A stretch of DNA of 39,788 nucleotides, taken from the NCBI GenBank assembly GCA_021162785.1, contig JAGGYA010000003.1, forward strand, positions 1 through 39,788, in the 5' to 3' direction. Under the pieces are notes generated by a model that was not told the DNA's origin, did not search any database, and saw only the letters and a list, made by a program, of their open reading frames with translations. Source of the stretch: Candidatus Calescibacteriota bacterium (GTDB lineage Bacteria > CAIJMQ01 > JAADFP01). Positions 1 to 39,788 of this stretch are shown here, piece by piece (the stretch's first letter is position 1; every line of letters starts with the position of its first letter). The translations under genes were made by a program, and so were the position numbers.

Positions 1-75
1 ACACACTGGATAGATCTTGAAATACCTAAACAAACAAGATTGTTAATGGAGAGTTTTTCTATACCTATTACTTAA
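1..75 (+). CDS. Possible C-terminal end of a truncated gene
   Basis: Frame 1 is open from the first base of the window to a TAA at 73-75, giving 24 residues that end in SFSIPIT. Nothing in these residues identifies a family, and an open stretch this short occurs by chance. It would converge on the ABC ATPase gene at 280-1368. It could equally be non-coding. Confidence 0.2.
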   Translation, partial: THWIDLEIPKQTRLLMESFSIPIT

Positions 76-114
76 AATTTGGGAAGTTAGGGATTAAAAT
101 TAAAGATAACCCCA

Positions 115-282
115 TAACTCAACTTTGACACCCTGATTTCTAAAAATGACATGAATAAAGGGATTGGGAGATTAAGGGAGAGAGGTCATTACAGGCAAGG
201 ATTTTGGGGAGGAAAACTTTTATTTCCTTGCTTTCGGAAATTCTCTTTGAGAATTTTTAGCGGAAATGTCAAAGTTGAGTTA
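115..282. mobile_element. MITE-like inverted-repeat element flanked by TA
   Basis: A perfect 16-base inverted repeat, TAACTCAACTTTGACA at 115-130 and its complement at 267-282, bounds 168 bases without a convincing gene. Both outer ends are the dinucleotide TA, which fits the TA target duplication of Tc1/mariner/IS630-type elements. The interior holds an AT-rich hairpin at 238-256 (8-bp stem, TTT loop) followed by two more T residues, which may weakly terminate transcription. The right end forms the stop codon of the ABC ATPase gene. Identity as a miniature transposable element is inference, because no second copy is visible in the window. Confidence 0.45.
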
Positions 283-1368
283 AGCGTATAAAATTGAGAG
301 TTCGGTTTCTTTATCGAAAAGGTGAATTTTTTCAGGAGGGAATTTAATCTTCATCTTTTCTCCCATTTTTCTTCCACCTTCTTCCAGAGAAGGGAACCTT
401 GCAGTAATTAAATCTTCTCCCACTCTCAGATGGAAGAAGACTTCGTTTCCTAAGGTTTCAATTACTTCTATCACACATTCAATGTTTCCACCTACTTCAA
501 TATCTTCAGGTCTTATTCCCAAGATAACTTCTTTACCTACATAAGGAGTAATCTTATCTTTAATTTTGGAAGGAAGAGCAACTTTAAAAGTGGGTTTCAC
601 AAATGTAAAGTTTCCACTGGTGGCCTCGATTCTTCCTTCAATAAAATTCATAGGGGGACTACCAATAAATCCAGCCACAAACTTATTCCGAGGTTTATGA
701 TAAAGGGTGAGAGGATCTGCCACCTGCTGAATTACCCCATCTTTCATAACTACAAGCCTATCTCCCATGGTCATTGCTTCTACCTGATCATGGGTAACAT
801 AAATCATTGTAGCTCCAAGTCTCTGATGGAGTTTAATAAGTTCTGCACGCATTTGAACCCTTAATTTAGCATCTAAGTTACTCAATGGCTCGTCAAAAAG
901 GAAAGCTTTTGGCTTTCTCACAATAGCTCTTCCCACTGCCACTCTTTGTTTCTGTCCACCGGAAAGCTCCTTAGGGTAACGATTAAGTAAGTTTTCTATT
1001 CCCAGAATTTTTGCTGCTTCCTTAACCCTCTTTTCTATTTCATCTCGGGGAAACTTTCTTAACTTAAGTCCAAAAGCCATATTTTCATAGACTGTCATAT
1101 GAGGATAAAGAGCGTAATTTTGGAAAACCATAGCAATATCCCTATCCTTAGGTGGGATATCGTTTACTAAGGTTTTGTCAATGTATATTTCTCCCTCCGT
1201 AATTTCCTCCAATCCTGCAATCATGCGAAGAGTGGTAGATTTACCACACCCCGAAGGCCCCACCAGGACAATAAATTCTTTATCCTTTATATTGAGATTA
1301 AAATCCCTAACTGCCACAATATCAGGTGGATAAACTTTTTTTACATTTTTGAGGATTACTTCTGCCAT
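280..1368 (-). CDS. ABC transporter ATP-binding protein, UgpC/MalK/MsmK type
   Basis: This is the cytoplasmic ATPase of a carbohydrate-type ABC importer (CUT1 family), which would power a separate permease pair and binding protein. In 362 aa it shows Walker A GPSGCGKST at residues 37-45, the Q-loop at Q83, the signature LSGGQ at 135-139, Walker B FLFDEP at 156-161 and the switch His at 193. The C-terminal third (about 240-362) is the MalK-like regulatory (TOBE) region. Length and motifs are normal for the family. No permease or binding-protein gene is nearby, and such ATPases often serve several transporters from a distance. It has its own promoter directly upstream of the ATG and apparently no ribosome-binding site. 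The stop codon lies in the right arm of the inverted-repeat element. Confidence 0.93.
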   Translation of the reverse strand: MAEVILKNVKKVYPPDIVAVRDFNLNIKDKEFIVLVGPSGCGKSTTLRMIAGLEEITEGEIYIDKTLVNDIPPKDRDIAMVFQNYALYPHMTVYENMAFGLKLRKFPRDEIEKRVKEAAKILGIENLLNRYPKELSGGQKQRVAVGRAIVRKPKAFLFDEPLSNLDAKLRVQMRAELIKLHQRLGATMIYVTHDQVEAMTMGDRLVVMKDGVIQQVADPLTLYHKPRNKFVAGFIGSPPMNFIEGRIEATSGNFTFVKPTFKVALPSKIKDKITPYVGKEVILGIRPEDIEVGGNIECVIEVIETLGNEVFFHLRVGEDLITARFPSLEEGGRKMGEKMKIKFPPEKIHLFDKETELSILYA

Positions 1369-1377
1369 TTCCGCGGT

Positions 1378-1406
1378 ATTATATCAAATCCATTTTTACC
1401 CTTCAA
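1378..1406 (-). promoter_or_regulatory. Sigma-70 type promoter for the ABC ATPase gene
   Basis: On the minus strand, TTGAAG (1401-1406) and TATAAT (1378-1383) are separated by 17 bases. The expected start of transcription, about seven bases past the -10 box, falls near 1371, only two or three bases before the ATG at 1366-1368. No Shine-Dalgarno sequence fits in between, so the message should be leaderless. Confidence 0.7.
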
Positions 1407-1430
1407 CAGATTAAAAGGGGGATTTTTCCG

Positions 1431-2201
1431 TTATAATCTCTCTTTTCCTTCTTCCCAAATTTTATCCATTTCCTCTAAGCTCATCTCTTCCAGAGTTTTA
1501 CCTTGGGCTTTAGCTTTTTCTTCCATGTATTTAAATCTCACTTCAAATTTTTCTATGGTTTTTCTAAGGGCTAAATCGGGGAAGATATTCAGGAAACGAG
1601 CTAAGTTAACTATAGAAAATAAAAGATCACCAATCTCTTCGGTTATTTTTTCTTTTTCCCTTTTACTGATGCTTTCTTTCAATTCCTCAATCTCTTCAAC
1701 GATTTTTTTTAGAACATCTTCCCAGTTCTTCCAGTCAAATCCTACTTTTTCAGCTTTTTTCTGAATGTAATATGCACGGGTAAGAGGAGGCATACTCCGG
1801 GGGACTCCCGAGAGTAAAGAGTTATCTTTACCCTCTTCAGATTTTATTTTTTCCCAGTGTTTCAAAACTTCTTCTGCAGATTTAATTCTTTTTTCGCCGA
1901 AAACATGAGGATGACGTCTTATTAGTTTTTCACATAAATTTTCAATTACCTCATAAATATCAAACCAACCTTTTTCCTTGGCTATTTGAGCTTGGAAGAT
2001 TACCTGAAGGAGAAGATCCCCCAATTCCTCCTTTATTTCTTCTCTATCATTTTTTTCAATGGAATCCACAAGTTCATAAGTCTCTTCAATTAGGTAGGGA
2101 AGAAGAGTTTCATTAGTTTGTTTCCTATCCCACGGGCAACCTTCATCAGACCTTAGTTTTTCCATTATCCAAACCAGTTTTTCAAACTTCTCTTGCTTCA
2201 T
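1431..2201 (-). CDS. mazG: MazG nucleoside triphosphate pyrophosphohydrolase
   Basis: This enzyme hydrolyses (d)NTPs to monophosphates and pyrophosphate in the cytoplasm, as house-cleaning of the nucleotide pool. The 256-aa protein has the two tandem MazG domains of the full-length family. The first carries GCPWDRKQT near residue 21 and the metal-binding pattern EETYE followed by EELGDLL. The second carries EIEELKE followed by EEIGDLLF. The ATG at 2201 is preceded by AGGAGG at a spacing of about nine bases, which supports this start. It overlaps the upstream membrane-protein gene by 20 bases and is the last gene of the minus-strand run. The ABC ATPase gene that follows has its own promoter. 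Confidence 0.93.
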   Translation of the reverse strand: MKQEKFEKLVWIMEKLRSDEGCPWDRKQTNETLLPYLIEETYELVDSIEKNDREEIKEELGDLLLQVIFQAQIAKEKGWFDIYEVIENLCEKLIRRHPHVFGEKRIKSAEEVLKHWEKIKSEEGKDNSLLSGVPRSMPPLTRAYYIQKKAEKVGFDWKNWEDVLKKIVEEIEELKESISKREKEKITEEIGDLLFSIVNLARFLNIFPDLALRKTIEKFEVRFKYMEEKAKAQGKTLEEMSLEEMDKIWEEGKERL

Positions 2202-2664
2202 GGATATTTGCCTCCTTTAACTTTTTTAATAATATTCCACCTGAAACAATCATGCCTACCGAGATTGTAGTGGGAACAATTACCGGAGCTACCCAGGGTA
2301 AAGGGATGAGAAAGAGAACATCCCAGGTGAGAAGGGAAGGAGGCCAGCGTAGCCATATGTAAAGAAAAATGTAATAAAAAATATCCCAGATTCCGAAAGA
2401 TATTAGAAATCCTGCCCATTTTTCTCTTATCCCTTTTCCAAAAAGACACGCTACACTTGCAAGCATCACAATAGTGGCGAATTCTCTTGTTTGTTCACTC
2501 CACATAATACCTTTATCTTTAATGAGCTGAGTGAGTTCTTTGTAAGTGGTAACTTTTTCCCAAATCTCCATAGGCACTAATCTTCTTAAATAAACAACTA
2601 CCATAGCCTCTACATATGCCATTGCCATGGCATAAAGGATTAGAAAGATAACTCTTTTTCTCAT
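2182..2664 (-). CDS. Conserved-looking multi-pass membrane protein of unknown function
   Basis: This 160-aa protein has about four or five hydrophobic segments. The first lies at residues 4-28, and the later ones are rich in Trp and Pro, for example FGIWDIFYY and LTWDVLFLIPLPW. No catalytic motif is recognisable. I chose the ATG at 2664 because it overlaps the TGA of the upstream uroporphyrinogen-decarboxylase-family gene as ATGA, indicating translational coupling. A TTG at 2676 is possible but less likely. Its position between the two UroD-family genes and mazG suggests co-expression but does not reveal a function. Confidence 0.75.
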   Translation of the reverse strand: MRKRVIFLILYAMAMAYVEAMVVVYLRRLVPMEIWEKVTTYKELTQLIKDKGIMWSEQTREFATIVMLASVACLFGKGIREKWAGFLISFGIWDIFYYIFLYIWLRWPPSLLTWDVLFLIPLPWVAPVIVPTTISVGMIVSGGILLKKLKEANIHEAREV

Positions 2665-3686
2665 TTCTTTACCCAATAATCATAATACTTCTCCATAGCT
2701 TCTGCTACAGCTGCCACATTTTCTTTCGGAGTCCCCGGGAAAGCATGGAATTCGAGCATCAATCCTCCCTCAGGTGAACCCAGAGTTTTAACACAATTAA
2801 AGATATGTTCTTCAACCTCTTTTGGGGTTCTGAATACAGTTATTTTTTGGCGATCAATATCTAAATCAATACATACTTTACCTTTTGCAAGTTTTTCTAA
2901 GTTATCCAGACCATTAACCAAATCCTGGGGGTTTAAAATAGTGACACCGCATTCAATTAAATCAGGGATGATATCCACTATGTAACCATCAGTATGGAGG
3001 TAAACATCTATTCCTTTTTCCCGACAAGGGGAGAAGATTTTCCTATATGCGGGTTTAATGAGTTCACGCCAGTCTTTTGGACTGATGGGAAGAGCATCTT
3101 GATGTCCTAAATCATCCCCTGCATAAATTACATCCACGCCAAGATTCACAAATCTTTTTACCACATCATACCAGAAGTCTGAAACCATTTCAATAAGTTC
3201 GTAAAGTTCCTTTCTTCTTTCTCCCACATCAAACATAAAATTGGTAAATCCTCTTAAATAGGTAAGTCTCAGATAGAAGAATCCGTGTTCTATTCCGCCT
3301 GCTGCAACTCGGCCTTCCTTTTTCTCTCTTTCAATTCTTTCTTTTTCTTTTTCCCAGTTATAGTACTTTTCGATATCGGGAGGAGTAAAGTTTTTAAAGT
3401 TTTCCCAGTTTTCTAAGGGATGTCCTTCCACCTGTCCATCCAAGTAACCTCCGGGGTAATGCCACCTACATCCCCATAAGTCTTCCTCATAGTGTTCTTT
3501 TTCTCTCCTTGGATCTTTATCCGGGTCAACTCTTATACGAGGACACCTTTTTCTCAATTCTTCAAAGTATTCAGGTGCTTGGTCCCATAATGATCCGACA
3601 ATAGAAACTACACCAGGCACTATTCCATAGCCTTCCCTTCTTATTATTTTTAAAAATACATCTCTTTTTTCCCATTCCTTAATCAT
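2661..3686 (-). CDS. Uroporphyrinogen decarboxylase (URO-D) family protein, methyltransferase-like
   Basis: This 341-aa TIM-barrel protein belongs to the URO-D/MtaA superfamily. Supporting patterns are GVDVIYAGDDLG, YLHTDG (the HTDG segment typical of non-heme URO-D-like proteins), a strand leading to LNPQD, and a late GGLMLEFHAFPG. True HemE uses an N-terminal RxPVWxMRQAG-type motif, which is absent. A role in corrinoid- or methyl-transfer metabolism, or an uncharacterised function, is therefore more likely than heme synthesis. The ATG at 3686 has AGGAGG six to seven bases upstream, better than the GTG at 3701. It overlaps the preceding URO-D paralogue by 8 bases. The two proteins are only distantly alike, so this is not a recent duplication. 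Confidence 0.85.
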   Translation of the reverse strand: MIKEWEKRDVFLKIIRREGYGIVPGVVSIVGSLWDQAPEYFEELRKRCPRIRVDPDKDPRREKEHYEEDLWGCRWHYPGGYLDGQVEGHPLENWENFKNFTPPDIEKYYNWEKEKERIEREKKEGRVAAGGIEHGFFYLRLTYLRGFTNFMFDVGERRKELYELIEMVSDFWYDVVKRFVNLGVDVIYAGDDLGHQDALPISPKDWRELIKPAYRKIFSPCREKGIDVYLHTDGYIVDIIPDLIECGVTILNPQDLVNGLDNLEKLAKGKVCIDLDIDRQKITVFRTPKEVEEHIFNCVKTLGSPEGGLMLEFHAFPGTPKENVAAVAEAMEKYYDYWVKK

Positions 3687-4641
3687 AATTTCCCTCCTCA
3701 CTCCAAATTTTTAGCATCAATTCGTATCTTTCCAGGGTTAGTCCTGTATAAATACAGTTGGAAGTGGAAAAAATGTATCCATAACCTGGCATTCCATGCT
3801 TAAGTGCATATCTTACCGATTCAATTACTTCTTCTTCTGTTCCGGTTTGAAGCAATGCACAGTTTACATTTCCTATAAGGCATACCTTATTTCCCACCCG
3901 TCGTTTTACCTCTGCAATATCTACTCCTGCTTGTGGGTCAAGAGAATGGAGAGCATGAGGATTGGCTTCCACGAGTTGGTCAAGGATAGGCATAATGTTT
4001 CCATCGGTGTGTTTTATAGTGTAAAAACCCATATCTCTATAGCCTCTTATCAATTTTGCCAAGTAAGGAGTTACAAACTCAGAAAACATGGAAGGACTTA
4101 AGAAAGGGCCTGTGTTAAAACAATAATCAGAACATAAGGCAAAACCATCTAAAAGACCTTTATATTTGCTTATTTTTTCTGCTCTTTCTAAAGCGTCCTG
4201 AACCCTTTTCTCTGCTTCTGCCTTTACCTTTTCTGGTTCATCTGCTAAACGATAGATAAAAGCTTCCATGTGTTTACCTTGAGGTATCCCAAAGGTGGCG
4301 TCACCATGGATCATGAGAAAATACTTATCCCCTGAAATTTCCCTTATTTTTTCCAGTTGACGAATAGTTTCTTCCAAACTTCCTGGGTTAGGATGCAGAA
4401 AAATAGCACTATGCTCAAATCTTTCTGCTATCATTATGTGTATCTCCGCAATATCTTTCCGGTGGAGTTCTTTTTCTTTCTCCGTCATTTGATCCCATTG
4501 GGAATAATTTCGATGCAAAGGGTGAACTTTTCCAAAAGCTTCCATTGTAAGGAAAAACACCAGTTCAAAATGGGGTACTCTCCCCTTAATAGGTTTTCTT
4601 TCCAATGCTAAGATAAATTTTTCTCTTGGAGTAATCTTCAT
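3679..4641 (-). CDS. Uroporphyrinogen decarboxylase (URO-D) family protein, second paralogue
   Basis: The 320-aa protein carries URO-D-family features: an ALERKP-type opening shortly after the start, FALCSDYCFNTGPFLSP in mid-protein, YTIKHTDGNI (the HTDG segment), HSLDPQAGVDIAEVKRR and VCLIGNVNCALLQTG. These are typical of the MtaA/CmuA-like branch rather than HemE. The substrate is unknown; corrinoid-linked methyl transfer is a family-level guess. The ATG at 4641 is preceded by a GGGGAAG-like ribosome site. It lies directly after the radical SAM gene with no gap and overlaps the next URO-D gene by 8 bases, so the three form one translational unit. Confidence 0.85.
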   Translation of the reverse strand: MKITPREKFILALERKPIKGRVPHFELVFFLTMEAFGKVHPLHRNYSQWDQMTEKEKELHRKDIAEIHIMIAERFEHSAIFLHPNPGSLEETIRQLEKIREISGDKYFLMIHGDATFGIPQGKHMEAFIYRLADEPEKVKAEAEKRVQDALERAEKISKYKGLLDGFALCSDYCFNTGPFLSPSMFSEFVTPYLAKLIRGYRDMGFYTIKHTDGNIMPILDQLVEANPHALHSLDPQAGVDIAEVKRRVGNKVCLIGNVNCALLQTGTEEEVIESVRYALKHGMPGYGYIFSTSNCIYTGLTLERYELMLKIWSEEGNYD

Positions 4642-5349
4642 TTACTTCCCCCTAACACCGCACTCTTCAAAGAATCCTTTGATTTTATTGCACCAATCTT
4701 CAAGAATTTTCCTATCATAGGGTTTAATTTTCTCAAATTGAGGATCTAATGTGTCGTGAGGAACAAAGTTCTGTAAAAAATATCTTTTTGCACCTTTAAG
4801 AGATTGGGCAATCTTTAAAATATCCTCTTCATTATGAAGAGTGGGGACAACGGTGGTACGGAATTCATATTCCACCTCTTCCTTTTTCAAGATTTCTATA
4901 CTTTCTTTAACTTTATCGAATTCTTCTTTATTTTTTAAACCAGCAGCTTTTCGGTAAACTGAATATTCCAGAGGAGCTTTTATGTCCATAGCAATATAGT
5001 CCACGAGATTGCCCTTGATTAAAATATTTAACATCTCGGGGAAAGAGCCATTTGTGTCTAATTTTACTTTCAGTCCTAAGGACTTAATTTTTCCAATAAA
5101 TTCGGGAAGTTCTTTATATATACATGGCTCACCACCCGTAATACATACACCATCTATCCACTTAGAGTTTTTCTTCCAGTAATTTTCCATTTCATTCCAG
5201 GGAATAGTAGGAAATTTTTGTGGAGAGAATATAAGGGTAGAATTCTGGCAAAAGGGACAACGGAAATTGCAATAGGGTAAAAATACAGTGGATACAATAT
5301 AGCCTTCCCAATCCAAAAGAGAATTTGGAATAAATCCTTTCACTTCCAT
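4642..5349 (-). CDS. Radical SAM activating enzyme, anaerobic ribonucleotide reductase activator (NrdG2)-like
   Basis: This 235-aa radical SAM protein has the cluster motif CNFRCPFC (CX3CX2C), the glycine-rich ITGGEP and DYIAMDIKAP. This arrangement fits the family annotated as anaerobic ribonucleoside-triphosphate reductase activating protein or glycyl-radical-enzyme activase. No glycyl radical enzyme gene is within the window, so the target is unknown. The frame is open upstream to 5448, but I place the start at ATG 5349, which has GGAGGG seven bases upstream and begins the conserved domain directly (MEVKGFIPNSLLDWEGY). It follows the sigma-54 activator by one base, so the regulator and enzyme are almost certainly co-transcribed. 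Confidence 0.85.
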   Translation of the reverse strand: MEVKGFIPNSLLDWEGYIVSTVFLPYCNFRCPFCQNSTLIFSPQKFPTIPWNEMENYWKKNSKWIDGVCITGGEPCIYKELPEFIGKIKSLGLKVKLDTNGSFPEMLNILIKGNLVDYIAMDIKAPLEYSVYRKAAGLKNKEEFDKVKESIEILKKEEVEYEFRTTVVPTLHNEEDILKIAQSLKGAKRYFLQNFVPHDTLDPQFEKIKPYDRKILEDWCNKIKGFFEECGVRGK

Positions 5350-5350
5350 T

Positions 5351-7000
5351 TTATTTACCCTCCATCTTTTTAATTTTTCTCCACAAGGTAGTCCGAGAAA
5401 TACCCAGGAGTTTTGCTGCTTTACTTTTGTTCCCTCCAGTTTCTGCAAGTGTCTTCCTTATGATTTCCTCCTCCATTTTTCTCAATTCTCCAATGGGAAG
5501 AGGTTTTTTTCTGGTTAATTCTTCTGGCAAGTGTTCCCTATGAATAATTTCTCCCTTACAGTGGATAAATGCATGTTCAATCGCATTTTCAAGTTCTCTC
5601 ACATTCCCTGGCCACTCATAATCTAAAAGAAGATCCATTACTTGGGGAGAGACTTTTTTAATATTTTTTCCAAATTTTTGGTTAAACTTCTCTATGAAAA
5701 AATTCACCAGTAGAGGGATATCTTCTCTACGTTCCCGAAGGGGAGGAAGATGAATTACCATTACTTTAAGCCTGTAATAGAGGTCTTCTCGAAATCTGCC
5801 TTTTTCCACCAATTCTTTTAAATTCTGGTTGGTAGCAGAAATTATTCTCACATCAACTTTTATTGTTTCCGTGCCTCCCACCCGTTCAAATTCTTTGTCC
5901 TCTATAACTCTTAAAACCTTTGCTTGAAGTGCAGGAGAGAGTTCTGCAACTTCATCAAGAAAAACCGTCCCCCCTTCTGCTAATTCAAATTTCCCCAATT
6001 TCCTCGCGGTAGCCCCAGTGAATGCTCCTTTTTCATGGCCAAAGAGTTCACTTTCCAGAAGCTGTTCGGGGATAGCAGCACAAGAAATAGTGATAAAAGG
6101 TTTATTCTTTCTGGGGGAAAGAAAGTGTATGGTTTTTGCCACCAAGTTTTTTCCTGTGCCCGTTTCTCCTTCAATCAACACATGGGTATCCGTTTGACTT
6201 ACCAAATGTATAAGTTCATAAACTCTCTGCATTTGAGGAGACTTCCCTATAATACTTCCCAGACTGTATCTTTCTCTTATTTCTTCTTCCAGTTTTTTGA
6301 GTTCTGAAAGGTCTCTGAAAACTTCTACTCCACCTATGAACTCCCCTTCCTCGTCCACTAAAGGTGCAGTGCTGACGGAAATGGGGATTTTTTTGCCATT
6401 TTTGGTGGTAATCTCCGCTTCTTCTCCTTCAATTGTAAAAAGTCCAGATAAGCTCCTTTTAAGAGGACAGTTAGTTTGACATAAGGGAGTGTTAAAAACC
6501 TCATAACATTTTTTCCCCAAAATCTCTTCCCGCTGATATCCGGTTATTCTTTCTGCAGCCCGATTAAAAGAGGTAATTCTCCAATAAGGATCTATGGTGA
6601 AAACTCCTTCATTGATACTTTCTAATATTGCCTGCAATCGATTTTTTTCTCTCAGGAGTTCAGTAAATAAGTTGTGAAGAGAAGTGATTTCATGGATAAT
6701 CACCACAATTTTCAATGTGCTCTTATCCATAGAAATAGCTTGGAAAGAAAGAGATAGAAGAAAAGTTGTTCCATTTCTTTTTTTCCACTCTAAACTCCCT
6801 TCTTCAATTTTCTTCCTTCCCATGCTTAATTGTTTGATTTTCTCTTGTGCCTCTACTCCAAAAAGTTTGCCAATTTTTTTCCCTTTCCATTCATTTTGTT
6901 TAATTTGGAGAGTTTCCTCTACACCAGGGCTCACAAACAAGATTTTTCCTTCACTATCCGTTATAATTACCCCTGCTTTAGAAATGATAGGTTTAAACAT
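5351..7000 (-). CDS. Sigma-54-dependent transcriptional activator with two PAS domains
   Basis: The 549-aa regulator remodels sigma-54 RNA polymerase. Order: PAS 1 (about 5-110), PAS 2 (about 122-235), AAA+ domain (about 250-480) and a Fis-type helix-turn-helix (about 512-546). Walker A is GETGTGKN (278-285), the sigma-54 contact loop GAFTGA is at 325-330, Walker B VFLDE at 346-350, and the arginine-finger region contains FREDLYYRL. All catalytic elements are intact. PAS 2 contains clustered cysteines at C165, C174 and C178, which might bind a metal or a redox cofactor. It lies between a small secreted protein gene and the radical SAM gene. By position it probably regulates its own operon. 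I found no clear -24/-12 promoter by eye. Confidence 0.92.
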   Translation of the reverse strand: MFKPIISKAGVIITDSEGKILFVSPGVEETLQIKQNEWKGKKIGKLFGVEAQEKIKQLSMGRKKIEEGSLEWKKRNGTTFLLSLSFQAISMDKSTLKIVVIIHEITSLHNLFTELLREKNRLQAILESINEGVFTIDPYWRITSFNRAAERITGYQREEILGKKCYEVFNTPLCQTNCPLKRSLSGLFTIEGEEAEITTKNGKKIPISVSTAPLVDEEGEFIGGVEVFRDLSELKKLEEEIRERYSLGSIIGKSPQMQRVYELIHLVSQTDTHVLIEGETGTGKNLVAKTIHFLSPRKNKPFITISCAAIPEQLLESELFGHEKGAFTGATARKLGKFELAEGGTVFLDEVAELSPALQAKVLRVIEDKEFERVGGTETIKVDVRIISATNQNLKELVEKGRFREDLYYRLKVMVIHLPPLRERREDIPLLVNFFIEKFNQKFGKNIKKVSPQVMDLLLDYEWPGNVRELENAIEHAFIHCKGEIIHREHLPEELTRKKPLPIGELRKMEEEIIRKTLAETGGNKSKAAKLLGISRTTLWRKIKKMEGK

Positions 7001-7017
7001 TTTTTAATAGTTTTTCC

Positions 7018-7518
7018 TCACCTTTTTTCTTCCCATTTTCGTTGGCTTTCTTTCCATTCCTCACCCTTTTTTATAAAAGTTATGGAAAGAGGCTTTTTGG
7101 GTTTCAGTCCATATATAATTAATTTAACTTTCTCGCAATCGTTGGGTATAGGATTAAATACCACTATCTTGGTCGCGGATTGACCCGGATTAAGTTTACC
7201 AATCCAGATCATTTTTTCTTTAATTCCAAAACGATCCCTTATTTCTTTTTTCAACCAGGGAGCAGGACGAGGATGATATTTTACACCCCTATCTGTAATT
7301 AAAACAAAATTTTCTCCAATTTTTACAGGTTGTTTCCCGTCGTTGAGGAACTCAATAATGAACACACTGTAGACTTTTTCTTCAGAGAAAAGGCTCTCAG
7401 CAGAGAATTTAGGATAAAACTTCACCCCCAACCGCAGTTGTGCATAAAGGGAAAAGGAAAAAATTGTGATGTAAATAACCCAAAAACTCCTTCTCCACAT
7501 TTTAGGAAAGTTTATCAT
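7018..7518 (-). CDS. Small secreted protein of unknown function
   Basis: The 166-aa product begins with a short basic N-terminus followed by a hydrophobic stretch, SFWVIYITIFSFSLYAQ, that reads as a signal peptide cleaved near residue 26. The remainder is beta-rich, with patterns such as VFIIEFLNDGKQPVKIG and WIGKLNPGQSATKIVVF. These resemble small immunoglobulin-like or DUF4352-type extracellular domains, without a firm family match. It is the first gene of the minus-strand run that includes the PAS sigma-54 activator 17 bases downstream. It is divergent from the NtrC-type regulator at 7572. A partial AGAGAAG precedes the ATG. Confidence 0.7.
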   Translation of the reverse strand: MINFPKMWRRSFWVIYITIFSFSLYAQLRLGVKFYPKFSAESLFSEEKVYSVFIIEFLNDGKQPVKIGENFVLITDRGVKYHPRPAPWLKKEIRDRFGIKEKMIWIGKLNPGQSATKIVVFNPIPNDCEKVKLIIYGLKPKKPLSITFIKKGEEWKESQRKWEEKR

Positions 7519-7535
7519 AATTTACTTCTCTCTTC

Positions 7536-7564
7536 TTGACATAGATTTGCTTCTCTCCTAAAAT
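7536..7564 (+). promoter_or_regulatory. Near-consensus sigma-70 promoter for the NtrC-type regulator
   Basis: TTGACA (7536-7541) and TAAAAT (7559-7564) are separated by exactly 17 bases. The predicted start of transcription is about 7571 and the ATG is at 7572, so the mRNA should be leaderless. There is no Shine-Dalgarno sequence in the preceding bases. The promoter lies in the 53-base gap between divergent genes. Confidence 0.75.
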
Positions 7565-7571
7565 TGAACCA

Positions 7572-8903
7572 ATGAATGGGCGTATTTTAATTGGGTCAGC
7601 AGATGAAAAAACTGTAAAATTCCTCTTACACTCACTTAAGAATTCCGGTTTTGAAGCAAAAGCAGTTAAAGAGGAGAAAGATATAAAACATAAATTGGAA
7701 AAAGAGAAATGGGACATTGTAATATTAGATGGAGAACTCAGTGAGGATGAGGGTATGTCCCTTCTGGCCTGGATAAAGGTCCATTATCCTGAAATTGAAG
7801 TAATTATGGTAACAGGTCAAGCCAGCACACCTGGAGCATTAGAGGCTTTAAGGAGGGGGGCTTATGATTATCTCCCTAAACCTGTCCAATGGGAAGAAAT
7901 TATTTTCAACATTACCAAAATAATGGATCATAAAGCATTATTGAAGGAGAATATTGAACTGCGGAGAGAACTGAAGAAAAAGTATGCTATAAGAAATCTG
8001 GTAGGTAAGAGTCCTCAGATGCTAAAGATTTTCCGTATTATTGATATTGTTTCCCGTAATGTAAGCAATGTTTTCATTACTGGAGAAAGTGGCACGGGAA
8101 AAGAATTAGTAGCAAAAGCTATACATTATTCTGGCCCTTTTGCAGATAAACCTTTTGTGGCAGTTGATTGCGCAAGTATGCCGGGGACTCTTATTGAATC
8201 TCAACTTTTTGGACATGTTAAAGGGGCTTTTACTGGAGCGGTGAAAGATAAAGAAGGGTTTTTCCAGGCTGCAGAAGGAGGAACCTTGTTTTTGGATCAA
8301 ATAACCGATTTAGATATAAATCTTCAGGCTAAACTTCTGCGAGTATTGCAAGAAAGAGAGGTTACTCCTGTGGGTGGCACTCGCCCTATCCCTGTGAATG
8401 TAAGAATAATTGCAGCTACCAATCGCGACCCTATGGAATGTATTGAAGAAGGGAAACTAAGGGAGGATCTTTTCTATCGATTGAATGTAGTGAATATCAC
8501 TTTACCACCTTTGAGAGAGAGGAAGGAGGATATTCCTTTACTTGTGAGTCATTTTATAGATCTTTACTCTCAAATTTATGGTGGAAGAATTGAGATTTCA
8601 CCGGAAGTAATGGAAATATTCCAGTCTTATTCTTGGCCGGGAAATGTAAGGGAGTTGGAGAATATAATTGAGGGATTCTTCGCCTTAGGTAAAAGAGGGA
8701 AAATAACCCGTGAGGATTTACCTTCTTATCTAAGAGAGAAGGGTGGGGAAGAAATAACTTTACTTCCCTGGGAAGAAATGGAAAAACGCATGATAGAAGA
8801 GGCTTTGAGAAGGGCGGGGGGTGTTAAAACAAGAGCAGCGGAACTTCTGGGAATTGATAGGAAACGGCTTTATCGAAAACTAAAAAAATTCTCCCTTTCC
8901 TGA
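7572..8903 (+). CDS. NtrC-family sigma-54-dependent response regulator
   Basis: This 443-aa protein has a receiver domain (about 4-118) with phospho-acceptor D53, acidic residues D11/E12, T81 and K103. The AAA+ domain (about 142-375) has Walker A GESGTGKE (171-178) and GAFTGA (218-223). A Fis-type helix-turn-helix ends the protein (about 405-440). Walker B reads LFLDQ, so the usual catalytic glutamate is glutamine (Q243, codon CAA at 8298-8300). That may slow ATP hydrolysis or stabilise the ATP-bound state. The paired histidine kinase is not adjacent. The gene heads a plus-strand run with recO, der, plsY and gpsA and has its own strong, apparently leaderless promoter. Confidence 0.92.
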   Translation: MNGRILIGSADEKTVKFLLHSLKNSGFEAKAVKEEKDIKHKLEKEKWDIVILDGELSEDEGMSLLAWIKVHYPEIEVIMVTGQASTPGALEALRRGAYDYLPKPVQWEEIIFNITKIMDHKALLKENIELRRELKKKYAIRNLVGKSPQMLKIFRIIDIVSRNVSNVFITGESGTGKELVAKAIHYSGPFADKPFVAVDCASMPGTLIESQLFGHVKGAFTGAVKDKEGFFQAAEGGTLFLDQITDLDINLQAKLLRVLQEREVTPVGGTRPIPVNVRIIAATNRDPMECIEEGKLREDLFYRLNVVNITLPPLRERKEDIPLLVSHFIDLYSQIYGGRIEISPEVMEIFQSYSWPGNVRELENIIEGFFALGKRGKITREDLPSYLREKGGEEITLLPWEEMEKRMIEEALRRAGGVKTRAAELLGIDRKRLYRKLKKFSLS

Positions 8904-8918
8904 TTTCTTATTGCAGTA

Positions 8919-9668
8919 ATGACTACTGAAGAAGGTATTGTAGTCAGGACTTATGATTTTAGAGAAACAAGTCTCATAATAGATTTAATAACCCCCATTT
9001 CAGGGAAAAAACGCATTTTAGCTAAGGGAGCAAGAGATCCTGTTCGAGGTTATACAGGAATATTCCTACCCACTAATAATGTGATAGTGAATTATTATTC
9101 AGGAAAAAACATCTCTCTTCTAAGTCATGCAGAGCTGAGAGATTTTTTTCCCCTCCTTCGAGGTGATTTTCTAAGATATGCCTTTGCTCTTTCTTTCTTA
9201 GAATTGGTTTATATACTCTTGGCACCTTTGGAAAGGAACTTTTATTCCTTTTCACTACAAACCATTAGATTTTTGGATGAGCAAAAAAGATTGGATTATC
9301 TACTTCTTTCCTCCTTTGTCTGGTTTAAATTGTTGAATTTCTCAGGTTTCTACCCCTATTTAGAAGGATGTCTTTGTTGCGGGAAAGAAAGCAAAATTTT
9401 CTTTTACTCAGTGGATAAAGGTGGACTTATATGTGAAGAGTGTAGAAAGAAAATTAACCAGCCTCATTTAATGGTTATAGATAGCGAAACTTTAGGAGGA
9501 TTAAGAGGGATGAAAAAACTGGATTTTTCCCTTTTATCTAAATGGAAAATAAATCTCATGAGCAAATTTAAGATAAAGGAGATTATGAAGGCTCACCTTC
9601 TTTATAGAATTGAAAAAAAACCTCCCTCCTTACAGTTTTGGGAAGCAGTGGAAAATTTACTATTATGA
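8919..9668 (+). CDS. recO: DNA repair protein RecO
   Basis: RecO anneals single strands and, with RecR, loads RecA on SSB-coated DNA. The 249-aa length is typical. The N-terminal OB fold begins EEGIVVRTYDFRETSLIIDL, and the central region carries a zinc-binding pair, CLCCG followed by CEEC, about 20 residues apart. The ATG at 8919 is 15 bases after the regulator gene and has no strong ribosome site. The stop codon overlaps the der start as ATGA. Its partner recR lies at 23495-24070 in the same window. Confidence 0.9.
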   Translation: MTTEEGIVVRTYDFRETSLIIDLITPISGKKRILAKGARDPVRGYTGIFLPTNNVIVNYYSGKNISLLSHAELRDFFPLLRGDFLRYAFALSFLELVYILLAPLERNFYSFSLQTIRFLDEQKRLDYLLLSSFVWFKLLNFSGFYPYLEGCLCCGKESKIFFYSVDKGGLICEECRKKINQPHLMVIDSETLGGLRGMKKLDFSLLSKWKINLMSKFKIKEIMKAHLLYRIEKKPPSLQFWEAVENLLL

Positions 9669-10957
9669 AGAGATTGCCCACAGTGATTATTGTAGGAAGA
9701 CCAAATGTAGGAAAATCTACGCTCTTTAATCGTTTGATCAAGAAAAGAAAAGCCATTGTGGATGAAACACCTGGAGTTACTCGAGATGTGTTATGTGGAG
9801 AAGTAGAATGGCGGGGTAAAGTTTTTGAATTACTGGATAGCGGAGGACTTGACTTTTCTACACAAAATGGTTTGACAAGAAAAGTAAGGGAAGAAGTTTT
9901 ACAATTTTTGAATAGTTCTGACTTAGCTATTTTTATGGTGGATGCAAAGGAAGGACTTAATCCACTGGATGAAGAAATTGCTCAGATAATTAGAAAATCT
10001 AAAATACCCTATATTTTGGTAGCAAATAAGATTGATACTTCCCAGGCAAAGGATAATTTATTTGAATTTTATAAATTGGGAATGGGTGAACCCCTTCCCA
10101 TCTCTTCTTTACACTCTCTAAATCTGGGAGTTCTCCTGGATAAAATATGGGAGGAAATCCCGGAAGTTAAATATGGAAAAACTACTAAAAGGATTAAGAT
10201 TTCTTTTATAGGGGTTCCTAATACTGGGAAGTCCACTCTTACAAATACTATCTTAGGGGAAGAGAGAGTGCTTGTAGATGATAGACCAGGAACTACAAGA
10301 GACACAGTGGAAATCCCTTTTTCCTGGGAAGGAAAAAACTTCCTTCTACTTGATACTGCAGGTATAAGGAGAAGATCCAGAGTGAAAGAAGATTTGGATT
10401 GGATAAGTGTGAAAAGGGCGGAATGGGGAATTGAAAATGCGGATGTAGTGTGTTTTCTTTTAGACCTTTCCCGGCCAGTGATAAGAGAGGATTTGAGTTT
10501 AGCTCGAAAAATTGAGCAAAAAGCTAAAAATCTTATGGTGCTGTTAAATAAAGCGGATTTAATTCCCGAGGAAAAGAGGATGGAATATTTAGAAATCTAT
10601 CGGAGGCGTTTCTTTTTTCTTGGATTTGCACCATTCCTTTTTATCTCCGGTAAGACAGGGGAAAATGTAGAGGAGATTTTTGAAAAAGCATTGGATATTT
10701 ACCATCGTGCAAATCAGGGTATTTCCTCGACAAAACTTAAAGAAATTCTTGACTCTGCATTGAAAACTCGCCCCCCACGCCACGATATCAAAATATACTC
10801 TTTGGAAGTTTGTAACAATTATCCCAAAATTTTTTGTTTAAAAACTAATAATCCTAAGGGTATTAGAGGAGAATTTCTGAAATTTATCAAAAAGAAACTC
10901 TGGGAAAATTTCTCCTTAGAAGGAATAAATATTAAAATAAAAACTGTGAGGAAATGA
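9665..10957 (+). CDS. der: Ribosome-assembly GTPase Der (EngA)
   Basis: Der is an essential tandem-GTPase factor for maturation of the 50S ribosomal subunit. The 430-aa protein has two G domains. The first has GRPNVGKS close to the N-terminus, DSGG and NKID. The second has GVPNTGKS, DTAGIRRRSRV and NKAD. A C-terminal KH-like domain ends with KIKTVRK. I set the start at ATG 9665 because MKRLPTVIIVGRPNVGKS is the standard N-terminus and the ATG overlaps the recO stop. The frame extends nine codons further upstream. It overlaps plsY by ATGA. Confidence 0.95.
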   Translation: MKRLPTVIIVGRPNVGKSTLFNRLIKKRKAIVDETPGVTRDVLCGEVEWRGKVFELLDSGGLDFSTQNGLTRKVREEVLQFLNSSDLAIFMVDAKEGLNPLDEEIAQIIRKSKIPYILVANKIDTSQAKDNLFEFYKLGMGEPLPISSLHSLNLGVLLDKIWEEIPEVKYGKTTKRIKISFIGVPNTGKSTLTNTILGEERVLVDDRPGTTRDTVEIPFSWEGKNFLLLDTAGIRRRSRVKEDLDWISVKRAEWGIENADVVCFLLDLSRPVIREDLSLARKIEQKAKNLMVLLNKADLIPEEKRMEYLEIYRRRFFFLGFAPFLFISGKTGENVEEIFEKALDIYHRANQGISSTKLKEILDSALKTRPPRHDIKIYSLEVCNNYPKIFCLKTNNPKGIRGEFLKFIKKKLWENFSLEGINIKIKTVRK

Positions 10958-11571
10958 GTTACTTTTTATCCTTTCTTGCCGGTTATCTTCTTGGCTCCCT
11001 TCCTTTTAGTTATCTACTTGGGAAATTAAGGGGTGTGGATTTAAGGAAAGTGGGAAGTGGAAATATTGGAGCTACTAATTTAGCACGGACCTGCGGTAAG
11101 CCTTTTGGGATTTTAGGATTTCTATTAGATGCAGGCAAAGGAGTAGGGGGAGTAATGATAGGAGGTTTAATAGCTTCTTTGTTTGGGGGGGAAGAAGTGA
11201 TACTTAAAATCTTTGGAGGAATTGGAAGTATTGTGGGCCATATTTGGACTTTCATTCTTAAATTTAAAGGAGGTAAAGGTGTTGCCACTTCCGCTGGCGT
11301 TTTCTTGGGACTTGCTCCATTACCTTTAATTCTCTCCACTGGTGTATGGGGGTTTATATTCTTTCTCACCGGTTATGTATCTTTAGCCTCCATTCTTTCC
11401 AGTATTTCTCTTCCCCTCTTTATGTTGATTTTTCATATGCACTCAACTTTAATTTTTTTAGCCATAATAATTTCTCTTTTGATTATCTATAGACATCGCT
11501 CCAACATTCAGCGACTTTTAAAAGGAAAGGAAAACCGATTTCCTCCATTATGGAAAAAATTGCGATTTTAG
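10954..11571 (+). CDS. plsY: Acyl-phosphate:glycerol-3-phosphate acyltransferase PlsY
   Basis: This inner-membrane enzyme transfers an acyl group from acyl-phosphate to glycerol-3-phosphate, the first step of phospholipid synthesis. The 205-aa protein has about five hydrophobic segments and both family signatures: GSLPFSYLLGK with GSGNIGATN near residues 37-45, and FKGGKGVAT near 107-115. The start codon overlaps der, and the 3' end overlaps gpsA by 22 bases. The neighbouring gpsA supplies its substrate, glycerol-3-phosphate, so the pair is functionally linked. Confidence 0.95.
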   Translation: MSYFLSFLAGYLLGSLPFSYLLGKLRGVDLRKVGSGNIGATNLARTCGKPFGILGFLLDAGKGVGGVMIGGLIASLFGGEEVILKIFGGIGSIVGHIWTFILKFKGGKGVATSAGVFLGLAPLPLILSTGVWGFIFFLTGYVSLASILSSISLPLFMLIFHMHSTLIFLAIIISLLIIYRHRSNIQRLLKGKENRFPPLWKKLRF

Positions 11572-12563
11572 GTGCAGGTGGCTGGGGAACTGCTTTAAGT
11601 ATTCTTCTTGAAAAGAAGGGATATAAAGTATTTTTATGGGAGGTATTTCCAGAGTATGCAGAAGAATTGAGAAGTAAAAGAGAAAATTACAAATTTTTGC
11701 CAGGTATAAGTATTCCTTCCCAGATTCAAATTACCTCTTCCTTAGAGGAAGCAGTTTGTGATGCAGAAATTATTGTTATTGCTATTCCATCTCGTTATCT
11801 TAGAGATACATTGAAAATGCTACCCCCTCTTCCCCCTTCCGTATTACTAATTTCAGCGGTGAAGGGATTGGAAGAAAAGACTTTTAAAAGAATGAGTCAG
11901 GTAATTTTGGAAGAACTGGGAGAATTTCCCATGGGAGTCCTTTCCGGTCCTTCTCATGCGGAGGAAGTGGCTCGTGGTATACCTACAGCTGTAGTGGCTG
12001 CTTCCCCAAAAGAACGAGTAGCAAGAAGGATCCAAGAGATATTCAATTCACCATTTTTTAGAGTCTATACTCATGATGACATAGTGGGAGTAGAATTAGG
12101 AGGTGCTTTGAAAAACATAATTGCTATAGCCTGTGGGATAAGTGATGGTTTAGGATACGGAGACAATACCAAGGCTGCTTTAATGACAAGAGGCCTCACA
12201 GAGATTGCTCGCTTAGGAGTAAGTCTGGGAGGGAGACCATCTACTTTCTGGGGATTGGCTGGAATGGGTGATTTGGTAGTAACCTGTACCTCTCGCTATT
12301 CTCGAAATCGTTATGTGGGTGAAAGAATAGGAAAGGGAGAGAAATGGGAGGAGATAGAAAAGGATATGATTAAGGTGGCTGAAGGCGTATATACTGTAAA
12401 ATCAGCTTATGAATTGTCTAAGAAGAGAGGAATACCTATGCCTATAACGGAAGTAGTTTATCGGGTTCTATATGAAGATTTAAACCCTTTGGAGGGAGTA
12501 AAGATTTTAATGACCCGGGAACCACGCTCGGAAAAGGAAGAAATTTTTGAGAAGGATGATTAA
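11550..12563 (+). CDS. gpsA: Glycerol-3-phosphate dehydrogenase [NAD(P)+]
   Basis: GpsA reduces dihydroxyacetone phosphate to sn-glycerol-3-phosphate for phospholipid synthesis. The 337-aa protein has the N-terminal nucleotide-binding GAGGWGTAL, the mid-protein LSGPSHAEEVA, and the C-terminal catalytic region GGALKNIIAIACGISDGLGYGDN followed by GLAGMGDLVVTC. All are family hallmarks and the length is standard. The ATG at 11550 begins inside the plsY coding region (22-base overlap), implying translational coupling. Confidence 0.95.
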   Translation: MEKIAILGAGGWGTALSILLEKKGYKVFLWEVFPEYAEELRSKRENYKFLPGISIPSQIQITSSLEEAVCDAEIIVIAIPSRYLRDTLKMLPPLPPSVLLISAVKGLEEKTFKRMSQVILEELGEFPMGVLSGPSHAEEVARGIPTAVVAASPKERVARRIQEIFNSPFFRVYTHDDIVGVELGGALKNIIAIACGISDGLGYGDNTKAALMTRGLTEIARLGVSLGGRPSTFWGLAGMGDLVVTCTSRYSRNRYVGERIGKGEKWEEIEKDMIKVAEGVYTVKSAYELSKKRGIPMPITEVVYRVLYEDLNPLEGVKILMTREPRSEKEEIFEKDD

Positions 12564-12867
12564 AAAAGAATACTTTTCCGTTAAAGAGGCAAGTCAACTA
12601 ACAGGCATACCACCTTACACTCTCAGATATTGGGAGAAATTAGGAATTATTAAGCCAGAAATAAGCGAGGGGAGAAGAAAATTTACTTTGCGGGAAATTG
12701 AGAGAATAAAATTGGTCAAATCACTTCTGGAGGAAGGATACGCTTTAAAGAAAATTAAAAACAAACTGAAGAAAATGAAAAATTTGCTTGTTGATGGTAT
12801 AATAAAGGAGAAATTGAGAGAAATAGAGCAGTTATTGAACCAGGCATTAGAAATATTGAAGAAATAA
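12547..12867 (+). CDS. MerR-like transcriptional regulator
   Basis: The product is 106 aa from the TTG at 12547, or 103 aa from ATG 12556. It has a MerR winged helix-turn-helix: YFSVKEASQLTGIPPYTLRYWEKLGII, split by the turn, then GRRKFTLREIERI. A short coiled coil (about 65-105) is typical of dimerising MerR proteins. No effector-binding domain follows, so it belongs to the short MerR group. GGAAG at 12536-12540 is well spaced for the TTG and too distant for the ATG, so the start is uncertain. It overlaps gpsA by 17 bases and precedes tRNA-Pro. The effector is unknown. Confidence 0.85.
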   Translation: MRRMIKKEYFSVKEASQLTGIPPYTLRYWEKLGIIKPEISEGRRKFTLREIERIKLVKSLLEEGYALKKIKNKLKKMKNLLVDGIIKEKLREIEQLLNQALEILKK

Positions 12868-12872
12868 AAGGT

Positions 12873-12950
<78 letters not shown>

Positions 12951-12974
12951 TTTTTATGTTGTTATTAAAAAGTC

Positions 12975-13003
12975 TTGACATATAATAAACGAGAGAATAT
13001 ACT
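12975..13003 (+). promoter_or_regulatory. Near-consensus sigma-70 promoter for the signalling operon
   Basis: TTGACA (12975-12980), a 17-base spacer and TATACT (12998-13003) lie 23 bases upstream of the ATG at 13027. Transcription should start near 13010, just ahead of a strong ribosome site, AAGGAGGTG (13014-13022). This is the only clear promoter before the FecR/CHASE2 kinase/FHA histidine kinase genes. Confidence 0.75.
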
Positions 13004-13026
13004 GAAAATCAAAAAGGAGGTGCGAT

Positions 13027-13302
13027 ATGGGTAGTTTAATAGGTGGGATAATAGTAGTGATTTTTAGCGTCATAGGATTGATATTTTGGTGGGGTCATTT
13101 CTTAGATGTGCTAATGGGTGCTTTACCCTTTTTAGGACTAATGGGAGGTGCAATAGCAATCTTTGGAGGGATAACATCTATTAAAGACAGAATCGCTGCC
13201 GAGAAAGAAGAGGAGAGATTAAAAGAAGAAATGGAAAAGGAAGAAGAGAAAGAGGAAGAGGAAAAGAAGGAAGGGGAGAAAAAGGGTGGAAAGAAAAAAT
13301 AG
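13027..13302 (+). CDS. Small membrane protein with a Glu/Lys-rich tail
   Basis: The 91-aa protein has two hydrophobic segments (about 4-23 and 29-49) rich in Gly and Ile. A strongly charged C-terminal tail (about 53-91) consists almost only of Glu, Lys and Gly and probably extends into the cytoplasm as a helix. No family is recognised. It has an excellent ribosome site (AAGGAGG, 13014-13020) and its own near-consensus promoter, so it should be highly expressed. Its 3' end overlaps the FecR gene by 17 bases, and an intrinsic terminator-like hairpin lies about 20 bases past its stop. It may therefore be expressed in excess of the downstream genes. Confidence 0.75.
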   Translation: MGSLIGGIIVVIFSVIGLIFWWGHFLDVLMGALPFLGLMGGAIAIFGGITSIKDRIAAEKEEERLKEEMEKEEEKEEEEKKEGEKKGGKKK

Positions 13303-14392
13303 AAGCTCCCCTTTTTCTAACTCAGGGAGCCTAAGATGGGCTCCCTTTTTAATTTTTTCTCTCTTTTCCTTTTTCATTCTCCCTCCTCTCCATTCACAGG
13401 AAAAAATAAATATAAAGGTTGTGGAAATCAAAGGCAATGTGGTAGTGAAATTTCCCCACAGTGAGGAATGGAAAAAATTGGAAAAAGGCACTTCCATCCC
13501 CCCTGGATCAGAAATTAAAACTGAAGAAGATTCTCAAGTTACCCTTGCCTATGGTGAGTTTGGTCTTACCACTTTAATTCCTAATTCTCTATTAATAATA
13601 AAAGATGGGAAACGGAAAAATGGAAAAAATTTAGTTTCTCTTTTCGCCAGAAAAGGGAAAATTTGGAGTGCAGTTAAAAAGAAATTTGTCTCAGAGACCG
13701 AATTCAATGTTGAAACTCCCAATGCTTTTACAGGTGTCCGTGGAACTACTTACTTTGTTAAATATGTCCCAGAACAGGAACTCACCAGAGTAGGCGTGTT
13801 AGAGGGTTTAGTAGGTGTTAAGAGTAAAGGGCCTCTTCCTGGATATACCGAAGTCCCTCAGATGATGGCTACTAATATTGTAAGTAATAAACCACCTACA
13901 TCTCTGGAAAAACTTCGTGAAGAAGAAATTAAAGAATGGAAAGAATGGAGAGAAAGAATGCAGGAATCAGTCCCTCTATGGGCTAAAGATATAGTGGGAG
14001 CAATGATGGAGCTGGATGAAGCTCGAAGAGTTGAAGCAGCCATGACTGTTAAGAAGATAGCTATGGCCAAAAGAGGGGAAAAGAAAGCACAGATGGATTT
14101 TAAAATCCTTAAGGAAGCTCTTCTTAAGTTTTACCAGGATACAGGTAGATTTCCTACTCGACAGGAAGGACTGGAGGCTTTGAAGAAAGATCCTGGAGTT
14201 AAAGGCTGGAAAGGCCCTTATGTAGATCCTTCCAGCAATCTTTTGGATCCTTATGGACACCCTTATCAATACCGCCTAAAGAAAACCCCCAAGGGAAAAT
14301 TATACCTCGAACTTAGATCTGTAGGTGTAGATGGAATAGCTGGAAGCCATGATGATCATGTGAAACTAATTTTCCCGTCCAAACATAGATGA
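13286..14392 (+). CDS. Secreted FecR-domain protein fused to a GspG-like (pseudopilin) C-terminal domain
   Basis: The 368-aa protein starts at GTG 13286; no later ATG, GTG or TTG precedes the signal peptide. A signal sequence (about 18-38) is followed by a FecR-type domain (about 44-180) with TPNAFTGVRGTTY at 144-156, and then a charged helical linker (about 205-265). The C-terminal part (about 270-360) matches the globular domain of type II secretion pseudopilin GspG: RFPTRQEGLEAL, WKGPYVD, DPYGHPYQYR and the calcium-loop pattern SVGVDGIAGSHDD. The hydrophobic prepilin N-terminus is absent, so it cannot assemble as a pilin. It probably acts in the periplasm as a sensor or scaffold. It overlaps the CHASE2 kinase gene as ATGA. 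A terminator-like hairpin lies within codons 14-22. Confidence 0.85.
   Translation: MERKNRSSPFSNSGSLRWAPFLIFSLFSFFILPPLHSQEKINIKVVEIKGNVVVKFPHSEEWKKLEKGTSIPPGSEIKTEEDSQVTLAYGEFGLTTLIPNSLLIIKDGKRKNGKNLVSLFARKGKIWSAVKKKFVSETEFNVETPNAFTGVRGTTYFVKYVPEQELTRVGVLEGLVGVKSKGPLPGYTEVPQMMATNIVSNKPPTSLEKLREEEIKEWKEWRERMQESVPLWAKDIVGAMMELDEARRVEAAMTVKKIAMAKRGEKKAQMDFKILKEALLKFYQDTGRFPTRQEGLEALKKDPGVKGWKGPYVDPSSNLLDPYGHPYQYRLKKTPKGKLYLELRSVGVDGIAGSHDDHVKLIFPSKHR
13325..13357 (+). terminator. Intrinsic terminator-like hairpin inside the start of the FecR gene
   Basis: GGGAGCC (13325-13331) pairs with GGCTCCC (13339-13345) around a seven-base loop, followed directly by TTTTTAATTTTTT. An upstream copy of GCTCCC (13305-13310) can instead pair with GGGAGC (13325-13330), which would disrupt the terminator. 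The arrangement resembles an attenuator placed after the stop codon of the small membrane-protein gene. Confidence 0.6.
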
Positions 14393-16284
14393 GGAAATTC
14401 CATACTCACTACCTATTCACAGGGGTAGTAAGTGGGGCTATTTCTGTTCTGATTATTCTTTTACTCTTTTTTAAGACTGGATTGAATTACTTTTCTAATA
14501 ACTATTTAGACCTCCTTTTTAATCTAAAACCTGAGGAGAAAACAAAAGAAATAGTAATAATAGAGATTGATGAAGAGAGTCTGAAACTCTTAGGAGAGAA
14601 ATGGCCACTCCCAAGAAAACATTATGGTGAACTTTTGCATATCCTTAAGGAAGCAGGAGTTAAAGCAGTGGGATTTGATATTTTATTTATTGACAAAAGC
14701 GACGAAAAAAACGATAAACTTTTTGCTTCATCCCTTTCCTTACTCCCAGTAGTTCTTGCAGGTAAACTGGAAAAAGAAGTTAAGAAAGAAGGGAATCTTG
14801 TATTAGAGAAAACCAAATTTGTTCTACCTTACACTCCTTTTTTAGAGCAAGCGGACTGGGGATTAGTAAATTTACCCATCGATAATGATGGAAAAATCAG
14901 GAGAGTCCAATTTTATAAAGAATTCAATAATCAATTGCTTCCTATTTTTGCTTTAGTGCTTTCTCAAAAATCGGGTGTAAAAATTTCTCCAGAAAAAGAA
15001 TCTCCTCTTATCAATTTTTCTGGGAGGAGAGGCACTTTTCCTTCCATTTCCTTAGTGCATGTATTAGGGAAGAAAATAGAATTAAGCAGTTTAAAGGATA
15101 AAATAATCCTTGTAGGAGCAACCTTACCTGAACTTCATGATTTCTTCCCCATACCTTTTAAAGGAGAATACCTGCCAGGTGTAGAAGTTCAGGCAAACAT
15201 ACTTCATAATCTTCTCCAGGGAAACTTTTTGAAAGAGTCGCCTTGGAAATTATCATTCATCCTTCTTATCTTATTTTCCATAATAGGCTGTATTTTGGCT
15301 CTTTTTGTAAGCACTCCCCTTGCCCTATTTTCTCTCTTGATTTTATCATTGGTTTTATTTTTCCCTTCTCTCTTTCTATTCTTAGAGAAAAATTATTTTT
15401 GGGATATCTCCCTTCCACTGCTTCCCTGTTATTTCACTTTTACCCTTACTTCACTTTCTTTAAAGATGAGAATTGTCACTTCACCCTGGATTGGAAAATA
15501 TCGGGTGGTGGAGGAGTTAGGGCGGGGAGGTATGGCTATAGTTTATAGAGCATGTAGACGGGGTAGAAAAGGTTTTGTGGCATTAAAGGTTCTGCAAAAG
15601 AACCTTGCAGAAGACCCTGCTTTTGTCAAAAGATTTCATCGAGAAGCAGAAGCTATGAAAACTCTACATCATCCCAATATCGTGTGTATTTTGGATGTGG
15701 GTAAAGATGAGGACAATCACTTTTTAGTAATGGAATTTTTAAAGGGTAAGGGTTTAGATGACTATTTACGCGAAAAAGGTATGCTTTCAGAAGAGGAATC
15801 TTTAAACATTGCCTTGCAGATTGCCCAGGGATTAAAACATGCACATGATAAAGGGATCATTCATCGTGATCTTAAGCCAGGGAATATCATCCTTACTCCT
15901 CAAGGGGCAAAAATTGTAGACTTTGGGTTGGCCAAAGACCTTTCCAGTGAAGCTACCAAACTTACCACTACAGGAACTATAATGGGTACACCGGAATATA
16001 TGGCCCCAGAACAATTCCGAGGAGAAGAAGCAGATCCACGAGCTGATATTTATGCATTAGGAGTGGTTCTTTATGAAATGCTTACAGGTATTCCACCTTT
16101 TACTGGGGAAAGTATTGGAGAAATAATGAATAAACATCTGTGGGAGCAACCAGATTTTTCGGGAATAAACAAGAAAATTGCGAAAGTTTTGAGTAAAATG
16201 TTAGCAAAGGGAAAGGAGGAAAGATACAAGAGTATGGAGGAGGTGATAGAGGAGTTAGAGAGGGTGAAAGGGGGGGATAGATGA
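14389..16284 (+). CDS. CHASE2-domain transmembrane serine/threonine protein kinase
   Basis: The 631-aa protein has an N-terminal membrane helix (about 10-30) and an extracytoplasmic CHASE2 sensor (about 35-275, with KEIVIIEIDEESL, GVKAVGFDILF and KDKIILVGAT). Three hydrophobic segments follow (about 286-358). The cytoplasmic Hanks-type kinase spans about 371-628 with GRGGMAIVY (379-387), VALK with Lys400, Glu419, HRDLKPGN (492-499), DFG (511-513) and APE (539-541). All catalytic residues are present. It would sense a periplasmic signal and phosphorylate Ser/Thr targets. FecR and CHASE2 proteins are often neighbours, and an FHA domain protein follows with a 4-base overlap, a likely phosphothreonine reader for this kinase. 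Confidence 0.95.
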   Translation: MRKFHTHYLFTGVVSGAISVLIILLLFFKTGLNYFSNNYLDLLFNLKPEEKTKEIVIIEIDEESLKLLGEKWPLPRKHYGELLHILKEAGVKAVGFDILFIDKSDEKNDKLFASSLSLLPVVLAGKLEKEVKKEGNLVLEKTKFVLPYTPFLEQADWGLVNLPIDNDGKIRRVQFYKEFNNQLLPIFALVLSQKSGVKISPEKESPLINFSGRRGTFPSISLVHVLGKKIELSSLKDKIILVGATLPELHDFFPIPFKGEYLPGVEVQANILHNLLQGNFLKESPWKLSFILLILFSIIGCILALFVSTPLALFSLLILSLVLFFPSLFLFLEKNYFWDISLPLLPCYFTFTLTSLSLKMRIVTSPWIGKYRVVEELGRGGMAIVYRACRRGRKGFVALKVLQKNLAEDPAFVKRFHREAEAMKTLHHPNIVCILDVGKDEDNHFLVMEFLKGKGLDDYLREKGMLSEEESLNIALQIAQGLKHAHDKGIIHRDLKPGNIILTPQGAKIVDFGLAKDLSSEATKLTTTGTIMGTPEYMAPEQFRGEEADPRADIYALGVVLYEMLTGIPPFTGESIGEIMNKHLWEQPDFSGINKKIAKVLSKMLAKGKEERYKSMEEVIEELERVKGGDR

Positions 16285-17816
16285 AACTCTTTATAAGATC
16301 TCCGGGTGGGGAATTAAAAGAGATAGAATTGGAAAGAAAGGGATATATAGTGGGAAGAGCCAAGGAGTGTGATATCGTAATTCCTGATCCAAGGGTTTCT
16401 TCCCGTCATTTTTTTCTTACACCCAGAGGGGCGGAATGGTGGGTAAGAGATTTAGGCTCTACTAATGGGACCTTTTTAAACGGAAGGAAAATTAGTGTTT
16501 CAAAGATTGCTGAGGGTGATACCCTACGGGTGGGACAAACGCTAATTACTGTGGGAAAGAAAGAATCAAAAGAAATTAATCGGTCACTTGCTCTTCAAAC
16601 CACACGAATGGAGGCTCTTTTAGCACCACCATCCAGTTTAGATGAAGCAATGAGATTACATCGACATTTAGAAATTCTCTGCAAAGTAAGTAAAGTACTC
16701 CATTCTGTTCAGACACTGGAGGAAGCTTTAGAAAAAACCTTAGATTTGATTTTCCAAGTCTTGAAAGCAGATCGAGGGGTGATTTTCTTAAAGGAAGATG
16801 AAGGGTTTAAAAAAGTGGCTGAAAGGAGGGGTGAAGATGATAAATCTCCCTTGAGAATTAGTTTTACCATAGTGGAGGAAGTTTTTAAAAAGGGAGAGTC
16901 AGTGATTACTTCAGACGCCATGCAGGATGAAAGATTCCGGAATAGAAAAAGTGTAATTTCTTCTCATATCCATTCAGCAATGTGTGTCCCTCTTGTGGGA
17001 AAGGAAAATATTCTGGGAGTGATTTATACAGATACTTTACTATCCAAAGGAGTTTTCAAAAGTGAAGATCTCGAACTACTCACTATCATAGGACACCAGG
17101 CAGGTATGGCTATTGAAAATGCACGATTATATGAGGAGAATCTTAAAAAGGAACGTCTGGCAGGTATAGGGATGGCAGTAGCTGGGATGGCACATTATGT
17201 AAAAAATATTATTCAGGGGATAAAAGGAGGCGAAACCTTAGTTGATCTGGGTATAACTCAAAAGAAACCTCTATTGCTGGAAAGAGGATGGGATGTGGTT
17301 AAAAAAGCTTTGGGGAAAGTTGAAGATTTAGTTCTCAATATGCTGACATATTCCAAAGAGAGGGAACCAATAAAAACCCCGGTTTTACTCAATGAATTAT
17401 TAGAAGAAGTAAGGCAACTTTTCAGTGAAAGAGCAAAAGAAAGGGGGATTATCCTTAAAGGAGTTTATGATCCTGAAGTTAAGACAATGATGGTAGATCC
17501 CATGGGCATTCATAGAGCACTAACAAATCTCATTATTAATGCAATAGATGCAATAGGAGAAAATGGCGAAATAGTTATTTCTTCCCAGAAAATTGAGGAG
17601 GGTGTTGAAATACGGGTGAAAGATAATGGAAGAGGGATTCCGCCTGAGATATTACCCCATCTTTTCACACCCTTCACCTCAGGTAAAGGAATGGAAGGGA
17701 CGGGTTTGGGGCTTGCTGTTACCAAGAAAATTGTGGATGAACATAAAGGGGAAATTAGGGTGGAATCGGAGGTGGGTAAAGGAACCACCTTTATTATCTC
17801 TTTACCCGCCCAGTGA
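16281..17816 (+). CDS. FHA-GAF sensor histidine kinase
   Basis: The 511-aa soluble protein has an FHA domain (about 5-92; GR at 25-26, SRH at 41-43, NGT at 62-64), which binds phosphothreonine. A GAF domain follows (about 130-285), then a phospho-acceptor helix with AGMAHYVKNIIQGIKGG (His305). The ATPase domain (about 365-509) has NLIINAIDA, DNGRG, a G2-like region and GTGLGL. The H-box differs from the common HExRNP form but resembles those of other FHA/GAF-linked kinases. It has no receiver partner in the operon. Its start overlaps the CHASE2 kinase as ATGA, so the Ser/Thr kinase and this kinase are made together. The natural inference is that Ser/Thr phosphorylation recruits or regulates it. 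Confidence 0.93.
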   Translation: MKLFIRSPGGELKEIELERKGYIVGRAKECDIVIPDPRVSSRHFFLTPRGAEWWVRDLGSTNGTFLNGRKISVSKIAEGDTLRVGQTLITVGKKESKEINRSLALQTTRMEALLAPPSSLDEAMRLHRHLEILCKVSKVLHSVQTLEEALEKTLDLIFQVLKADRGVIFLKEDEGFKKVAERRGEDDKSPLRISFTIVEEVFKKGESVITSDAMQDERFRNRKSVISSHIHSAMCVPLVGKENILGVIYTDTLLSKGVFKSEDLELLTIIGHQAGMAIENARLYEENLKKERLAGIGMAVAGMAHYVKNIIQGIKGGETLVDLGITQKKPLLLERGWDVVKKALGKVEDLVLNMLTYSKEREPIKTPVLLNELLEEVRQLFSERAKERGIILKGVYDPEVKTMMVDPMGIHRALTNLIINAIDAIGENGEIVISSQKIEEGVEIRVKDNGRGIPPEILPHLFTPFTSGKGMEGTGLGLAVTKKIVDEHKGEIRVESEVGKGTTFIISLPAQ

Positions 17817-18703
17817 AGATACTTCTCTTAAAAAGTGGCACGCTGGGGGATATTGTTTTACTCTTCCCCATACTCAATTCTTTAAAAGAAAAAGGTATTC
17901 AAACTACCTTAATGATAAGGAGAGAATTTATTCCTCTCATAAATACGCTTAATCTTGCTTCTCTGACCCTACCCTTAGATACTCCAGAGACTTTATTTCT
18001 CTATTTGAATCATCAATTTCCATCTTCTTGGGAGAGATTTTTCAGGTCTCACGATTGGGTAATCTCCTTTTCCTTAGGAAAAGCAGAAGAGAGACTTAGT
18101 GCCCTCTTGGGTGAGAAACTTGTGAAAATACCTTTGAAAGAACAAGAAAATACTCATGTTTTGGATTTTTATACCAGAACCTTTAATAAAATTTTAAATG
18201 GATTTTCACCCACTTTTCCAGATTTATGGGAAAAGGGAGATTACTTAATCATGCATCCGGGAAGTGGTAGCAAACACAAGAGATGGCCTAAGGAATATTT
18301 CCAAGAATTATATAAAATTTTATCCTTTCCAACAAAAATTCTTTTAGGAGAAGCAGAGAGGGAGGAAAAAAATGAGTGGGAAAAATTGGGAGAAGTGATT
18401 TTTCATCCTCCTTATCCCCAGCTTATTAACCTACTTGTAAACTCACGCCTATACATAGGGAACGATTCTGGTGTAACACATCTTTCTGCTTTCTTGGGTG
18501 TTCCTACTTTAGCAATTTTTGGTCCTACTTCCCCCTTTCACTGGGGACCAAAGGGTAAAAGGGTAAGAATTATTTACTCCAATTTCCCCTGTTCTCCCTG
18601 TAAGAATTATTGTGAAACCAGAGAATGTCTATTTTCTCTAAGGCCTGAAAGGATTGCTGAAGAAGTAAAGATATTATGGAAGGTTAAAGTTTATCTTTTT
18701 TAA
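17813..18703 (+). CDS. Glycosyltransferase family 9 (heptosyltransferase-like)
   Basis: This 296-aa protein matches ADP-heptose:LPS heptosyltransferases (GT9). It has the N-terminal SGTLGDIVLLFPIL, HPGSGSKHKRWPKEYF, and the C-terminal donor-binding segment YIGNDSGVTHLSAFLGVPTLAIFGPT followed by a cysteine-containing segment, CSPCKNYCETREC. It implies lipopolysaccharide-like core synthesis and thus an outer membrane. It starts at GTG 17813, overlapping the histidine kinase stop as GTGA, and so is coupled to the signalling operon. The length is slightly below the usual 320-350 aa but no domain is missing. It overlaps leuD tail-to-tail by 20 bases. Confidence 0.9.
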   Translation: MKILLLKSGTLGDIVLLFPILNSLKEKGIQTTLMIRREFIPLINTLNLASLTLPLDTPETLFLYLNHQFPSSWERFFRSHDWVISFSLGKAEERLSALLGEKLVKIPLKEQENTHVLDFYTRTFNKILNGFSPTFPDLWEKGDYLIMHPGSGSKHKRWPKEYFQELYKILSFPTKILLGEAEREEKNEWEKLGEVIFHPPYPQLINLLVNSRLYIGNDSGVTHLSAFLGVPTLAIFGPTSPFHWGPKGKRVRIIYSNFPCSPCKNYCETRECLFSLRPERIAEEVKILWKVKVYLF

Positions 18704-19187
18704 ATTTTTTCTTATACCATTCTATTAATCCGCCACATGAAATTATTTCTCGCAAAAATTCAGGGAAAGGCTCAACATAAACTGTAAAATTCTTTGTAAG
18801 ATTTACAACTACTCCCTTCTCCAAATCTATTTCCAGCCAATCTCCTTCCTCTGTTGAAGAAGAAATTTGTGGGGAGACGATAACGGGAAGCCCCACATTT
18901 ATTGAATTTCTGAGAAATATACGAGCAAAAGAAGCTGCAATCACTGCTGAAATTCCACATCCTTTAATAGCAAGTGGTGCATGCTCTCTGGAGGAACCGC
19001 ACCCAAAGTTTTCTCCAGCCACAATAATGTCTCCAAGGCTAACTTTCTTGTGGAATTCCGGAATTATACCTTCCAAGCAGTGATAAGAAAGTTCTTTTAA
19101 ATCGGTAGTTACGAGGTATCGTGCAGGAATTATAACATCAGTGTCAATATTATCTCCCAATTTATGAACTCGACCTTTTATAATCAT
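18684..19187 (-). CDS. leuD: 3-isopropylmalate dehydratase small subunit (LeuD/HacB type)
   Basis: The small swivelling subunit pairs with LeuC to isomerise 2- to 3-isopropylmalate in leucine synthesis; related archaeal-type forms act on homoaconitate or citramalate-derived substrates. The 167-aa protein is of the short type and contains [29 protein letters not shown], and [17 protein letters not shown], all diagnostic. The ATG at 19187 is preceded by GAGAGGA. It stands alone: leuC and other leu genes are absent from this window, so the large subunit must be encoded elsewhere. Its tail overlaps the GT9 gene by 20 bases. Confidence 0.93.
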
Positions 19188-19252
19188 TCCTCTCTAAAAT
19201 AATAAATCCTTTTCTTTTAATCAAGGGTTAAATTTTTCTTTAAGATGCTTTC

Positions 19253-19261
19253 TGGTAAAAT
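19253..19261 (+). promoter_or_regulatory. Possible extended -10 promoter for tRNA-Ser(CGA)
   Basis: TGGTAAAAT (TG at 19253-19254, TAAAAT at 19256-19261) has the form of an extended -10 element. It lies seven bases before the first base of the tRNA, and no good -35 box is seen. The second tRNA-Ser has the same ten bases, TGGTAAAATT, upstream. Confidence 0.4.
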
Positions 19262-19268
19262 TTTTAGC

Positions 19269-19358
19269 GGAGAGGTGGCTGAGTGGCCGAAAGCGCCCCG
19301 CTCGAAACGGGGTTTCCGACGAAGAGTCGGAACGTGGGTTCGAATCCCACCCTCTCCG
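19269..19358 (+). tRNA. tRNA-Ser (anticodon CGA)
   Basis: The acceptor stem GGAGAGG (19269-19275) pairs with CCTCTCC (19351-19357), with discriminator G. The anticodon stem CCCCG/CGGGG encloses a loop with CGA at 19303-19305. The long variable arm (TCCGAC...GTCGGA) is characteristic of tRNA-Ser. CCA is not encoded. Its 3' half is identical to that of the tRNA-Ser at 21352-21441. Confidence 0.95.
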
Positions 19359-19362
19359 CTAT
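19313..19362 (+). repeat. 50-base direct repeat shared by the two tRNA-Ser genes, copy 1
   Basis: Fifty bases covering the variable arm, T-arm, acceptor 3' strand and four bases beyond the gene are identical to 21396-21445. The most likely cause is tRNA gene duplication or conversion rather than an integration site. Confidence 0.85.
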
Positions 19363-19363
19363 A

Positions 19364-19675
19364 ATGAAAATCAAAGAGATACGAGAAACCTGGATACATA
19401 CACATTTCCTGACGGATGGAGAAAGATTATCCGTTTATGAGACCAAAAGAATTAAAAGAGAAATGGAAGATTTCTTACGCAAATTAGGAATAGTTTTTGG
19501 AATCCATTTTCGCCATTTTCCTTCAGAAAAGGGTATAAGGATAGTCCTTGAGTGCAGACCATTTCCAGAAGTGTTAGAAAAAATTAAAAAGAAATTGAGT
19601 CAATTATTGGAACCTATACCTTCATCTCAGTATGAAACTAAGGTGAAAGTAAGAGATGAGTGTAAAGAGAGATAG
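19364..19675 (+). CDS. Small hypothetical protein
   Basis: The 103-aa product, starting MKIKEIRETW, shows an alternating helix/strand pattern (EMEDFLRKLGIVFGIHF, IRIVLECRPFPEVLEKIKKKLSQL). This suggests a small alpha/beta fold, but no family is recognised. I place the start at ATG 19364, because the upstream part of the open frame is simply the tRNA-Ser gene read in frame. The ATG is five bases after the tRNA and has no ribosome site of its own. It overlaps the downstream B12-type radical SAM gene by 20 bases, so the two are probably functionally linked. Confidence 0.65.
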   Translation: MKIKEIRETWIHTHFLTDGERLSVYETKRIKREMEDFLRKLGIVFGIHFRHFPSEKGIRIVLECRPFPEVLEKIKKKLSQLLEPIPSSQYETKVKVRDECKER

Positions 19676-21326
19676 ACCGATTTTTCTGGTTTCGTATGCA
19701 GGTTATCCCTTTTCTCCTACAAATTTTTTACCGGATAATGGCCTTGCCAATCTTGCGGGGGCATTAATTGAAGAGGGTTATAGAGTAAAGATATTTGACT
19801 ACAATTTACCCCAGATTATCCGGAGACTCTATCCCCATCGATTTTCTAAAAAGATTGAACCATTATTGAAACGGATTTTAGAAGGTGGAAAGGTAGGGTT
19901 GAAAGAAGGGTGGAGATTGATGAGATGGGAGAAAATTCTACGTGCCCATTGGGAAAGAGAAGTGGAAAGAATGGCTCGTGAATTTTGTGGACTCCTTGAG
20001 AAAGAAAATCCTTTATTTGTAGGATTTAAACTTTGGAATGGTGATGGATTTAAGGGTTCAGTGACTTTTGCTCGAACCATAAAGAAATATCTCCCTCATC
20101 TACCCGTTCTGGGAGGAGGACCCCATGTGGATATATTCCGGGAATATATTTTAAAATTCTATCCATACTTTGACATTTTGGTTTATGGAGAGGGAGAAAA
20201 GACCATTGTTAAATTGGCTGATTTCTTTTCTGGGAAAGGCAGATTACTGGATATACCTAATTTGATCTTCAAAGAAGGTAATCAACTCATCACTACTGCT
20301 GTGGAATGGATCAAAGACTTAGACGACCTTCCCTTCCCAGTATATGATCCCGAGATATATCCGGTTATGGAAGGGAACTGCCAAAAGATAAAAATGTTTG
20401 TTATAGATGAAAGCAGGGGTTGCAATAATTCTTGTCATTTTTGTATTCATCCTGTAAAAAGTGGTAGGCTTAGATTAAAATCTCCGGAAAGAATAGTTGA
20501 GGAAATAAAAAGGTTGAAAGAAAAATTCGGAACAAAAATTTTTCGATATGCTGGCTCTTCCACGCCTACTAAGGTTTTAAGGAATATTGCCGAAGCTATA
20601 ATTAGAAACAATTTAAATATTGAATACACCACATTTGGCCATGTGAGGGGTGGTAATTCCGAAGATTTTAAAAAACTGAAAGAGTCGGGTTGCTACGCTA
20701 TATTTTTTGGGATTGAATCTGGCAGTCAGAAAATATTAGACCACACTATGAATAAAAGGGTGAGTGTGGAGAAGATAAAATATTCTTTAAAAAGTGCCAA
20801 GGATGCAGGTATATTTGTGGCAGGAAGCTTGATATATCCCACCCCAATGGATGATGAAGAAACAATGAAGGAAACCTTAGAATTGCTTGAAGAAGTGAGA
20901 CCCCATTCTACTCCGGTTCAATTTCCCCTTTTAACTCCTCAAACTACCTGGGGGAAAAATCCGGAGAAATTTGGCTTTAAATTGACTTGCTCTTATGAGA
21001 AATTTTTAAAGATAGGATTGGAGTACAAAGTAAAATTTTTGTTTCCTCCCCAGTTTTGGGTCCCTTTTCCTTATTTGATAGGCGGGAAACCCTTTAAGGT
21101 ATATATGAAAGACTTAGCAGAGTTTGAAAATGAAATAGAAAAACTAAATATTCTCACCACTATTTCAGATGAAATGGCTCTTCTTGCCAAGTATAGTGGT
21201 TTATCCCCAAGAGAATATCGGGATACATACCGTGATTTGGCTTTGCTGGGAAGGTCCGAGGAGATAGAAGAAAAATTTGTCAGAAAGGTGAATGAAAATT
21301 TAAGCAGGGATGAAAAAAGAAGGTAA
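19656..21326 (+). CDS. B12-binding-domain radical SAM protein
   Basis: The 556-aa protein has an N-terminal Rossmann region of the cobalamin-binding type (about 1-190; FLPDNGLANLAGALIEEGY, GGGPHVDIF). A radical SAM barrel follows with the cluster motif CNNSCHFC (CX3CX2C), preceded by DESRG. Later barrel elements include YAIFFGIESGSQKIL and a helical C-terminus. This class (as in BchE-like and P-methylase-like enzymes) methylates or rearranges unactivated carbons, often in lipids or cofactors. The substrate is not deducible. It overlaps the small gene upstream by 20 bases. A second enzyme of the same architecture is at 32152-33597. Confidence 0.88.
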   Translation: MSVKRDRPIFLVSYAGYPFSPTNFLPDNGLANLAGALIEEGYRVKIFDYNLPQIIRRLYPHRFSKKIEPLLKRILEGGKVGLKEGWRLMRWEKILRAHWEREVERMAREFCGLLEKENPLFVGFKLWNGDGFKGSVTFARTIKKYLPHLPVLGGGPHVDIFREYILKFYPYFDILVYGEGEKTIVKLADFFSGKGRLLDIPNLIFKEGNQLITTAVEWIKDLDDLPFPVYDPEIYPVMEGNCQKIKMFVIDESRGCNNSCHFCIHPVKSGRLRLKSPERIVEEIKRLKEKFGTKIFRYAGSSTPTKVLRNIAEAIIRNNLNIEYTTFGHVRGGNSEDFKKLKESGCYAIFFGIESGSQKILDHTMNKRVSVEKIKYSLKSAKDAGIFVAGSLIYPTPMDDEETMKETLELLEEVRPHSTPVQFPLLTPQTTWGKNPEKFGFKLTCSYEKFLKIGLEYKVKFLFPPQFWVPFPYLIGGKPFKVYMKDLAEFENEIEKLNILTTISDEMALLAKYSGLSPREYRDTYRDLALLGRSEEIEEKFVRKVNENLSRDEKRR

Positions 21327-21330
21327 AATT

Positions 21331-21339
21331 TGGTAAAAT
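21331..21339 (+). promoter_or_regulatory. Possible extended -10 promoter for tRNA-Ser(GCT)
   Basis: TGGTAAAAT (21331-21339) repeats the extended -10 form found before the other tRNA-Ser, 12 bases before this tRNA. It lies just after the radical SAM stop codon. No convincing -35 box is present. Confidence 0.35.
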
Positions 21340-21351
21340 TAGGTTGAAAAA

Positions 21352-21441
21352 GGAGAGGTGGCCGAGTGGCTTAAGGCGGCGCCCTGCTAAGGCGTTTTCC
21401 GACGAAGAGTCGGAACGTGGGTTCGAATCCCACCCTCTCCG
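21352..21441 (+). tRNA. tRNA-Ser (anticodon GCT)
   Basis: The acceptor stem GGAGAGG (21352-21358) pairs with CCTCTCC (21434-21440), discriminator G. The anticodon loop CTGCTAA, with GCT at 21386-21388, sits on stem GCGCC/GGCGT. The long variable arm is again typical of serine tRNA. CCA is not encoded. It decodes AGC/AGT codons. Confidence 0.95.
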
Positions 21442-21445
21442 CTAT
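21396..21445 (+). repeat. 50-base direct repeat shared by the two tRNA-Ser genes, copy 2
   Basis: Identical to 19313-19362. Identity ends abruptly in the anticodon arm on one side and four bases past the tRNA on the other. Confidence 0.85.
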
Positions 21446-21472
21446 TTTACGGAGATACTTAAAATGATTTGT

Positions 21473-21762
21473 GGCTCCGGTGGCCGTGCTACACGGGGAG
21501 GTAGCGGTGCCCTGTACCTGCAATCCGCTATAGCAGGGTGGAATTCCTCTCCCGAGGCTGGTTCTTTCTTCAGAAACGGCCTGGATAAGGGATGTTGAAG
21601 GCTGGATCCTGTGCACTGAAGGGCTACGAACCCCGCCAGGCCCGGAAGGGAGCAACGGTAAGTAGTTCCTTCAGGTGCTGCAGGGTAGTCTGGCTGGAGT
21701 CACCTGTCCGGGTACGCCTGGGGGAAGAGGTCGACGGAGAGGTGCACGGCCACCGGATCCCT
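21473..21762 (+). ncRNA. ffs: Signal recognition particle RNA, long bacterial form with Alu domain
   Basis: The 5' sequence TCCGGTGGCCGTGC (21476-21489) is perfectly complementary to GCACGGCCACCGGA (21744-21757), closing a rod-like RNA of about 290 nucleotides. The 5' part holds the Alu-domain landmarks GGGGAGGTAGCGG and CCTGCAATCCGCTATAGC. The apical S-domain has CCCGGAAGGG (GGAA tetraloop at 21644-21647) and the flanking AGCAACGG, where Ffh binds. This is the large Alu-containing type, not the short 4.5S RNA. It sits between tRNA-Ser and dnaX, a common arrangement. Exact ends are approximate. Confidence 0.93.
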
Positions 21763-21781
21763 GAATAAAGTCTTTTGAAGA

Positions 21782-23182
21782 ATGGCATATCAGGTAATCT
21801 CAAGGAAATGGAGGCCTCAATTTTTTCGTGATGTTGTGGGACAATCCCATGTGGTGGTTACTCTCCAAAATGCCATACGACGGGGAAGGATTGCTCATGC
21901 CTACTTATTTGCGGGCCCAAGAGGGGTAGGGAAGACGACTACAGCTCGGATTCTTTCTAAGGCTTTAAATTGTGAAAAAGGTCCTACTCCTGAACCCTGT
22001 AATCAATGTCTGCAGTGTAAAAGCATTACCGAGGGTAAGAATATGGATGTTTTAGAAATTGATGGGGCTTCAAATCGTGGAATTGATGAAGTAAGGGCAT
22101 TACGAGAAAATGTCAAATTTGCTCCCACTCAATCCAGATATAAAATCTACATAATAGACGAGGTCCATATGCTTACCACAGAGGCTTTTAATGCTTTGCT
22201 CAAGACCCTTGAGGAACCACCCCCTCATGTATGTTTTATTTTTGCTACTACTGCACCTCATAAAGTTCCTTTAACTATCCTTTCCCGATGCCAGAGATTT
22301 GATTTCCATAAAATACCCACAACTCTTTTAATGGAGAGACTCCAACACATTGCCAATGCTGAGGGTATAAAAATAAGAAAGGAAGCTCTTAAGATAATTG
22401 CGGAAGTTTCGGATGGAAGTCTTAGAGATGCTGAAAGCATTTTAGATCAACTGGCCTCTTTTGTGGAAGGTGAAATAAAGGAGGAAGATGTAAATAACTT
22501 ATTGGGGAAGGTGGGAAAAGATTTTCTTTTGAAATTTGTGCAAAAACTAAAAGAAGGGAATTTCCCGGAAATCTGGACACTTACCCAAACTTTTCTTTCC
22601 CAAGGAAAACCCATGGAGGGGTTTTTAGAGGAAATTGCAAATTTTTTAAAACTCATGCTTTTTTATAAACTGGGAGTGAAAGATAAAAACTGGGAAGAAG
22701 AAGCTGAGGGTTTGAGTGCATTGATTGATGATTGGGAGGAAAGAGAAATTGTAGAATTAGTAGAAAGGTTCTTAGAAATAAGAGAAAAAGTAAAAAGGTC
22801 AGATACACCAATCTTGACTTTAGAAGCAAGTCTCTTGAAGTTAAAAAATTGGCAAAAGAAAGAAAGCAAGGATCCTTGGCTACAAATATTGGAAAAAGCC
22901 AAAGATTTGGGTAAGACTCTTTATGCTACATTAAAACAAAGTAAACCTTTAAAAGTCACAGAAAAGGAGATAGTGATTTCTCTTCCCTGTATTTCCCATT
23001 ATTTTGAAAATATCCCGGGAAGAAAGGAATTAGAAGAGTGGGCAAAGAAAAATATCGGTAAATCTTTATCCTACAAATTCAAAGAAAGACAAAGGGAAGA
23101 AGAAAAAAAGTATGATAAAATTGTGGAAAAAGCCATGGAACTCTTTAATGCAAAAGTAATTAGGGAGGAGAAGAATGGGTAA
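21782..23182 (+). CDS. dnaX: DNA polymerase III subunit gamma/tau
   Basis: DnaX is the ATPase of the clamp loader that opens the beta sliding clamp. The 466-aa protein starts MAYQVISRKWRPQFF, the standard opening. It has Walker A GPRGVGKTTTAR (about 44), four zinc-binding cysteines (CEKGPTPEPCNQCLQC), Walker B DEVHML, sensor 1 FIFATT and the LSRCQRF arginine-finger segment. The C-terminal region (about 365-466) is the collar/tau extension. ATG 21782 lies about 20 bases after the SRP RNA and lacks a strong ribosome site. It overlaps ybaB by 8 bases. Confidence 0.95.
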   Translation: MAYQVISRKWRPQFFRDVVGQSHVVVTLQNAIRRGRIAHAYLFAGPRGVGKTTTARILSKALNCEKGPTPEPCNQCLQCKSITEGKNMDVLEIDGASNRGIDEVRALRENVKFAPTQSRYKIYIIDEVHMLTTEAFNALLKTLEEPPPHVCFIFATTAPHKVPLTILSRCQRFDFHKIPTTLLMERLQHIANAEGIKIRKEALKIIAEVSDGSLRDAESILDQLASFVEGEIKEEDVNNLLGKVGKDFLLKFVQKLKEGNFPEIWTLTQTFLSQGKPMEGFLEEIANFLKLMLFYKLGVKDKNWEEEAEGLSALIDDWEEREIVELVERFLEIREKVKRSDTPILTLEASLLKLKNWQKKESKDPWLQILEKAKDLGKTLYATLKQSKPLKVTEKEIVISLPCISHYFENIPGRKELEEWAKKNIGKSLSYKFKERQREEEKKYDKIVEKAMELFNAKVIREEKNG

Positions 23183-23489
23183 AGGTTGGGGAATTTTATT
23201 TCAGAAAATTCAAGAAATCCAAAAGAATCTGGAACAAATTAAAGAGGAACTAACGGAGAAAAGAGTGGAGGCAACTTCTGGAGGAGGAGTGGTGAAGGCA
23301 GTGGTGGATGGAAATCAAAATTTAGTGTCATTAAAGATTGATAAAGAAGTATTGGAAATGGGGGATGTAGAAATGCTGGAAGGACTTATAATAGCAGCAG
23401 TGAATGAAGCCATGAGGAAAGCAAGGGAGATATGGATGGAGGAATTGACAAAACTAACGGGAGGACTTCCTATCCCTCCCTTATTCTAA
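23175..23489 (+). CDS. ybaB: Nucleoid-associated protein YbaB/EbfC family
   Basis: This 104-aa DNA-binding protein has an N-terminal coiled helix (about 7-35), the central VEATSGGGVVKAVVDGNQNLVSL split by the beta turn, and a C-terminal helix, all typical of YbaB/EbfC. The ATG at 23175 is preceded by GGAGGAG. The dnaX-ybaB-recR order is widely conserved in bacteria, which supports the call. Confidence 0.93.
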   Translation: MGKGWGILFQKIQEIQKNLEQIKEELTEKRVEATSGGGVVKAVVDGNQNLVSLKIDKEVLEMGDVEMLEGLIIAAVNEAMRKAREIWMEELTKLTGGLPIPPLF

Positions 23490-23494
23490 GAAAG

Positions 23495-24070
23495 ATGTAT
23501 CCTGAAAGTTTTCAGGAAGTTGTTGTTTTTCTCTCCAAATTACCGGGTTTAGGACCACGCAGTGGAGAAAGAATAGCTTTTCATTTATTTAAGTGCGGGG
23601 AAATAGAAAAATTTGCTACCCTTCTCCTTAAGTTAAAGGAAAGGGTTAAATTCTGCTCGCAGTGTCGAAATCTCACTGAAGAAGACCCCTGTAAAATCTG
23701 CCGAGATCCAGAGAGAGATTCTTCTTTACTTCTAATTGTGGAAGAGCCCTCTCAGTTAGAAGTAATTGAGAACTCCAAAGAATATAAAGGAAAGTATTTT
23801 GTTTTAGGTAGTAAAATTTCACCTTGGGAAGGGGAAAAACCCCAGGAACTCCCTTTGAAAGAGATGGAAGAGATTCTTAGAGAAAGAAAAGTGAAGGAAG
23901 TGATCTTAGGTGTGAATGAAGAATTAACCGCTCTTTTCCTGAAAGATTTTTTGAAAAAGTTTCCCCTAAAAATCACACGATTGGGAAGGGGTATACCTGT
24001 AGGTGCAAGGATTGAATATGTAGATGAAGCTACAATTAGAGAAGCTTTAAGAAATCGGAGTGAGCTATGA
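23495..24070 (+). CDS. recR: Recombination mediator RecR
   Basis: RecR works with RecO in RecA loading at gaps. The 191-aa protein has the N-terminal helix-hairpin-helix ([17 protein letters not shown]), the zinc finger [16 protein letters not shown], and the Toprim domain (LLIVEEP, then the later VILGVNEE). ATG 23495 is five bases after the ybaB stop; the frame extends upstream inside ybaB, but [18 protein letters not shown] is the standard N-terminus. It overlaps the V-ATPase A gene as ATGA. Confidence 0.95.
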
Positions 24071-25818
24071 AAGGGAAAATTGTCAGAGTCGCAGGTCCTT
24101 TAGTGATTGCCCGGGGTATTCCGGGTGCTAAGATGTATGATGTGGTAAGAGTGGGGAATGCAGGTCTTGTAGGAGAGATTATTGAATTAAAAGGGGATGA
24201 AGCCTCCATTCAAGTCTATGAAAATACATCTGGAATTGGCCCGGGTGAGCCTGTAATCACCACTGGCGCACCTCTCAGTGTGGAATTAGGCCCTGGACTC
24301 CTTACTTCAATATTTGATGGTATTCAGAGACCACTGGATGTAATGAGAGAAAAAGTAGGAGATTTTATAACTCGGGGATTGGATATACCCCCTTTGTCTC
24401 GGGAGAAAAAATGGGATTTTGAACCTGCAGTTAAAGAGGGCGAGGAAATAGGAGAAGGAGATATTTTAGGAGAGGTTCAGGAGACTAAATATATAAGACA
24501 CAGGATACTCGTCCCCCCTGGAATTAAAGGGAAAGTCAGAAAAATAAGAGGTGGTTCCTTCACCATTGAGGAAGAAATTGCAGTCATAAAAACTGATGAT
24601 GGGAAAGAAACATCTCTCACTATGCTTCAAAAATGGCCGGTTAGGAGACCCCGACCTTTTAAGAAGAAACTTCCTCCCGAAAAAATACTTATCACAGGGC
24701 AAAGGGTAATAGATGCTTTCTTCCCCCTTGCAAAAGGGGGAACAGCCTGTGTTCCAGGGCCGTTTGGTTCAGGGAAAACTGTATTACAACATCAATTGGC
24801 TAAATGGAGCGATGCTCACATCATCATCTACATAGGATGTGGCGAGAGGGGAAATGAAATGGCTTCAGTGCTTCTTGAATTTCCTGAATTGGAGGATCCC
24901 TACACAGGAGAACCTCTTATAAATAGGACAGTTCTTATTGCCAATACATCTAATATGCCCGTAGCTGCTCGAGAAGCTTCTATATATACCGGGGTGACAA
25001 TTGCAGAGTATTTCAGAGACATGGGTTATAATGTTGCGGTGATGGCTGATTCTACTTCCCGCTGGGCAGAAGCATTAAGAGAAATATCCGGTAGGCTGGA
25101 AGAAATGCCTGGAGAGGAAGGATATCCAGCCTATCTTCCTCAAAGAGTGGCTGAATTTTATGAAAGAGCAGGTAGAGTAATATGCATAGGGAAAGATGGT
25201 AGGGAAGGGACACTATCAATAATTGGTGCTGTCTCTCCTCCAGGTGGTGATCTTTCAGATCCTGTAGTCCAGGCAACGCTGAAAGTGGTGAAAGTTTTTT
25301 GGTCCTTGGAGGATTGGTTAGCTTACCGGAGACATTTTCCTGCAATTAATTGGCTTACCAGTTATTCCTTATATGTGGAGAATCTGGAAAGTTATTTGAA
25401 GAAAGAAATAGCAGAAGACTGGCTAAACTTGAGGAAAGAAGCACTAAAAATCCTTGAGAAAGAAGCAGATCTTCAAGAAATTGTGAGGTTAGTAGGGGTA
25501 GAGAGTCTATCTCCTAAGGATCGCCTACTTTTAGAGACTGCTCGGTCAATTAGAGAAGATTTCTTGCACCAAAATGCTTTTGACCCTGTGGATACCTATT
25601 CGCCTTTGAAGAAACAGTATCTTATGCTGAAAATTGTTTTAGAATTCCATCATCAACTCATTAAATTACTGGAAGAAGGGAAAGATATTCAAGATTTACT
25701 TTCTCACCCTCTTAGAGAGGAGATTGCCAGGATGAGATATGTAAAAAATGAAGATGAGAAGACTTTATCTGACCTTTTGGAAAGAGTAAGAAAAATAGGA
25801 GAAGTAGCCCATGTTTAA
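24067..25818 (+). CDS. ntpA: V/A-type ATP synthase/ATPase catalytic subunit A
   Basis: This is the catalytic nucleotide-binding subunit of the V1/A1 head. The 583-aa length is standard. The N-terminal [17 protein letters not shown] is followed by the non-homologous insert typical of A subunits, the P-loop GPFGSGKT (about 231-238), [12 protein letters not shown] and the [29 protein letters not shown] block broken over the catalytic Glu and Arg. It is complete. It overlaps recR by four bases and subunit B by eight. The usual partner genes (D, E, C, F, I, K) are not in this window. Confidence 0.96.
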
Positions 25819-27208
25819 AGAATATCTTACGGTAAGGGAAATCTCTGGTCCATTGGTATTGGTGGAAGAAGTAGAGGGTGTGAAATATGATGAACTGATA
25901 GAAATAACTGCACCGGATGGTAGTTTGAGAAGAGGAAGGGTTCTGGAGGTTCATGAGGATAAAGCACTGGTGCAGTTGTTTGAAGGAGCAACGGGTATTG
26001 ATATCTACCGCACAAGAGTTCGCTTCTTAGGGAGGGGAATTGAAATTGGTTTGAGCTTGGATATGCTGGGAAGAGTTTTTGATGGAATGGGAAGGGTGAG
26101 GGATGATGGCCCTCCTATAATTCCAGAAATAACCTTGGATATCAATGGAAGTCCGATAAATCCTTATTCACGGGATTATCCCTCTGAGTTTATTCAAACA
26201 GGTATCTCTGCAATTGATGGTTTAAATACATTGGTTAGAGGACAGAAACTCCCTATCTTTTCTGGCTCAGGACTTCCCCATGCCCGTGTAGCTGCTCAGA
26301 TTGTAAGACAGGCAAAGGTTCTGGGTAAAGAAGAGAAATTTGCTGTAGTTTTTGCTGGTATGGGGATAACCTTTGAAGAAGCTGACTTTTTTCTTAAAAG
26401 TTTTGAGAAAGGAGTGGCTCTTTCCCGCACGGTAGTTTTTCTCAATCTTGCTGATGACCCTTCTATTGAAAGAATAGCTACTCCTCGGGTTGCTTTGACC
26501 TGTGCTGAATATTTAGCTTTTTACAAGGATATGCATGTCCTGGTTATTCTTCTGGATATGACCAATTACTGTGAAGCCCTAAGGGAAATTTCAGCTGCAA
26601 GGAAAGAAGTTCCAGGGAGACGGGGGTATCCAGGATACATGTATACAGACTTAGCCAGTATTTATGAAAGAGCAGGAAGGATAAAAGGGAAAAAAGGTTC
26701 AATAACTCAAATGCCAATTCTTACTATGCCTGAAGACGACAAAACACATCCCATTCCTGACCTTACAGGATACATTACTGAGGGACAGATAATCCTTTCT
26801 CGTTCCCTCCATCGAAAGGGTATTTACCCTCCTATCGATGTATTGCCTTCCCTTTCCCGTTTAAAAGACAGAGGAATTGGAAAAGGGAAGACAAGAGAAG
26901 ACCATGCGGATCTTTTCAATCAGCTTTTCTCTGCCTATGCCCATGGAAAAGAGGTTCAGGAATTAGCAGTAATCCTGGGAGAGGAATCCTTAAGCGAGTT
27001 AGACCGTATTTACTACAAATTCGCTGAGATTTTTGAGGAAGTCTATGTAAATCAAGGTGAATATGAAGAAAGAAGTATTGAAGAAACTTTAGATCTTGGC
27101 TGGAAACTCTTAACACTCTTACCTCAGTCTGAGCTTAAAAGGGTGAGACCAGAATTTATAGAAAAATACCTACCCAAGGAGAAATTTACTCCAGAAAGAG
27201 GTGGGTAA
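25811..27208 (+). CDS. ntpB: V/A-type ATP synthase/ATPase subunit B
   Basis: This is the non-catalytic nucleotide-binding subunit that alternates with A in the hexameric head. The 465-aa protein starts with [20 protein letters not shown] and has [14 protein letters not shown] in place of a P-loop, then [33 protein letters not shown] split across the conserved helix, and [18 protein letters not shown]. These identify B rather than A. Subunit D normally follows B, but here an acyl-CoA-synthetase-like gene starts nine bases later. Confidence 0.96.
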
Positions 27209-27217
27209 AAGACCTTA

Positions 27218-28639
27218 ATGGATATACTAAGCAAACTTCAAGAAAATAAAGAAAAAATAGGAGATAAACCCTTCCTCTTTACGGAAAAAGAAACCTATAC
27301 TTTCCGAGAAGTCTGGGAAAAAAGCTGTGAAATATCTGCTTTCTTGAAGAAAAAGGGATTGAAAAGAGGGGATAGAGTAGCCATAATTTCTGAGAACTCC
27401 CCTTATTTTGTATTTTCACTTTTTGGTGTAATGCATGCTGGAGGTATTCCTGTCCCCATTAATTACCTTCTAAGCGAAGAAATGGTGGAGATAATAAAAG
27501 ATGTCTCACCAGCAGTAATTTTAATCTCCCCAAAATTTGAAGAAAAACAGAAGTTATTCAGTAATATTGCTGATGTATATTTCCTGCCGGAATGTAAAGA
27601 AAAAGGGGGTTCCTCACCTTCACTTACTGAAGAGGCTGTAATTATTTATACTTCAGGAAGTACCGGTTTCCCAAGGGGTGTAATTCTTACCCATCAAAAT
27701 TTAATTGCAGACATAACAGGTTGTTTAAAAAGAATAAAGGTATATCCGGAAGACAGATTTTCTGTAGTTTTACCCCTTTTCCATTCTTTTTCCCTTACCA
27801 CCACACTTTTAACTCCCCTTTTTTCAGGTGCAGGAGTGGTTATCTCACCCGAGATAAAATTCTTTGAAAAGGCTTTGGAAATCCTTCTCCGACATAAAAC
27901 CACCATTTTTATTTCCATCCCTTTCATTTACAAACTTCTGGTTGATTTACCTATTTCCTCTTTACCTTTTCGTTTTTGCGTCTCCGGCGGTGAAAAACTG
28001 CTTCCTTCCTTAGAAAGGGAATTTGAAACCAAATTTAACATACCCATCTTACAAGGGTATGGACTTACAGAAGCTTCTCCGGTAGTATCTCTCAATCCTT
28101 TAGGAAGAGAAAAAGAGGGTTCAGTGGGGCCACCTCTGGAAGGTATAAAAATTAAAATCCACAAAGAGAAGAGTAAGAGCAGAATAGGGGAGATAATAAT
28201 TAAGGGCCCCACAATTATGAAAGGATACTGGGGAAAACCAGAGATAACACAGGAAGTCATTCGTGAAGGATGGCTATACACTGGAGATTTGGGGTTCATG
28301 GACGAAGAAGGTTATCTTTTCCTTGTGGAAAGAAAAAAGGATATGGTAATTTTGAAAGGTTTAAATGTTTATCCTTCAGAGATAGAAAGAGTTTTAATGG
28401 AAATTCCTCAGATTAAGGAGTGTGCAGTGGTGGGAGTAAAAAAGAAAGATAAGGAAATTATAGTGGCTTTTGTTAAGAAAGTCGGTGAAATAAGTGAGAA
28501 AGAGATAAAAAGGTACTTGCATAAAAAGGTCGCTTCGTATAAAATTCCACGCATAATTGAGTTTGTAGAAGATTTCCCTTATACTCCCACGGGAAAAATT
28601 GATAAGAGAAAATTGCGAATGAGTTATGGTGAGGGTTAG
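27218..28639 (+). CDS. AMP-dependent acyl-CoA synthetase/ligase
   Basis: This adenylate-forming enzyme (ANL superfamily) activates a carboxylic acid via an acyl-AMP. In 473 aa it shows IIYTSGSTGFPRGVILTH (the P-loop-like motif), YGLTEASPV, the TGDLG motif and the C-terminal PTGKIDKRKLR with the catalytic lysine. The small size and sequence suit a fatty-acyl or aryl-CoA synthetase; the acid cannot be inferred. It follows the V-ATPase B gene by nine bases and overlaps gltX by 14, so it belongs to the same transcription unit. Confidence 0.92.
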   Translation: MDILSKLQENKEKIGDKPFLFTEKETYTFREVWEKSCEISAFLKKKGLKRGDRVAIISENSPYFVFSLFGVMHAGGIPVPINYLLSEEMVEIIKDVSPAVILISPKFEEKQKLFSNIADVYFLPECKEKGGSSPSLTEEAVIIYTSGSTGFPRGVILTHQNLIADITGCLKRIKVYPEDRFSVVLPLFHSFSLTTTLLTPLFSGAGVVISPEIKFFEKALEILLRHKTTIFISIPFIYKLLVDLPISSLPFRFCVSGGEKLLPSLEREFETKFNIPILQGYGLTEASPVVSLNPLGREKEGSVGPPLEGIKIKIHKEKSKSRIGEIIIKGPTIMKGYWGKPEITQEVIREGWLYTGDLGFMDEEGYLFLVERKKDMVILKGLNVYPSEIERVLMEIPQIKECAVVGVKKKDKEIIVAFVKKVGEISEKEIKRYLHKKVASYKIPRIIEFVEDFPYTPTGKIDKRKLRMSYGEG

Positions 28640-30089
28640 ATTTGCTCCATCTCCCACTGGTTTCTTGCATATCGGTGGAGCACGCACTGCTCTTTTTAAT
28701 TGGTTATTTGCCAGACATGAAGGTGGGAAATTTATTTTAAGAATAGAAGACACTGATATCACCAGGTCGGATGAAAAGTTGATAGGGAAAATAATAGAGA
28801 GTTTAAAATGGCTAAGTATTGACTGGGATGAAGGGCCAGAAGTGGGTGGAAGATACGGCCCTTACTTTCAAAGCCAGAGATTTGAAATTTATCGTAAATA
28901 TGCAGAGAAACTCCTGAAGGAAGGGAAGGCCTATCTCTGTTACTGTCTTCCGGAGGAACTGGAAGCCAGAAGGAAGGAGATGATCAAAAGGAAAGAAGTT
29001 CCTCGATATGATGGCCGTTGCAGAAACTTAACCCTTAAGCAGAGAGAAAAATTTGAAAAAGAAGGAAGAAAACCAGTAATAAGATTTCGCTGGGATGAAG
29101 CAGTGGAAGGATTTCAAGATGAAATCCATGGATACTTGGATTTTCAAAAACATTCCTTTGACGATTTCATCATAATAAAAAGAGACGGTTCTCCCACTTA
29201 TAATTTTGCCTGCGTGATTGATGACCATCTCATGGAAATAACCCATGTAATAAGAGGAGATGACCATATAACCAATACTCCTCGACAAATTGCTATTTAT
29301 AGAGCTTTTGGATGGACTCCTCCTCGTTTTGCTCATCTTCCTCTAATTTTGGGCCCGGATAGAAGCAGACTCTCTAAGAGACATGGAGCTACAGATGTCC
29401 TGGAATATAAAAAAATGGGGTATCTTCCAGAAGCACTCCTAAACTACATAGCCCTTTTAGGATGGTCTCCTGATACTGATGAAGAAATTCTCTCCAGAGA
29501 AGAGCTCATAAGGAAATTCAATTTAAAAGGGATAACCAAGAGAAATGCTGTGTTCAATATAGATAAACTTAACTGGATAAACAGCCAATACATTAAGAGA
29601 CTTGAATTTGAAGAATGGAAAAAAATTGCTCTCAAATATCTGGAAGAAAAGGGAATATCAATAAAATCACGAACTGAAGAATGGTGGAAGAAATTTCTCA
29701 AGATTTATCAGCCACGCACAAGAACCTTAGAAGAACTATATAAAAACTCTCAGTTTTTCTTTAATTCAAATTATCCTTACAATGTAGAAGCAGTGGAAAA
29801 AGTCCTATCTAAAAGCTATGTTCCTTCTCTTCTTGAAGATTTAAAGGAAGAGATTTCAGAAATTACCCCTTTTACAGTGGAAAATATAGAGAATGTATTG
29901 AGGGAATCTTGTTCACATAAAGGGTTATCGGGAAGAGAATTTATCCATCCTTTGAGAGTTGCAGTTACGGGGCAAATGGTAAGCCCCCCCATTTTTGATG
30001 TTCTTTTTCTCTTAGGGAAAGAGGAATGTCTCAGGAGAATAGAAAGGACAATTCAATTCTTAAAGACTCATATCAAAAAGGAGGAATAA
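28626..30089 (+). CDS. gltX: Glutamyl-tRNA synthetase
   Basis: This class I synthetase charges tRNA-Glu (or, as a non-discriminating form, also tRNA-Gln). The 487-aa protein has the N-terminal HIGH-type motif in APSPTGFLHIGGARTA, RIEDTD, HVIRGDDHITNTPRQ and the KMSKS-type SRLSKRHGA. The C-terminal helical anticodon-binding region is complete. ATG 28626 lies inside the end of the ligase gene. No weak or broken elements are seen. Confidence 0.96.
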   Translation: MVRVRFAPSPTGFLHIGGARTALFNWLFARHEGGKFILRIEDTDITRSDEKLIGKIIESLKWLSIDWDEGPEVGGRYGPYFQSQRFEIYRKYAEKLLKEGKAYLCYCLPEELEARRKEMIKRKEVPRYDGRCRNLTLKQREKFEKEGRKPVIRFRWDEAVEGFQDEIHGYLDFQKHSFDDFIIIKRDGSPTYNFACVIDDHLMEITHVIRGDDHITNTPRQIAIYRAFGWTPPRFAHLPLILGPDRSRLSKRHGATDVLEYKKMGYLPEALLNYIALLGWSPDTDEEILSREELIRKFNLKGITKRNAVFNIDKLNWINSQYIKRLEFEEWKKIALKYLEEKGISIKSRTEEWWKKFLKIYQPRTRTLEELYKNSQFFFNSNYPYNVEAVEKVLSKSYVPSLLEDLKEEISEITPFTVENIENVLRESCSHKGLSGREFIHPLRVAVTGQMVSPPIFDVLFLLGKEECLRRIERTIQFLKTHIKKEE

Positions 30090-30091
30090 GA

Positions 30092-30910
30092 ATGTTTCTT
30101 TCTATTTTGGGAGATAGTATTTCGGAAGATTTACTGGAACAGTTAGGGGCTATGGAAAGTGAGGGAATCAAATATTTAGAATTAAGGGAAATCTGGGGAA
30201 AAAATGTGCTTGAATTAACCGATGAAGAAGCAAAAATGGTCAAGCACATTTTGGATGAGAGAGGGTTTAAAGTATCTTCTATTTTTTCCTATATAGGAGA
30301 TGCTGAAATTAAAGAAGATTTTCAAAACCATTTAAGACTTTTACGAAAGGCCATCGATTTGGCAAAATTTTTAGGGATACATTTTATACGCATTTTTTCC
30401 TATCGTATTCCAGAGGAAGAGAAACCGGAGAAATGGAGAGAAGAAGTTATGGAAAGGATGAAAGAAAAAGTAAGGATGGCAGAAAGAGAGGATATAATTC
30501 TTGTCCATGAGAATGAAAAAGGCTCTTATGGTGATACTCCAGAAAGATGCAGGGATATAATGGAAACAGTAAACTCGCCCTATCTTAGAATGAGCTTTAA
30601 TCCAGCCAATTTTGTTATCCAAAATATAAAGCCTTTTCAGGTAGCCTATCCCATTTTAGAAGAATATATTTCCTATGTTCACATTAAAGATGCTCGGCGC
30701 ACAGAAAGTAATTTCCAATTTGTTCCCTCTGGAGAAGGGGAAGGGGAAATAAGGGAGTTTTTATCTGCATTAAGAGAAAAAGATTACCATGGTTTTCTTT
30801 CTTTGGAACCACAGATAGAGGGTAAATTTTCTTCAGGAGTAGAGAGATTCCGGGTGGCCAGCAGGGCCTTGAAAAGGATATTGGAAGAATTACAAATTGA
30901 ATACCAATAG
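30092..30910 (+). CDS. Sugar phosphate isomerase/epimerase-like TIM barrel (AP endonuclease 2 superfamily)
   Basis: This 272-aa TIM-barrel protein carries candidate metal ligands of the xylose-isomerase-like superfamily: ILVHENE (Glu), RMSFNPANF (Asn in place of the usual Asp), YVHIKDA (His/Asp) and FLSLEPQ (Glu). The sugar substrate is not deducible. Start ATG 30092 follows AAGGAGG at 30078-30084. The frame also extends upstream within gltX, but that part lacks a conserved start. It is three bases after gltX. Confidence 0.85.
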   Translation: MFLSILGDSISEDLLEQLGAMESEGIKYLELREIWGKNVLELTDEEAKMVKHILDERGFKVSSIFSYIGDAEIKEDFQNHLRLLRKAIDLAKFLGIHFIRIFSYRIPEEEKPEKWREEVMERMKEKVRMAEREDIILVHENEKGSYGDTPERCRDIMETVNSPYLRMSFNPANFVIQNIKPFQVAYPILEEYISYVHIKDARRTESNFQFVPSGEGEGEIREFLSALREKDYHGFLSLEPQIEGKFSSGVERFRVASRALKRILEELQIEYQ

Positions 30911-30913
30911 GAT

Positions 30914-31786
30914 TTGAGAGAAATAGAGATTTTAGCTCCTGCAAAGGTAAACCTTTTTTTAGAAGCAAAGTTTAAAAGAGATGATGGATATTGGGAGGTG
31001 GAGACTATTCTTCAAACTATAGATGTATGTGACCGAATTATACTTAAAAAGGCACCTCATTTCCAATTTGAATGTAATCGAAAGGAGCTGGAAACCAAAG
31101 ATAATTTAGTAGTGCAAGCATTTAAAATAATGCAGGAGAAATTCAAGATGAAAGAGGGAATCAAAATAATTCTGGAGAAAAAAATACCCGTGGGAGCAGG
31201 ATTAGGGGGTGGAAGCAGTGATGCTGCTGCTACCATAAAGGGGATTAACCTTCTTTACGGTATGGAAATAGAGAAAAAAGTATTAGAGGAGATTGCCTCT
31301 TCTTTGGGTTCAGATGTTAATTTTTTCCTTTACGGAGGAACATGTTTGGGAAAAGGGCGAGGAGAGAGAATAACACCTTTATCTTCTTTGCCATCTTGGG
31401 AGATTTTTTTAATCTTCTTTCCCTTCCCAGTTTATACCCGCCAGATTTATTCTAAATTAAAAGTTCCTTCAGTTATCCATTCCTCCCAACCTTTGATCAA
31501 AGCAATTGAGGAGAAAGATCGAGAAAAGGTTAAGAAAAACCTTTTTAACAGACTAACCGGAATTGTAGAAAATATTTACCCAGATATAAGAAGAATAAGA
31601 AGAAATTTAGAGCAAAGGAAAATAAAGAGTATAGTGAGTGGTTCAGGTCCCACTGTTTATGGTATATTAAATCATCCAGACGAAAAAGAAGTTCTACTTC
31701 ATCTTATGAAGGAAGAAAAAGGTCAAGTAATTTTTTCTCAGTTCCTTTCTTTTTCAGATAAAGGAGGTGCGAATGGAAGTAACTGA
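30914..31786 (+). CDS. ispE: 4-diphosphocytidyl-2-C-methyl-D-erythritol kinase IspE
   Basis: IspE phosphorylates CDP-methylerythritol in the non-mevalonate isoprenoid pathway. The 290-aa GHMP kinase has APAKVNLFL at the N-terminus, the glycine-rich PVGAGLGGGSSDAA, LGSDVNFFLYGG and the C-terminal VSGSGPTVYG. It starts at TTG 30914, directly before the conserved IEILAPAKVN. It overlaps spoVG by 14 bases; ispE-spoVG adjacency is also seen in Firmicutes. Confidence 0.95.
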   Translation: MREIEILAPAKVNLFLEAKFKRDDGYWEVETILQTIDVCDRIILKKAPHFQFECNRKELETKDNLVVQAFKIMQEKFKMKEGIKIILEKKIPVGAGLGGGSSDAAATIKGINLLYGMEIEKKVLEEIASSLGSDVNFFLYGGTCLGKGRGERITPLSSLPSWEIFLIFFPFPVYTRQIYSKLKVPSVIHSSQPLIKAIEEKDREKVKKNLFNRLTGIVENIYPDIRRIRRNLEQRKIKSIVSGSGPTVYGILNHPDEKEVLLHLMKEEKGQVIFSQFLSFSDKGGANGSN

Positions 31787-32147
31787 TGTAAAGATAAAAC
31801 TCGTCTCTAAGAAAAGAGAAAAAGTTAAAGCGGTAGCTACAGTCACTTTTGATAACTGCTTTGTTGTAAGGAACATAAAACTTATTGAAGGGAATAATGG
31901 ACTTTTTGTAGCAATGCCAGCAGAAGAAGTAAAGAAAACATGTCCCCAATGTTCTTCCCGGATACCTATCTCTTGTAGATTTTGCCCAAGATGTGGAGCT
32001 CACTTAGGAGATACTCCTACCCAGTTCAGGTCTACGACAAGGGATCTGGCTCATCCTATTAATCAGGAAATGCGGAAGTACTTAACGGAGAAAGTCATCG
32101 CTGCATACCAGGAAAAACTCAATGGCACTCCTTCTTCCCCAAAGTAG
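31773..32147 (+). CDS. spoVG: SpoVG-like regulator with inserted zinc ribbon
   Basis: The 124-aa protein is SpoVG at both ends: MEVTDVKIKLV at the start, VVRNIKLIEG and LFVAMPAEEV, then the conserved RDLAHPIN (90-97) and a C-terminal helix. Between MPAEEV and RDLAHPIN, where ordinary SpoVG has only about ten residues, it has a cysteine-rich insert: C57PQC60, then C68RFC71PRC74, a likely zinc ribbon. SpoVG binds DNA or RNA and acts as a pleiotropic regulator also in non-sporulating bacteria. ATG 31773 has AAGGAGG (31761-31767) five bases upstream, better than GTG 31767. No sporulation gene is nearby. Confidence 0.9.
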   Translation: MEVTDVKIKLVSKKREKVKAVATVTFDNCFVVRNIKLIEGNNGLFVAMPAEEVKKTCPQCSSRIPISCRFCPRCGAHLGDTPTQFRSTTRDLAHPINQEMRKYLTEKVIAAYQEKLNGTPSSPK

Positions 32148-32151
32148 TGAG

Positions 32152-33597
32152 ATGGCTCGAATAGTGGTGGCAAATTCTATTGGGGTTGATGAAGAAGGAT
32201 ACTACATAATCCATTCCCCATCCCGTTGGTCATCCGGCGTAAAAAAAGAGAATCATTTTACTTATTATCCTTGGGAATTAGCTTATCTTTCCTCCCTTTT
32301 AAAAAAGAAAACAGACCATCAGGTGAAATTTGTAGATGGCAATCTCAACAGATGGAATTGGAAAAGACTTGCTGATGAAATCTGCCAATTTTCTCCCCAT
32401 TTTCTCATCATGGAACCATCAACTCGCACCATTTTAGATGACCTGAAATGTATTAAAAAAGTGAAAAAGGAAACAGGAAGCAAAATAATTTTGGTGGGGC
32501 AACATGCTTCTGCCCTTCCGGAATGGGTAAAAACAGAAGGAGCTGATTATGTTGTAATAGGTGAGTATGAGAAGCCACTTCTCAGATTTTTCCAAGGGGA
32601 GGGAGTAGAAAAAATCCCCGGATTTTATCCAAATCCACCGAAAGAACTGATTGATCTTGATGAACTTCCTTTTCCTGAAGATGAAGATGTTCAAAGAATT
32701 GCTTATGGAATACCTGGGGAGCCATCTTCTGATTACTTAGAGATCCAGGCTTATGCCTCCCGTGGGTGTTGGAGGTCCTGTTCTTTCTGCGTTGCACGAC
32801 ACATATACTATCGCAAACCCCTCTGGAGAAAGAGGGGTATCCAAAAAATCATTGAGGAGATAAAGTATTTGAAAAAGAAGTACCCCCAAATGCAGGGAAT
32901 ATTTTTTGATGAAGAATGTCACAATGGGAGTGAGGAATTTATTTTAGAACTTAGTAAAGCCATTATTGAAAACAGATTAAATAAATTGAAGTTTGAAGCA
33001 ATGTGCGATGTGGGTTTCCTTAATAAAAAGATATTAGAAGCCATGAAAGAAGCAGGATATTATCAAATTAGAGTGGGGATTGAAAGTGCAAGTGAAAAAG
33101 TTCTTAAAGGAATGAATAAAAAAATAGAAATCCATAAAGTGATAAAGGTTTTAAAAACGGCTAAAGATTTAAACTTTCTTACTTATGGAACCTTTATCGT
33201 GGGTGGCCCTCTTTCCACGAAGGAAGAGGATATGAAAACTCTGGAATTAATGAAATATCTTCTTATGGAAGGTTATTTAGATAAACTCCAAGTCTCTATC
33301 CTTACCCCCTTTCCAGGCACACCTTTTTATAAATGGGTGAAAGAAAAAGGATATCTCCTACCTGTGGAATTCTGGCAGTTTGACGGAGAAAACTTTGCAG
33401 TTGTTTCCTATCCCAATTATTCTTCCTCACAAATTAAAAAAATGAAAGAGAAAATGTTAAAAGAAAGAGATAGATTGATTTTAAAAATGAGGATAAAAAA
33501 AGGTGAATTTCTCAGCTGGGTCAAGGATAGATTCCATAAATACGGTTTTATAGGTGGGGTAAAAAAAGGAGTAGTAAGAATTTTAAAAACACTTTAA
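32152..33597 (+). CDS. B12-binding-domain radical SAM protein, second member
   Basis: The protein is 481 aa from ATG 32152. It has a cobalamin-domain-like N-terminus (about 1-180; WELAYLSSLLKKKT, ILVGQHASALPEW) and a radical SAM core with CWRSCSFC (CX3CX2C). The core also shows IFFDEECHNGSEEFIL, the GIESASEKVLKGMNK segment and a TPFPGTPFY motif. This places it with B12-type radical SAM proteins that act on lipids, cofactors or natural products; the substrate is unknown. An alternative ATG at 32122 lies within spoVG. Its 3' end overlaps the DUF123 gene by 15 bases. Confidence 0.85.
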   Translation: MARIVVANSIGVDEEGYYIIHSPSRWSSGVKKENHFTYYPWELAYLSSLLKKKTDHQVKFVDGNLNRWNWKRLADEICQFSPHFLIMEPSTRTILDDLKCIKKVKKETGSKIILVGQHASALPEWVKTEGADYVVIGEYEKPLLRFFQGEGVEKIPGFYPNPPKELIDLDELPFPEDEDVQRIAYGIPGEPSSDYLEIQAYASRGCWRSCSFCVARHIYYRKPLWRKRGIQKIIEEIKYLKKKYPQMQGIFFDEECHNGSEEFILELSKAIIENRLNKLKFEAMCDVGFLNKKILEAMKEAGYYQIRVGIESASEKVLKGMNKKIEIHKVIKVLKTAKDLNFLTYGTFIVGGPLSTKEEDMKTLELMKYLLMEGYLDKLQVSILTPFPGTPFYKWVKEKGYLLPVEFWQFDGENFAVVSYPNYSSSQIKKMKEKMLKERDRLILKMRIKKGEFLSWVKDRFHKYGFIGGVKKGVVRILKTL

Positions 33598-33951
33598 TTC
33601 AGAAATATAGAAAAGATGACCCCTACATTTACAGTCCGTCGCACCGAAATTTTCTACAACCCGGAATCTCTCCCCAAGCAAATTTGATACTTCGCATTCT
33701 CCTCTTTCTCCACAATTAAAAAGGAAGGCAAACTCTAAACATGCTTTCTCCAGAAGAAAATCTATATGCCATTTCTTCCTCTTATTCTTTCTAAAATGGC
33801 GATCCACTCGCTTTTCCATATGTTTCATACCACTTCCCACATATACATACCATCCTGCTGGAAAGAACTTCTCCCATCTTTTTCCATATTTAAGTTTGCT
33901 GGGATTATCTTTACGAATGAAAAGGAGGTAAAAACCTTTAAAATTACTCAC
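33583..33951 (-). CDS. GIY-YIG nuclease-fold protein, DUF123 family
   Basis: This 122-aa protein matches the small DUF123/GIY-YIG family. It has the opening GFYLLFI, the core FPAGWYVYVGSGMKHMEKR, WHIDFLLEK, and the late FGATDCKCRGHLFY with paired cysteines. In other genomes this domain can be fused to endonuclease III, which hints at a nucleic-acid role; the substrate is unknown. It starts at GTG 33951, overlapping the end of the ABC ATPase gene by 8 bases without its own ribosome site, so translation is coupled. It converges with the radical SAM gene. Confidence 0.85.
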   Translation of the reverse strand: MSNFKGFYLLFIRKDNPSKLKYGKRWEKFFPAGWYVYVGSGMKHMEKRVDRHFRKNKRKKWHIDFLLEKACLEFAFLFNCGERGECEVSNLLGERFRVVENFGATDCKCRGHLFYISELKCF

Positions 33952-34873
33952 GAGTAGTAAGTCTTAAAAACACATCCTCTAAGCTTATCCCTACCGGTCT
34001 AAATTCTAATATTATTCCACCGTTTTTAACTATTGTATGGAAAATATCTTCTCTCAAATCTTTCCCCAATTCAGTCTCAACTTCTAAGATAGTAAGGGAA
34101 TTGGTAATTGAAACTTCTATATTCTTTATACCCTCGATTTTCTTGATTTTCTCACTGTTAACCGGTGGGAAATTCTTAACTTTTAAATGGAAACGGTGGC
34201 TTCGAGTAATCCTTTTGGAAAGATTTTCTGGCGTATCTTCTGCTTTAATTTCTCCTTTGTCAATAATAACCACCCGATCAGAAGTCATTTCAACTTCAGG
34301 AAGAATATGGCTTGAGAGAATGATAGTTCTCTCTCCTTTCCAACTTTTTATTAACTCCCTTATTTCCTTAATTTGTTTGGGATCCAATCCAAGAGTAGGC
34401 TCATCCAGAACTAATACTGGAGGGTCATGAACAATTGCCTGCGCCAGACCCACTCTTTGTTTGTATCCACGGGATATATGACCTAAAAGACGATGGGCAA
34501 CTTCAGTAACTCCAGTTTTCTCCATAGCTTCTTCTACCCTTTTCTTTCTTTCTTTTCTTGGAACACCTTTAATCTCTGCCACGAAATAAAGATAGTCTTT
34601 AACTCTCATTTCTGGATAAATTAAGGGATTTTCTGGTAAATAACCCACCATCTTCTTCACTTCCATAGGATTTTCAAATACATCCCACTCCCCTACTTTT
34701 ACTTCACCCGAGGTAGGGGGGATGAAACCTGTAATAATTCTCATGGTTGTAGTCTTCCCAGCTGCATTTGGACCCAAGAATCCCAATATTTCACCCTTTT
34801 TAACTGAAAAGCTTATCCCTTTTAACGCAGGGAAACTTCCATAATACTTAACCAAATTTTTTACACTAATCAT
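33944..34873 (-). CDS. ABC-2 type transporter ATP-binding protein
   Basis: The 309-aa ATPase is of the exporter or gliding (GldA/CcmA-like) type. It has Walker A GPNAAGKT (34-41, Ala in place of the more common Gly at the fourth position), the Q-loop GYLPENPL, the signature ISRGYKQR (LSGGQ replaced by a degenerate form normal in this family), Walker B VLVLDEP and H-loop SSHIL. A C-terminal accessory region (about 220-309) follows. No ABC-2 permease gene is adjacent; the neighbour is the DUF123 gene. A strong promoter lies 94-121 bases upstream. Confidence 0.92.
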   Translation of the reverse strand: MISVKNLVKYYGSFPALKGISFSVKKGEILGFLGPNAAGKTTTMRIITGFIPPTSGEVKVGEWDVFENPMEVKKMVGYLPENPLIYPEMRVKDYLYFVAEIKGVPRKERKKRVEEAMEKTGVTEVAHRLLGHISRGYKQRVGLAQAIVHDPPVLVLDEPTLGLDPKQIKEIRELIKSWKGERTIILSSHILPEVEMTSDRVVIIDKGEIKAEDTPENLSKRITRSHRFHLKVKNFPPVNSEKIKKIEGIKNIEVSITNSLTILEVETELGKDLREDIFHTIVKNGGIILEFRPVGISLEDVFLRLTTRE

Positions 34874-35234
34874 AGCTTGAAATTTTTAAGGATTACCAGA
34901 ACATAAGAAAATCCATTCAATTAAAACCTTCCCCACCTTTTCATTTTCCCACCATCTTGACCTATTATTATAAATTTACATTTTAATCTGTCAAGTTAAG
35001 GGAGGGAGGTAAGAAAGTGAAACAGGATATCTTTGGGTCTCTTATGCAATGGGAAGGGACGAAAATTTCCATTTTTACTCCTTCAAATCTTTCAGCATCT
35101 TTTTGAACTTATGCCTTCCCTTCCCTCTTTGGATTATAAAAGGTAAAAAGGACGGGAATGGGAAGGAGGTTGAAATTGAGAGGTTCTAAGCTTTTTATCA
35201 CTCTCCAGGAAATCCTCCCTTGTGTATCGCAAGA
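34874..35234. other. Intergenic stretch between the HD-GYP and ABC ATPase genes
   Basis: These 361 bases lie between two minus-strand genes. They contain the ABC ATPase promoter (34967-34994). There is also a plus-strand GTG frame of 29 codons (35017-35106) with GGAGGT six bases before it, but no plus-strand promoter is seen and the peptide is not recognisable. I see no RNA gene or terminator in the rest. Confidence 0.6.
34967..34994 (-). promoter_or_regulatory. Consensus sigma-70 promoter for the ABC ATPase/DUF123 operon
   Basis: On the minus strand, TTGACA (34989-34994) and TATAAT (34967-34972) are both perfect, with a 16-base spacer. The predicted start near 34960 gives a 5' leader of about 87 bases before ATG 34873. 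This is the strongest promoter in the window. Confidence 0.75.
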
Positions 35235-36431
35235 TCATCCTTCCTCTTCAAGAATTTTCAAGAAAATATCCACAATTCTTGGGTCAAACTGCTTCCCCTT
35301 TTCTCGCTTCAACTCCTCAATGGCTTCCTCTTTGCTTTTTGCCCTTTTATAAAGCCTCTCGGAGGTCATTGCTTCATAAGACTCTATTACCGTTATAATT
35401 CTCGCCAAGAGGGGAATTTCCTCTCCTTTCAATCCCTTTGGATAACCCTTTCCATCGTATCTTTCGTGATGATATAGAATTATGGGTTCCACCCTCTCCA
35501 AAAATTCCACTCCTTTTATTATCTCTGCCCCTATCTCCGGATGTTTTTTTATCTCCTCAAATTCCTCCGGTGTGAGTTTGCCGGGTTTAAAAAGTATCTT
35601 ACCATCCACGCCGATTTTTCCTATATCGTGGAGTACTGCACCAAACTTCAGTGCTTCCATATCCTTTTCATCCAGCCCCAATTTCTCCCCAATCAAAATA
35701 GCATACTTTATGCTTCTTTCCAGGTGTCTCTTAATTGCCGGGTCTCTCGCTTCCACAGCCTGTGCAAGCGCCATGACGGTCTGTAAATAGCTTTTTTGAA
35801 GGTTCCTCTGAAGGACGAGAAGCCTTTTCAACCTTCCCTGAAGGCGTTGAATGAGGCTGGAGGTGAGATATAGAGAGAGTCCAAGGGCACCACCCAAGGC
35901 CATGGAGAGAAGGAAGACTCGTTCTCTTAGCGAAATGGTCATCAAAAAAGGGGGATTCAATTTCCAGCGACATTCTGCAAATAGAAGGAAGACAAAAAGG
36001 GAAAAGGTAAAAAGGGCACGAAGGTAGTTCTTTGGGGGTGTAAGAATCAAAGTGGAGGAGATGGGTGGGAAAATTAGAAGGATGAAGAAGGGAGATTCCA
36101 CTCCCCCTGTGAAATGAAAGACAAAAAGGTAAAAGAAGATATCGTAATAAAGCTGTAAATTTAAAGCCCTATTTAAATAGGTTATCTCTCCAGGAGCATT
36201 GTGTTTTCTCACATCTATATGGAGTGCTAAATTAAAAAGGAGAGTGAGGAAGAGAAGGAAAAAGAGAGGGATGGATGGGAACCCCTCTTTTTGAGATAAC
36301 ATTGCATAGGGGAGAAGAGTGACGAGTAATAGTATCCCTCCCCATCTTAACCTTATAAGCAAATTTACCCTTTCATGAAGGTCTTCGAAAATCGTTGTAG
36401 AAAAACCCTGAGGATATCTGTTCTCTCTCAC
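35235..36431 (-). CDS. Membrane-anchored HD-GYP domain protein (putative cyclic-di-GMP phosphodiesterase)
   Basis: The 398-aa protein has about six hydrophobic segments (about 30-190) forming a membrane sensor region, a short coiled linker (about 195-215), and an HD-GYP domain (about 220-398). Visible metal-site residues are H237, H268/D269 in HDIGKIGV, H297, and H321/H322 in HHERYDGKGYP, with GYP at 329-331. The later aspartate of the usual VADxxDA segment is replaced by glutamate (VIESYEA, E350), a conservative change. It is translationally coupled to the prepilin gene upstream (4-base overlap), suggesting a link between cyclic-di-GMP and pili or surface behaviour. Confidence 0.9.
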   Translation of the reverse strand: MRENRYPQGFSTTIFEDLHERVNLLIRLRWGGILLLVTLLPYAMLSQKEGFPSIPLFFLLFLTLLFNLALHIDVRKHNAPGEITYLNRALNLQLYYDIFFYLFVFHFTGGVESPFFILLIFPPISSTLILTPPKNYLRALFTFSLFVFLLFAECRWKLNPPFLMTISLRERVFLLSMALGGALGLSLYLTSSLIQRLQGRLKRLLVLQRNLQKSYLQTVMALAQAVEARDPAIKRHLERSIKYAILIGEKLGLDEKDMEALKFGAVLHDIGKIGVDGKILFKPGKLTPEEFEEIKKHPEIGAEIIKGVEFLERVEPIILYHHERYDGKGYPKGLKGEEIPLLARIITVIESYEAMTSERLYKRAKSKEEAIEELKREKGKQFDPRIVDIFLKILEEEG

Positions 36432-36967
36432 TTCGATGGTTTAAGTGGGGGAGGGGTAGAAGACCAAGAAACATGCCCATCCGCATAAAGGATGTTATAT
36501 CCTCCTAAGTGGGAAGAAACCCTTTTATCCACTGCAGTGATATCCACCATCATCCATACTTTTGAAGGGTTTCTTATACGGGAAGGGGGTTTACCGCTCA
36601 ATTCATCATTCCACAAGTAGGTCAACCCTTTATTCCTCAGAACTGGAGGAGCAGTAGGACAGATGAACACATTTTCATTCACACCATATGGTCTAAGTAG
36701 AACAACAATGCTACGCGGATCTTTCAAAGGCTCTTTAGGATAGAAAAGGGCATTCGGATATTTTCCCTCGCTCATGATGAACATCTTCACAGCTAAACCT
36801 ATCTGCCTTAGATTTGAAGCACATTGAATCTGCAAGGCTTTGTTTTTGACCCCAATGTAGCTTGTTGCAGGAATGGAAGAAAGAAGAGCAGTAACTACCA
36901 AAAGCTCTGTAGCAGTAAATCCTCTTACTCCCTTTATAAATCGCACTTTTAATTTTACCACAAACAT
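36428..36967 (-). CDS. Type IV prepilin-like protein with H-X9-DG C-terminus
   Basis: The 179-aa protein has a class III-type leader ending in VRG|FTATELLVVTALL, with the peptidase site after Gly16 and Glu at mature position 5. The C-terminal domain has paired cysteines and ends YADGHVSW, the H-X9-DG-type signature (H..DG) of prepilin-like proteins found in Planctomycetes, Verrucomicrobia and similar groups. It would be an inner-membrane pilin or pseudopilin. It overlaps the downstream HD-GYP gene by four bases. No prepilin peptidase or assembly ATPase is in the window. Confidence 0.88.
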   Translation of the reverse strand: MFVVKLKVRFIKGVRGFTATELLVVTALLSSIPATSYIGVKNKALQIQCASNLRQIGLAVKMFIMSEGKYPNALFYPKEPLKDPRSIVVLLRPYGVNENVFICPTAPPVLRNKGLTYLWNDELSGKPPSRIRNPSKVWMMVDITAVDKRVSSHLGGYNILYADGHVSWSSTPPPLKPSK

Positions 36968-36997
36968 TTAACATGATAAATAGGCCAGAATTAAAAT

Positions 36998-37026
36998 TTG
37001 ACATCTTAAATTAACCTTTATAATAT
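36998..37026 (+). promoter_or_regulatory. Sigma-70 promoter for the HAD protein gene
   Basis: TTGACA (36998-37003) is followed by TATAAT (37019-37024, spacer 15) or TAATAT (37021-37026, spacer 17). Either would start transcription near 37031, about 37 bases before GTG 37068. It lies between divergent genes. Confidence 0.6.
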
Positions 37027-37067
37027 GGAGACAAGTTAAAAACAATCAATCTCGAGGATGAAACCTT

Positions 37068-38504
37068 GTGTGCGGTATTAGAGAAATTAGGATAAGTAAA
37101 ATGGGAGAAAAGATCCCCAAATTTGCAGATTTATCAGAAGCCAGGAACATCATCTCTTTATTAGGGAAAGAATTTGCAATAGTGCACAACCCCAGTTATC
37201 TCTTCCCGCGCTTTGAAATTTATCCTTTAGCCCCAAAAATCTCTACGCCCAGAAAAAAGTTGGTAGCAGTGGTTAAAGATATGGATGGTACAACAACTAC
37301 TACTGAACAGTTATGCCTCCATTCACAGGAATATATGATAGGGCAAATCACAGGTAGATGGGGTGACCCTACTTGGAAAGGATTGGATAAAGTAAATGAC
37401 TATCCTCATATCATTGGCAACAGTACCACTCGACATGTGGAATACTTAATCAATAAATACGGGAAATTCATTAAAATGGAGAATTTCCGAAAATCTTACC
37501 TTACAGCTATTCTTTGGACCCTTTCCCGGGGAAAAGATGAGGGCAGAAAGAGAGAAGTTCGTAACAATATGGTAGCCTTGGGTTGGGGGAATATGTTAAC
37601 CGATAATGAGTTTCTAACCATTATTACTAAGCAAAATTTTGAAGAAAATAGACACCAAAAGGAGATTAAACATTTACTGCAAAAATACCGCCAATTCTTT
37701 CATCCTGAAGATTTTACTGATAAGGTTCGTGCAGCCATTGATATTTACTATTATCGTTATCATCAAATCCTTTCTTTGATAGATAAAGGAGAAGGGAAAA
37801 GACTCTCTAAGGAATTACTTCATGAGGAAGGGCGAAGACTTATTGAACCCATGCCGGGAGTAGAAATTTTCTTAAGTCTAATAAAAGGTTGGTTAGGAGA
37901 AGACCTTGCTTTATTCTATGAAGAATTAGCAGAAGATCTAATTAATTCTCCTTATGTATCTTATACAAAAAAAGAATTGGACAAATTCAGAAAAAGACTT
38001 GCTCCATTGGGAAGATACTTCTCTATGCATCCAATCAAAGTAGGTATAGTCACCTCATCTATTGCTTATGAAGCAAATGTGGTTTTAAAAGAAGTATTCC
38101 GTGTAGCTTACGAAAGGATTTCCAACTGGAAAATACCCAGTGAGAAAAAAGAGAAAATTCTGGAAAACTTCAGTGATTACAAAAAACTTTATGACAGCAT
38201 TATCACAGCTAATGACTCCAGTGAAATCCGATTAAAGCCTCACCATGACCTCTATAGTATGGCCCTCCATGAAATGGGAGTATCCAAAGATGAATTTCCT
38301 TTTGTAATAGGATTTGAAGACAGTGAATCCGGGACCATTGCATTAAGGGCAGCAGGAATTGGATTATGTATAGCTCTGCCATTTACAGGCACTTCGGGTC
38401 ATGATTTTACTGCTGCTACTCACATTATTTGGGGAGGACTTCCCGAAGTTATTTTAGTAAATAACCTCTTCTTAGACCCTTCTGTGCTTAAAAATTTTGA
38501 GTAA
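37068..38504 (+). CDS. Large HAD-superfamily hydrolase of unknown substrate
   Basis: The 478-aa protein carries all HAD phosphatase motifs: motif I VVKDMDGTTTT (Asp71, Asp73), motif II VTSS in VGIVTSSIAYEANVV, and motif III/IV FVIGFEDSESGTIALRAAG. A large helical region (about 95-330) lies between motifs I and II, far larger than a normal C1 cap, and may define a special substrate. The start is GTG 37068 with GAGGA upstream; ATG 37101, preceded by AGGA, is an alternative that shortens it by 11 residues. It is a single-gene unit with its own promoter. Confidence 0.85.
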   Translation: MCGIREIRISKMGEKIPKFADLSEARNIISLLGKEFAIVHNPSYLFPRFEIYPLAPKISTPRKKLVAVVKDMDGTTTTTEQLCLHSQEYMIGQITGRWGDPTWKGLDKVNDYPHIIGNSTTRHVEYLINKYGKFIKMENFRKSYLTAILWTLSRGKDEGRKREVRNNMVALGWGNMLTDNEFLTIITKQNFEENRHQKEIKHLLQKYRQFFHPEDFTDKVRAAIDIYYYRYHQILSLIDKGEGKRLSKELLHEEGRRLIEPMPGVEIFLSLIKGWLGEDLALFYEELAEDLINSPYVSYTKKELDKFRKRLAPLGRYFSMHPIKVGIVTSSIAYEANVVLKEVFRVAYERISNWKIPSEKKEKILENFSDYKKLYDSIITANDSSEIRLKPHHDLYSMALHEMGVSKDEFPFVIGFEDSESGTIALRAAGIGLCIALPFTGTSGHDFTAATHIIWGGLPEVILVNNLFLDPSVLKNFE

Positions 38505-38548
38505 AATCCCAAAGGGGAGATGATCAAGACTCTTTTTCTAAGATAAAT

Positions 38549-39211
38549 TTACCCTCTTCCTCTGGTTAATTTTTCCAATGAATTATCCGGTCCAATAACC
38601 ACTAAAACATCACCTTCTTCCATAACATACTCCGGAGAAGGAACGTTTATTATTTCCTTTTTCTCACCCTCCTTTTTAATGGCTACTACATTAATCCCGT
38701 ATCTTTTTCGGAGTTCCAGGTCTTTTAACTTTTTCCCTTGAAACTCTTTCAAACACTGCATCTGGGCAATGGAATACCCAGGAGATAAAGGAATAGAATC
38801 CAGTAGGGAAGGAAAAAGTAATTTTTGCGCTACTCTTTTTCCCATTTCCTCATCAGGAAGAACTACCCAGTCCACCCCTATTTTTTCCAATATCTCCTTC
38901 TGAGTATGTGTGTTAGCCCGGGCAATTATTTCCTTTATCCCCAGCTGTTTGAGATTCACTGCAGTAAGAAGATTTGCCTCAAAATCTTCTCTAATACAGA
39001 CCACAGCTATATCTACATTTTCCACTCCTTGGGCTTTAAGAGCTTCTATTTCACGTGCATCAATGGCTACTGCAAGAGCTACTCTATCTTTTATTTCTTC
39101 TACCTTTTTCAAATCTTTATCAATTGCTAAAACTTCAGCTCCTTTTTCTGCAAGTGTAAGGGCTAAGGAAAACCCAAACCTACCTAATCCAATTACTGCT
39201 ATCCTTTTCAT
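38549..39211 (-). CDS. TrkA/KtrA-type potassium transport regulatory protein
   Basis: The 220-aa RCK protein has the NAD-binding GLGRFGFSLA (8-17), Asp31 that binds the adenosine ribose, and a C-terminal TrkA-C domain (about 135-220). Such proteins gate the Trk/Ktr membrane channel. No trkH/ktrB gene lies in the window. It converges on the HAD gene, leaving a 44-base gap. The ATG at 39211 has only a weak ribosome site. Confidence 0.92.
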   Translation of the reverse strand: MKRIAVIGLGRFGFSLALTLAEKGAEVLAIDKDLKKVEEIKDRVALAVAIDAREIEALKAQGVENVDIAVVCIREDFEANLLTAVNLKQLGIKEIIARANTHTQKEILEKIGVDWVVLPDEEMGKRVAQKLLFPSLLDSIPLSPGYSIAQMQCLKEFQGKKLKDLELRKRYGINVVAIKKEGEKKEIINVPSPEYVMEEGDVLVVIGPDNSLEKLTRGRG

Positions 39212-39742
39212 GACATTTCCAAGCCCTATTAGTGTTAGCCTCTCCGTCTGGGACAGTAGTGGAGGAAATCCCTTTATAATCCTGAAGATAGCGACAACTA
39301 TTTTCTCTACTCATTCCTTTCTTCAAGAGAGGATTAACACAAAAACTGGGGGTTGTCAAGTTAACGTACTGACCCCTAAAATCGCAATAGAAGATGAAAG
39401 GAAGGGTAAAAGAAGAGAAAAGAGGGAAAAATAATTAAAAACAAAGGATAAAAGACATCGAAAAGGGTAAGAAATTGGGGAAAAAATGGAAGAAGAGACA
39501 TAAAAGAAGAAAAGAGACAATATTTCTCCTATGAAGAAGTCAGAAACCCAGGAGAGAATACTTGTTTTTCAGGAAGTATCAAGAAGAGGAAGCATTTGTG
39601 TAGATTTTTCAAAAAGAAGAAAGATTTCTTTATGAATGCTCCAGAGTTTAATCAGGTAGTGTCTTAAAATTCCTGTAAAAAGAGAGAAAAGGCCTGATAA
39701 AATGGGAAGAATTATTAATCTTAATAAAGAAAGGAAACTCCC
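39212..39742. other. Gene-poor, purine-rich stretch
   Basis: These 531 bases have no convincing gene. Bases 39390-39535 are nearly all A and G on the plus strand. Around 39349-39378 there is an imperfect palindrome with GGGGGT and ACCCCT arms and a central GTTAAC, followed by a TGACCCC segment that resembles an insertion-sequence end. Short open frames near 39530-39665 are not recognisable. I see no structured RNA or promoter. Confidence 0.5.
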
Positions 39743-39788
39743 ATGAGAAAGATACCACCATCAGAGAAGATACGCAAGAGGATATGGG
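39743..39788 (+). CDS. Start of a truncated gene (15 residues)
   Basis: ATG 39743 is preceded by AAAGGAAA and opens MRKIPPSEKIRKRIW, running past the window end. The family cannot be determined from 15 residues. A transposase is possible given the candidate element end about 380 bases upstream. Confidence 0.3.
   Translation, partial: MRKIPPSEKIRKRIW

Follow-up and report, generated by a model that had tools for sequence, protein, structure and literature searches.

A conserved gene block joining a CHASE2 receptor Ser/Thr kinase and an FHA-GAF histidine kinase: a candidate link between two phosphorylation systems

Related signalling systems

The wiring of bacterial Ser/Thr kinases (STKs) into two-component systems has mostly been described case by case. 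In mycobacteria, the STK PknB, which like the receptor kinase described here bears an activation-loop TxT motif, acts on or docks with the FHA proteins FhaA, GarA and Rv1747, although these, unlike the FHA protein of our locus, are not histidine kinases; in Myxococcus, an FHA domain is found in the histidine kinase EspA. In the EspA/EspB/PktA5 system the histidine kinase is thought to contact an STK-containing complex, much as proposed below, but EspA is a receiver-bearing hybrid kinase, and no description is given of the STKs as CHASE2 receptors encoded in its operon (PMC4320627). The cyanobacterial cbSTKII proteins carry CHASE2 N-terminal to the STK domain, as our receptor does, and the sections devoted to them describe no FecR or FHA-histidine-kinase partner (PMC2176072; PMC1262709). 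The HstK type (cbSTKIII) joins an STK to a GAF histidine kinase, again as in our block, but the proteins covered in that account are single polypeptides devoid of FHA (PMC2176072), whereas here two proteins and a presumed phosphothreonine-FHA contact are involved.

A further relative is the Burkholderia 'BiofilmReg' operon, which encodes a secreted FecR-domain protein and a CHASE2 membrane kinase (PMC5192318) and thus resembles the block in placing FecR beside a CHASE2 kinase. In that system CHASE2, for which no ligand is known, is fused to a PAS histidine kinase, a response regulator is linked and the secreted protein is of the FecR-LysM type (PMC5192318), whereas in the block CHASE2 is fused to an STK, the histidine kinase is a separate protein with an FHA domain and FecR is fused to a GspG-like head. 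FecR-CHASE2 operons and CHASE2-STKs are therefore known, and it is the pairing of an STK with an FHA-bearing histidine kinase, with readers matched to writers, that appears to be new; a literature search, outside which most subscription journals lay, returned no paper joining CHASE2, FHA, FecR and a histidine kinase.

Organization and conservation of the block

The window analyzed here is a stretch of 39,788 nucleotides from a Candidatus Calescibacteriota bacterium, the draft genome of which (949 kb, 64% complete) has six available relatives in its class. ORF calling in the window places five head-to-tail genes on the + strand at 13027-18703, with neighbours sharing 4-17 nt (Table 1). ORFs and Pfam matches above gathering scores confirm the genes and domains of the initial annotation at their positions.

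Table 1. Features of the block and of its upstream region (window coordinates)
Feature	Position	Strand	Remarks
Sigma-70 promoter, near-consensus TTGACA-17-TATACT	12975..13003	+	11/12 matches; between tRNA-Pro and P0001
P0001, 91 aa, two TM helices and Lys/Glu-rich tail, weakly MamI-like	13027..13302	+	
Terminator-like hairpin followed by T-rich tract	13324..13346	+	Within 5' end of FecR ORF; -17.2 kcal/mol, z -3.7
P0002, 368 aa, secreted FecR domain, long helix and GspG-like (T2SSG) head	13286..14392	+	
P0003, 631 aa, CHASE2 receptor Ser/Thr kinase	14389..16284	+	
CHASE2 domain of P0003	14449..15288	+	About 170 bits
Ser/Thr kinase domain of P0003; activation loop TKLTTTGTIMGTPEYMAPE	15499..16242	+	
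P0004, 511 aa, FHA-GAF-DHp-HATPase histidine kinase, without TM helix or receiver	16281..17816	+	
FHA domain of P0004, GR/SxxH/NG motifs intact	16344..16535	+	Pfam, alignment
GAF domain of P0004	16716..17114	+	Pfam
His305 codon of P0004, presumed phospho-acceptor (MAHYVKN)	17193..17195	+	His invariant, next residue variable
HATPase_c domain of P0004; N, G1, F, G2 boxes present	17496..17810	+	
P0005, GT9 (heptosyltransferase-like) glycosyltransferase	17813..18703	+	Gene five of conserved block

The initial annotation had made its reading depend on conservation of the gene order outside this genome, and such conservation is found. All five genes occur in the same order on contig C43 of G002 (locus L097), which belongs to another genus of the same family, and G001, of the same genus as G002, has them over two contigs, with the break falling within the histidine kinase gene (residues 1-322 on C91 and 293-509 on C119). 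The full order is thus known from three draft genomes of one family. Identities to the window are about 60% for the FecR-T2SSG protein, 52-53% for the CHASE2-STK, 65-68% for the histidine kinase and 39-42% for GT9. The flanks are non-homologous: tRNA-Pro and MerR lie upstream in the window, where G002 has UPF0047 and radical SAM genes instead, and downstream of GT9 no gene is shared. Since the order recurs in another genus while both flanks change, the five-gene block can be regarded as a selected unit. The coupling of its genes, also put forward initially, is borne out by the overlaps in the window, but not as a conserved tight junction between the two kinase genes, which are about 200 bp apart in G001 and G002. 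Likewise, P0005 (Glyco_transf_9, 77.7 bits, above the Pfam gathering score) is indeed the next, overlapping gene, but the envelope output ascribed to it does not follow from a linkage seen in one family only; it may be co-transcribed and probably serves a downstream envelope function in this family alone.

The small membrane protein P0001 had been counted as part of a four-gene pathway, an assignment that we could not support. The TTGACA-17-TATACT promoter and a strong Shine-Dalgarno sequence precede P0001 in the window, G002 and G001, and directly 3' of it all three genomes have a terminator-like hairpin (z-scores -3.7 to -5.0), the stems of which occupy the same place and differ in sequence (GGGAGCC in the window versus GGGGGC in G001/G002). 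The T-rich tract after the hairpin doubles as coding sequence for the Phe-rich signal peptide of P0002. The N-terminal 58 residues of P0001 are 71% identical between the window and G001/G002, and homologues occur in 22 of the 193 genomes surveyed; those of G081, G130, G004 and G005 lie on contigs other than that of the CHASE2 gene. Where homologue sequences were compared by eye, + strand entries alone served. Because the terminator is conserved and homologues occur apart from CHASE2, P0001 is best viewed as a small membrane protein with expression of its own; we rejected it as a core pathway member, and it is probably not a component of the cassette. It would share its promoter with the cassette, from which the terminator sets it apart, and that promoter may drive the downstream genes by read-through. 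Identification of P0001 as the magnetosome protein MamI was also rejected (33.2 bits against an NCBIfam cut-off of 80).

Domain composition of the encoded proteins

The CHASE2 (about 170 bits against a cut-off of 26.3) and Pkinase (206 bits) domains of P0003 are readily detected by Pfam, and, as in CHASE2 receptor STKs, CHASE2 comes first and is followed by TM helices and a kinase domain of the Hanks type. The catalytic residues had been described as intact, and a check of the motifs (GRGGMAIVY, VALK, HRDLKPGN, DFG and APE) agrees. The activation loop keeps T-x-T-G-T-[I/M] in all three genomes; its threonines presumably match the docking threonines of PknB in position, and the +3 residue is hydrophobic.

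For P0004, the FHA (71.6 bits), GAF (66.9 bits) and HATPase_c (104 bits) domains all score above Pfam gathering thresholds, and the FHA residues G25, R26, S40, H43, N62 and G63 are invariant in an alignment of 10 homologues. The nearest solved FHA domains are those of Rv1747, Rv0020c/FhaA (TB39.8) and GarA, which are partners of mycobacterial STKs. The designation as an FHA-GAF histidine kinase holds for these three domains, but not for a HisKA match or a usual H-box: Pfam HisKA (PF00512) was not detected in P0004, and its H-box reads HYVKN, with Tyr rather than an acid directly after His. The residue following His varies in the family (Y, N, H, C, D or F), and HisKA is matched by cyclase-linked members with HD and by one member with HN. 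LytS-type kinases likewise lack an acid after His. His305 and Lys308-Asn309 do not vary across the 10 aligned homologues, the N, G1, F and G2 boxes of HATPase_c are intact, and the AF2 model (mean pLDDT 80) has a helical hairpin ahead of the ATPase domain. Because His305 is without the usual following acid, autophosphorylation of P0004 is not assured. Scanned against genome contigs, P0004 matched distant kinases only.

Pfam searches of the window revealed no response regulator in the block, which therefore lacks the linked cognate of a two-component system. The nearest receiver protein, an NtrC-like regulator (7572-8903), lies 7.4 kb upstream of P0004; it was considered as the cognate and found unsupported, with its 74%-identity orthologues located on other contigs in G001 and G002. 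The genome encodes seven proteins with a receiver domain.

P0002 scores 34.5 bits for FecR and 64.1 bits for T2SSG, both above Pfam gathering scores, and its AF2 model resembles the FecR-type anti-sigma domains 4m0n/6ovk and the GspG structure 3g20. Its N-terminus is signal-peptide-like, and the GspG head sits behind a long charged helix, with no prepilin cleavage site or hydrophobic helix joined to it. Hence, of the secreted FecR/pseudopilin protein originally described, the FecR domain and the secretion signal stand, while 'pseudopilin' must be reduced to a GspG head without the N-helix of a genuine GspG pseudopilin. Within the block examined, no FecI-type sigma factor or TonB receptor gene was seen beside P0002, nor a cytoplasmic anti-sigma arrangement.

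CHASE2 neighbourhoods and the matching of readers to outputs

From genomes across the breadth of Bacteria we took regions of at most 17 kb centred on some 90 CHASE2 genes, called their ORFs and scored domains with local profiles derived from those of the window, confirming key cases by Pfam; in the wide alignment searches the three best candidates per genome were scored, making the counts lower bounds. Ten of the 94 CHASE2 proteins surveyed carry an STK domain, and most of the others have a cyclase. An FHA gene lies at most three genes away from 7/10 CHASE2-STKs, versus 0/84 for other CHASE2 proteins (Fisher p = 1.2e-8, relatedness ignored), and no FHA domain was found in 860 ORFs at 83 non-STK CHASE2 loci, even at relaxed thresholds. 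These seven STK-FHA loci come from about four lineages (the window's family with three genomes, G081, G176 with G129, and G030), and this count, rather than the p-value, is the honest measure of the association. On a quick CHASE2 tree, STK output requires 4 changes, at least 2 of them forced. The three CHASE2-STKs without an FHA neighbour belong to one genus; none of the CHASE2-STKs of family f80 has an FHA gene nearby. In two further genomes CHASE2-STK, PP2C and FHA genes are consecutive, as writer, eraser and reader (all three proteins Pfam-confirmed at L135, the FHA protein at L136, where the order is the same), and no PP2C_2 phosphatase was found in the window's class. At the G030 locus (L203), FecR(VWA), a CHASE2-cyclase-STK and an FHA-GAF-cyclase were identified by Pfam, combining the same reader with another output.

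Histidine kinases of the P0004 family that lack FHA stand beside CHASE2-cyclases in G005 (L107), G130 (L116) and G267 (L117). The L116 and L117 cassettes share with the block the histidine kinase family, the CHASE2 input and the FecR-T2SSG fusion, and L107 has no FecR; all three differ from it in having a cyclase for the STK and a histidine kinase without FHA. In the tree, P0004 clusters with the FHA-GAF histidine kinase of G223 (97/98) and not with the FHA-less ones of its own class, whereas the histidine kinases of the sister family in that class fall with those that lack FHA and are linked to cyclases (100/99); reader type therefore follows receptor output, not taxonomy. In G223 and G278 the FHA-GAF histidine kinase gene adjoins, or is one gene away from, another STK gene.

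We consider it fairly probable, on this genomic evidence, that the block encodes an envelope-sensing cassette in which a CHASE2 receptor STK, the writer, has as its partner a soluble histidine kinase bearing an FHA phosphothreonine reader. P0002, at the envelope, would sense a ligand for the CHASE2 domain or be its co-receptor, a role suggested by conserved adjacency; CHASE2 would switch on the cytoplasmic STK, which may then autophosphorylate threonines of its activation loop, given that its catalytic residues are intact and T-x-T-G-T-[I/M] is conserved. A phosphothreonine on P0003, or on a partner common to both proteins, would serve as docking site for the FHA domain of P0004. In this way the histidine kinase would be recruited and its His-Asp output tuned; its GAF domain would supply a second input, and an unlinked response regulator would carry the output. 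The earlier suggestion that Ser/Thr phosphorylation may feed a His kinase is thus supported, at the level of genomic evidence, by the 7/10 versus 0/84 association and by the FHA-less histidine kinases beside CHASE2-cyclases, and the block is probably a point of cross-talk between two phosphorylation systems of different chemistry. Whether the cassettes form a modular class sharing one histidine kinase family, with the reader matched to the writer (FHA for STK, GAF only for cyclase), is a more tentative matter, to which we give slightly less than an even chance. If true, it would constitute a direct, genetically encoded bridge from Ser/Thr phosphorylation to the His-Asp phosphorelay. The conserved CHASE2-STK/FHA-histidine-kinase pair and its FHA-less cyclase relatives provide a natural control, and make the wiring testable with two proteins.

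Both the STK-FHA and the reader/output associations are correlations, and FHA genes are described as clustering with STK genes in bacteria generally (PMC1262709), so that the FHA domain of P0004 may read other targets. The genes could share an operon and an envelope regulon and the kinases act in separate pathways, the STK on targets of its own and FHA reading a phosphothreonine made by another STK or simply mediating dimerization or localization. The genome holds 3 STK and 3 FHA genes, that is, two further candidates of each kind that make other pairings possible; in most other lineages the FHA-GAF histidine kinases lack a nearby STK gene (8/13 loci), and the STK-HK gap varies. Yet in the survey FHA occurs near CHASE2-STKs and never near other CHASE2 types, FHA-less homologues sit beside cyclase-type receptors and the five genes stay together while their flanks change, and we hold separate pathways to be rather unlikely.

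A quite improbable alternative is that P0004 is a phosphothreonine- and ligand-regulated ATPase or scaffold, inactive as a histidine kinase. The HYVKN box in place of HE/HD, the undetected HisKA, the variable post-His residue and the missing linked response regulator all fit such a protein, but the invariant His305 and Lys308-Asn309, the intact ATP-binding boxes, the HisKA matches of HD and HN relatives and the predicted hairpin before the ATPase domain argue against it. Finally, it might be argued that common signalling domains lie together here by chance or through limits of assembly, without joint function, given draft genomes and a full order seen in only three of them, two from one genus; this is largely refuted by an order kept across genera at moderate identity amid different flanks, and by the recurrence of FecR-T2SSG with CHASE2 and a GAF histidine kinase or FHA in unrelated families, and we regard it as hardly credible.

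As a separate observation on the GAF domains of the P0004 family, an NKFD-like motif, of a kind frequent in bacterial GAF domains, is present in the FHA-less histidine kinases and not in the FHA-bearing ones.

Kinase family and candidate partner

The H-box of the orphan histidine kinase follows the pattern HxxKN that typifies its family, in which, among the aligned histidine kinases, a GG pair often comes next and the position after the presumed phosphoacceptor His holds Y, N, H, C, D or F rather than a conserved acid. Two sigma-54 activators, neither with a histidine kinase beside it, lie near each other in the window (see table), and the orphan kinase may have its partner in the receiver-type one.

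Coordinates of the features discussed
Feature	Location	Strand	Remark
Sigma-54 activator, PAS type	window 5351-7000	-	
Sigma-54 activator, receiver type	window 7572-8903	+	
Terminator-like hairpin and T tract behind small membrane protein gene	window 13324-13360		
Same	L097 about 9611-9650		
Same	L098 about 4075-4116	-	
FecR(VWA), CHASE2-cyclase-STK, FHA-GAF-cyclase cassette	L203:3270-10441		
CHASE2-STK, PP2C phosphatase and FHA proteins in one run	L135:2962-7839		PP2C Pfam-checked
Same	L136:3189-7181		
CHASE2, sigma-54 activator domains and Fis HTH in one protein	L184:4587-7238		Pfam-checked
Same	L186:1484-4024		Pfam-checked
Same	L194		
CHASE2-HD-GYP, second CHASE2 gene of the window's genome	G000:C25 (L108:5407-7602)		

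CHASE2 with other readers and outputs

In the G030 cassette (L203), the FHA reader would drive a cyclase, not a histidine kinase; the cyclase domain fused to CHASE2 there, with a low score of 24.9 bits, is perhaps degenerate. The runs at L135 and L136 bring writer, eraser and reader together, and the fusions of CHASE2 to sigma-54 activator domains are apparently membrane-anchored transcription activators. The CHASE2-HD-GYP gene adjoins a signal peptidase gene.

Hairpin and neighbouring genes

The hairpin and T tract behind the small membrane protein gene are also coding in all three genomes, where they specify the Phe-rich signal peptide of the FecR protein, and the stem sequences differ among these genomes. 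Homologues of the small protein (window 13027-13302) occur at L215, L217, L219 and L223. Proteins of this type, with two helices and a Lys/Glu-rich tail, are widespread, weakly similar to magnetosome MamI and mostly unlinked to CHASE2.

A LeuD-like gene (window 18684-19187) lies near the histidine-kinase locus and, in the sister family, an aconitase-family (LeuC-like) gene is found near the corresponding locus (L107:2885-4138). The window also carries genes for V/A-type ATPase subunits A and B (24067-27208), with a recR-like gene directly ahead.

Follow-up and report, generated by a model that had tools for sequence, protein, structure and literature searches.

The window, by which we mean the whole stretch of 39,788 nucleotides that was analysed (Candidatus Calescibacteriota bacterium, contig JAGGYA010000003.1), carries a spoVG gene that directly follows ispE and whose product is interrupted by an insert of the zinc-ribbon type. 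The features of this locus are the following:

30914 to 31786, plus strand: ispE (TIGR00154, 211.5 bits), the conserved neighbour, with a 14-nt overlap with the start of spoVG.
31762 to 31767, plus strand: Shine-Dalgarno sequence AGGAGG for spoVG, located within the end of ispE (from the sequence).
31773 to 32147, plus strand: spoVG, 124 aa, with the zinc-ribbon insert (PF04026, 97.6 bits; the AF2 core matches 2i9z).
31917 to 31928, plus strand: MP-A-EE strand, residues 49-52, in which EE occupies the position of the basic doublet of studied SpoVG proteins (alignment; PMC3688583).
31941 to 31994, plus strand: predicted zinc ribbon core, C57-X2-C60-X10-C71-X2-C74 (cysteines invariant in 77/77 sequences; Pfam zinc-ribbon matches).
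31995 to 32042, plus strand: remainder of the insert, consisting of the end of the ribbon and a variable linker that leads into RDLAHP of the SpoVG core (alignment).

The spoVG reading frame is open on the plus strand from ATG 31773 through the stop codon at 32145-32147, and a strong AGGAGG Shine-Dalgarno sequence lies 5 nt 5' of this ATG. The first start proposed by the ORF tool, GTG 31767, overlaps the Shine-Dalgarno sequence and therefore ATG 31773 is the likely start, in agreement with the extent given for the gene in an earlier note on this DNA. In all 10 loci tested, which belong to both the phylum of the window and Planctomycetota, the gene immediately 5' of the ribbon-bearing spoVG is ispE; this conserved neighbour argues for orthology and vertical descent. 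In Bacillus, too, ispE is near spoVG. A B12-binding radical SAM gene (32122-33597) is found directly downstream of spoVG, with a listed start that overlaps the spoVG end, and a similar gene is located downstream of spoVG in two family relatives of the window (L003 and L008).

The protein encoded at this locus is a member of the SpoVG family. Its residues 1-114 match PF04026 with 97.6 bits against a cut-off of 29.6, the model is covered in full (1-82 of 82) and the insert appears as a gap. The protein falls outside the NCBIfam SpoVG equivalog NF009749, for which it scores 93 bits, below the cut-off of 108, in a match that the insert interrupts. The AF2 model of the window protein has the beta-sheet core and the C-terminal helix of the SpoVG fold; its top PDB matches are ten SpoVG chains, and the comparison with 2i9z_B gave an E value of 1.6e-6 and a TM score of 0.89 normalised by the target. 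The SpoVG identity claimed by the earlier note is thus well supported by the profile score and the fold. The PDB chains align to window residues 1-52 and then again from residue 89. Compared with the SpoVG proteins of Bacillus, Staphylococcus, Listeria and Borrelia (PF04026; 2i9x, 2i9z, 2ia9), the window protein has the same core, the same fold and the same GLFVAMP and AHPI motifs, but differs from them by an insert of about 36 aa in the hairpin turn.

In the alignment this insert follows the MPAEE strand and occupies the region of residues 53-90. It contains two conserved cysteine pairs, C57-PQ-C60 and C71-PR-C74, and residues 52-78 are matched by the Pfam families UPF0547, DZR and Zn_Ribbon_1 with E values from 4.5e-6 to 7e-5, just under the curated cut-offs. 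The scores were 27.1 bits against a cut-off of 29 for UPF0547 (PF10571) and 24.9 bits against 27.3 for DZR (PF12773), and the DZR model also matches 10 of 11 relatives. These two families and Zn_Ribbon_1 (PF13240) share with the insert the CX2C-X10-CX2C spacing with a CG tail (E about 1e-4 to 1e-6); unlike them, the window ribbon sits inside a compact regulator fold. From its sequence, the insert would work like a zinc ribbon while being a formal member of neither UPF0547 nor DZR.

We compared the cysteines of 77 distinct sequences that have the ribbon. All 77 contain C57, C60, C71 and C74, and the CX2C-X10-CX2C spacing is exact in 75 of them; in the other two (L117 and L138) the first cysteine pair is CX4C or CX1C. 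G75 is replaced in a single sequence, and a single sequence has a residue other than K or R at position 63. The four cysteines are conserved to the same degree as the core positions F45, A47-P49, H94-P95 and R101, while the linker beside them, of about 15 residues and variable in length, varies freely. A chance occurrence of the cysteine motif is ruled out by the 77/77 conservation. The same contrast, between four invariant cysteines in diverged sequences and an adjoining linker that varies freely, speaks against a neutral, lineage-specific insertion without function, a reading that would suit the previous description of the insert as a taxonomic signature only (PMC3444138); we hold it to be extremely improbable.

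The invariant cysteines and the Pfam matches bear out the proposal of the earlier note that a zinc-ribbon-type insert lies inside SpoVG. Its spacing, CX2C-X7-CX2CX2C, has to be replaced by CX2C-X10-CX2C, since it counted C68, which is a cysteine in the window sequence alone among the 77. This also affects the suggestion that the cysteines sense redox state or metal and thereby switch the regulator. A cysteine-rich element adjoining a nucleic-acid-binding site and the presence of five cysteines in the window copy would fit such a sensor, but the fifth is the unconserved C68 and the other four make up an ordinary CX2C-X10-CX2C structural ribbon. The redox-sensor idea thus finds no support, and we consider a sensor very unlikely.

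The position of the insert is better understood from what is known of SpoVG binding. The SpoVG proteins of S. aureus and Borrelia cannot bind DNA without a basic doublet just after MPS (K50-R51 in S. aureus), and their sequence specificity is set by six consecutive residues in the C-terminal helix (PMC3688583). Listeria SpoVG binds RNA (PMC4959528). The insert starts directly after the doublet position, where it takes the place of the beta-hairpin turn, so that the location in the nucleic-acid-binding region given by the earlier note agrees with the position of K50-R51 (PMC3688583). The AF2 model of the window protein, a monomer without metal, places strands 50-52 and 89-91 at the borders of the insert with a pLDDT of 82.7. 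The corresponding model of a protein from Pirellulales (Planctomycetota), also a metal-free monomer, has the usual core and helix and places strands 50-52 and 94-96 at the same borders with a pLDDT of 88.3.

The doublet itself differs from that of the studied SpoVG proteins. Residues 51-52 (31923-31928) read EE in the window and two family relatives (3 distinct sequences), whereas the phylum's other family has RP here and most Planctomycetota have RK; the basic doublet, a functional feature that lies outside the PF04026 profile definition, is therefore absent from the window SpoVG. With EE in this place, the window's family could bind nucleic acid more weakly or no longer bind it. A KK or RK pair is found three residues beyond the EE in this family, which suggests that the side of the ribbon may do more of the binding there.

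The net charge of residues 51-78, compared among ribbon-bearing SpoVG proteins alone, is always basic, from +3 to +8 with a median of +5. This bears on the main rival of a nucleic-acid contact, in which the ribbon binds zinc yet serves stability, oligomerisation or the docking of a partner such as the ribosome, RNA polymerase or an RNase. A zinc ribbon can also stabilise a fold or contact another protein, and DZR-type ribbons frequently do the latter. The best ribbon-sized Foldseek matches include ubiquitin-binding NZF fingers (5af6), at E > 2, and the variable length of the linker fits a loosely attached module. The constant basic charge of the ribbon, +3 to +8, and its location at the DNA-binding hairpin weigh against this role, which we regard as possible, if rather unlikely.

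We favor a nucleic-acid contact as the probable explanation: the ispE-spoVG locus would encode a SpoVG with a structural zinc ribbon in the turn of the doublet hairpin, where it would enlarge the nucleic-acid-binding face. What the sequences establish directly is the gene and its insert, together with the conservation, position and charge of the latter; zinc binding and the contact itself are what we infer from them. A short CX2C-X10-CX2C ribbon with a variable linker would be built into the turn of the doublet-bearing beta-hairpin and would most likely bind one Zn2+. The ribbon would present a second, always basic surface beside the doublet and the C-terminal helix, and would in this way enlarge the DNA or RNA contact of a SpoVG-type regulator, whose regulatory role may be like that of the Firmicutes and Borrelia proteins. 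A larger share of the binding may fall to the ribbon side in the window's family.

The distribution of the insert was analyzed in the window's own phylum, Planctomycetota, Spirochaetota and Bacillota; Omnitrophota, Verrucomicrobiota and other PVC phyla lie outside this survey, and for the phylum of the delta-proteobacterial locus it comprised only 3 genomes. In the own phylum SpoVG is present in 5 of 7 genomes and all complete copies have the insert. The Planctomycetota sample gave a SpoVG match in 172 of 294 genomes, and among the matches listed all span 336-378 nt, the length with the insert, which is found in the same place and with the same cysteine spacing as in the window. None of the SpoVG matches in Spirochaetota (62/120 genomes) or Bacillota (106/150 genomes) has the insert, with spans of at most 261 nt. 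The named-genome scan ranked the own-phylum members first, then Planctomycetota with the insert, followed by Firmicutes, Mycoplasmatota, Spirochaetota and delta-proteobacterial SpoVG without it. The ribbon form is the normal SpoVG in Planctomycetota and one small candidate phylum. A one-off or artefact was rejected on its presence across the own phylum and Planctomycetota, and the possibility, allowed for in the earlier note, that the insert is unique to this sequence or absent in close relatives did not hold, as the alignment of homologues shows it in the relatives. Some Planctomycetota genomes (G122, G153, G070 and G023) have two to four SpoVG matches, and G122 and G153 each contain two divergent ribbon-bearing copies. 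A second SpoVG-like fragment from the same class, without the ribbon and without RDLAHP, is located at a contig edge (L006:1-201).

In a tree built from the core only, ribbon-bearing and ribbon-less SpoVG are split by one branch with a support of 99/96, and the own-phylum sequences fall outside the Planctomycetota group (96/75). A single gain of the insert is likely rather than certain from these sequences, since leaving out the columns of the hairpin lowers the support of the same branch to 67/90. We tentatively extend this to a reading that we judge unlikely: the basic zinc ribbon would have been gained only once, before the split of Planctomycetota and the candidate phylum, giving rise to a metal-dependent subclass of SpoVG, and in the window's family the ribbon would have taken over the nucleic-acid contact from the doublet, now EE.

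An insert of 32-36 aa in SpoVG was reported by Gupta et al. in 2012 as a signature of Planctomycetes only, absent elsewhere, and the text of that paper mentions neither zinc nor cysteine (PMC3444138). It concerns the same protein, an insert in a conserved region and a similar length, and the Planctomycetota inserts analyzed here are very probably identical with it. The window SpoVG has an insert of the signature type outside Planctomycetes, in an organism that the genome collection places in a separate small phylum, which differs from the restriction stated in that paper. Among open-licence full texts we found no paper that links SpoVG with a zinc ribbon (the one text that contains both terms names each of them once and deals with another subject than SpoVG), and PMC3444138 was the only one found on a SpoVG conserved signature indel. 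The insert itself is thus already published; what seems to be new, as far as the open-access literature goes, is its zinc-ribbon identity, its occurrence outside Planctomycetota and the EE doublet. SpoVG is a small, widespread bacterial regulator that binds DNA and RNA, and its binding mode is not settled; a natural, phylum-wide ribbon at the DNA-binding hairpin provides a ready test of which SpoVG surface binds. A taxonomic marker of Planctomycetes also gains a likely molecular meaning, and is not exclusive to them.

Elsewhere in the window, the genes for the A and B subunits of a V/A-type ATPase overlap each other (24067-27208), with neighbours that are not like further subunits. A bacterial large SRP RNA (21484-21749, 195.6 bits) adjoins a tRNA gene and lies ahead of dnaX-like, YbaB-like and recR-like genes, and a DUF123 protein is encoded at 33583-33951 on the minus strand (86.9 bits).
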